From Calditrichota bacterium (GTDB taxonomy: Bacteria; Calditrichota; Calditrichia; JAJRVZ01): a DNA stretch of 40,713 nt. Under the pieces are notes generated by a model that had not been told where the DNA came from, made no database searches, and saw only the letters and a list, made by a program, of their open reading frames with translations. Location of the stretch: assembly GCA_024277055.1 (NCBI GenBank), contig JAJRVZ010000153.1:1-40713 (forward strand), given 5' to 3'. Of the stretch, positions 1 through 40,713 are shown piece by piece; the stretch's first letter is position 1; each line of letters opens with the position of its first letter. Both the position numbers and the translations under genes were made by a program.

Positions 1-704
1 AGGTTTTTCACATGCAAAGAGTTTTCCACCGCATGAGAAACCTGGTTGGCGAAGGTATGTAAAACCGAAAGGCTTTTGCTGTCGAAGGCATTATTGCTGT
101 TGCGGTTGTCCAGGTACACGGCACCGAAAACACGGTTATTGATGGTAAGCGGCAAACAGATAACCGATTTTATATTCAGGCGTACTACACTGGACCGAGA
201 AGCATATTTCTCGTCATTCTGGATCGAACCGGAGCTGATTTCACGTCCGTGATCGATTACTGCCCGGAGTATGGTGCGGCTGACCTGTGACTGAGGATCG
301 GCTAATTCCAAATCATCGATGGCGCGGGCTGCCTGGAACTCAAATTTGTTATTCTGATCGAGTACGGCAATAACCCCTCTTTCGGCGCCGGTGATTTTAA
401 TTACGGTATCCAGCGCAATTTCGAGTAAACGGGTTATATCTCTTTCTGAACCAAGCTCAATGCCTTTCTCATAGAGCAGTTTATAATATGCCACCCTTTG
501 CTGCAGCAGTTCGATTTCTTTCTTTGTTATTTTTTCGCTGCCGGATGTCTCTGCCGATTTATGAGATTGAAGTTTCATAACCTGCATGAACAGGTCTTTC
601 AGCTGAAGGCGCAATTCGGCGGATATTTCGGGCGAAGTTTTCTCCAGCGCTTCGGAAATGCGGTTTTCGAATCTGCTGAAGGATTCGGTAATCTTTTCAA
701 TCAT
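1..704 (-). CDS. GAF-domain protein, truncated by the left window edge (N-terminal part only)
   Basis: Reverse-strand open frame with no stop from ATG at 704..702 to base 1. Translation MIEKITESFSRFENRISEALEK...YEKGIELGSERDITRLLEIALDTVIKITGAERGVIAVLDQNNKFEFQAARAID...SVICLPLTINNRVFGAVYLDNRNSNNAFDSKSLSVLHTFANQVSHAVEN is typical GAF. Missing from the ORF track because it has no stop inside the window. Confidence 0.85.
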   Translation of the reverse strand, partial: MIEKITESFSRFENRISEALEKTSPEISAELRLQLKDLFMQVMKLQSHKSAETSGSEKITKKEIELLQQRVAYYKLLYEKGIELGSERDITRLLEIALDTVIKITGAERGVIAVLDQNNKFEFQAARAIDDLELADPQSQVSRTILRAVIDHGREISSGSIQNDEKYASRSSVVRLNIKSVICLPLTINNRVFGAVYLDNRNSNNAFDSKSLSVLHTFANQVSHAVENSLHVKN

Positions 705-3700
705 AGACTTTTGGTAAATAGTTCGACTGATTGTTATTTAACGCGTTGTTGATTTTCTGCAATTCCAGGATAATATCATCGGCGCTTTGGAAGCGGTCTT
801 CAACTTCTTTGCACATAGCTTTGAAAATGCATTGTTCCAGTTGTTCGGGAAAATCCGGTCTGAATTCGCGGATTGGCTGCGGTTTGTTTTTAAATATCTC
901 AAAAATCAGTGCCATATCGTGCTGTCCGACGAATGGCAGTCTGCCGGTTGCCATTTCATAAAGCACTACGCCGAGAGAATACAGATCGCTGCGGTGATCT
1001 ACTTCTTCGCCGACAGCCTGCTGCGGACTCATATAACAAAGTGTTCCCAGCAATACGTTTGTTTTGGTGGCAACGGTAAATATTGCCGATTTGGCCAGTC
1101 CGAAATCCATGAGTTTGATTTGCCCCGTGCCGGTTATAAAAACATTGTCGGATTTCACGTCCCTGTGCACGATGGAGTGCCGGTGCATTTCGGTCAATGC
1201 CCGGGCAACGGCTATTCCGGTTCGGGTTATCTGGCGTACGGGCAGGGGGGCTTTTTCCTTTATCAGGTCCCTGAGGGAAATGCCGTCCAGGTATTCCATT
1301 ACCAGATACGATTGATCGTACCATATGCCGGAATCAAGAATATGTACGATGTTGTCATGCTTCAGTTTAGCACCGACTTCACATTCTCGTTGGAATCGCT
1401 TCAATCCTTCTTCGCTTTCGGTGATACCTCGATGCAGCAGCTTCAGGGCCACGATACGCCGGTTTCGATCCCGTGCTTTATATACTTTGCCCATTCCGCC
1501 TTCACCGATTTCCGAAAGAATACGGTAACCTGCAATCACCGATTGCCTGCGCTGTCGCCAAATCAGTCCGCCTATATAGGGCAGCAATGTTACTAAAAGC
1601 ACGGGGGCGGCAAATACCAGCCAATGCCGCGCAGTGTAGGGTTGTATGCCGTTCACAATAAAAACAGCAAAATAAATGAGAAGGGCAATCAGGGTGAAAA
1701 CTCTTTTGGAATTCCGACTTTTCACGGCCACCCAGTCGATTTTTACGAGTACAAGATAAAGAGCGGCAAGGAACACAAGAAATTTCAACGATTCAAGCAA
1801 CCAGTCGGCACGCGCCGAAGTGAAGTGCAACGACCACAAAAATTTACTGAAAATACGGGCAAACAGGTTTTCGTCATGAACCGTGTATATTTTCCCCGGG
1901 CTGATACCGGTCAGATTTCCGCTGCTGCCGTCCGGGAAGCGGATATGTACGTTATATAATGTATCGGTGGCAACGGGAATGGACACGATGCTTGACCGCC
2001 GGGGCAGGACCGTACTGCCTTCAAAGCCGTTCAATACGGAGGTTAAATATTCTTCATTGCTGTTAAAAAGCCATATCCAGCTGCCGATTCCGAAATAGTT
2101 GTTGCGGCTGCATTCAAAACGAAGCCGGATGGAATACTTCCGTTCCAGATTATTCTGCAACAAAGCCAAACTGCGGCCGGTTGCGGAGTCGGGTTCCGAG
2201 CTGCCCAGCAAAAGGTCTTCATCCCCGTCAAGGTCAAAATCGGCCCAAGAAGGATGCCCCTCAAAACTGGCCTGGGCCGTGGCGGAGATGTTTTTAAAAC
2301 TTCGACCGGAAATATTCAGGAACAGTCCGCTGCTGATATACAGGTCCGGGTAATAGTCATGATTAATATCCGCCGGAGATGCTACCGCGGCAGACCAGTA
2401 GTAATGGTTACGGTTGACCGGGAAGCGAAGAAACCGCTTCTCCGGATTAATGGATTGCGCGCGGCCGCTGTAAATAAGGCCCTCTCCCCTGCGGCTGTAA
2501 ATAAAAAAATCCGGCCAACGGTCACGGTTGAAATCCGAAAAAACACCGGTGAAACTTTCATTATTGTCAAAATTATCGAAGGCATCATCATCAACTTTCC
2601 GGAAAAGCCCTTCTCCCATATTCAGCCATAATTCAGTGGATGCAAGATTGTAGGTAAGTAAAAGGTCGATATTATTGTCGACGTTAAAATCGTAGGGGGT
2701 AATCCCGATCAGCCTTTTTCCGGATTGAACAGGAATATCCAGTTCGATCTTCTCTGAAAATTTGCCGAAGCCGTCATTCAGGCATACACTTACCGGCAGG
2801 CCGTCTGCAGCGACCAGCAAATCGGGATAGGAATCCTTGTTATAATCCCAGAACCGAAGGGTAGGCCACGATTCAATCCGGAAGGTAATCGCCTCGAACG
2901 ACGATTGCTGATCCATTTTGAATACGAAAGGTTCCACCTGGCGAAAAAATACCGGGTGCCGGTTATCGTCAATCAGGACCATATCGAGCAGGCCGTCATT
3001 TTCAACATCGCCGAGGGCCGCCCCCGTACAATTCGGGTCGGCGGAACGGATGACCGGGTAAATCTGCAATTCGGTAAAACTGGCTTTGCCGCTGTTCAGG
3101 TACAAACGGTACGGAGACTGTCCGTCGGACAACATAACGATATCGGGATATTCGTCGTCATTTAAGTCCGTGAAAATGGCGCCGTAGCCGCCGGAAGGTA
3201 AATTGCTGCGTGCCGTTACATCACTGAAAGTAAGAGACCGGCTGTTGCTGTTGGTGATGATACCGTCGGTGGCGCACAACCACAGCTTATGCCTTTCCTG
3301 CTGTGGATAATAAAAGCCGTCAATATCTTCAAGCGGCCCGGTATTCAGGGCCTGTAGCGCGGGGAACTCCGTTATTTCCCCTCCCTGCAAATGAACAAGC
3401 AGCGATTTGCCGTTTTTTGCCCCGCCAAGCCAGATGTCATCTTTCGAAAAAACCTTAATACAGGTCAACTGCCATTTTGAATTCAACGGGCGTTGCGACC
3501 ATTTTCCATTTTCAAAGATCAGCAACGCACCCGATTTATTGACCGCCCAGCCGGTATTCGTGTCAAGGAACTGTACATCAGAAATACGGTTTTCACCATC
3601 CCGGACGAAGACCGTATAAACCTGCCAGGATTTTCCGTCGAAATGCAGTATATGCCCTTTATTGCCGACAGCCCAGGCATCGTCATCGGCAATTACTTCA

Positions 3701-4347
3701 ACAGCGTTCAGGTCAAAATCAAAGGTACCGTATCCTGAATTCCATTTAAGCGGTGAGGGAACCGCCTGCCAGCGCTGACCGTCGTAGTGTAGAATATTGC
3801 CCTTTTGTCCGACCGCCCAAAGATTTCCGGGCCGATTTCCGTCCAATGCCAGGAACATACTGTAGTCGATTTCGTCCCACATTATTTCAGGCAGGGTTTG
3901 TTTCTGCCAGCCACGGCCGTTGTAAAAATGAACCAGCGGCTGATAATTTCCGTAATGGGTCAGATGATTAAACGCCCAGACATAAAGCTGTCCGCGAAAT
4001 TTGAGCGTTTTCAGTAACGGAAAATCCGAATAGGGATAGGAGCGGATCGGTTTCCAGATTCCGTTGCGGTATTCATAAACTTTTCCCTCGATATTTTTAC
4101 CCATTCCCCGGCTCACGGCATAGCCCCTGTTTTCATCGAGCATTTGTACCTGGTGACCCAAAACCATTTTGTTTTCGACGAACCAGGAATAGCCGGTTTG
4201 TTCATCCGGTTGTTGAGCAAAGAGAACTGTGAAAGGGAAACAAAAAGTCAGAATGAAAAGAAGTTTGGATTTGGCGGAATCCTTAATTATTTTCAGCCCT
4301 GAAATAACCGGGCGATATATGCCGGAATTCAAAAAAGTTCTCCGCAT
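697..4347 (-). CDS. Receptor-like Ser/Thr protein kinase: signal peptide, WAVG/BNR-like propeller, FG-GAP/VCBS repeats, ASPIC/UnbV-like domain, three TM helices, C-terminal kinase
   Basis: Kinase motifs GEGGMGKVYKA, VALKLL, HRDVKSDNVF, DFGLAK, GTLCYMSPQQ. Ectodomain repeats such as NLWAVGQKGNILHYDGQRWQ and DLNDDEYPDIVMLSDGQSPYRLYLNSG. VHIRFPDGSSGNLTGISPGKIYTV resembles ASPIC/UnbV. Three hydrophobic segments precede the kinase. Confidence 0.92.
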   Translation of the reverse strand: MRRTFLNSGIYRPVISGLKIIKDSAKSKLLFILTFCFPFTVLFAQQPDEQTGYSWFVENKMVLGHQVQMLDENRGYAVSRGMGKNIEGKVYEYRNGIWKPIRSYPYSDFPLLKTLKFRGQLYVWAFNHLTHYGNYQPLVHFYNGRGWQKQTLPEIMWDEIDYSMFLALDGNRPGNLWAVGQKGNILHYDGQRWQAVPSPLKWNSGYGTFDFDLNAVEVIADDDAWAVGNKGHILHFDGKSWQVYTVFVRDGENRISDVQFLDTNTGWAVNKSGALLIFENGKWSQRPLNSKWQLTCIKVFSKDDIWLGGAKNGKSLLVHLQGGEITEFPALQALNTGPLEDIDGFYYPQQERHKLWLCATDGIITNSNSRSLTFSDVTARSNLPSGGYGAIFTDLNDDEYPDIVMLSDGQSPYRLYLNSGKASFTELQIYPVIRSADPNCTGAALGDVENDGLLDMVLIDDNRHPVFFRQVEPFVFKMDQQSSFEAITFRIESWPTLRFWDYNKDSYPDLLVAADGLPVSVCLNDGFGKFSEKIELDIPVQSGKRLIGITPYDFNVDNNIDLLLTYNLASTELWLNMGEGLFRKVDDDAFDNFDNNESFTGVFSDFNRDRWPDFFIYSRRGEGLIYSGRAQSINPEKRFLRFPVNRNHYYWSAAVASPADINHDYYPDLYISSGLFLNISGRSFKNISATAQASFEGHPSWADFDLDGDEDLLLGSSEPDSATGRSLALLQNNLERKYSIRLRFECSRNNYFGIGSWIWLFNSNEEYLTSVLNGFEGSTVLPRRSSIVSIPVATDTLYNVHIRFPDGSSGNLTGISPGKIYTVHDENLFARIFSKFLWSLHFTSARADWLLESLKFLVFLAALYLVLVKIDWVAVKSRNSKRVFTLIALLIYFAVFIVNGIQPYTARHWLVFAAPVLLVTLLPYIGGLIWRQRRQSVIAGYRILSEIGEGGMGKVYKARDRNRRIVALKLLHRGITESEEGLKRFQRECEVGAKLKHDNIVHILDSGIWYDQSYLVMEYLDGISLRDLIKEKAPLPVRQITRTGIAVARALTEMHRHSIVHRDVKSDNVFITGTGQIKLMDFGLAKSAIFTVATKTNVLLGTLCYMSPQQAVGEEVDHRSDLYSLGVVLYEMATGRLPFVGQHDMALIFEIFKNKPQPIREFRPDFPEQLEQCIFKAMCKEVEDRFQSADDIILELQKINNALNNNQSNYLPKVYD

Positions 4348-4389
4348 ATTTTCGGATCTGGTATTCGCAAATAAACATTAAATTCAGTA

Positions 4390-5382
4390 ATGGTTCAAGA
4401 TAAAAAAATTTTTCCATTAAACAAACGCTTTAACAGCTATTCTGGATATATCCGGCAGAAATATGGTGAGCGGGTTCAAAAGGTTACCGTTGATGCCGGA
4501 TTCACCTGTCCGAATCGTGACGGAACAGTTGCTGTCGGCGGATGCACCTACTGCAATAATGAATCATTCAATCCCGGATACAACACAGCGAGTAAAAGTA
4601 TCCGCGTGCAAATTGAGGAAGGCCAGGAGTTTCTGAAAAGAAGGTACGGCGTCGGCAAATTCATTGTTTATTTTCAGCCTTACAGCAACACCTATGCCCC
4701 GGCGGATGTTTTGAAAAAATATTATGAAGAAGCTCTTTCCGTACCCGGTGTCATCGGTCTGACCATCGGTACCCGCCCGGACTGCATTGATGAACAAAAG
4801 CTGGATTACCTGGACCTTCTGGCGCAGGAATATGATATAACCCTTGAATTCGGGCTCGAATCCATTTCCGATGAAACCCTGAAAAAGATCAACCGGGGCC
4901 ATGATTATAAAAGCTACCTAGATGCCCTGGCCATGAGCCGGGGACGTAATTTTAAAATATGCACACATATCATTATCGGTTTTCCCTGGGAAAACAAACA
5001 GCACTGGTTGGCGACGGCAGATGAACTTTCAAATCTTTCATTCGATTTTCTGAAAATTCATCAGCTGCATATTGTGAAGGATACCGTCATGGCCAGGCAG
5101 CATGCCGTCAAACCATTTCGTCTGCTGGGTTACGAAGAATACCTGGATGTCATCGTTTCATTTCTTGAGCGGCTCAATCCGCAGATCGTCGTCCAACGGC
5201 TGTTCGGGGAAGCGCCGCCGCAGATTCTGATTGCCCCCCGCTGGTACAAGCGCAATTCGGAAATTCTGCAGGGTATCGAGGCTGAGTTCATAAAACGGGA
5301 TACCTGGCAGGGCAAATTCTTCAATTCCGACGGCAATATTTCAGGGAGTGAGCGGATCGATACCGAACGGGCTGCCGTATGA
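4390..5382 (+). CDS. TIGR01212-type (YhcC/YtqA-like) radical SAM protein
   Basis: FNSYSGYIRQKYGERVQKVTVDAGFTCPNRDGTVAVGGCTYCNNESFNPGY cysteine cluster and YFQPYSNTYAP, IGTRPDCID, GLESISDETLKKINRGHD motifs. Confidence 0.9.
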   Translation: MVQDKKIFPLNKRFNSYSGYIRQKYGERVQKVTVDAGFTCPNRDGTVAVGGCTYCNNESFNPGYNTASKSIRVQIEEGQEFLKRRYGVGKFIVYFQPYSNTYAPADVLKKYYEEALSVPGVIGLTIGTRPDCIDEQKLDYLDLLAQEYDITLEFGLESISDETLKKINRGHDYKSYLDALAMSRGRNFKICTHIIIGFPWENKQHWLATADELSNLSFDFLKIHQLHIVKDTVMARQHAVKPFRLLGYEEYLDVIVSFLERLNPQIVVQRLFGEAPPQILIAPRWYKRNSEILQGIEAEFIKRDTWQGKFFNSDGNISGSERIDTERAAV

Positions 5383-6041
5383 GACCATTTGTTTTATGCT
5401 TTTCAGGCTATTCCGGCAGTGGAAAAACAACACTGCTGGAAAAACTGATTCCTTTATTAAAAAAGGAAGGGATCCGTGTCGGAGTCATCAAGCACGATGT
5501 GCACGGCATCTTCACTGATGAGCCGGGAAAGGATTCGTACAGGTTAAAGCAGGCGGGAGCCGATACGGTGTGTGTGCTCGGCCCGGACCAGGTGTTCCTG
5601 AACGGCGAACACATCCGGGAGGAGAGTGTCGCACGATTGGCGGAAACATGGTTTTCAGATTGCCGGTTGCTTTTGCTGGAGGGATTTAAAAAATCACCGT
5701 GGCCTAAAATTGAAGTATATCGCAAAGCAAACGGAAAACCCGAGCTGGGCGGAGACAGCCCTTCCGTTCTGGCCGTGGTCAGCGATGACCGAACGGAAAA
5801 AGAAGTCCCGCATTTCAGTTTTAATCAGCTTTTCGAGTTAGTATCTTTTATAAAAAAACTTATGATGCAGGAAAACGAAACGGATCAGAAAGTAAGATTG
5901 GTTGTCGATGGTGAAGAAATACGGCTCAAACCGTTCATCGATACGATGTTCCTGGAAAGCATACTCGGCATGCTGAAGGCGCTGAAAGGGTGCGAACAGG
6001 CCGGACATGTTTCGATAGAATTCACCCGGCCGGAAAACTGA
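5379..6041 (+). CDS. mobB: Molybdopterin-guanine dinucleotide biosynthesis protein MobB with C-terminal extension
   Basis: P-loop GYSGSGKTTLLEKLIPLLKKEGIRVGVIKHDVHG and DSYRLKQAGADTV are MobB hallmarks. ATGA overlap with the upstream gene. Confidence 0.9.
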   Translation: MRPFVLCFSGYSGSGKTTLLEKLIPLLKKEGIRVGVIKHDVHGIFTDEPGKDSYRLKQAGADTVCVLGPDQVFLNGEHIREESVARLAETWFSDCRLLLLEGFKKSPWPKIEVYRKANGKPELGGDSPSVLAVVSDDRTEKEVPHFSFNQLFELVSFIKKLMMQENETDQKVRLVVDGEEIRLKPFIDTMFLESILGMLKALKGCEQAGHVSIEFTRPEN

Positions 6042-6725
6042 TTATCGGCAAACCCTGACGATCATCTCAAACGCAGCATTCGGCTGATCAGCCAGGAATA
6101 ATTTTTGCAAATAATCCAGGGTTTCGGCTAACCGGCTGTCCGCTACTTCGGGCGGGGTGAAGAACAGGGCAAGGCATTGTTTTGTTTCGGAAGTGATTCG
6201 GGTTCGTTTCGAATCGGCCGTCGGGTTTCCGAAAATGCCGTCATCGTCTCTCAGGATCAGTTTGCCGGCCGCGTGTATAACCGGCTTTGTTATCCCCTCA
6301 TAAACTTCATTTTCCCTGCCGACATCAAAAATGATCGTTCCGTTAATTTTCGCGGAATCGTATAATCCCATCGGCAGATAAAAGCGAATTGAAACAATAT
6401 TTGCGAGGTCCACAATATTATTGATCCGATACAACCCCTTATTTTTGATTATTCGCCGGATCATCGCCTCGGACGAAGGGCGGTATCGCGTCGGCTCCCA
6501 GCCGATGCGCCGGTACATTCGCCGCACGGCACCGACTACTTCATCTTCCGCCGGGGGCGCTTCGGCAAATTTTCGTGAAATAAACATGTGCACTTCTTCA
6601 AATGCCCGGTCAGCAACAGGTGAATCTTTGGTGACGTTTATGTTTTTAGTGAGGAGCAAGCCCAATTTAAGACCGGGAATTTTATTGCGAATTGCTTCTG
6701 AAAAATCTGTTTCAGGCAGATTCAC
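6042..6725 (-). CDS. Stand-alone B3/B4 (PheRS beta-chain-like) domain protein
   Basis: AVRRMYRRIGWEPTRYRPSSEAMIRRIIKNKGLYRINNIVDLANIVSIRFYLPMGLYD is characteristic of free-standing B3/4 domains. Confidence 0.85.
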   Translation of the reverse strand: MNLPETDFSEAIRNKIPGLKLGLLLTKNINVTKDSPVADRAFEEVHMFISRKFAEAPPAEDEVVGAVRRMYRRIGWEPTRYRPSSEAMIRRIIKNKGLYRINNIVDLANIVSIRFYLPMGLYDSAKINGTIIFDVGRENEVYEGITKPVIHAAGKLILRDDDGIFGNPTADSKRTRITSETKQCLALFFTPPEVADSRLAETLDYLQKLFLADQPNAAFEMIVRVCR

Positions 6726-7194
6726 TGTTCTCCCCCGGTACGGAATTTCTTTGCCTTACCTGCAGCAGAATATCTTTATTTACCTGTAACAGCCGGTGTA
6801 ACATCGAAAAGGACCAGGCCAGCATGATCCAGGCTGAAAAGGAAAAAATGGAATGCATCCAGCCGGGTGAAATGCCGGCATTGACAGCACCGCCATAAAT
6901 TCCCGATGTAACGATTAAAACGGCGGAGAGAAAAATGGGCGGAAACAAATATTTTTTTATTTGTCGGGTCTGCTGATACAGGTTGGCATCCAGATTTTTT
7001 GACTGTACCTCTTCTTTTATCATTGCGCCGGTAGTGATAAAATAAAACATGGTCAGGATTACCGTACCGATAAACAGGATAGCATATAAAAAACCCAGAA
7101 CCGGATGCAGTTCGTGGTGGTAATATCCGGTAAGGATCAGGACAAGACCGGCAAGCAGTACGGACAGGTTCAGGTAGCGCAGGAAGGTATTCAC
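6712..7194 (-). CDS. Integral membrane protein of unknown function (about 4 TM helices)
   Basis: Hydrophobic helices LNLSVLLAGLVLILTGYY, FLYAILFIGTVILTMFYFI, PIFLSAVLIVTSGIYGG, SIFSFSAWIMLAWSFSML. Tight overlaps with both neighbours. Confidence 0.75.
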   Translation of the reverse strand: MNTFLRYLNLSVLLAGLVLILTGYYHHELHPVLGFLYAILFIGTVILTMFYFITTGAMIKEEVQSKNLDANLYQQTRQIKKYLFPPIFLSAVLIVTSGIYGGAVNAGISPGWMHSIFSFSAWIMLAWSFSMLHRLLQVNKDILLQVRQRNSVPGENSESA

Positions 7195-7499
7195 CGGGAG
7201 AGTTTCCTTCCCAGTGTTTTTTCCACTTTATCAATTTTACGGTTCATCCTTTTTTCTTTACCCCGCCGGTAATCAATTTTTATACTGACGCTGATCCGCT
7301 TACAGTCCTTTTCAAGTTCAAGAAAGCAATCGCGGACAATTTTCATCACCTCATCCCATTCGCCTTCAAGCACCGTACCCATGGGATTCAGACGATAATC
7401 GATACCGCTTTCATCAATGATTTTCAGAATACGAGATACATACGGACTCAGGCTTTCTCCTTTGTCCAGCGGGCTCATACTGAATTCAAGCAGAACCAT
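7191..7499 (-). CDS. MTH1187/YqgV family (DUF77) thiamine-binding-like protein
   Basis: LLEFSMSPLDKGESLSPYVSRILKIIDESGIDYRLNPMGTVLEGEWDEVMKIVRDC matches the family pattern. Confidence 0.88.
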   Translation of the reverse strand: MVLLEFSMSPLDKGESLSPYVSRILKIIDESGIDYRLNPMGTVLEGEWDEVMKIVRDCFLELEKDCKRISVSIKIDYRRGKEKRMNRKIDKVEKTLGRKLSR

Positions 7500-7501
7500 G
7501 G

Positions 7502-7900
7502 TCAGTCACCGGTTTCTTCCTGAAAACGGATGCGGAATAAAATACCCACAGCTCTGAATAAAAGAACGAAATAGATCAGCATGAGAATCATGAAAATTGA
7601 AAAACGAATGTTCAGGGCAACCAGTTTATACCAGTGCAGAATACCGTTGCCGATAATCAGGATGAAAAACAATGTCAACAATCCCTGATACAGATTGAAT
7701 GTTTTAAACTGCGGGTGCTCACCCTTTTTTTCTTTTAACTGTGCCGCCTGTACGCCGACCGCCAGTAAAGAAACCAGAGTTGCTAAAATAAGATTCGTGG
7801 CATTTTCCATTCCAAATGCTTCAAATAGGAAGGTCAGGGCAATAAAAATAGTGATCGGGAAATAGGCGATCAGTTTTTCGTTTCGTTGTTCATCCTGCAT
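7502..7900 (-). CDS. Small integral membrane protein of unknown function
   Basis: 132 aa with about 4 hydrophobic helices; start adjacent to the run of reverse-strand genes. Confidence 0.7.
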   Translation of the reverse strand: MQDEQRNEKLIAYFPITIFIALTFLFEAFGMENATNLILATLVSLLAVGVQAAQLKEKKGEHPQFKTFNLYQGLLTLFFILIIGNGILHWYKLVALNIRFSIFMILMLIYFVLLFRAVGILFRIRFQEETGD

Positions 7901-7969
7901 GAATTAATCCGCAATTTATTTGATTGGATTTTCTGTTATCAAGTACCAAATCGGCTGTAATATTTCCTG

Positions 7970-9064
7970 TTATTCACGATTAACGGTTTTATTCAATTTA
8001 TCCAGGGTGTCATCCGATACATGCAATGTCCGTTGGGGAAAAGGAATATCGATACCGGCTTCAACGAGATTGTTATAAATGGCCGTGCGCAATTCTTCAG
8101 AAACCCGCCACTGATCGGTATAACTTTCCACCCGGCCGACAACCATGAAATCGAGGGAAGAGTCACCCATATTGATGAAATATGCTTTCGGTTCCGGGTC
8201 TTCCAGAATCTCCGCATGATTACGGTATGTCCCGATTAAAATTTCTTTTACCTGTTGAATATCTGTTCCGTAGGCCACCCCGACATTGATCTTGACGCGG
8301 ATTTTTGCATCCGGGTACGAATAGTTAATGACCTTACGGTTGGCGATTTCCTTGTTGGGAATAATATGAATGGTATTTTCGAAATCGATGATTTTGATAC
8401 TGCGCAAACCGATATCGTAAACATCGCCCACTTCGCCGCTTTCCAGTTTTATACGGTCACCTTTGCGAAACGGCCGGTCGATCATAATTACAAAACCGGC
8501 GATCATGTTGGCCAGCGTATCCTGTGCGGCAAAGGCCAGGGCCAGAGAGCCGACACCGAGCGAGACGATGATGCCTTTCACGTCAATGGCGAAATGGTCG
8601 AATAATATCGTCAACCCGACCAGCAGCACCAGTGCTTTGATCAGTCGCTGAATCAGAGGGCCGAATTCCTGAAAAACTTTTGAATCGGAACGTTTGGCCA
8701 GTATTTCCAGGTACCAGTTTACCAGAACATCCGACACGAAAAAAATGAGAGAAAAAACAACCAGAAAAAGAATTACATAAAACACGCCATCCAGAATACC
8801 GAGAATCTCGGGAGAAAAAAACTCGGTATTTACCTGAAGTATAAAATACAGGCCGAGAAAAAAAAGAATTTTTTTGGAATTCTTGCCTATGGTTTCCAGT
8901 ATTTTGTCGTCAACATCCGTTTCTGTTTTCGAAGTCAGGCGTTTTTTAGTCTGGTAAATTATCCAGCGCAATAATATTTGCAGGATAAAAGCCAGTAAAA
9001 CGACAGCGAGGGAATAGATAAAATTTCCCCATAACGGATGCTGCATTATTTCCTGAAGAATCAT
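7970..9064 (-). CDS. MscS-family mechanosensitive ion channel
   Basis: VSLGVGSLALAFAAQDTLANMIAGFVIMIDRPFRKGDRIKLESGEVGDVYDIGLRSIKIIDFENTIHIIPNKEI is the MscS pore/beta-domain signature. Confidence 0.93.
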   Translation of the reverse strand: MILQEIMQHPLWGNFIYSLAVVLLAFILQILLRWIIYQTKKRLTSKTETDVDDKILETIGKNSKKILFFLGLYFILQVNTEFFSPEILGILDGVFYVILFLVVFSLIFFVSDVLVNWYLEILAKRSDSKVFQEFGPLIQRLIKALVLLVGLTILFDHFAIDVKGIIVSLGVGSLALAFAAQDTLANMIAGFVIMIDRPFRKGDRIKLESGEVGDVYDIGLRSIKIIDFENTIHIIPNKEIANRKVINYSYPDAKIRVKINVGVAYGTDIQQVKEILIGTYRNHAEILEDPEPKAYFINMGDSSLDFMVVGRVESYTDQWRVSEELRTAIYNNLVEAGIDIPFPQRTLHVSDDTLDKLNKTVNRE

Positions 9065-9072
9065 ATTGTTTC

Positions 9073-10110
9073 TCAGACCAGGTTAAATTTTCTAATACCG
9101 TTTATCAGTTCACTGGAGGTCACTTTTAAAATTCCGGCAGTAGGAACCGCCAATAACATACCGAGAATACCGAAAAACTGTCCGCCGATCAACACGGCAA
9201 ATACGATAATCAGCGGGTGAAGATTTACGCTTCGGGACATAACCATCGGTTGGAGAACGATATTGTCGATCAATTGAACGATGGCAAAGGCAATCAAAAT
9301 GTACAGTAATTCAGTGGTGCCGCCGCCGTCAATGATGGTGACCAGCAGGGCGGGTATTGCTCCGGCAACCGGTCCGATATAGGGAATCAGGTTGGCCAGG
9401 CCGGCAAACAGTCCGATTACGGTAAAATATCGTACGTCGAGTATCCACAGGGCGGTAACGGAAAGCATCCCGACGACGAAAGCCTCGGTGAACTGACCGC
9501 GTAGATATCCGCCCAGCTGATTGTCGATTTTGTGCAGGACGTTCAGAGCCATTTCAAAGTAACGGTTGGGCAAAAAACTGATAAATGATTTTTTCATCGA
9601 CCGCCCGTCCTTTAACAAGAAGAAAACGGCAAAAGGAACGATGACAACAAAAGTCAGGGTCGAAAGTAAATTGGCTGCGATGGCAAACAGTTGCTCCGCC
9701 AGATTAGCGAACATATCGTTCAGTTTGGTTGAAAGATCCAATTGCCTGGTATCAATAAAACCGACGTGCTCCTGAATAAACGATTCAATGGCTGCAACGT
9801 AATCAGTATTGCCGCCATCACCGATCTCGGTTTGCAGATTGTTGATTTCACTGAAGAAAACCGGCGAAAGAAACCAGAAAGCCAGTCCGACAATGATAAA
9901 AAAGCAAAGAAAAATGATAACCGTTGCGGTCATGCGGCTGAGACCGCGTGCTTCGAGATAGCTGGCAACCGGATCAAGAATATAAGCAATCAGGGCAGAG
10001 ATAATCAGTACGGTAATAATCCTGCTCAGGGTGTAAACGAGCCAGCCCGCCAGAAATATGATAAAAAGGCCGACAATAAGCCGTAAAAATCTTCCGATTG
10101 TAAGTTCCAT
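9073..10110 (-). CDS. AI-2E (UPF0118/PerM-like) family transporter
   Basis: FAVFFLLKDGRSMKKSFISFLPNRYFE, RGQFTEAFVVGMLSVTALWILDV, GLFAGLANLIPYIGPVAGAIPALLV, IQLIDNIVLQPMVMSRSVNLHPL. Confidence 0.92.
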   Translation of the reverse strand: MELTIGRFLRLIVGLFIIFLAGWLVYTLSRIITVLIISALIAYILDPVASYLEARGLSRMTATVIIFLCFFIIVGLAFWFLSPVFFSEINNLQTEIGDGGNTDYVAAIESFIQEHVGFIDTRQLDLSTKLNDMFANLAEQLFAIAANLLSTLTFVVIVPFAVFFLLKDGRSMKKSFISFLPNRYFEMALNVLHKIDNQLGGYLRGQFTEAFVVGMLSVTALWILDVRYFTVIGLFAGLANLIPYIGPVAGAIPALLVTIIDGGGTTELLYILIAFAIVQLIDNIVLQPMVMSRSVNLHPLIIVFAVLIGGQFFGILGMLLAVPTAGILKVTSSELINGIRKFNLV

Positions 10111-10649
10111 TATTTACCCTTTTTTGCTTCCAGTTGGGCTTCCAGCTGATTCAGTTTGGCTTTCAGTTGCTGGTTCTCAATGGTTGAAAAGCGCAGTCGC
10201 TCGGAAACCATTTGGGCGATTCTGTAAAGAATATGGTTGCCCATACGGGGGTTGGTTTCCATTAATCCGAACAAGTCCGACTGGAAAAACCCCAGTATTT
10301 TGGACGGAACGGCGGCGGTTACCGTTGCCGTGCGCGGTGATTCCGAAAGCAGGGCAATTTCACCGAAAAATTCACCGTTCGATAAAACGGCCAGTAATTT
10401 CTTTTCTTTGCCAAGGGTAATATTCACCCGCCCCTCTTCGATGATGTACATTCCGACCCCCGGATCGCCTTCTGAAAAAAGTACCTCGCCCTCCTTGTAA
10501 TAGCGCCGGTGCAATATGCGTTCAATGGCCCGTAGCTGTTTTTTGTTCAAATCCTGAAAAACCGGTATCCGGTGCAAAACCGTATATATAGATTCAACTT
10601 CTTTGGCCTGTTTTTTAAAAACATTGCCCCACATGGTGTCTTCTTGCAT
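10110..10649 (-). CDS. Stand-alone cyclic nucleotide-binding (CNBD) domain protein lacking an HTH
   Basis: LFSEGDPGVGMYIIEEGRVNI...LSNGEFFGEIALLSESPRTATVTAAVPSKILG phosphate-binding cassette; C-terminus is a short coiled coil (ENQQLKAKLNQLEAQLEAKKGK). Confidence 0.9.
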   Translation of the reverse strand: MQEDTMWGNVFKKQAKEVESIYTVLHRIPVFQDLNKKQLRAIERILHRRYYKEGEVLFSEGDPGVGMYIIEEGRVNITLGKEKKLLAVLSNGEFFGEIALLSESPRTATVTAAVPSKILGFFQSDLFGLMETNPRMGNHILYRIAQMVSERLRFSTIENQQLKAKLNQLEAQLEAKKGK

Positions 10650-10838
10650 CTGCCTCTCCTGCTGTCATGGAGGCACCAATTTAAACCATTCGAAATAATC
10701 AGGCAAGGACAATATCCCTGTATATTTAATAGTTTAATTTCCGGTCGTATTTCGTATATTTGTCTTTTGATGGGAATATTGGTTTCGCGTCATCAATTAA
10801 AAATAAAAATTTAACGAAATAATAAGGAAGAGTGTAAT

Positions 10839-12197
10839 ATGCATAAGGTGTATGAAAACATTCTACAGGCGATTAGTGACACACCAATCATTAGACTGAA
10901 CAAAATGGCGGCGGGTTTACCGGGAAATGTGTTCGCCAAACTGGAATTTCTGAATCCCGGTGCAAGTATCAAAGATCGTATCGCCCTGCACATCATCGAA
11001 AAAGCCGAGCGGGAAGGCAAATTGAAACCGGGCGGTACGATAGTTGAAAATACGAGCGGCAATACCGGCGCCGGTCTGGCCATTGTGGCCGCAGTGAAAG
11101 GATACAAAGCGATCTTTACCATTCCCGATAAAATGAGTTCGGAGAAAATAAATTTCCTGAAGGCTTTCGGGGCGAAGGTGGTCGTGACTCCGACCAATGT
11201 TCCCGCTGATTCTCCACAAAGCTATTATGAAACGGCCAAACGCATCGCCAAAAATACACCGAGCTCTTTTTATGTGAACCAATATCATAACCCGGACAAT
11301 CCGGAGGCGCATTACCTGAGTACGGGTCCGGAGATCTGGAGACAAATGGATGGTAAAATCGACTATCTTGTCGCCGGAATCGGTACGGGTGGTACGCTGA
11401 GCGGTGCGGCAAAATACCTGAAAGAACAGAACCCGGAAATCAAGGTGGTGGCCGTTGATCCTGTCGGATCGGTTTTCTACGATTATTTCAAAACCGGTAA
11501 ATTACCGGAGCCGCATGTATATAAACTGGAAGGCATCGGCGAGGATATGATGGTTGAGGCAATGGATTTTGACCTGGTCGATGAGATGTACCAGGTGGAT
11601 GACAAACAGGGGTTTCTGAACGCACGCAGATTGGCACGGGATGAAGGTGTCTTTGCCGGAGGCTCGTCGGGTGCGGCTGTATACGGGGCATTGAAAGTAG
11701 CGGAAACGGCGCCGAAAGGGGCCAATATCGTTACCATTTTGCCGGATACCGGTTTTCGCTATCTCAGTAAATTCTATCGTGACGAGTGGATGCGCGATAA
11801 CGCCTTTTTTGAAAGCGACGGTGAGGGGACCGTTAAAGAAATTCTGGCGGATAAAAAGCAGCACGATGTCTATTCGGTGTCGAGCCATGATTCAATTAAA
11901 GACGTAATTGCCGTTATGAAACAATACAATATATCGCAGCTGGCTGTCATCGACGAAGGGGCAGTCACGGGTCTGATCAGCGAGTCGGATATTCTGCAGA
12001 GTTTATTCAGCCATGAAAAATCCGTGAACGACAGCATTGGCGATCTGGTGGACACCCATGTATCTATTGTAAATGAAGATACACCGGTTGAAGAGATAGC
12101 CGGACAATTGCGGAAAAAAAACGCCGTGCTGGTGCACAATGGCAATCGGGTGGAGATCATAACCCGAATCGATCTGATTGACTTTTTAAGCCGCTAG
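10839..12197 (+). CDS. PLP-dependent cysteine synthase / cystathionine beta-synthase with C-terminal CBS-domain pair
   Basis: FLNPGASIKDRIALHII (PLP lysine), ENTSGNTGAGLA, GIGTGGTLSGAAKYLKE, then two CBS motifs (VSSHDSIKDVIAVMKQYNISQLAVIDEGAVTGLISESD). Confidence 0.92.
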   Translation: MHKVYENILQAISDTPIIRLNKMAAGLPGNVFAKLEFLNPGASIKDRIALHIIEKAEREGKLKPGGTIVENTSGNTGAGLAIVAAVKGYKAIFTIPDKMSSEKINFLKAFGAKVVVTPTNVPADSPQSYYETAKRIAKNTPSSFYVNQYHNPDNPEAHYLSTGPEIWRQMDGKIDYLVAGIGTGGTLSGAAKYLKEQNPEIKVVAVDPVGSVFYDYFKTGKLPEPHVYKLEGIGEDMMVEAMDFDLVDEMYQVDDKQGFLNARRLARDEGVFAGGSSGAAVYGALKVAETAPKGANIVTILPDTGFRYLSKFYRDEWMRDNAFFESDGEGTVKEILADKKQHDVYSVSSHDSIKDVIAVMKQYNISQLAVIDEGAVTGLISESDILQSLFSHEKSVNDSIGDLVDTHVSIVNEDTPVEEIAGQLRKKNAVLVHNGNRVEIITRIDLIDFLSR

Positions 12198-12221
12198 CGA
12201 AAGTCAAAGTTATATCGGCTT

Positions 12222-12241
12222 GAAAACCGGCGGAGGTTTTC
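12222..12241 (+). terminator. Hairpin GAAAACC-GGCGGA-GGTTTTC downstream of the CBS enzyme gene
   Basis: Perfect 7-bp stem with 6-nt loop, 25 nt after the stop codon, between convergent genes; no long U tract follows. Confidence 0.45.
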
Positions 12242-12412
12242 AGTCGGATGACGGGAAGTATTCTCGCGTATAAAATATTTTTATTAAAAGGTAGTATGTT
12301 TCGGGTGAATGGGAAACAAAGCGACGGCTGTTTCCGCCGCCCGGGGAAATGCACGGGATTTTAGATTTCAAAGAGAAATAGCAAACAAACCTGTTCGGAC
12401 TGCGTTTGTCCT

Positions 12413-14095
12413 CTATTTCTTTTTTATCACTACCAGGGTGAAGTCGTCATCCAGCGGACGGGAACCGATGTGATCGTGAACTTTTGCAATGATCGATTTC
12501 TCAATTTCCGGAGCATTTTTTCCGGAGCTTTTTTTAATTTCATCAATTAACCGTCTTTCTCCGAAATCCTGATCCCTCTTATTCATTGCTTCCACCAGTC
12601 CATCCGTATACAGGACCAGCAATTCCCCGCGCCGGAGAATGCCCGTACCGATCTCGAAGTCGGTTTCAATATAGCCGAGAAACAAACCACCGCTGCGCAG
12701 TTCCTCAATCGTTTCATTCTGTTTCAACAGCAAAGGCGGATTATGCCCGGCATTGATATAGGTAAACCGTCCGGAGCGAAGGTCCAGTATCATCATGAAA
12801 AAGGTAATAAAACGATCTTTTGCTGTTCGCTGTATCAGGTTTCGGTTGAGCCGGGTAACAATTTCCAGCACATCGGACGACGATTCCAGATAAGCCTGAA
12901 GACTGGCCTGCATGGTTGCCACCAGCATTGCCGAGGGAACGCCCTTCCCCGCTACGTCGGCTACGACACAGGCGACGGAATTTTCATCGAGTTTGATAAT
13001 ATCGTAGAAATCTCCACTGACTTCCCGGCAGGGAATGTAACATGCGCTCACATCCAGACCGTGCAGTTTCGGCAATTCGGCCGGCAGAAGCATTTGCTGG
13101 ATTTCTGCGGCCGTTTGCAATTCCTTATCCATGCGTTCCTTTTCCAGTACCGCCTGCAACAGGCGCACATTCTCAATGGAAAGCGCCGCCTGGGATGCGT
13201 AGATCAGCAATAACATCTGATCATCCTCGGTAAAACTCTTTCCCTCCAGCGGGTTGAGTACATTCATTACACCGATGGTTTTCGATTCATGTACCATTGG
13301 TACACACAGGATCGAGCGCGTAACAAAACCGCTTCGCTTGTCGAAAGAAGAATCAAATCGATCGTCTTTGTAAGCATCGGGTATTAGCAGGGGCTGGCCG
13401 GTTTTGGCAACCCAGCCGGTAATACCTTTGCCAATGGGCAGACGAAAGGGCTTGACTTCCTGTGCTTTGGGACCCAGTACAATTTTGAATTCCAGTTCCT
13501 GTGCCTTTTCATCGACAAGCATCAGCGATGCGGCTTCGGCATTTATTAATTCCATACAGCGCTGCATAATATATTCCAGCAGGGAATCGAGATTGGCACG
13601 CGATTCGATTGTTCGGCTCATTTCATGCAGACGGCTTAGCTCGGACAGCATTCGGTGCAGTTTCTCTGAATAGGTCTGTCCACCCGATAATTCATTGGCG
13701 GCCAGCAGCATGGGAACCAGCGGCGCCGACAGCTGGCGCAGTCTTTCAGCTTCCGGGTCCGACACCTGATTGTTACTGTTTACCAGGCACAGGTATGCCA
13801 GTGGGACGCCATCCATAAGGACGGGTTGAATCAAACGAATTTTGAAATGGCTGCAGATGCGTTGCCAGCTTTTCTCTTTCAGTTGATCGGGCCGGACCGG
13901 CTTATACACCAGGGGAATTGCCGATTGAATTGCCAGCCCATTCGTGTTAACGGACGATGAGGTTTTGCAAAGGGGAACTAGTTCATCTTTGCAGGCAACC
14001 GGCAGCAGCAGTAACCGGCTTCCGGAAAAATATTTCCCGACTTTTTTCAGCCAGGATTCAATAGCACTGTAAATGGAATCAAGTTTGTCGGTCAT
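12413..14095 (-). CDS. GAF-domain SpoIIE/RsbU-type PP2C phosphatase
   Basis: GAF (AEAASLMLVDEKAQELEFKIVLG...GKGITGWVAKTGQPLLI) followed by EIQQMLLPAELPKLHGLDVSACYIPCREVSGDFYDIIKLDENSVACVVADVAGKGVPSAMLVATMQA. Confidence 0.93.
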   Translation of the reverse strand: MTDKLDSIYSAIESWLKKVGKYFSGSRLLLLPVACKDELVPLCKTSSSVNTNGLAIQSAIPLVYKPVRPDQLKEKSWQRICSHFKIRLIQPVLMDGVPLAYLCLVNSNNQVSDPEAERLRQLSAPLVPMLLAANELSGGQTYSEKLHRMLSELSRLHEMSRTIESRANLDSLLEYIMQRCMELINAEAASLMLVDEKAQELEFKIVLGPKAQEVKPFRLPIGKGITGWVAKTGQPLLIPDAYKDDRFDSSFDKRSGFVTRSILCVPMVHESKTIGVMNVLNPLEGKSFTEDDQMLLLIYASQAALSIENVRLLQAVLEKERMDKELQTAAEIQQMLLPAELPKLHGLDVSACYIPCREVSGDFYDIIKLDENSVACVVADVAGKGVPSAMLVATMQASLQAYLESSSDVLEIVTRLNRNLIQRTAKDRFITFFMMILDLRSGRFTYINAGHNPPLLLKQNETIEELRSGGLFLGYIETDFEIGTGILRRGELLVLYTDGLVEAMNKRDQDFGERRLIDEIKKSSGKNAPEIEKSIIAKVHDHIGSRPLDDDFTLVVIKKK

Positions 14096-14223
14096 GGGAT
14101 CAATTGATAAAATTCTTTAGGAAATATAGAAAAAAAGCATCAATGATAGAAGAAAAATTAAATCAAGCTTCAAATTCAATATCATTAATTGTAAATTCCC
14201 GGGCTTAAATACTGAGGCCCAAT

Positions 14224-15102
14224 TTGAATCGAACAAAACATCTTCCCCTGCTGGTCTTCCTGTTGCTTAGCCTGATCTGGAGTTCCACATGGATTGCCAT
14301 AAAAGTCGGCTTGCAAACCCTGCCTCCTTTCCTCGCCGCCGGCTGGCGCTTTCTGATCGCATCGGTAATATTGTTTGTTTACATGAAAATCCGGCGTATA
14401 CCGTTTTCGCGCCGGTTAAAGGATCATTTATTTTTCATCGCCTTCGGATTGGTTCTGTTCACCGGGGGATATGCGTTTGTTTACTGGGGTCAGCAATATG
14501 TGGCCTCGGGAATGGCCAGTGTGCTCTTTTCGGTCATGCCCTTCTATGTGCTGATGCTCAGTTTGTGGTTACTGCCGCAGGAAAAGATCAACTGGCTGAA
14601 AGTGTTGGGTGTACTGCTGGGATTCGCAGGCATCGTGGTGATTTTCCGGGAGCAGCTGAATTTTGAAGCGGTAAACGAATTCCGCATTATCGGTATGATC
14701 AGCATTCTGACCGGTCCGTTTTTCTCCGCCCTGGGAACGATTATGGGTAAAAAAGCGGGCCGGCGTTATCATCCCATCGTGCTGAATGTTTTACCGATGT
14801 TTTACGCCGCGCTGAGTTTTTTTCTGTTAAGCTGTTTACTGGAACAGGGAATGCCCGCGGTTTTTGATTTCCCTGCCGTTGTGTCCATTACTTATCTGGC
14901 GTTTTTTGGAACGGCGGTGGCCTTCGTTCTGTATTTCTGGATGATAGCACGGCAATCGGTAATTCTGATGTCGATGATCACCTTTGTAACACCGCCCATA
15001 GCCCTGATCCTCGGCTGGCTGTTTCTTGGTGAAGGAATTACGCCCCATCTTATTGTGGGCCTGATCATGATTCTGAGCGGCATTTTCCTGACTCGAAAAT
15101 GA
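14224..15102 (+). CDS. EamA/DMT-family transporter (TTG start)
   Basis: LIWSSTWIAIKVGLQTLPPFLAAGWRFLIA and second-half repeat PIALILGWLFLGEGITPHLIVGLIMILSGIFL; 10 TM pattern. Confidence 0.9.
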   Translation: MNRTKHLPLLVFLLLSLIWSSTWIAIKVGLQTLPPFLAAGWRFLIASVILFVYMKIRRIPFSRRLKDHLFFIAFGLVLFTGGYAFVYWGQQYVASGMASVLFSVMPFYVLMLSLWLLPQEKINWLKVLGVLLGFAGIVVIFREQLNFEAVNEFRIIGMISILTGPFFSALGTIMGKKAGRRYHPIVLNVLPMFYAALSFFLLSCLLEQGMPAVFDFPAVVSITYLAFFGTAVAFVLYFWMIARQSVILMSMITFVTPPIALILGWLFLGEGITPHLIVGLIMILSGIFLTRK

Positions 15103-15334
15103 GATGAATCAATCACTGCGAAGACGCAAAAACTTCGAGCAAAAGCAAACACATTTTATTTAAATTTGAATAATATCCGTTTGAATTATTAGAAGTTCTT
15201 CAAGTTTTTAATGCCGAACGGTATTAATTCTACAATTGAAATTGTTTGCTATTTGAATTTTGTTTATTTTTACCAACTTGGATTAATTACCGCTTGCAAC
15301 AGGCGTAAAACTGACTGTATTTGGGAGACGTTGC

Positions 15335-17440
15335 ATGAAATATATCGTATCGCTGCTGGTTCTGATGAGCAGCGTGATGGCACAGGACCATCTGCTGATT
15401 TCTGAAATTCAAACCAATCCGAAAGATCATTCATTCATTGAAATTTACAATCCGACCGGCCAGACGGTTAGTTTGGATAATTATTATCTTGCGGATTACA
15501 ATACTTACTACCGCTTGGTTGCGAATTCCTATACCAGTGACAGCCGTGATTTTATCGTTCGCTTTCCGGCGGGAGCGAATATTACCGACGGGCAGGTGCT
15601 GGTGGTTGCCGTGAAAGGCGGAACCTTTGAGACGCAATACGGCTTTGCTCCCGATTTTGAGATCATTGCCGGGTCGACCGCCTCCGACATGGAGATTCTG
15701 GCATTCGGTGCCCAGGGCGAGATTTCCCGAACTTCGGAAATGCTGATACTATTCGAATGGGATGGCGTTTCGGATCTGGTTCGGGATGTCGACTATTTTA
15801 TATGGGGAACCGGCACATCGACATTCACCGACAAAAGCGGCGTCAGTATTGATGGTCCCGATTCCGATACCAATATGTCTTCTTTCCTGAATGATACGCC
15901 GGTGGACAGTCAAAATGCCCCGACGGCGCCGGCATTTGGAAAATCGCTGGAACGGGCCGGTATCACGGAATCAGCCGAAACGGCTGCCGGCGGCAACGGC
16001 ATTTCGGGCCATGATGAAACCAGCGAAGATATCACGACCTCGTTTATCATCAACGATACGCCGACACCCGGACAGTTTTCGCCCCTGGGGCCGCCGCCGC
16101 TGATCAGCAATTTGCAGTTCGACCCGGCGTTGCCGACCGCTTCGGATCGGGTTACCGTTTCGGCGGAGGTTACCGATAATGGCACCTTGCAACGCGTTCA
16201 ATTGTTCGTATCGTTAAACAACACTTCGTTTGACAGCAGTGATATGCAACCGGTAAGCGGAAATGTTTACGAAGCGATCATTGATTCACAGTCAGCCGGA
16301 ACCAACGTTCGTTTTTTCGTGCTGGCAGAAGATGACGCCGCCCAGATCACCCGCTCGGATACGCTCAGTTACGCGGTCAGTTCGGGTCAGCCGGGCGAAC
16401 CGCATTTGTTGATCACCGAATTGTCGGTTACGCCGAATGATGGTGAGTTTGTTGAAATTTATAACAACACCGGCCAGACCATTGACCTGTCGGATTATTA
16501 TTTAACCGACGCCACTTTTTCCGGCGGCGGCGAGTTTTATTACAACATCGTATTGGGTACCAATGCGGCAGGGGGCAGCAATTCCTTTGATTTTCATGTT
16601 CGGTTTCCGGCCGGCGCAAGTATAGCGCCTGGGGAATTTCAAACCGTCGCCATGCACGGCAGCGGATTTGTGACGACTTTCGGGGTACAGCCGAACTACG
16701 AACTGACCGACTCGGACCCCGGCATTGCCGATATGCGGGAAGCACTGCCCGGATTGATCGGGGGACAGTACAGCCTTTCCAATTCAGGGGAAGTAATTAT
16801 CCTGTACGAATGGGACGGTCAGAGTGACCTGGTTCAGGATGTGGAGTATATTGTCTGGGGCGATAAAGCCGAAGCGGTGGATAAAAGTGGCGTTTCCATC
16901 GATGGTCCGGATGCAGACAGCACTCCCTCCGTTTATTTGAATGATACACCGGTTGCAAACCAGATCGCCCTGCCGGAAAATCCGCATACAGTGGGAGAAT
17001 CCGTGCAGCGCGTAATCCTACTGGAAGCATCGGAAACCGCCATCGGCGGTAACGGGCTTACAGGACACAATGAAACCAGTGAGGACCTGGTTTCCGCCTT
17101 CGTCGTAGGTACGCCCAACCCGGGCAGCGGCCCCGCGCCGGTCGAAGCGCCGCAGATTACAAATGTTACCCGTACCCCGCTTACACCTGCAACATCGGAC
17201 GAAGTTACGGTCAGTGCCGACGTGACGGATAACGGTACGGTCGTGTTGGTGCAATTGTTTGTTTCGCTGGATTCCGCACCGTTCGACAGTTCTGCAATGG
17301 TACTGCAAAATGGCAATACCTATCAGGCTGTTATCGATTCACAACAGGCGGGCACCCTGGTACAGTATTATGTAAAAGCCGAAGATGACAGCGGCCTTAC
17401 CAGCAGCAGCAGTGTTTTCCAGTACACCGTTTTATCCTGA
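15335..17440 (+). CDS. Secreted protein with two lamin-tail (LTD) domains, each followed by an Ig-like/Y_Y_Y-type domain; 5' part of an interrupted gene
   Basis: Signal peptide MKYIVSLLVLMSSVMAQ. LTD motifs HLLISEIQTNPKDHSFIEIYNPTGQTVSLDNYYLADY and HLLITELSVTPNDGEFVEIYNNTGQTIDLSDYYLTD. Ends at TGA 17438-17440 with the same frame open beyond. Confidence 0.88.
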   Translation: MKYIVSLLVLMSSVMAQDHLLISEIQTNPKDHSFIEIYNPTGQTVSLDNYYLADYNTYYRLVANSYTSDSRDFIVRFPAGANITDGQVLVVAVKGGTFETQYGFAPDFEIIAGSTASDMEILAFGAQGEISRTSEMLILFEWDGVSDLVRDVDYFIWGTGTSTFTDKSGVSIDGPDSDTNMSSFLNDTPVDSQNAPTAPAFGKSLERAGITESAETAAGGNGISGHDETSEDITTSFIINDTPTPGQFSPLGPPPLISNLQFDPALPTASDRVTVSAEVTDNGTLQRVQLFVSLNNTSFDSSDMQPVSGNVYEAIIDSQSAGTNVRFFVLAEDDAAQITRSDTLSYAVSSGQPGEPHLLITELSVTPNDGEFVEIYNNTGQTIDLSDYYLTDATFSGGGEFYYNIVLGTNAAGGSNSFDFHVRFPAGASIAPGEFQTVAMHGSGFVTTFGVQPNYELTDSDPGIADMREALPGLIGGQYSLSNSGEVIILYEWDGQSDLVQDVEYIVWGDKAEAVDKSGVSIDGPDADSTPSVYLNDTPVANQIALPENPHTVGESVQRVILLEASETAIGGNGLTGHNETSEDLVSAFVVGTPNPGSGPAPVEAPQITNVTRTPLTPATSDEVTVSADVTDNGTVVLVQLFVSLDSAPFDSSAMVLQNGNTYQAVIDSQQAGTLVQYYVKAEDDSGLTSSSSVFQYTVLS
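15389..17437 (+). repeat. Two tandem LTD + Ig-like units (about 15389-16402 and 16403-17437)
   Basis: Protein-level repetition: DKSGVSIDGPDSDT.../DKSGVSIDGPDADS..., GGNGISGHDETSED/GGNGLTGHNETSED, VQLFVSLNNTSFDSSDM/VQLFVSLDSAPFDSSAM. Confidence 0.85.
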
Positions 17441-19333
17441 GGCGATTTTATTCCCATCGCCGACATTCAGAACAATCCCGGGTTTGTCGGACAAACCGTG
17501 ACCATTCAGGGAGTAGTGACGCTGGGGGCGGGTAAAACCATTGATACGCGCACCGATGCCTATGTACAGGATAATTCGGGCCGGGGTATCAATATTTTTC
17601 AATTTGACACAGTGGATACAACCCTGGTACGCGGCAATCTGGTACGAATTACGGGAACCGTTGAGGAATTCAACGGAATAACGGAAATTACCAATTACAC
17701 CTCTGAAGTTGTTGAAAAGGCACAACCGCTTCCGACAGCATTAAAACTTTCAACATCGGATGCTACGGATACACAATACGAAGGGACGTTAATCCAAACC
17801 AGCGGCGTCATCAGCGATTTGTTTGCCGCAGGCGGTGGAACCAATATCATCATTAACGACGGAAGCGGTGAGGTTACACTGCGTGTCTGGGATACTACCG
17901 GCCTGAACGTCTCACCGTTCGCTGTCGGCGATACCATCCGGTGCGTGGCCGTTATGGATATTTTCAACAATGCAGGTCAGCTCACTCCGGCCTACAATGG
18001 AGACATTTTCTTTACAAGCATCGAACAGGCGGCCGACGGTTCGGGCATTGTTTCGGTTCTGCCGGACCAGGTAAATAAAAGTGAAGCGGCCACCCTGTCG
18101 TTTACTTTCACCGGCAACAGCGCGGATACGGTTTCACAGATCAGCATAAATGTTCCGAATGAATGGAGTTTTACTTCCAACCCGAATGACGTCGGTTTGA
18201 GCGGTTCCGTGTTCGGTTCGGCGCAGGTCGGCATTAACGGTCGTCAGGTTCTGATCACGGATGCGGTAATCGAAGACCGGACACAGGGTGAAATTCAGAT
18301 CGGCGGACTGACCGCACCGGCTGTTGATACGGTGTCGGTATTTACCGTGCAGTCGGCGGGTACCGGGGGTAGTCTGACGGAAGTTGCCATTTCCCCAACG
18401 GTAATGGTCGGCAAAGGAACCGCCGTACAAACCGTGCCGATGGATTCGATCCAGAAGAATATCGATTTCTGGAACGGCAAACAGGTGGCGATTCAGGGCG
18501 TGGTCACCATCGGCGCCGGCGTTTTGATAACAAGCCGTACTTCCGCCTATGTGAATGACTCAACCGCTTTCGGGTTGCAGGTATTCAGCTTCGACCCGCC
18601 CGACCCGGCCATCGAACGGGGCAATCTGGTACTGATCCGCGGGACGATTGAAGAGTTTAATGCGATCACCGAAATTACCGATTACACCGTGCGGGTATTA
18701 CGGAGAAACGTCGATCTGCCGACCCCGCTGCAGATAACAACCAAACAGGCAACGGGGCTGGGACTGGAAGGTTCATGGGTACGGCTCAGCGGTACAATTG
18801 TTGATAAATACAGCGCTGGCGGGGGAACCAATATCATAGTTGATGACGGCAGCGGTGAAGTCACCATCAGGGTGTGGGATACGGCCGGTCTGGACCTGAC
18901 CGACTTCACTGCCGGTGACGGTATCGTGGCAAAGGGGATCATCGGCGAATTCAGCGATACGGGGCAGCTGCTTGTCGGTTATCAGGAAGATATCGGTTTC
19001 GTTGTTTTGCCGAAAGCGCCGATCGGCCTGAAGGTACCCAACAAGCCCTTCGTACCCGACCGGGGAGAATTGTTCGATATTACCTTCAGTGCGGGAAGCG
19101 AAAACACTCAGGTGACCATACGTATTTATGACCTGGCCGGCCGACTGATTACAACACTGCTGGATGACCAGGGGCGTTCATTTGAACAAACCTTGCGCTG
19201 GAACGGGCGGGATCAGCTGAATGAACTGGTGCCGCTTGGCGCTTACATTTTGCACCTTGAGGTTGTAGATGAAAGCACAGGGAAAACAACGCAGAAAACC
19301 GCACCAATCGTTGTTGGTACGATCTTAAAATAA
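17441..19333 (+). CDS. OB-fold repeat protein with FlgD-like Ig C-terminal domain; 3' part of the interrupted LTD/OB gene
   Basis: Same frame as 15335..17440; translation after the TGA reads GDFIPIADIQNNPGFVGQTVTIQGVVTLGAG. The ORF track begins at an internal GTG (17498). No signal peptide at that start. C-term VTIRIYDLAGRLITTLLDD...LRWNGRDQLNELVPLGAYILHLEV is FlgD-like. Confidence 0.82.
   Translation, partial: GDFIPIADIQNNPGFVGQTVTIQGVVTLGAGKTIDTRTDAYVQDNSGRGINIFQFDTVDTTLVRGNLVRITGTVEEFNGITEITNYTSEVVEKAQPLPTALKLSTSDATDTQYEGTLIQTSGVISDLFAAGGGTNIIINDGSGEVTLRVWDTTGLNVSPFAVGDTIRCVAVMDIFNNAGQLTPAYNGDIFFTSIEQAADGSGIVSVLPDQVNKSEAATLSFTFTGNSADTVSQISINVPNEWSFTSNPNDVGLSGSVFGSAQVGINGRQVLITDAVIEDRTQGEIQIGGLTAPAVDTVSVFTVQSAGTGGSLTEVAISPTVMVGKGTAVQTVPMDSIQKNIDFWNGKQVAIQGVVTIGAGVLITSRTSAYVNDSTAFGLQVFSFDPPDPAIERGNLVLIRGTIEEFNAITEITDYTVRVLRRNVDLPTPLQITTKQATGLGLEGSWVRLSGTIVDKYSAGGGTNIIVDDGSGEVTIRVWDTAGLDLTDFTAGDGIVAKGIIGEFSDTGQLLVGYQEDIGFVVLPKAPIGLKVPNKPFVPDRGELFDITFSAGSENTQVTIRIYDLAGRLITTLLDDQGRSFEQTLRWNGRDQLNELVPLGAYILHLEVVDESTGKTTQKTAPIVVGTILK
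17453..19011 (+). repeat. Duplicated OB-fold units (about 17453-18010 and 18434-19011)
   Basis: QTVTIQGVVTLGAGKTIDTRTDAYVQD / KQVAIQGVVTIGAGVLITSRTSAYVND; GGGTNIIINDGSGEVTLRVWDTTGL / GGGTNIIVDDGSGEVTIRVWDTAGL. Confidence 0.85.
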
Positions 19334-19369
19334 GAAATACTGAAAGCAATTTTGCAAATGGGATGCCAG

Positions 19370-20239
19370 ATGAAAATTAGAATTATATTATTGTTTACCA
19401 TCTTTTATGGTTCCGTTCAGGCCGGATTGTTTGACGATCGTTTCCCCTCGGCAAGGGCCTCGGCGATGAGCGGTTCTTTTGTTGCCGTTTCCAACGATGT
19501 CTGGGCGGGATACTATAATCCGGCGGGATTGGCGCGGGTCGGCAACAACCAATTCGGGGCTTCCTACCAGATACCCTTCAATCTGAATTTTTTCCGCAGT
19601 TTTTTTGTCAGCGGCGTCATGCCGCTACCGGAAAATTTCGGAACCGCGGGCGTGTCGTTTCAGGATTTCGGCGTGGACTTTATGGGTAACAGTTTGTCCA
19701 GCGAATACACTTTCGCCTTTTCACACGGTTTTTACCTCATGAAAGACATTCACTCCGCGTTGACCGTCGGGTATAATCTGAAATACTATTACTGGGACCT
19801 GGGTGAATCCGTCGGCGGGCTTAATCTGGGTTCGGCCGGCACCTTCGGAATGGATGTTGGATTCCAGGCGTCGCTTTACCAGCGCACTTGGGTCGGCGTC
19901 TATTTTCTGAACCTGAATGCACCGCAAATCGGTGAATTCACGAAGCACGATTTGCCGCAGCGTATTGTAATCGGCGCCGCCTATATGCCGCAGAACGGCG
20001 TAACGACCAGTATTTCAATGAATAAAACGATCGGATTGCAAACCCAGATCGAAGGTGGATTTGAATTGGATGTTATGGAGTACGTGAGCATTCGACTCGG
20101 GGTCAGTACCGAACCGAACCGATTTTCCGGTGGTATTGGAATTCATTATGAAGGATTCAATTTTGATTATGCCCTTCGAACGCACCCGGTATTGTCTGAA
20201 ACCCACCAGTTCGCTTTGCAGTACAGCATTGATAATTGA
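19370..20239 (+). CDS. PorV/PorQ-like (UPF0164-type) outer-membrane barrel protein
   Basis: Signal peptide MKIRIILLFTIFYGSVQA, then PSARASAMSGSFVAVSNDVWAGYYNPAGLARVGNNQFGASY (PorV/FadL-like N-terminus). The track start at 19352 is a TTG; ATG 19370 gives the better signal peptide. Confidence 0.82.
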   Translation: MKIRIILLFTIFYGSVQAGLFDDRFPSARASAMSGSFVAVSNDVWAGYYNPAGLARVGNNQFGASYQIPFNLNFFRSFFVSGVMPLPENFGTAGVSFQDFGVDFMGNSLSSEYTFAFSHGFYLMKDIHSALTVGYNLKYYYWDLGESVGGLNLGSAGTFGMDVGFQASLYQRTWVGVYFLNLNAPQIGEFTKHDLPQRIVIGAAYMPQNGVTTSISMNKTIGLQTQIEGGFELDVMEYVSIRLGVSTEPNRFSGGIGIHYEGFNFDYALRTHPVLSETHQFALQYSIDN

Positions 20240-20292
20240 CGTGGATAGAGAAAATGATAAACCCAAAATTTAACTAAAATGAATTCCGGAAG

Positions 20293-22812
20293 ATGAAACT
20301 CAGTGCACATATCCTTTTAATCGGACTGATAATTGTTGCAACCCTGTCGGGTGTATTGGCGGGGCAGGAATATACCCGTTATAACCAGTTGGATATCAAT
20401 AATGCCGGTTTTGAAGAAATTCAGAAATTACCGGTTTCAACGGATATTGCCCGGCGTTTGTACGAGCGGGTATTATACAAGGGCTTTTTTAAAAGTATTT
20501 ACGAACTGCGGGAAGTAAAAGGAATTGATCAGCAATTACTGAACCGGCTGAAACCGCTGATCCGCATTGAACCTTTCCGCCCCAGGACCAGCTGGGAAGA
20601 AAAAGTGGAGCAGATTTACTATCAGCTGGACCGCTGGAGCGGCAATGAGGGCATTAACGATACGTTTATCGACCTGTGGATCGAAAAAGCGCTGGATCCG
20701 CTGAACGTGAACAATATTCGCTATGATGAACTGATCAACCTGCAAAATGTGTCGCCGGTAGACGCGGTGGCTATCCTGAATTACCGCAGGGAGATCAGCG
20801 ACATTCGCAATGCGCGCGACCTGCGCGGTATCCCCGGTCTTTCCTATTACGGCTACCGCAATGCCCGCCGTTTCCTGGATTATAAGGAACCGCCCGCTGC
20901 GGAAACGCAGGGCTTGCACGGTTATGTTACGATACGACTGGACAATACCCCGTTTTTTTCCGATGAAGATGCGGCGGCGACGGAAGCAGGGGTGACAACC
21001 CTGGAAAATCAGCTGGATTTCGGCGCCAACACTTTGCCCAATATTTATTATAAGATGCGTTTCAGCTGGAACCGCAATTATAAATTCGGTTATTCCTATG
21101 TCCGCAATCTTAATGAACCGGACCTGTATTTCAACGACGGTTCCTTTAAACTGCCGAGGGGTAAATTTTACGTCGGTGTTGAAAATCAGCAGCTGGGTAA
21201 ATTGCAGCTGCGCAAACTGCACGCGGGAAACTATGCCGTGTCATTCGGTCATGGTGTTATCATGGATAATACCGATTTTTTTGTACCGCGTAAAAGCGGC
21301 TACGGATTCCGCAAGCGCTTTAACGGGCTGTCCGGTGATAATTCCCGAACTCGTGAATATGCCTTAAAAGGCCTGGCTGCCGAAATTGGTTATGATAATT
21401 TCAGTGCGGTTCTGTTCGGCTCTTTCAATTCCCGCGATGCCATCCTGAATACACAGATTTATGACAGCACCCGCGGCCGTGGTTTTAACCAGCTGGTTGT
21501 TCTCGATCAGCGCTTTGCCTTCGCTCCGGACGATTCCCGTCGTCTCCCGGACGACCTGAACCTGTCCTGGCGCAACTCTGTGCGGGAACTGACCTACGGG
21601 GCTCATGTACAATACGATTTTTTCCCGGGTACCTATCTCGGTTTTACCTTTTATGAAAGCGCCTACGACCGTCCCATCGAGCCGGTAATCAATGAGGTGG
21701 TTGCCCCGGAAAATATGGGGCGGCTGGTTACAGCCGACAATGAGATCCGTCAGGCATACGGCTTCGACGTGTCGAAGGGAGACAATCCGTTCTGGAGTAA
21801 GGCCGTTTCGTTTCGCCGGATTTTCGGTTTTGATTTTCAAACCGTCATTAATAACGTCGCCATACAGGGGGAATTCGGCGAACTGGATAAAGGCGGCAGT
21901 GTGTTTAAACTGGGTGATGATCCCAGGGCGATGGTGTTATCCGCTTACACACAATACAATAATCTGAATATACTGGCGTTGTATCGTAATTACGATCTGG
22001 GATATGACAATCCGTACCAGCGGTCTTTTTCCAATTACCGGCGATTTAAGGGTACGATCTACGAAGATTATTATTACCTGCAGTCTTCCCTGTACGGTCA
22101 GCTGTACGGCAATGCACCGCAGCCGCAGTCGGAGGAAGGATATTATCTGAGCAGCTATTATCAGATCAACCGCAACCTGACTACGCAGGTGGAATACGAC
22201 AACTGGACGCGCAAGGCCGACCAGGCGGCACAATACCGGCTGGTGGGTACGCTCAATTACCGTCCGGTTTTTCCGGTGCGCATCCAGTTGCGGCAGAAGT
22301 GGCAGGCTCGGGATGAGCAGAATAATGTGACGCTGCGCTTTTTCAAAAACCTTGAATTTCGCGGTCGGATCGATTTTCGCCTTTCGGGATTCGATAATCT
22401 GAGCCTGCTGTATGTGAACAGTAAAACCATCGTTCACCCCCGTCCGCGGGTGTTCGGAGACATGGTGCTGGATGCCGAAGCCATCGGTACGATAATCACA
22501 CACAATTTCAACCGCAACCTGAAACTGAGCGGCATGCTGGCCTATTACCAGGGGTTCTTCTGGAATTTCGAAGATACGCAATTTGTCGTGCTGGAGTCCC
22601 AGCGCGGTGCACTGCGCACCTGGTGGTCGCTTTACGCGCGTCTGAACAACAATTTTTCCGCCCGGCTGAAGTTTACGCTGGATCAGCAGAAACCGCTGAC
22701 CAACATCGCCTTCAATGATGTCCGCGATCCGGTGGCCGGTCGGGCCAATGAAACGGATATTTTGCGCAAAACCAACAGTTATTTTTATCTGGAATTCAAC
22801 TATAATTTTTGA
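20293..22812 (+). CDS. Exported helix-hairpin-helix (ComEA-like) N-terminal repeats fused to a large predicted outer-membrane beta-barrel
   Basis: Signal peptide; HhH segments LDINNAGFEEIQKLPVSTDIARRLYERVLYKGFFKSIYELREVKGIDQQLLNRL and LNVNNIRYDELINLQNVSPVDAVAILNYRREISDIRNARDLRGIPGL; about 600 aa of alternating aromatic strands ending YFYLEFNYNF. Confidence 0.85.
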   Translation: MKLSAHILLIGLIIVATLSGVLAGQEYTRYNQLDINNAGFEEIQKLPVSTDIARRLYERVLYKGFFKSIYELREVKGIDQQLLNRLKPLIRIEPFRPRTSWEEKVEQIYYQLDRWSGNEGINDTFIDLWIEKALDPLNVNNIRYDELINLQNVSPVDAVAILNYRREISDIRNARDLRGIPGLSYYGYRNARRFLDYKEPPAAETQGLHGYVTIRLDNTPFFSDEDAAATEAGVTTLENQLDFGANTLPNIYYKMRFSWNRNYKFGYSYVRNLNEPDLYFNDGSFKLPRGKFYVGVENQQLGKLQLRKLHAGNYAVSFGHGVIMDNTDFFVPRKSGYGFRKRFNGLSGDNSRTREYALKGLAAEIGYDNFSAVLFGSFNSRDAILNTQIYDSTRGRGFNQLVVLDQRFAFAPDDSRRLPDDLNLSWRNSVRELTYGAHVQYDFFPGTYLGFTFYESAYDRPIEPVINEVVAPENMGRLVTADNEIRQAYGFDVSKGDNPFWSKAVSFRRIFGFDFQTVINNVAIQGEFGELDKGGSVFKLGDDPRAMVLSAYTQYNNLNILALYRNYDLGYDNPYQRSFSNYRRFKGTIYEDYYYLQSSLYGQLYGNAPQPQSEEGYYLSSYYQINRNLTTQVEYDNWTRKADQAAQYRLVGTLNYRPVFPVRIQLRQKWQARDEQNNVTLRFFKNLEFRGRIDFRLSGFDNLSLLYVNSKTIVHPRPRVFGDMVLDAEAIGTIITHNFNRNLKLSGMLAYYQGFFWNFEDTQFVVLESQRGALRTWWSLYARLNNNFSARLKFTLDQQKPLTNIAFNDVRDPVAGRANETDILRKTNSYFYLEFNYNF

Positions 22813-22824
22813 ACGGGGATGTGA

Positions 22825-24195
22825 ATGAAATACTATTGGACACCCATCCTGCTTATACTCTGCACCGCTTCATTGTCGGCGCAGACCGGGAATCTGAATT
22901 TTTCAAAAATGACATACGGTCAACAGGCTGTTTTTTTTAACGCACGGTCCATGGCGCTGGGCGGATCAGGCATAGCCGGGGCAAAGGCTGTTCACGGAGC
23001 CGCCCTTAATCCGGCATTACTGACGCGGTCGGAAAAGGATGTGCAGTTTTCTGTCAGCGGCCTGATGCATAAACTGGAAGAGGATCGCTCTTTTCCCTAT
23101 TACGATAATTTCGGCGGTTTTGTCGATTACGGCTCGTTTGCATTCAACGATAACTGGTATGGTGATTTTCAGTTTAGTGCCATTGCACGCATTCCCAACG
23201 AAACGATCGGCAACCTGGTTGTAGGGCTTTCGCTGAATAATATATCCGATTTCAATTATGAGTACGTGGAAGAAGTGCGTACCACCGGTTTTTCCGACGC
23301 CATTCTGGCCTATAACCGCATTGAATCGGACGGCGTGTTCCGAAATTTCCTGCTGAGTGTCGCCCTGCAACCCGTGGAGAATATTTCTGTTGGAATCAGC
23401 CTGGGGCTGATCAGCGGCGAAGTGGACCAGGCGGCAGCCATCGATTCCGTTGATGACAGTATGCAAAATATCCGTATGCTGGAAAGAAATAACCTGACTA
23501 TCGACAACACGGCCATTCAAGCATCTTTTGGAGCCACGATGCAGGTCAACCCATTCCTGAAACTGGGCGCTACGGTTACTTTGCCGGTAACGCTTTCGCT
23601 GAAAAACAGCTATCGCTGGGATACACAAAATACAACATTGCCGCGCATAATCGGATTTAACAACCCGATACAGCTGTCTTTTTCAGAGGGTACCTCCGGG
23701 TTTGATTCGGTTGCAACTGCGAAATTCACCAGAGAGATCAAATGGCCGCTGCAACTGGGTTTTGGCGGAGAGTACCGGTTTACTAACGTACTACAGGCGC
23801 TGATCAGTTTCGATTTCCGCTATACGTTCTGGTCTGATTTTGAAGACGACCTGGTAGACAAAACCGGGTTTGAAGACAGCTGGCGGGTGAGCAGCGGCAT
23901 CGAACATATCTTTTTTGACAACATGCCCTTCCGGGTCGGATTCAGTCACGGTACGCTGCGCGAGGGACGCGAATTTACGCGCACCGTTTTCACGGTTGGT
24001 ACCGGCATGCAATTTGATAAATTTACGATCGATATTTCAGGCGCCTATTCGGAACTCACTTACAACCAGCGGGACATGTTCGATAACAGCATCTATCCTC
24101 CGCTGGTAACAAGGACGGACATTCTCGACCGGGTTAAAAGCAATGATGTCTATGTAATGCTTGAAGCCCGTTACTATCTGGATTGGATTGAATGA
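22825..24195 (+). CDS. PorV/FadL-like outer-membrane beta-barrel protein
   Basis: Signal peptide MKYYWTPILLILCTASLSAQ; FFNARSMALGGSGIAGAKAVHGAALNPALLTRSEKDVQFSVSG; barrel-like remainder. Confidence 0.78.
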   Translation: MKYYWTPILLILCTASLSAQTGNLNFSKMTYGQQAVFFNARSMALGGSGIAGAKAVHGAALNPALLTRSEKDVQFSVSGLMHKLEEDRSFPYYDNFGGFVDYGSFAFNDNWYGDFQFSAIARIPNETIGNLVVGLSLNNISDFNYEYVEEVRTTGFSDAILAYNRIESDGVFRNFLLSVALQPVENISVGISLGLISGEVDQAAAIDSVDDSMQNIRMLERNNLTIDNTAIQASFGATMQVNPFLKLGATVTLPVTLSLKNSYRWDTQNTTLPRIIGFNNPIQLSFSEGTSGFDSVATAKFTREIKWPLQLGFGGEYRFTNVLQALISFDFRYTFWSDFEDDLVDKTGFEDSWRVSSGIEHIFFDNMPFRVGFSHGTLREGREFTRTVFTVGTGMQFDKFTIDISGAYSELTYNQRDMFDNSIYPPLVTRTDILDRVKSNDVYVMLEARYYLDWIE

Positions 24196-25826
24196 TGACA
24201 AAAACGCAATTCAATAAATGCTTTATCTATCCGCTGCTGATTCTTTTCTTCGGTAGCGTCCCGGCGACGGCGCAGGATGATATGCAGCGTCTCATCATTT
24301 TTTACACCAATGATGTTCACGGCGGTATCACCGAACAGGAAGCCGATTTTTTGAATCCGGATTTTCCACCGATCCTGGGCGGCGGCGCGGCGGCGGCGAA
24401 TATTATTTTTCGGGCACGCAAAGAAGCGGAAAAACGGGGTGACATTGTGCTGGTGCTGGATGCCGGCGATATTTTTCAGGGAACGCCGCTGGGCACTAAA
24501 ACCGAAGGGCAGGCGATAATCGAATATATGAACCGTGTCGGTTACGACGCGGCAACAGCCGGAAATCATGATTTTGATCTTGGCAAGGAAGTATTCATTA
24601 ATCTGACCAAAACCGCAAAATTTCCCGTCCTCTCTGCAAATCTGCTGGACCGGGAAACCAGGAAAGTTTTTTCTGCGGTAAAACCCTACACCATTATCGA
24701 ACGGGGCGGATTGAAAATCGGTATTTTCGGACTGTCCACCGAGGCGACGGAAAATATGAGTTTCCCCGATAATATTGCCGGACTCGATTTTTCCGCGGAA
24801 GCACCGGCCGCGCAGAAGGCCGTCGACGCCCTGCGTGAAAAGGGCGTTGATCTGGTTATCGGCCTGGTGCACATGGGATTGCCCTATGATGTCCAGGAAG
24901 GGTACGCCGACCTGAAAGAAGCACAAAAGCAGAATATTGTCAAGGCTTCCTATTTGAACGCCATGGAACTGGCCTCGATGATAACCGGAATCGATATCCT
25001 TTTCGGAGGACATATTCACCGCGGGTATCAGGAACCGTGGGAAGATCCGGAAAATCATACCCTCTGTTTTCAGAATTACGGAAACGGCGGTAACCTGGGC
25101 ATGACAATAATAAAAATCGACAAAGAAACAAAATCAATCGCCGGATACGAATTACCGGGACGCGACGGCAGTCTGCTGTTACTGACCGAAGATGAATTCT
25201 GGCCCGATCCTGAAATCGCTGCCGATATTAAACGCAAACAGGCCGAGGTGGAAAAAGGGTATGACGAAGTTATCGGATTTGCCGAGTTCAATATAACCCG
25301 TTCCGGGGAGGGAACGTCGCCGATGAGCATGCTGCTTTGTGATGCCATGCTCGAAGCAACACAGGCAGACTTTGCCATGACCAATTTCGGCGGTATCCGC
25401 GCAGAAATAAAGGCGGGGCCGATCACCCCGCGCGATCTGTTTAAAGTGATGCCCTTCGGCAATTCACTGGTGGTCATGCAGATGACCGGTGAATTTTTAA
25501 AGCAGGTTGTTGAAAGTCGCGTAGCCGGCCGGCATCGCGGTGTGGCCATCGGCGGCGGAAGGGTGGAATATGATACCTCCCGCCCGGACGGTAATCGCAT
25601 CACCTCGTTTATGGTCGGCGATTATCCGCTCTATCCGAAAAAAGTGTACCGTGTTACCGTAACCGATTACCTGGCCGAAGGTAATTCCGGCATGGACCTG
25701 CTGTTACAGGTAAATGAAGCCAATATCGCCCGGACGGGGATTTTATTGCGCGAGGCCGTGAGCCAGTATATTCAGAACCATTCACCGCTGCGAATCAAAA
25801 ACGACGGCCGCTGGATCAAGCACTGA
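24192..25826 (+). CDS. Exported 5'-nucleotidase / UDP-sugar hydrolase / 2',3'-cyclic phosphodiesterase family protein
   Basis: Signal peptide; metallophosphoesterase motifs YTNDVHGG, DAGDIFQGTP, GNHDFDLG, GLVHMG, GGHIHRG; C-terminal domain TNFGGIRAEIKAGPITPRDLFKVMPFGNSLVVMQMTG. Confidence 0.93.
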   Translation: MMTKTQFNKCFIYPLLILFFGSVPATAQDDMQRLIIFYTNDVHGGITEQEADFLNPDFPPILGGGAAAANIIFRARKEAEKRGDIVLVLDAGDIFQGTPLGTKTEGQAIIEYMNRVGYDAATAGNHDFDLGKEVFINLTKTAKFPVLSANLLDRETRKVFSAVKPYTIIERGGLKIGIFGLSTEATENMSFPDNIAGLDFSAEAPAAQKAVDALREKGVDLVIGLVHMGLPYDVQEGYADLKEAQKQNIVKASYLNAMELASMITGIDILFGGHIHRGYQEPWEDPENHTLCFQNYGNGGNLGMTIIKIDKETKSIAGYELPGRDGSLLLLTEDEFWPDPEIAADIKRKQAEVEKGYDEVIGFAEFNITRSGEGTSPMSMLLCDAMLEATQADFAMTNFGGIRAEIKAGPITPRDLFKVMPFGNSLVVMQMTGEFLKQVVESRVAGRHRGVAIGGGRVEYDTSRPDGNRITSFMVGDYPLYPKKVYRVTVTDYLAEGNSGMDLLLQVNEANIARTGILLREAVSQYIQNHSPLRIKNDGRWIKH

Positions 25827-26193
25827 CAGGCCGGAGAGAAACCGAAAAATATTTTCAATTAAATAACCCTGTCCGGAATAATGTATTTACAGCAGGGTTG
25901 GAATAAAATTAACAGATAAAACCCTTCAGGGATTTTACATTTGCCGAAAAACACCAACCGGGAATAAGGGATTGGAATTATGGCAAATATCTGCGTAAGA
26001 ATTCACTTTAAATTTGTATTCGCCGTTCCAGGCCGGGAAAGTATAACTGTACATGACTGCAAAAATCAAATATTCAGTTACCTAACGAGTTCCAATCAAT
26101 ACAACCCGATAATTTTCAATCGCAACAATTAACAGGTTTCAGGAATATCAATCCCGTTCGGTAATAAAACAGATTTTATTTTGAGGAGGGAGC

Positions 26194-27828
26194 ATGAGCA
26201 CGTCTTTTTCAATCAGTCCGGCCGGAGAGAAATTCACATTACCCACTGCGGAAGAGCATAAAAAAGAGTTTGAGCGCATTCGTGAGCGGGTGGCGGAGCA
26301 ACGTAAAACGGGCCGTGAGATCGTCGTTGTTATGGGGGTGGGTTTTGTAGGTGCGGTAATGGCGGCCATCGTTGCCGACACTACCGATGAAAAAGGAAAA
26401 CCCTCAAAATTTGTAATAGGCATGCAGCGTCCCAGTGTACGAAGTTTCTGGAAAATTCCCCTGCTCAACCGGGGCGTCTCTCCGGTCAAGGCGGAAGACC
26501 CCGAGGTAGACCCGATGATCCGGCGGTGTGTGCTGGAGAAAAAAACGTTGATGGCCACCTACACCTACGATGTGTTGTCGCTGGCGGATGTGGTGGTGGT
26601 GGATGTTCAATGCGACTATCTGAAAGAAGAGTTGGGCAATGTTCGCAGCGGCAGCACCGATATGGCCGCACTGGAAAACTCCATTGCCGTTATCGCCGGG
26701 CACATTCCTGCCGATGCGCTGGTCCTGATTGAAACGACTGTTGCGCCGGGAACAACCGAACAGGTCGCCTATCCGATCATGAAAAAGATATTCCGAAAGC
26801 GGGGCATTGAGAGCGATCCCCTGCTGGCCCACAGCTACGAGCGTGTCATGCCGGGACGAAATTACGTGGCCAGTATCCGGGATTTCTGGCGGGTATGCAG
26901 CGGCATCAATGAACAGGCGAAACAGAGGGTGGTGAAATTCCTGAATGAAGTTCTGAACACAAAGGAGTACCCGTTGACGGTAATGGACCGGCCGATAGAA
27001 TCGGAGACTGCAAAAATCGTGGAAAACAGCTATCGGGCAACCATTCTGGCCTTTCTAGATGAATGGAGTCTCTACGCCGAACGCAACGGCGTGGATCTGA
27101 TTAAAGTAATCAAGGCCATAAAAATGAGGCCCACGCACAACAATATTATTTTCCCCGGACCGGGTATCGGCGGTTACTGTCTGCCTAAAGATGGCGGGCT
27201 GGGTGTCTGGGCCTACAAACATATTCTTGGTTTTGAAGATGATATTTTCAAAATCACCCCGCAGGCTATTGATATCAATGATACCCGCGGATTACATGTG
27301 GCCCAGCTGACACGCGACGCCCTGCGCAACATGGGGCAACCGATCGCTGCGGCTGATATTCTCGTACTGGGCGCCGCCTACCGGGAAGACGTGGGCGATA
27401 CCCGGTACAGCGGCTCGGAGATCGTCATCCGAAAACTGGCGGAAATGGGCGCTGAAATAAAAGTGCACGATCCCTATGTGGAACACTGGTGGGAATTTGA
27501 ACAGCAGGATACTTATCCCGGAGAGGGACACAGTAAAGCCCGCTTTTTCCGCAACCAGGAGAAACTGAAAGAATTGCGCATTGAACAGGATTTGAAAACA
27601 GCATTGAATGATGCCGAGGCGGTTATTTTCGCTGTTCGGCATGAAGCTTACCTGAATCTTGATCCCGATGAAGTGGTACAAAATATCGGACACCCGGCGG
27701 CGATCATTGATTGTTTCGGCATTTTATCGGATGAACTGATCCGCCGTTATTTTGAACTGGGTTGTGAAGTGAAGGGCCTGGGTCGCGGACATATTCAGCG
27801 CCTTAAGGAAGAAGTGCGCAGTAAATAA
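26194..27828 (+). CDS. Nucleotide-sugar (UDP-glucose/GDP-mannose type) dehydrogenase with N-terminal extension
   Basis: Rossmann motif VVVMGVGFVGAVMAAIVAD; SETAKIVENSYRATILAFLDEW; catalytic-Cys motif GPGIGGYCLPKDGG; C-terminal domain LGAAYREDVGDTRYSGSEIVIRKL. Confidence 0.9.
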   Translation: MSTSFSISPAGEKFTLPTAEEHKKEFERIRERVAEQRKTGREIVVVMGVGFVGAVMAAIVADTTDEKGKPSKFVIGMQRPSVRSFWKIPLLNRGVSPVKAEDPEVDPMIRRCVLEKKTLMATYTYDVLSLADVVVVDVQCDYLKEELGNVRSGSTDMAALENSIAVIAGHIPADALVLIETTVAPGTTEQVAYPIMKKIFRKRGIESDPLLAHSYERVMPGRNYVASIRDFWRVCSGINEQAKQRVVKFLNEVLNTKEYPLTVMDRPIESETAKIVENSYRATILAFLDEWSLYAERNGVDLIKVIKAIKMRPTHNNIIFPGPGIGGYCLPKDGGLGVWAYKHILGFEDDIFKITPQAIDINDTRGLHVAQLTRDALRNMGQPIAAADILVLGAAYREDVGDTRYSGSEIVIRKLAEMGAEIKVHDPYVEHWWEFEQQDTYPGEGHSKARFFRNQEKLKELRIEQDLKTALNDAEAVIFAVRHEAYLNLDPDEVVQNIGHPAAIIDCFGILSDELIRRYFELGCEVKGLGRGHIQRLKEEVRSK

Positions 27829-27846
27829 CAGAAAAGGAAAAACAAT

Positions 27847-28377
27847 ATGAAACCGGTGGATATACCGATCAGGAATTTTACGGCACGGATAAACATGCTG
27901 TGGGACGAACAGTGGTTTCTGCTCAGCAGTGGCGATTTTAAAAATGATGATTATAACACGATGACCGTGTCATGGGGATTTTTCGGAATTCTCTGGCACC
28001 GGCCCTGTGCTATTGTGGCCGTTCGTCCGCAACGCTACACCTTTGAATTTATCGAAAAGAACGACGATTTTACTTTATGTGCTTTTCCTGAAAACTATCA
28101 CGACGATCTGAATATCCTTGGCAGTCGCTCGGGCAGGGATGAAGACAAAATCGGCTTAACCGACCTGCACCCGTGTGCGGCAAAGGTGGTTTCATCACCG
28201 GCCTTCAGCGAAGCGGAACTGGTCGTTGAGTGCAAAAAGATTTACAGCGATGATTTCGATCCGGCGCATTTTATCGATCCGACGATTGAGGAAAATTATC
28301 CCCAGAAGGACTACCATCGATTTTATATCGGTGAAGTTGTAAAGATCAGCGGAATTGAAAAATATCGTTCAGCTTAA
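27847..28377 (+). CDS. Flavin reductase-like (FMN-binding split-barrel) protein
   Basis: WFLLSSGDFKNDDYNTMTVSWGFFGILWHRPCAIVAVRPQRYTFEFIEKNDDFTLCAFPENY. Confidence 0.85.
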   Translation: MKPVDIPIRNFTARINMLWDEQWFLLSSGDFKNDDYNTMTVSWGFFGILWHRPCAIVAVRPQRYTFEFIEKNDDFTLCAFPENYHDDLNILGSRSGRDEDKIGLTDLHPCAAKVVSSPAFSEAELVVECKKIYSDDFDPAHFIDPTIEENYPQKDYHRFYIGEVVKISGIEKYRSA

Positions 28378-28385
28378 CCGCCGCG

Positions 28386-28575
28386 GCCGGATTTCGGGGT
28401 AACGGTGTCATCCGAAGGTTAATGCCGGAATTGATGCACGCGGTACAGCAGGAAAAGTTCGCCGCCCTTTGCCTGAGTGTGGACCGGGTCGATTTTGTCC
28501 GATACGTTATGAATCGCAGGGTTTGGCAAAGCCGGGGAATCCGGAACCTCCCGGACGATGCGAAAACAACTTTGA
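28386..28575 (+). pseudogene. Decayed C-terminal fragment of a GNAT-family N-acetyltransferase
   Basis: Three frames joined: AGFRGNGVIRRLMPELMHAVQQEKFAALCLSVDRVDFV | RYESQGLAKPG | ESGTSRTMRKQL-stop, a GNAT acetyl-CoA loop-to-C-terminus pattern broken by two frame changes. Confidence 0.68.
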
Positions 28576-28615
28576 ATCCCGGCTGAACTGTTTTGCATTT
28601 TCGAGTGGTTTACCA

Positions 28616-29665
28616 TCAAACTTCGGCGAAATCGAGGGCATGACGCTGGTTGAAATCGCCGATGGCGTCTTCAATTTTTGCGCAGATATTCTGCTTTGAC
28701 GAATTGGCAGCCACGTGAATGGCGTTGGCGATGGCTTTGGCGTTGGAACGGCCGTGGGCTTTAATGGCCAGTTTGCGAAAACCGAGAATCGGAGCACCGC
28801 CGTATTCAGTGTAGTCGGTGCGTCGTTTCAATTTTTTAATGCCCGGCGCCAGTAACGCCAGTCCGATCTTCCAGGCAAATTTTTTCTTGAAGGCATACTT
28901 GCCGGTCTGTTTAACTACGTCGGCCACACCTTCCATCATTTTGAGTACGACGTTGCCCATAAATCCTTCGGTAACGACCACATCGGCCTCACCCTTCGGA
29001 ATGTCTTTACCTTCGATATTGCCGATGAAATTCAATTCCGGAGTATTGCGCAGCAGCTGGTAAGTTTGTTTGAGAACGTCGCCGCCTTTGGTTTCTTCTT
29101 CTCCGATGTTCAGCAAGCCGATGCGCGGTTGTTCGACGCCGAGAATATCGGCAACATAAAAATTACCCATAAATGCAAAATGGACCAATTGTTTGGCGGT
29201 ACATTTCAGGGTTGCGCCGACATCAAGCATCAGGGCAAAACCGCGTCTGTTGTGGTTGAATTTGGCGGTAGGGTAAACGGTGGCGAGAGCGGTGCGTTCA
29301 ATTCCTTCGATAACCGGTATGTTTTTTGCGGCCGATAAAATGGTGGCGCCGGTATTTCCGGCACTGACAAGCGCATCCACTTTTCCGTCATTAACCAGTC
29401 GCGAGCAGATATTGATGCTGGCATCGGTTTTTTCCTTTACTCCGACTTTGGGATCTTCATCCATTTCAACCCAGGAATCGGTATGAATAATTTCAAAGGA
29501 AGCACCGGAACCGGCTTTTTGCAATTCTTCCTCTATCTGTTTCTGATCACCGACCAGCGTGATTTCCAGATCACTGTCCTGCTCGGCTGCCCTAATGGCA
29601 CCGCGGATGATTTCTCCCGGTGCGTGATCGCCACCCATGGCGTCCAGAGCGATGCGCTGCGCCAT
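28616..29665 (-). CDS. plsX: Phosphate acyltransferase PlsX
   Basis: RIALDAMGGDHAPGEIIRGAIRA, ALVSAGNTGATILSA, LLNIGEEETKGGDVLKQTYQLL, VVTEGFMGNVVLKMMEG, YGGAPILGF. Confidence 0.95.
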   Translation of the reverse strand: MAQRIALDAMGGDHAPGEIIRGAIRAAEQDSDLEITLVGDQKQIEEELQKAGSGASFEIIHTDSWVEMDEDPKVGVKEKTDASINICSRLVNDGKVDALVSAGNTGATILSAAKNIPVIEGIERTALATVYPTAKFNHNRRGFALMLDVGATLKCTAKQLVHFAFMGNFYVADILGVEQPRIGLLNIGEEETKGGDVLKQTYQLLRNTPELNFIGNIEGKDIPKGEADVVVTEGFMGNVVLKMMEGVADVVKQTGKYAFKKKFAWKIGLALLAPGIKKLKRRTDYTEYGGAPILGFRKLAIKAHGRSNAKAIANAIHVAANSSKQNICAKIEDAIGDFNQRHALDFAEV

Positions 29666-29807
29666 TTTTCCTCCCTGTTTTTAGGAAATTGAACATTCTA
29701 AAAATACTAAACTTAGCGGGTAAATTGCAAGCTGAGCCAAATAATTCAGCCGTTGCATTTAATAATCCTGTTTTGCAATTTAATCTCTTTAATCAAAGGT
29801 CCTGTGA

Positions 29808-30773
29808 ATGGGAAGAAAGGTATTGATTACGCAAAATATTCCGCAGGCAGGAATCGATCTGCTCCGGGAAAAAGGATTTACAGTAACAATCGGCCGAACC
29901 GGAGCTGCATTTTCCGGTGGCGACCTGAAGGAATACGAAGCCCTGCTGCCGTTGTTGACCGACAAAATAGATGAAAAGATATTGCAAAAGATGCCCCGTC
30001 TGAAAATTATCGCCAATTATGCCGTTGGATACAATAACATCGACCTGGAGGCTGCCACAAAAAGGAACATAGCGGTAACCAATACTCCGGGCGTATTGAC
30101 GGAAGCTACCGCCGACCTGACATGGGCCTTACTGATGGCGTTGGCACGGCTCATCCCTCAGGGTGATCGACTGATGCGTGAAGGAAAATACGGCGGGTGG
30201 GATCCGATGCTGTTGCTGGGAGCGGAAGTATACGGCAAAACGTTGGGAATTATCGGGCCCGGGCGTATCGGCAGTGCGGTGGCAAAACGCGCGGTTGGAT
30301 TTGATATGCGTATCCTTTACTACGGCCGCACCGTAAACACCGTACTGGAACAGGAGACCGGCGCAGAAAGAGTTGATTTTGATGCGTTGCTCGAGCAGGC
30401 GGATTTTATATCCCTGCATGTACCCTTGACCGGTGATACACGATACCTGATCGACCGTCCTCAGCTGCTGAAGATGAAAAACAGTGCTTTTCTCATCAAC
30501 ACTTCCCGCGGGGCGGTAATAAATGAACGGGCGCTTGTGGAAGCATTGAAAAATGGATTCATCGCCGGCGCCGGACTGGATGTATTCGAACGGGAACCGC
30601 TGCTTGCGCCCGGTCTGGCTGATCTGGAAAACGTTGTGCTGTTACCGCATATCGGCTCGGCAACCGTCACGGCGCGCACCCGAATGGCGGAAACTGCCGC
30701 AGGAAATATCATTGATTTTTTTGAGGGACGGAGACCACGAAATCTCGTTAATCAACTCGACCTTTCCGACTAA
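29808..30773 (+). CDS. D-2-hydroxyacid dehydrogenase (glyoxylate/hydroxypyruvate reductase-like)
   Basis: ANYAVGYNNIDLEAATKRNIAVTNTPGVLTEATADLTWALL, TLGIIGPGRIGSAVAKRA, INTSRGAVINERALVEAL, LLPHIGSAT. Confidence 0.93.
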   Translation: MGRKVLITQNIPQAGIDLLREKGFTVTIGRTGAAFSGGDLKEYEALLPLLTDKIDEKILQKMPRLKIIANYAVGYNNIDLEAATKRNIAVTNTPGVLTEATADLTWALLMALARLIPQGDRLMREGKYGGWDPMLLLGAEVYGKTLGIIGPGRIGSAVAKRAVGFDMRILYYGRTVNTVLEQETGAERVDFDALLEQADFISLHVPLTGDTRYLIDRPQLLKMKNSAFLINTSRGAVINERALVEALKNGFIAGAGLDVFEREPLLAPGLADLENVVLLPHIGSATVTARTRMAETAAGNIIDFFEGRRPRNLVNQLDLSD

Positions 30774-30998
30774 CATCGCAGGACAGTGAAAAGCCGGTAA
30801 TTTGTCGTTTGTTACGGTCCTGGCTGCAACTGAAAATATCCTGCGGCACAGCTGACAAGTATTTTAAAACGAAATTAAGCCGATGCCTGTTTTTCAATAA
30901 AATTTATTTTCGTAATTTATACGGCCCGGAGGAAAACAAAAGAAGGTATAATGCGTAAGGACAGGAATCTTCCCGCAAAATAATTATTGGAGGTTTCA

Positions 30999-32912
30999 AT
31001 GAAATTTTTTCGTCCGATTTCCGTTAGAAAACCATTGTTTTTAACATTGATTGTTTTACTAATGACAGGAATCAGTATGCAGGCAGCGGAACCCAAAAAG
31101 AATCAGTCGCGCGACAGTATCGCCGACAAGTACAAATGGAATATTGCCGATTTGTTTGCTTCAAATGACGAATGGAAGCAGAAGAAGAATGAAGTTGATG
31201 GGCAGTTTGAAAAGATAGCATCCTATAAGGGTTTGCTGGGGCAGTCGGCGGCAAGGCTGTACGAAGCCCTTGAATTCTACCATAATGTGGAAAAGGAATT
31301 TGCCCGCTTAATGATCTATGCCAATTTGCAAAGTGACCAGGATACGCGCGTGTCGGAAAATCTGGCCATGAAACAGGAAATGGGGCAAATGGGCACCAGG
31401 CTTGAAAAAACCGCCGCATTCATGGAACCCGAAATTCTGGCCATTCCCGATGCGGCCATCGAACAATTTTTCAAGACCGAACCGAAACTGGAAAAATATC
31501 GCATGTATATCGATGATATTCAGCGGCGCAAGGCACATACGCTGAGCGAACCGGAGGAGAAGATTGTTGCCGAAGCCGGGCGCATGTCCGGTACCGCGCA
31601 GGAGATTTATTCCATTCTCAGTAACGCCGATCTGCCTTATCCGACGATCAAACTTTCGGACGGGCGTGAAGTACGACTGGACGCCCAGGGGTATTCCGGC
31701 AGCCGGGCCAGCAATGTTCGTGAAGACCGCATTAATGTTTTCAATTCGTTTTTCGGAGCACTGGACGGCTATCGCCGTACCTTCGGTACCGAACTGAATG
31801 CGGAAGTGCAGAAAAATATTTTTTACAAAAATGTTCGTAATTACGAGTCATGTCTGCAGCGGGCGCTGGATAAAAACAATATCCCGGTATCCGTTTACCA
31901 TAAATTGATCGAAAACGTAAACAAGAATCTGCCGACCCTGCACCGTTATCTGAAACTGCGCAAACGCATGCTGGGCGTTGAAGAGTTGCACTATTACGAT
32001 ATGTACCCCTCGCTGGTACCGAACGTTGATTTGAAAGTCAGCTGGGACGAAGCCACCGAAGAAATCAAAAAAGCATTGGCCGTTCTCGGGGAACAATACG
32101 TGGCAACCCTGGACAAGGCATTCAACAGTCGCTGGATCGATGCTTTTCCGAATCCCGGCAAGCGTTCCGGCGCCTATTCCAGCGGCGGCGCCTACGACGT
32201 GCATCCGTACATCCTGATGAATTACAACGGGCAGTATGACGATATGAGCACCCTGGCGCACGAACTGGGTCACACGATGCACAGCTATTTTTCAAATAAA
32301 AACCAGCCCTATGTAAACGCCAGCTACCCGATTTTTCTTGCGGAAGTGGCATCGACGGCCAATGAGGCCCTGCTGATGGATTACAGTCTGAAAAAAATAA
32401 AAGACCAGGATAAGCGCCTTTCGTTGCTGGGCAATTATCTCGAGGATTTCCGTACCACGCTGTTCCGGCAGACCCAGTTTGCAGAATTTGAGCTGAAAAT
32501 CCATGAACTGGCGGAAAAGGGTGAAGCGCTGACCGGCGACAAGTTCACGGAAATATATCTGGATATTCTGAAACGGTATTACGGGCATAATGAGGGTGTG
32601 ACGGTTATCGACGATCTGTATGGTATCGAATGGGCTTATATCCCCCATTTTTATTACAACTTTTATGTTTTCCAGTACAGCACTTCCTTCACCGCTTCGC
32701 AGGCGCTGGCGGAAAAAATGATACACGGCGGACCGGAGATGGTGAAGAAGTATCTGAACTTCCTTTCCAGCGGCCGCAGCGATTACGCCATTCCGACGCT
32801 CAAAAAAGTCGGGGTGGATATGACGACCGACGAGCCGTTCAACCTGGCGATGAAAAAAATGAATGCTGTAATGGATGAAATTGAGCATATTCTGGACGCA
32901 AAAGGAAAATAG
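30999..32912 (+). CDS. pepF: Oligoendopeptidase F (M3B family) with N-terminal export signal
   Basis: HEXXH motif STLAHELGHTMHSYFS; YKWNIADLFASNDEW; PFRVTDD-type C-terminus; signal-like KPLFLTLIVLLMTGISMQAAE; ATG at 30999 preceded by GGAGG. Confidence 0.9.
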   Translation: MKFFRPISVRKPLFLTLIVLLMTGISMQAAEPKKNQSRDSIADKYKWNIADLFASNDEWKQKKNEVDGQFEKIASYKGLLGQSAARLYEALEFYHNVEKEFARLMIYANLQSDQDTRVSENLAMKQEMGQMGTRLEKTAAFMEPEILAIPDAAIEQFFKTEPKLEKYRMYIDDIQRRKAHTLSEPEEKIVAEAGRMSGTAQEIYSILSNADLPYPTIKLSDGREVRLDAQGYSGSRASNVREDRINVFNSFFGALDGYRRTFGTELNAEVQKNIFYKNVRNYESCLQRALDKNNIPVSVYHKLIENVNKNLPTLHRYLKLRKRMLGVEELHYYDMYPSLVPNVDLKVSWDEATEEIKKALAVLGEQYVATLDKAFNSRWIDAFPNPGKRSGAYSSGGAYDVHPYILMNYNGQYDDMSTLAHELGHTMHSYFSNKNQPYVNASYPIFLAEVASTANEALLMDYSLKKIKDQDKRLSLLGNYLEDFRTTLFRQTQFAEFELKIHELAEKGEALTGDKFTEIYLDILKRYYGHNEGVTVIDDLYGIEWAYIPHFYYNFYVFQYSTSFTASQALAEKMIHGGPEMVKKYLNFLSSGRSDYAIPTLKKVGVDMTTDEPFNLAMKKMNAVMDEIEHILDAKGK

Positions 32913-32946
32913 TACTGCGAAAATAAACCCCTTGAAATACAACAGG

Positions 32947-32974
32947 GCCCGTCTGCTTGCAGGCGGGCTTTTTT
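32947..32974 (+). terminator. Rho-independent terminator after pepF
   Basis: GCCCGTCTGC-TT-GCAGGCGGGC (one G-T wobble) followed by TTTTTT. Confidence 0.88.
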
Positions 32975-33045
32975 ATTGAATTTTACCGCAGAATAACGAA
33001 TGAAACGATGTTGAATCAAAATGGAAAAAACCGCAAATTCAAATC

Positions 33046-34992
33046 ATGTTGCAGCTTAAAAAAATAGGTTACCGGATCGCGGACAAATGGCTGTTCCGGG
33101 AAATAGACTGGGTGATCAATCCGGGTCGGCGGCTGGCGTTGATCGGTCCGAACGGGGCGGGAAAAACGACCCTGTTGCGCATAATCAACGGCGAACTTCC
33201 GCCGGAGTGCGGAACAATGATCAAACCGCGCGGCTACCGGATCGGGTATTTACCGCAGGAAGAGATCGCCGTCGGAAAGGGACCGATCCTGTTGCAGGTG
33301 CTGGAAGGAAACCGGGAAGTACTGGAAATTGAAGCGGAGATGGCCGAACTGCACACCCGGCTGGAAGGGACGGAAAACAGGCGGCAGGAGAAATTGCTGA
33401 TACAACTCGGGGATCTGGAACACCGTTTTCAGGTGCTGGGCGGTTACGAACTGGAGTCGCAGGCAAAAAAGATATTGACCGGGCTGGGTTTCACGGAACG
33501 GGATTTTCAACGACCGGTAAGCGAATTCAGCGGCGGCTGGCGCATGAGGGTTTACCTGGCCCGCCTGCTGCTGCAGCAACCGGATTTGTTATTGCTGGAC
33601 GAGCCGACCAACCATCTGGACCTGCCGTCGCTCGAGTGGCTGGAAGATTATCTGCAGGATTTCCCGGGCAGTATGATCGTAGTATCGCACGACCGGTTTT
33701 TTATAGACCGCCTGGCGCAGGAGATCGCCGAGCTGGAAAATAAAAAACTGGTTCATTATTCGGGCAATTATCATTTCTACGAAAAACAAAAGGTCCTGCT
33801 TGAAGAACAATTACTGAAACGGTGGGAAGAAATCCGTGAAGAAAAAGAAAAGCTGCAGCGTTTCATAGATCGTTTCAGGTATAAGGCCAGCAAGGCGCCG
33901 CAGGTGCAGAGCCGTATAAAACGGCTGGAGAAACTGGAAGAGATAGAACTGCCGAAGCAGACGACACAGATGCGTTTTCGCATTCAAACGCCGGTGCAAA
34001 GTTACCAACAGGTCTGTCTTTGCGAAAACCTGGTGTTCGCCTACGACGGCAATCCCGTATTGAAGGAACTCGATTTTAAAATACAGCGCGGGGAACGCAT
34101 TGCGCTGGTCGGCCCGAACGGTGTCGGTAAAACCACGCTGACGCGGTTGATTGCCGGCGAGCTGCAACCGCAGCAGGGAAAGATAGTATTAGGACAACGG
34201 GTTCGATACGGCTATTATGCGCAGCACCAGGCCGACCGGCTGAACGGTGACGCGAAGATAATTGATGAAGTCAGTGAAACCGCCGCCCCTGCTTTGAGAA
34301 GCGATGTCCGCAACGTACTGGGCATGTTCCGTTTCAGCGGCGAGGATACGGAAAAGAAAATCGGTGTGCTGAGTGGCGGGGAAAAGGCAAGGGTGTCGCT
34401 GGCGAAAATCCTGCTTTCGCCGGTAAATTTTCTGATCATGGATGAACCGACCAATCATCTCGATGCGGCGTCGAAGGAGGCGCTGGAACAGGCCCTGGCC
34501 GATTACGACGGCACACTGTTGCTGATATCCCACGACCGCTATTTTCTGGATAAGCTGGTGCGTCGGGTGTTTGAACTGCAGGAAGGTAGGTTACAAATTT
34601 TCGAGGGTAACTACAGCGACTATCTGCGGCGAAGGGCAGGTATGAATGCCCAATCGAAATCGGGGGAACGGCCGGAAAATGAAAAAGCCGGCGCTGTTGC
34701 GCGTAACAAGAAAGAACGCAAGAGACAGGAAGCACAGCTGCGGCAGTCGATCAGCGGGAAACGGCGTAAACTGGAGCAGTCGATTGCAGCCCTCGAACAG
34801 CAGATTGATGTAATGGAGCAGGAAAAGCAGCAGCTGGAAGCCGAAATGGCGGAGCCGGATTTCTTCGCTGATGAGCAGGCAGCCGCCGAAAAGGTTCGGC
34901 GATATAAGCAATTACAGGAAAAATTACCTGTGAAATTACTGCAATGGGAAAACGAACAGCATGAGCTGGATGAACTGCTTAATACCATATGA
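33046..34992 (+). CDS. ABC-F family ATPase (Uup/YheS-like)
   Basis: Two Walker A (GPNGAGKTTLLR, GPNGVGKTTLTR), two signatures (SEFSGGWRMRV, GVLSGGEKARV), two Walker B DEPTNHLD, C-terminal coiled coil, no TM. Confidence 0.95.
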   Translation: MLQLKKIGYRIADKWLFREIDWVINPGRRLALIGPNGAGKTTLLRIINGELPPECGTMIKPRGYRIGYLPQEEIAVGKGPILLQVLEGNREVLEIEAEMAELHTRLEGTENRRQEKLLIQLGDLEHRFQVLGGYELESQAKKILTGLGFTERDFQRPVSEFSGGWRMRVYLARLLLQQPDLLLLDEPTNHLDLPSLEWLEDYLQDFPGSMIVVSHDRFFIDRLAQEIAELENKKLVHYSGNYHFYEKQKVLLEEQLLKRWEEIREEKEKLQRFIDRFRYKASKAPQVQSRIKRLEKLEEIELPKQTTQMRFRIQTPVQSYQQVCLCENLVFAYDGNPVLKELDFKIQRGERIALVGPNGVGKTTLTRLIAGELQPQQGKIVLGQRVRYGYYAQHQADRLNGDAKIIDEVSETAAPALRSDVRNVLGMFRFSGEDTEKKIGVLSGGEKARVSLAKILLSPVNFLIMDEPTNHLDAASKEALEQALADYDGTLLLISHDRYFLDKLVRRVFELQEGRLQIFEGNYSDYLRRRAGMNAQSKSGERPENEKAGAVARNKKERKRQEAQLRQSISGKRRKLEQSIAALEQQIDVMEQEKQQLEAEMAEPDFFADEQAAAEKVRRYKQLQEKLPVKLLQWENEQHELDELLNTI

Positions 34993-35106
34993 AGCACAAA
35001 TAAAAAATAACCGGTAGAGAGTTATTTGCAGTATATTTTGAATTAATTTCATTCCTTGTTAAAATTAGTCAATTCAAACTAAGATATATTGAGTCGGAGC
35101 GGTAAA

Positions 35107-36135
35107 ATGAAAATTTTAAAACTCTTAAGCATTGCTATGATTTTTGCCGGTATCATTTCTTGTACCGGAGCAGTAAATCAGCCGGTTGCATCCTTCGGTC
35201 TGGTCATCCACGGCGGGGCGGGGACGATCACGAAGGAGAACACTTCCCCGGAAAAAGAAAAACTGTACTCGGAAAAACTGAAGGAAGTGCTGCAAACCGG
35301 TTACAAAATTCTGAATAAAGGCGGCAGTGCGCTGGATGCGGTAGAGAAGTGCATCAATATGATGGAAGACTCTCCCCTGTTCAATTCCGGCAAAGGGGCG
35401 GTATTTGCGGCCAACGGTAAAAACGAACTGGATGCTTCGATTATGGAGGGCAAAACGCTGAATGCCGGAGCAGTGGCCGGTGTAACCCATATAAAAAACC
35501 CGATCAGCCTGGCCCGGCTGGTGATGGAAAAATCACCCCATGTATTGCTGGCACGCGAAGGCGCCGAGGCTTTTGCACAGGAACAGGGGATAGAACTCGT
35601 CGACGAAAAATACTTTTTTACTGAATCGCGCTGGGACCGATTGCAGAAGGCGAAACAGCGTGAAACAGATCGGAAATCACAATCATCCCTGGATATTCAT
35701 CCCGATGAAAAATACGGAACCGTCGGTGCCGCTGCGCTGGACAAAAACGGTAATCTCGCCGCCGGCACATCCACCGGGGGCATGACGAACAAACACTGGG
35801 GAAGGATCGGCGATTCGCCGATCATCGGAGCAGGAACCTACGCCAACAATAAAACCTGTGCGATTTCGGCTACTGGTCACGGCGAATATTTTATACGCGG
35901 TGTGATCACGCACGATATTTCCGCCATGATGGAATATGCGGGAAAAACGCTGCAGCAGGCCGCACGGGAGGTTATTCAGAGAAAACTGAAAGCCATGGGA
36001 GGCAGCGGCGGGATTATCGCCATCGATCATCTGGGTAATGTGGTGATGGAATTTAATACCGCCGGCATGTTTCGCGGAGTCGTAACGGATAACAGTCAGC
36101 CGGTCGTTCTCATGTTCGGGGAAGAACAGAAATAA
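35107..36135 (+). CDS. Exported (lipoprotein-type signal) isoaspartyl peptidase / plant-type L-asparaginase
   Basis: Lipobox-like IFAGIISC; VIHGGAGTITKEN; autoproteolytic Thr motif KYGTVGAAALDKNGNLAAGTSTGGMTNKHWGRIGDSPIIGAGTYANN. Confidence 0.93.
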   Translation: MKILKLLSIAMIFAGIISCTGAVNQPVASFGLVIHGGAGTITKENTSPEKEKLYSEKLKEVLQTGYKILNKGGSALDAVEKCINMMEDSPLFNSGKGAVFAANGKNELDASIMEGKTLNAGAVAGVTHIKNPISLARLVMEKSPHVLLAREGAEAFAQEQGIELVDEKYFFTESRWDRLQKAKQRETDRKSQSSLDIHPDEKYGTVGAAALDKNGNLAAGTSTGGMTNKHWGRIGDSPIIGAGTYANNKTCAISATGHGEYFIRGVITHDISAMMEYAGKTLQQAAREVIQRKLKAMGGSGGIIAIDHLGNVVMEFNTAGMFRGVVTDNSQPVVLMFGEEQK

Positions 36136-36188
36136 ACCGGCCGACGGATTTCGTTCGATAATCCACACTTATTTTCGGGGAGTTCAAC

Positions 36189-36935
36189 ATGCAAAAATCA
36201 GGAAAACGCTTACTGCCGGTTTTACTGTTAATCGGTTCGGCTCTGGTTGCACAGGACCTGCAACAGACGGTTGAAAAAGTCTGGCAGCATATCGGAGGCA
36301 AACAGACCTATGAAAAAGCCAGATACCTTGAATTTACTTTCCAGGTGGAACGCGAAGGGAAAGTACTGGCCACACGGCATCACCTGTTGGACCGGTACAC
36401 CGGCAACCATGTACTGGATGTAACCGAACCGAAAACCGGGGACCAGGTCCGGGTTTACTCGAATATTAACACCAAAAAAGGCGTGACCTACAAAAACAGC
36501 AAACAGCTGAAAGGTGTTGATAATACCGACTGGGTGAATCAGGCCTACGGTCTTTTCGTCAACGACAGCTACTGGCTGCTGATGCCGGCTAAACTGGAAG
36601 ACCCCGGCGTAAAGATCAAAATTGATAAAGCCCTCAGCCAATCGTCCGGCAAAACGGTACTGGACCTGACTTTCGAGAATGTCGGCAATACACCGGGCGA
36701 TCACTACTCGGTATTCGTGAACGGGGACGGAAGCATTGCACGCTGGAAATTTAAATTGCAGGGAGGCCGGGAAGGGGATTTCACCTGGCTGGATGAAAAG
36801 CATGTGGGCATGGGCGTGAAACTGTCTACAAGGAAAGTCAGCGCCGACGGCAAAGTGACCATCTCTTTCCCGCAGGTTGAGTTTACCTCCCTGCAGGATA
36901 TCGTACGCTTCGAACCACCGCAGATCGTAAAATGA
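36189..36935 (+). CDS. Secreted protein of unknown function (possibly LolA-like fold)
   Basis: Signal peptide LLPVLLLIGSALVAQ; no confidently recognised motif; stop overlaps the next start. Confidence 0.7.
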   Translation: MQKSGKRLLPVLLLIGSALVAQDLQQTVEKVWQHIGGKQTYEKARYLEFTFQVEREGKVLATRHHLLDRYTGNHVLDVTEPKTGDQVRVYSNINTKKGVTYKNSKQLKGVDNTDWVNQAYGLFVNDSYWLLMPAKLEDPGVKIKIDKALSQSSGKTVLDLTFENVGNTPGDHYSVFVNGDGSIARWKFKLQGGREGDFTWLDEKHVGMGVKLSTRKVSADGKVTISFPQVEFTSLQDIVRFEPPQIVK

Positions 36936-38596
36936 GATTCCTTTACTGCTTCACCCTGTCAATACTGTTGCTGTGGGCCGCCTGTTCCACACAGCAGTAT
37001 GATATTATTATCCGTAACGGTACGGTGATCGACGGCAGCGGCAAAAAGGGTTTTAATGCCGATGTGGCCATCCGGGACGGCAGGATTGCGAAAATTGCAA
37101 AAGATATTCCGGGTAAAGCGAAACAGATCATTGACGCTGAAGGATCGGTTGTCAGTCCCGGTTTTATTGACATGCTGTCCTGGGCCTGCGGACCGATCTG
37201 GTACGACGGCACCGTTCCCAGCGTGGTTCGGCAGGGCATCACCACCGCCGTATTAGGCGAAGGTTGGTCGATGGGGCCGGTGAATGAAAACGTGAAAAAG
37301 GAAATGGCCGGCTGGTGGCAGGAATATGAAATTCCCTATGACTGGCAAACGCTGGATGATTATCTGCGCCTTATCGAGCAGCGCGGGACCTCGGTTAATA
37401 TCGCTTCCTGTGTCGGGGCGACCACCCTGCGCATGTATGTGATTGGTTTTGAAGACCGCAGGGCGACGCCGGCGGAGTTGCAGCAAATGAAGGACCTGTT
37501 GCGCAGGGAAATGGAAGCCGGTGCCCTGGGGCTGGCCAGCAGTCTGGTCTATACCCCTGCTTTTTATGCCGATACCCATGAACTGATCGATCTGGCAAAA
37601 GTTGCCGCCGAATATGACGGTGTGTATGCCTCTCATATCCGCGGGGAAGGCAGCGATCTGCTGAAAGCGCTGGACGAGTTTATCACCATTTGCGAGCAGG
37701 CAAATATACGCGGGGAAATCTACCATCTGAAGGCGGCGGGCAAGGAAAACTGGCCCTTGCTGGAAAAGGCCATTGCCAAAATAGAAGCGGCTCGGCAACG
37801 CGGCCTACGGATTTACGCCGATATTTATCCTTACACCGCCGGCGCCACGGGGCTGGATGCGACTCTGCCGCCCTGGGCCAAGGAAGGCGGTGACGAGGCG
37901 CTGGTGAAACGGTTACAAAACAAAAAATTGCGCGGCAGCATTAAAAAGGAGATACTGACCAGTTTCGAAGGTTGGGAAAATTTTTACCGGATGGCCGGCG
38001 GCGGAAAAGGCATCCTGATCAGTTATCTTTCCGAGAAGAACCAGGAGCTGCAGGGAAAGTACCTGTCGGAGGCGGCGACGCAACGCGGCTACAGCGATGA
38101 GCTGGAGTTCCTGTTTGATTTGCTGATTGAAGAAAACGGCGGCGGCGGGGGCATCTATTTTCTGATGCCGGAAGAAAATGTGGTGCGTAAAATACAACTG
38201 CCGTGGGTCAGCTTTGATACCGATGAAGACGCCTACCGGCCGACGGGGCCGATGAGCAAACGGCATCCGCATCCCCGGGCGTACGGTACGTTTCCAAGAA
38301 TACTGGGAAAATATGTGCGTGAGGAAAAGGTGATTCCGCTGGAAGAGGCCATTCGAAAAATGACTTCGCTGGCGGCGAAGGTGGCGAGACTGTCCGATCG
38401 CGGGTTGCTTCAGCCGGGTAAAGCGGCGGATGTCGTCGTTTTCAATCCGAAGACTGTGACCGACCACGCCACCTATACCGAGCCGCACCGTTTTGCAACC
38501 GGAATAGAATATGTGCTGGTTAACGGGCGCATCGTTGTTGAGAAGGAGCAACATACGGGGGCAAAGCCCGGCCGTGTTCTGAGAAAAACACCATAA
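36932..38596 (+). CDS. Lipoprotein D-aminoacylase / N-acyl-D-amino-acid deacylase-family amidohydrolase with atypical metal site
   Basis: LLLWAAC lipobox; YDIIIRNGTVIDGSGKKGFNADVAIRDGRIAKI; YASHIRGEG; EIYHLKAAGKENW; HPRAYGTFPRILGKYVREEKVIPLEEAIRKMTSLAAKVARLSDRGLLQPGKAADVVVF. Confidence 0.9.
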   Translation: MRFLYCFTLSILLLWAACSTQQYDIIIRNGTVIDGSGKKGFNADVAIRDGRIAKIAKDIPGKAKQIIDAEGSVVSPGFIDMLSWACGPIWYDGTVPSVVRQGITTAVLGEGWSMGPVNENVKKEMAGWWQEYEIPYDWQTLDDYLRLIEQRGTSVNIASCVGATTLRMYVIGFEDRRATPAELQQMKDLLRREMEAGALGLASSLVYTPAFYADTHELIDLAKVAAEYDGVYASHIRGEGSDLLKALDEFITICEQANIRGEIYHLKAAGKENWPLLEKAIAKIEAARQRGLRIYADIYPYTAGATGLDATLPPWAKEGGDEALVKRLQNKKLRGSIKKEILTSFEGWENFYRMAGGGKGILISYLSEKNQELQGKYLSEAATQRGYSDELEFLFDLLIEENGGGGGIYFLMPEENVVRKIQLPWVSFDTDEDAYRPTGPMSKRHPHPRAYGTFPRILGKYVREEKVIPLEEAIRKMTSLAAKVARLSDRGLLQPGKAADVVVFNPKTVTDHATYTEPHRFATGIEYVLVNGRIVVEKEQHTGAKPGRVLRKTP

Positions 38597-38629
38597 AAAA
38601 ACCTCCGGACGATTACGACCGAAGGTTTT
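38594..38629. terminator. Probable bidirectional terminator
   Basis: AACCTCCGGACG-ATTA-CGACCGAAGGTT (two mismatches) flanked by an A run on the left and TTTT on the right, between convergent genes. Confidence 0.6.
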
Positions 38630-38686
38630 GATGATTGAATACTTTGTTAATACCTGTTCTTCCGGTATTCTTTTCATATAAACCTG

Positions 38687-39181
38687 TTACATGGCCGGTC
38701 CGGCGTCGCGGGTTTTGCTGCGTTCAATCGACTGCAGCGCCAGGTAACTGTCACCGAACTTGGCCAGATTGTCCAGCTCGGTATCGTATTGATCAAAGTG
38801 CTTTTCCTCATCCAATACCAGGCTCTCGAAAAGTTGTTTTGAAATGGCGTCGGCATTGTTCGAGCATTCATTGGCCCAGATATTATAATCCCTTGCGCTT
38901 TCCTCTTCCATTTTCGCCGCCAGTTTCAGCATTTCCTTCACGTCACGGATCGGTTGCGCTTCGACGCCCGCTTTCATTTCAACATCCCCCTTGAGGAACA
39001 GAATGCGTTCGGCCAGCTTTTCAACATGGATCATTTCCTCGATGGCCGTGCGTTTGAACAGGCCGGCCAGCAGATCGAAGCCCATATCGTCAAGGTAAAA
39101 ATGGAACAACATATACTGGTGCACCGCGGCCATTTCATCGGCGAGCGCCTTGTTCAGCAGTTCGATACTTTTTTCATGCAT
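38687..39181 (-). CDS. bfr: Bacterioferritin
   Basis: LLNKALADEMAAVHQYMLFHFYLDDMG, EEMIHVEKLAERILFLKGDVEM, LVLDEEKHFDQYDTELD; di-iron Glu/His ligands and heme-ligand-like Met present. Confidence 0.92.
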   Translation of the reverse strand: MHEKSIELLNKALADEMAAVHQYMLFHFYLDDMGFDLLAGLFKRTAIEEMIHVEKLAERILFLKGDVEMKAGVEAQPIRDVKEMLKLAAKMEEESARDYNIWANECSNNADAISKQLFESLVLDEEKHFDQYDTELDNLAKFGDSYLALQSIERSKTRDAGPAM

Positions 39182-39296
39182 GTTTTTATTCTCCTTTCAT
39201 CGTATTCATTTGCCGTTTTAATTTAGCATTGAAACGAATTTAAAGAAAATAAAAATCCTGATGCATGATGAGTGAAAGGTGACGATGCGCTGTGAC

Positions 39297-40526
39297 GGGT
39301 GACGGTTCGTTGAAGTAACGGTACTGAAGCAGAACACATATCTCTGGTAAAGCATAGAATTTAATTAGTCGTTACTGATTAAATCCCCAAATTGTCTTGT
39401 TTATACCATTTGAATCTTGATCAGTTTGTTCTTATTTAAAATAGTCTGTGAAAGTGAAGCTGTATCCTAATGTTTTCTATTTGATTGTCCAAATTTTAGA
39501 TTTAGGAGAGATAGGTTTTTTTCAGCTAAAGTTTATATTTTTTTATATCTCTCTTCGACTTCAGCAAATTGTCCAGGTAATAATTCAACATTCTGCTCTT
39601 TTAATGACAGAATATTATTAGAAATTGATATTATGTATTCAGATGTTTCATAGTATTGTTCATTACCATTCGTAATTGTAAAGGTAATTATTAGCTTATT
39701 GTTTGTTAATTCCCATTCAATCTTTTCTTCATTATAGTATGTTCCTGGTCCGTCTTCATCAAAATAAGCTACTCCATTAGATCTGAAACTGTAAGTAGGT
39801 GCATTGGGGTCCGTCTCCCAATCTTTGTTTTCATAAATGATATTTCCATTTGATTTTGCGACTTCATAATACAATTGCCATGTTCCAAGAATGGCTCTTT
39901 CAGTCGGGGCTGTAGATGCCTCTTTGCTGCAATTGTTAAAAAGCAAAATAGCAAACAGCATTAAAAAAATGCGATACATGTAAACCTCCTTTAAATTGTT
40001 AATTGGAGTTCCTATATAAAACTGGAATGTTTTGATCAGATTTTTTGGTTTAATTCGTAGTATTTTTTTGAGACGGATTAATAATTCATCGGGAATCTTT
40101 AAACTTAGAACAGATTTGTATATTGCGACTGATCGTTCTAAATCACTAAGTTTATCAACTACATCATTTGTTCTACTTCATTGAATATTGGCAATTGACC
40201 ATTGGAAATTGGATATTTCTTAAAGCTCCGCCCCGTCAATTACATGTTCGAAAAAAAACATGCAGAAAAAAGGCACAACATTGTACGGTATCTATTTTGC
40301 CTACTTCATGCAGTAAATGGTTTCTTCCCGAGGATTAAATTCGAATAGTAAGTGTTTTCTTAAAAGTAATAAAAAAGAGGGGGGGATGCAAGTTTTTTAA
40401 GTGATGCATGAAGCGTGATACGTAACAGGTGATGTGTAACGAGTGACTATAAGTAAAAGTAACTGTTCTTTGTAGCGGTTGTTGCCGGTGCGGGTTACGG
40501 TTCGTTGAAGTAATCATGCTGAAGCA
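39297..40526 (+). repeat. Dispersed 35-nt repeat pair (39297-39331 and 40492-40526)
   Basis: gggtgacggttcgttgaagtaacggtactgaagca versus gggttacggttcgttgaagtaatcatgctgaagca (30/35 identical), each preceded by TGATGCATGA and degenerate GTGA/CGT-rich sequence. Confidence 0.75.
39533..39979 (-). CDS. Small lipoprotein, lipocalin-like
   Basis: Lipobox LLFNNCSKE; AILGTWQLYYEV...IEWELTNNKLIITFTITNGNEQYYETSEYIISISNNILSL resembles lipocalin-like domains; AT-rich composition. Confidence 0.7.
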   Translation of the reverse strand: MYRIFLMLFAILLFNNCSKEASTAPTERAILGTWQLYYEVAKSNGNIIYENKDWETDPNAPTYSFRSNGVAYFDEDGPGTYYNEEKIEWELTNNKLIITFTITNGNEQYYETSEYIISISNNILSLKEQNVELLPGQFAEVEERYKKI

Positions 40527-40713
40527 CTAACCGGAGGTGGGGAGGTTAAGAGTGATACGTAAAGTGTTTCGGAGGGACCACACCTCACTTCTGATTACTG
40601 TAAAATGATTCGTAGGTGAAAAGGGGGATTGCAGTTTCCGATTAACGGTTTATTTGCCAATAATTTCAATTACAATTCCTATTACAAATAGGGGTAAAAC
40701 AGTCGCATGAACC

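Follow-up and report, generated by a model that had tools for sequence, protein, structure and literature searches.

Gene run and its products

Analysis of the window, the whole stretch of 40,713 nucleotides considered here, indicated that positions 15335-25826 carry a same-strand run of genes coding for a LTD/OB secreted protein, a PorV-family barrel, a HhH-containing barrel, a FadL-family barrel and a 5'-nucleotidase-family enzyme. A sequence-only reading had described the run as five consecutive loci. The run and its order were confirmed, with the open reading frames and gaps (19333/19370, 20239/20293 and 22812/22825) lying where that reading had placed them. The start codon of the PorV gene is ATG 19370, and the FadL gene overlaps the 5'-nucleotidase gene by 4 bases (24192-24195). 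The LTD/OB locus (15335-19333), however, is not a single open reading frame as it contains an in-frame TGA at 17438-17440. The export signals also held up: N-terminal signals of the hydrophobic type are visible in the LTD, PorV, HhH, FadL and 5'-nucleotidase products. The intergenic gaps are short and strong terminators are absent between the genes of the run. Promoter-like sites numbered 26 compared with 13.7 expected from shuffled sequence and some of them lie within the gaps, so that internal promoters may still be present. PHROGs and PADLOC searches gave no result.

The LTD half of the secreted protein (15335-17440, forward strand) carries a signal peptide, two LTD domains (PF00932, 1e-21) and Ig-like Big_7-like regions (PF17957), and ends at the in-frame TGA. 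The OB half (17441-19333, forward strand) contains tandem OB-type domains (PF01336, 7e-9; partial match to NF033681) and a C-terminal Ig-like sorting-type domain, and has neither a start codon nor a signal peptide of its own. Downstream of the TGA the frame goes on without a credible start, the first listed one (GTG 17498) lying inside the first OB domain and being devoid of a signal peptide. The relatives have no stop at this point, the open reading frame being uninterrupted across the LTD/OB junction in about 17 of them and over the full LTD-OB length in two; in the window, therefore, the cargo gene is broken or the assembly is wrong at this point. Recoding of the TGA was judged unlikely since the same codon terminates four other genes of the run, and a nonsense mutation or an assembly or sequencing error is the more likely origin. 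As it stands, the cargo gene is interrupted in the window, and it may be either inactive or misassembled. The LTD half has a pI of 4.05 and the LTD/OB proteins are acidic in general (median pI about 4.2). The OB region is similar to that of the ExeM/NucH extracellular DNases, to which NF033681 refers. A fold search run on the OB half only, with a structure model of low confidence (pLDDT 54), gave tandem-OB HIN domains as top structural matches.

The second gene (19370-20239, forward strand) encodes a PorV-family outer-membrane barrel, a candidate dedicated shuttle or anchor. Its match to the PorV/PorQ family model NF033709 (5e-19) reached 69 bits, below the cut-off of 90, and 34/35 family members matched the same model at E <= 0.001. 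The profile of the cluster PorV matched the structure of the T9SS shuttle PorV (6h3i) over profile positions 24-168. The cluster barrel differs from PorV in being shorter, in lying below the cut-offs of both NF033710 and NF033709 and in having its own genomic partner. The PorV and FadL-like barrels of the cluster are mutually related. As a separate observation, three class genomes, that of the window included (G000:C383), carry a second PorV-family gene directly beside a Peptidase_M23-type gene (L152, L153 and L155; the peptidase was checked with Pfam for L152 and L153).

The third gene (20293-22812, forward strand) encodes a protein predicted to form an outer-membrane barrel and carrying, at its N-terminus, ComEA-like HhH units (HHH_3, PF12836, 1e-14) that comprise four hairpins. 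The barrel prediction follows from a visible signal peptide, a C-terminal aromatic pattern in which the last residue is F or W in 26/26 sequences, and an amphipathic-strand score in modest excess (z 2.6). No Pfam barrel model was found for this protein, HhH domains were the only matches of its profile in the PDB, and an AlphaFold model derived from a two-sequence alignment (pLDDT 28) was discarded. Alignment of 37 HhH homologues revealed that none retains Gly-x-Gly in any of the four hairpins, where the commonest residues are Pro-Val/Ile-Ser/Pro, Gly-Met/Ile-Asp/Thr, Asn-Val-Ser and Gly-Leu-Ser, respectively. In the class, three ComEA-like proteins, among them L079 of the genome of the window, each keep Gly-Ile-Gly in one hairpin. 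The charge of the HhH units was also considered as an argument on DNA binding and was set aside as it points neither way, the first unit of the window being mildly basic and the family near neutral.

The fourth gene (22825-24195, forward strand) encodes a FadL-family barrel that scored 29.7 bits against PF03349 (Toluene_X), exactly the gathering score of 29.7. Its profile found 9hiv_F (named outer membrane protein), TbuX, CymD and FadL as best solved matches, and TodX was matched as well. The protein thus resembles the structures of the FadL family, which includes BamG, but was rejected as the BamG of the genome (NF053685, 76.6 bits against a cut-off of 250), a better copy being present elsewhere. 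The last gene (24192-25826, forward strand) encodes an exported enzyme with Metallophos and 5_nucleotid_C domains and the intact motifs TNDVHG, GDIFQG, GNHD, GGHIH and NFGGIR, as found in the UshA/5'-nucleotidase family. Outside the run, the product of the downstream gene at 26194-27828 resembles by eye a nucleotide-sugar dehydrogenase, and this gene is not conserved as a member of the cluster; 697-4347 on the reverse strand encodes a protein of 1216 aa in which FG-GAP repeats are combined with a protein kinase domain at the C-terminus.

Conservation of the gene order

The sequence-only reading had named conservation of the neighbourhood as the point on which its operon should stand or fall, and the result was strongly in its favor. 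In a search of 98 genomes, 35/40 members of the class of the window proved to contain the HhH-barrel gene, either complete or truncated at a contig end as in G001. Beyond the class, a profile search gave long matches in 35 genomes, which belong to 22 families; full-length copies occur once per genome. The order LTD/OB secreted protein, PorV-family barrel, HhH barrel, FadL-family barrel and 5'-nucleotidase is conserved at most testable loci within the class and kept in most of these 22 families. When loci with too little flanking sequence were set aside, the HhH gene was accompanied in the class by PorV in 29/29, OB/LTD in 28/28, FadL in 25/27 and the nucleotidase in 15/24 loci, and outside the class by the same genes in 27/31, 25/26, 26/32 and 17/27 loci, respectively. 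One of the two FadL genes missing in the class corresponds to masked sequence. Two loci, L031 and L108, lie on one contig; L108 alone entered the gene-order counts and both entered the count of tails given below. An apparent HhH-FadL fusion in L052 proved to be an artefact of masked bases, and a gap between OB and PorV in L032 was not a lost C-terminus, the tail being present. A search of open-access papers found no description of this combination of genes.

The nucleotidase gene adjoins the cluster in 32/51 testable loci, inside and outside the class together. In the three class families devoid of a cluster-adjacent nucleotidase a close homologue is usually found elsewhere in the genome, and within the class a close nucleotidase is present in 32/35 genomes with the HhH gene and in 0/5 without it (Fisher p = 9e-5). 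Neither the cluster PorV nor the close nucleotidase occurs in the five genomes without the HhH gene (G002, G017, G032, G035 and G038), an absence that we take as supporting only, since three of these genomes are incomplete and linkage between the genes is frequent.

Distant versions of the cluster vary in content. L064 has a PLD-family gene within the cluster (6664-7251, reverse strand), L063 has two CAP-domain genes at the corresponding place, and L061 has a Peptidase_M28 gene in the position of FadL.

Cargo tail and T9SS genes

Analysis of the C-terminal region of the cargo (19007-19330, forward strand, ending APIVVGTILK) indicated that it is a domain of the FlgD/T9SS Ig type with its own conserved terminus, APIVVGT.LK in the class. 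A tail of this VVG type was present in 53/53 cargos adjacent to PorV and the ordinary K..LLK tail in 0/53, counted with a broad expression that was composed after the sequences had been seen. Among 23 LTD/OB proteins of the same loci that do not adjoin PorV, 14 carry the ordinary tail and 7 the special one, most of the latter belonging to additional cargo genes in the run.

In each of 12 genomes, with 30 to 150 domain matches each, the cluster tail was the top match to its own profile (144 bits against 66 for the next in the genome of the window), and the cluster PorV was likewise the best of many paralogues in 12 genomes (426 versus 144 bits), top scores that are favored as cluster members went into both profiles. 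The type A model TIGR04183 gave 18-19 bits in the window, under its cut-off of 23, and matched 5/27 cluster tails at E <= 0.01; the type B model TIGR04131 was absent from the NCBIfam hits for the window protein and for the 27 tails. For these reasons the cluster tail is regarded as a putative T9SS signal. A PorU-like nature of the tail, raised by the NCBIfam hits, was rejected since the end of that model matches many CTDs and the PorU proteins of the same genomes bear the ordinary tail, as seen in five sampled genomes including that of the window.

The genome of the window contains SprA_N and a full PorU scoring 883 bits (cut-off 420). Outside the class, SprA_N was found in 33/35 genomes carrying the cluster and in 58/310 others (Fisher p = 2e-19, without phylogenetic correction), a co-occurrence that may reflect shared ancestry. 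The two cluster genomes in which SprA_N gave no match (G144 and G280) belong to one genus.

A related tail, of the VVV type, was also observed on LTD proteins about 571 aa long (L154:1112-3740, reverse strand; L148:1168-2880, forward strand). In L154 a PorV-like gene follows the VVV-tailed LTD gene, which suggests a further cargo/shuttle pair.

A proposed T9SS-dependent surface complex and competing readings

The explanation that we favor, and hold to be rather likely, is that the run encodes a single outer-membrane and surface complex dependent on the T9SS. The LTD/OB protein would be exported by Sec and then, directed by its C-terminal sorting-like domain, would use the SprA translocon to pass the outer membrane. 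Its own PorV-family barrel, the product of the next gene, would receive it at the surface and keep it there. This cargo/PorV pair would have the HhH and FadL-family barrels as fixed partners in the outer membrane, the degenerate HhH units possibly forming a periplasm-facing module for protein binding or gating, and the exported 5'-nucleotidase-family phosphatase might act on the material handled by the complex. A similar arrangement has been described for the T9SS type B cargos of Flavobacterium johnsoniae, each served by a cognate PorP/SprF-like shuttle whose gene often follows that of the cargo directly (PMC12618676, PMC9143113): in both cases a distinctive C-terminal domain, a FadL-superfamily barrel gene directly downstream and a conserved pairing occur in a T9SS genome. 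The present cluster differs in that its barrel belongs to the PorV/PorQ family, its tail reaches the cut-off of neither curated model, and its conserved unit comprises two further barrels and a nucleotidase.

A conserved outer-membrane complex delivered by the T9SS is thus the probable product of the cluster, and the link to the T9SS is better supported than a function in nucleic-acid handling. The large HhH-fused predicted outer-membrane barrel, found in 35/40 class genomes and 22 outside families, mostly with the same partners, and without description in open-access papers, is tied to the T9SS by the cluster, and the cluster also points to an additional kind of cargo tail served by a shuttle of its own. 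The names of the domains (OB, HhH) can by themselves mislead on function.

The sequence-only reading had proposed extracellular nucleic-acid scavenging, in which the OB protein binds DNA or RNA outside the cell, the outer-membrane proteins let it or its products through and the nucleotidase completes the release of phosphate and nucleoside. Its exported unit stands, given the conserved order, the signals and the mostly outer-membrane or surface products, but nucleic-acid capture is not supported, the HhH hairpins being without Gly-x-Gly and the LTD/OB proteins acidic, and we consider scavenging unlikely. The resemblance of the OB region to ExeM/NucH, the tandem-OB (HIN) matches of the low-confidence model, the retention of an intact-motif nucleotidase beside or along with the cluster and the PLD-family protein of one distant cluster are all consistent with it, and the DUF5689 neighbours, which share a domain with a transformation protein of Riemerella, are suggestive of a nucleic-acid function. 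OB folds, however, bind many kinds of ligand. Pfam and NCBIfam searches found no nuclease in the run, as had been noted from the sequence; the cluster protein shares LTD and OB domains with the ExeM/NucH nucleases but by Pfam lacks their endonuclease/exonuclease/phosphatase domain, and its NF033681 match is only partial.

Surface handling of a phosphorylated lipid, a glycan or another non-nucleic-acid ligand, in which the UshA-family enzyme would act as a phosphatase or pyrophosphatase while a hydrophobic product is moved by the FadL-family barrel, appears somewhat less probable still. Conservation of the FadL-family barrel, the inclusion of SoxB and UDP-sugar hydrolase in the enzyme superfamily and the CAP or peptidase genes of some distant clusters agree with such a ligand, but the closest solved relatives of the cluster enzyme are nucleotidases. 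We give slightly lower credence again to a previously undescribed T9SS-dependent multi-barrel complex, with its own tail class and dedicated PorV-like shuttle, in which the HhH-fused barrel would let nucleic acids or nucleotides pass the outer membrane independently of type IV pili.

Least probable is DNA uptake in natural transformation, with the HhH barrel as an outer-membrane entry exerting a ComEA-like pull and the OB protein as a surface DNA receptor: the ComEA-like HhH units on a predicted barrel and the LTD/DUF5689 proteins adjoining the cluster in relatives recall Riemerella anatipestifer, whose transformation needs a DUF5689 secreted protein, an outer-membrane protein and a HhH protein (PMC8459023), but the likeness is one of theme, the Riemerella HhH gene lies at another locus, and the cluster units, although similar to ComEA/HHH_3 proteins, are joined to a predicted barrel and have degenerate hairpins in a genome with a separate ComEA-like protein (L079), the secretin matches of most class genomes being nearly all below the PilQ cut-off.

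The co-occurrence of ComEC was tried as a test of uptake and abandoned, this gene being near-universal and hence uninformative. A second, shorter relative of the HhH barrel (about 643-681 aa; L138-L141) is also present in class genomes, where it occurs without the cluster partners.
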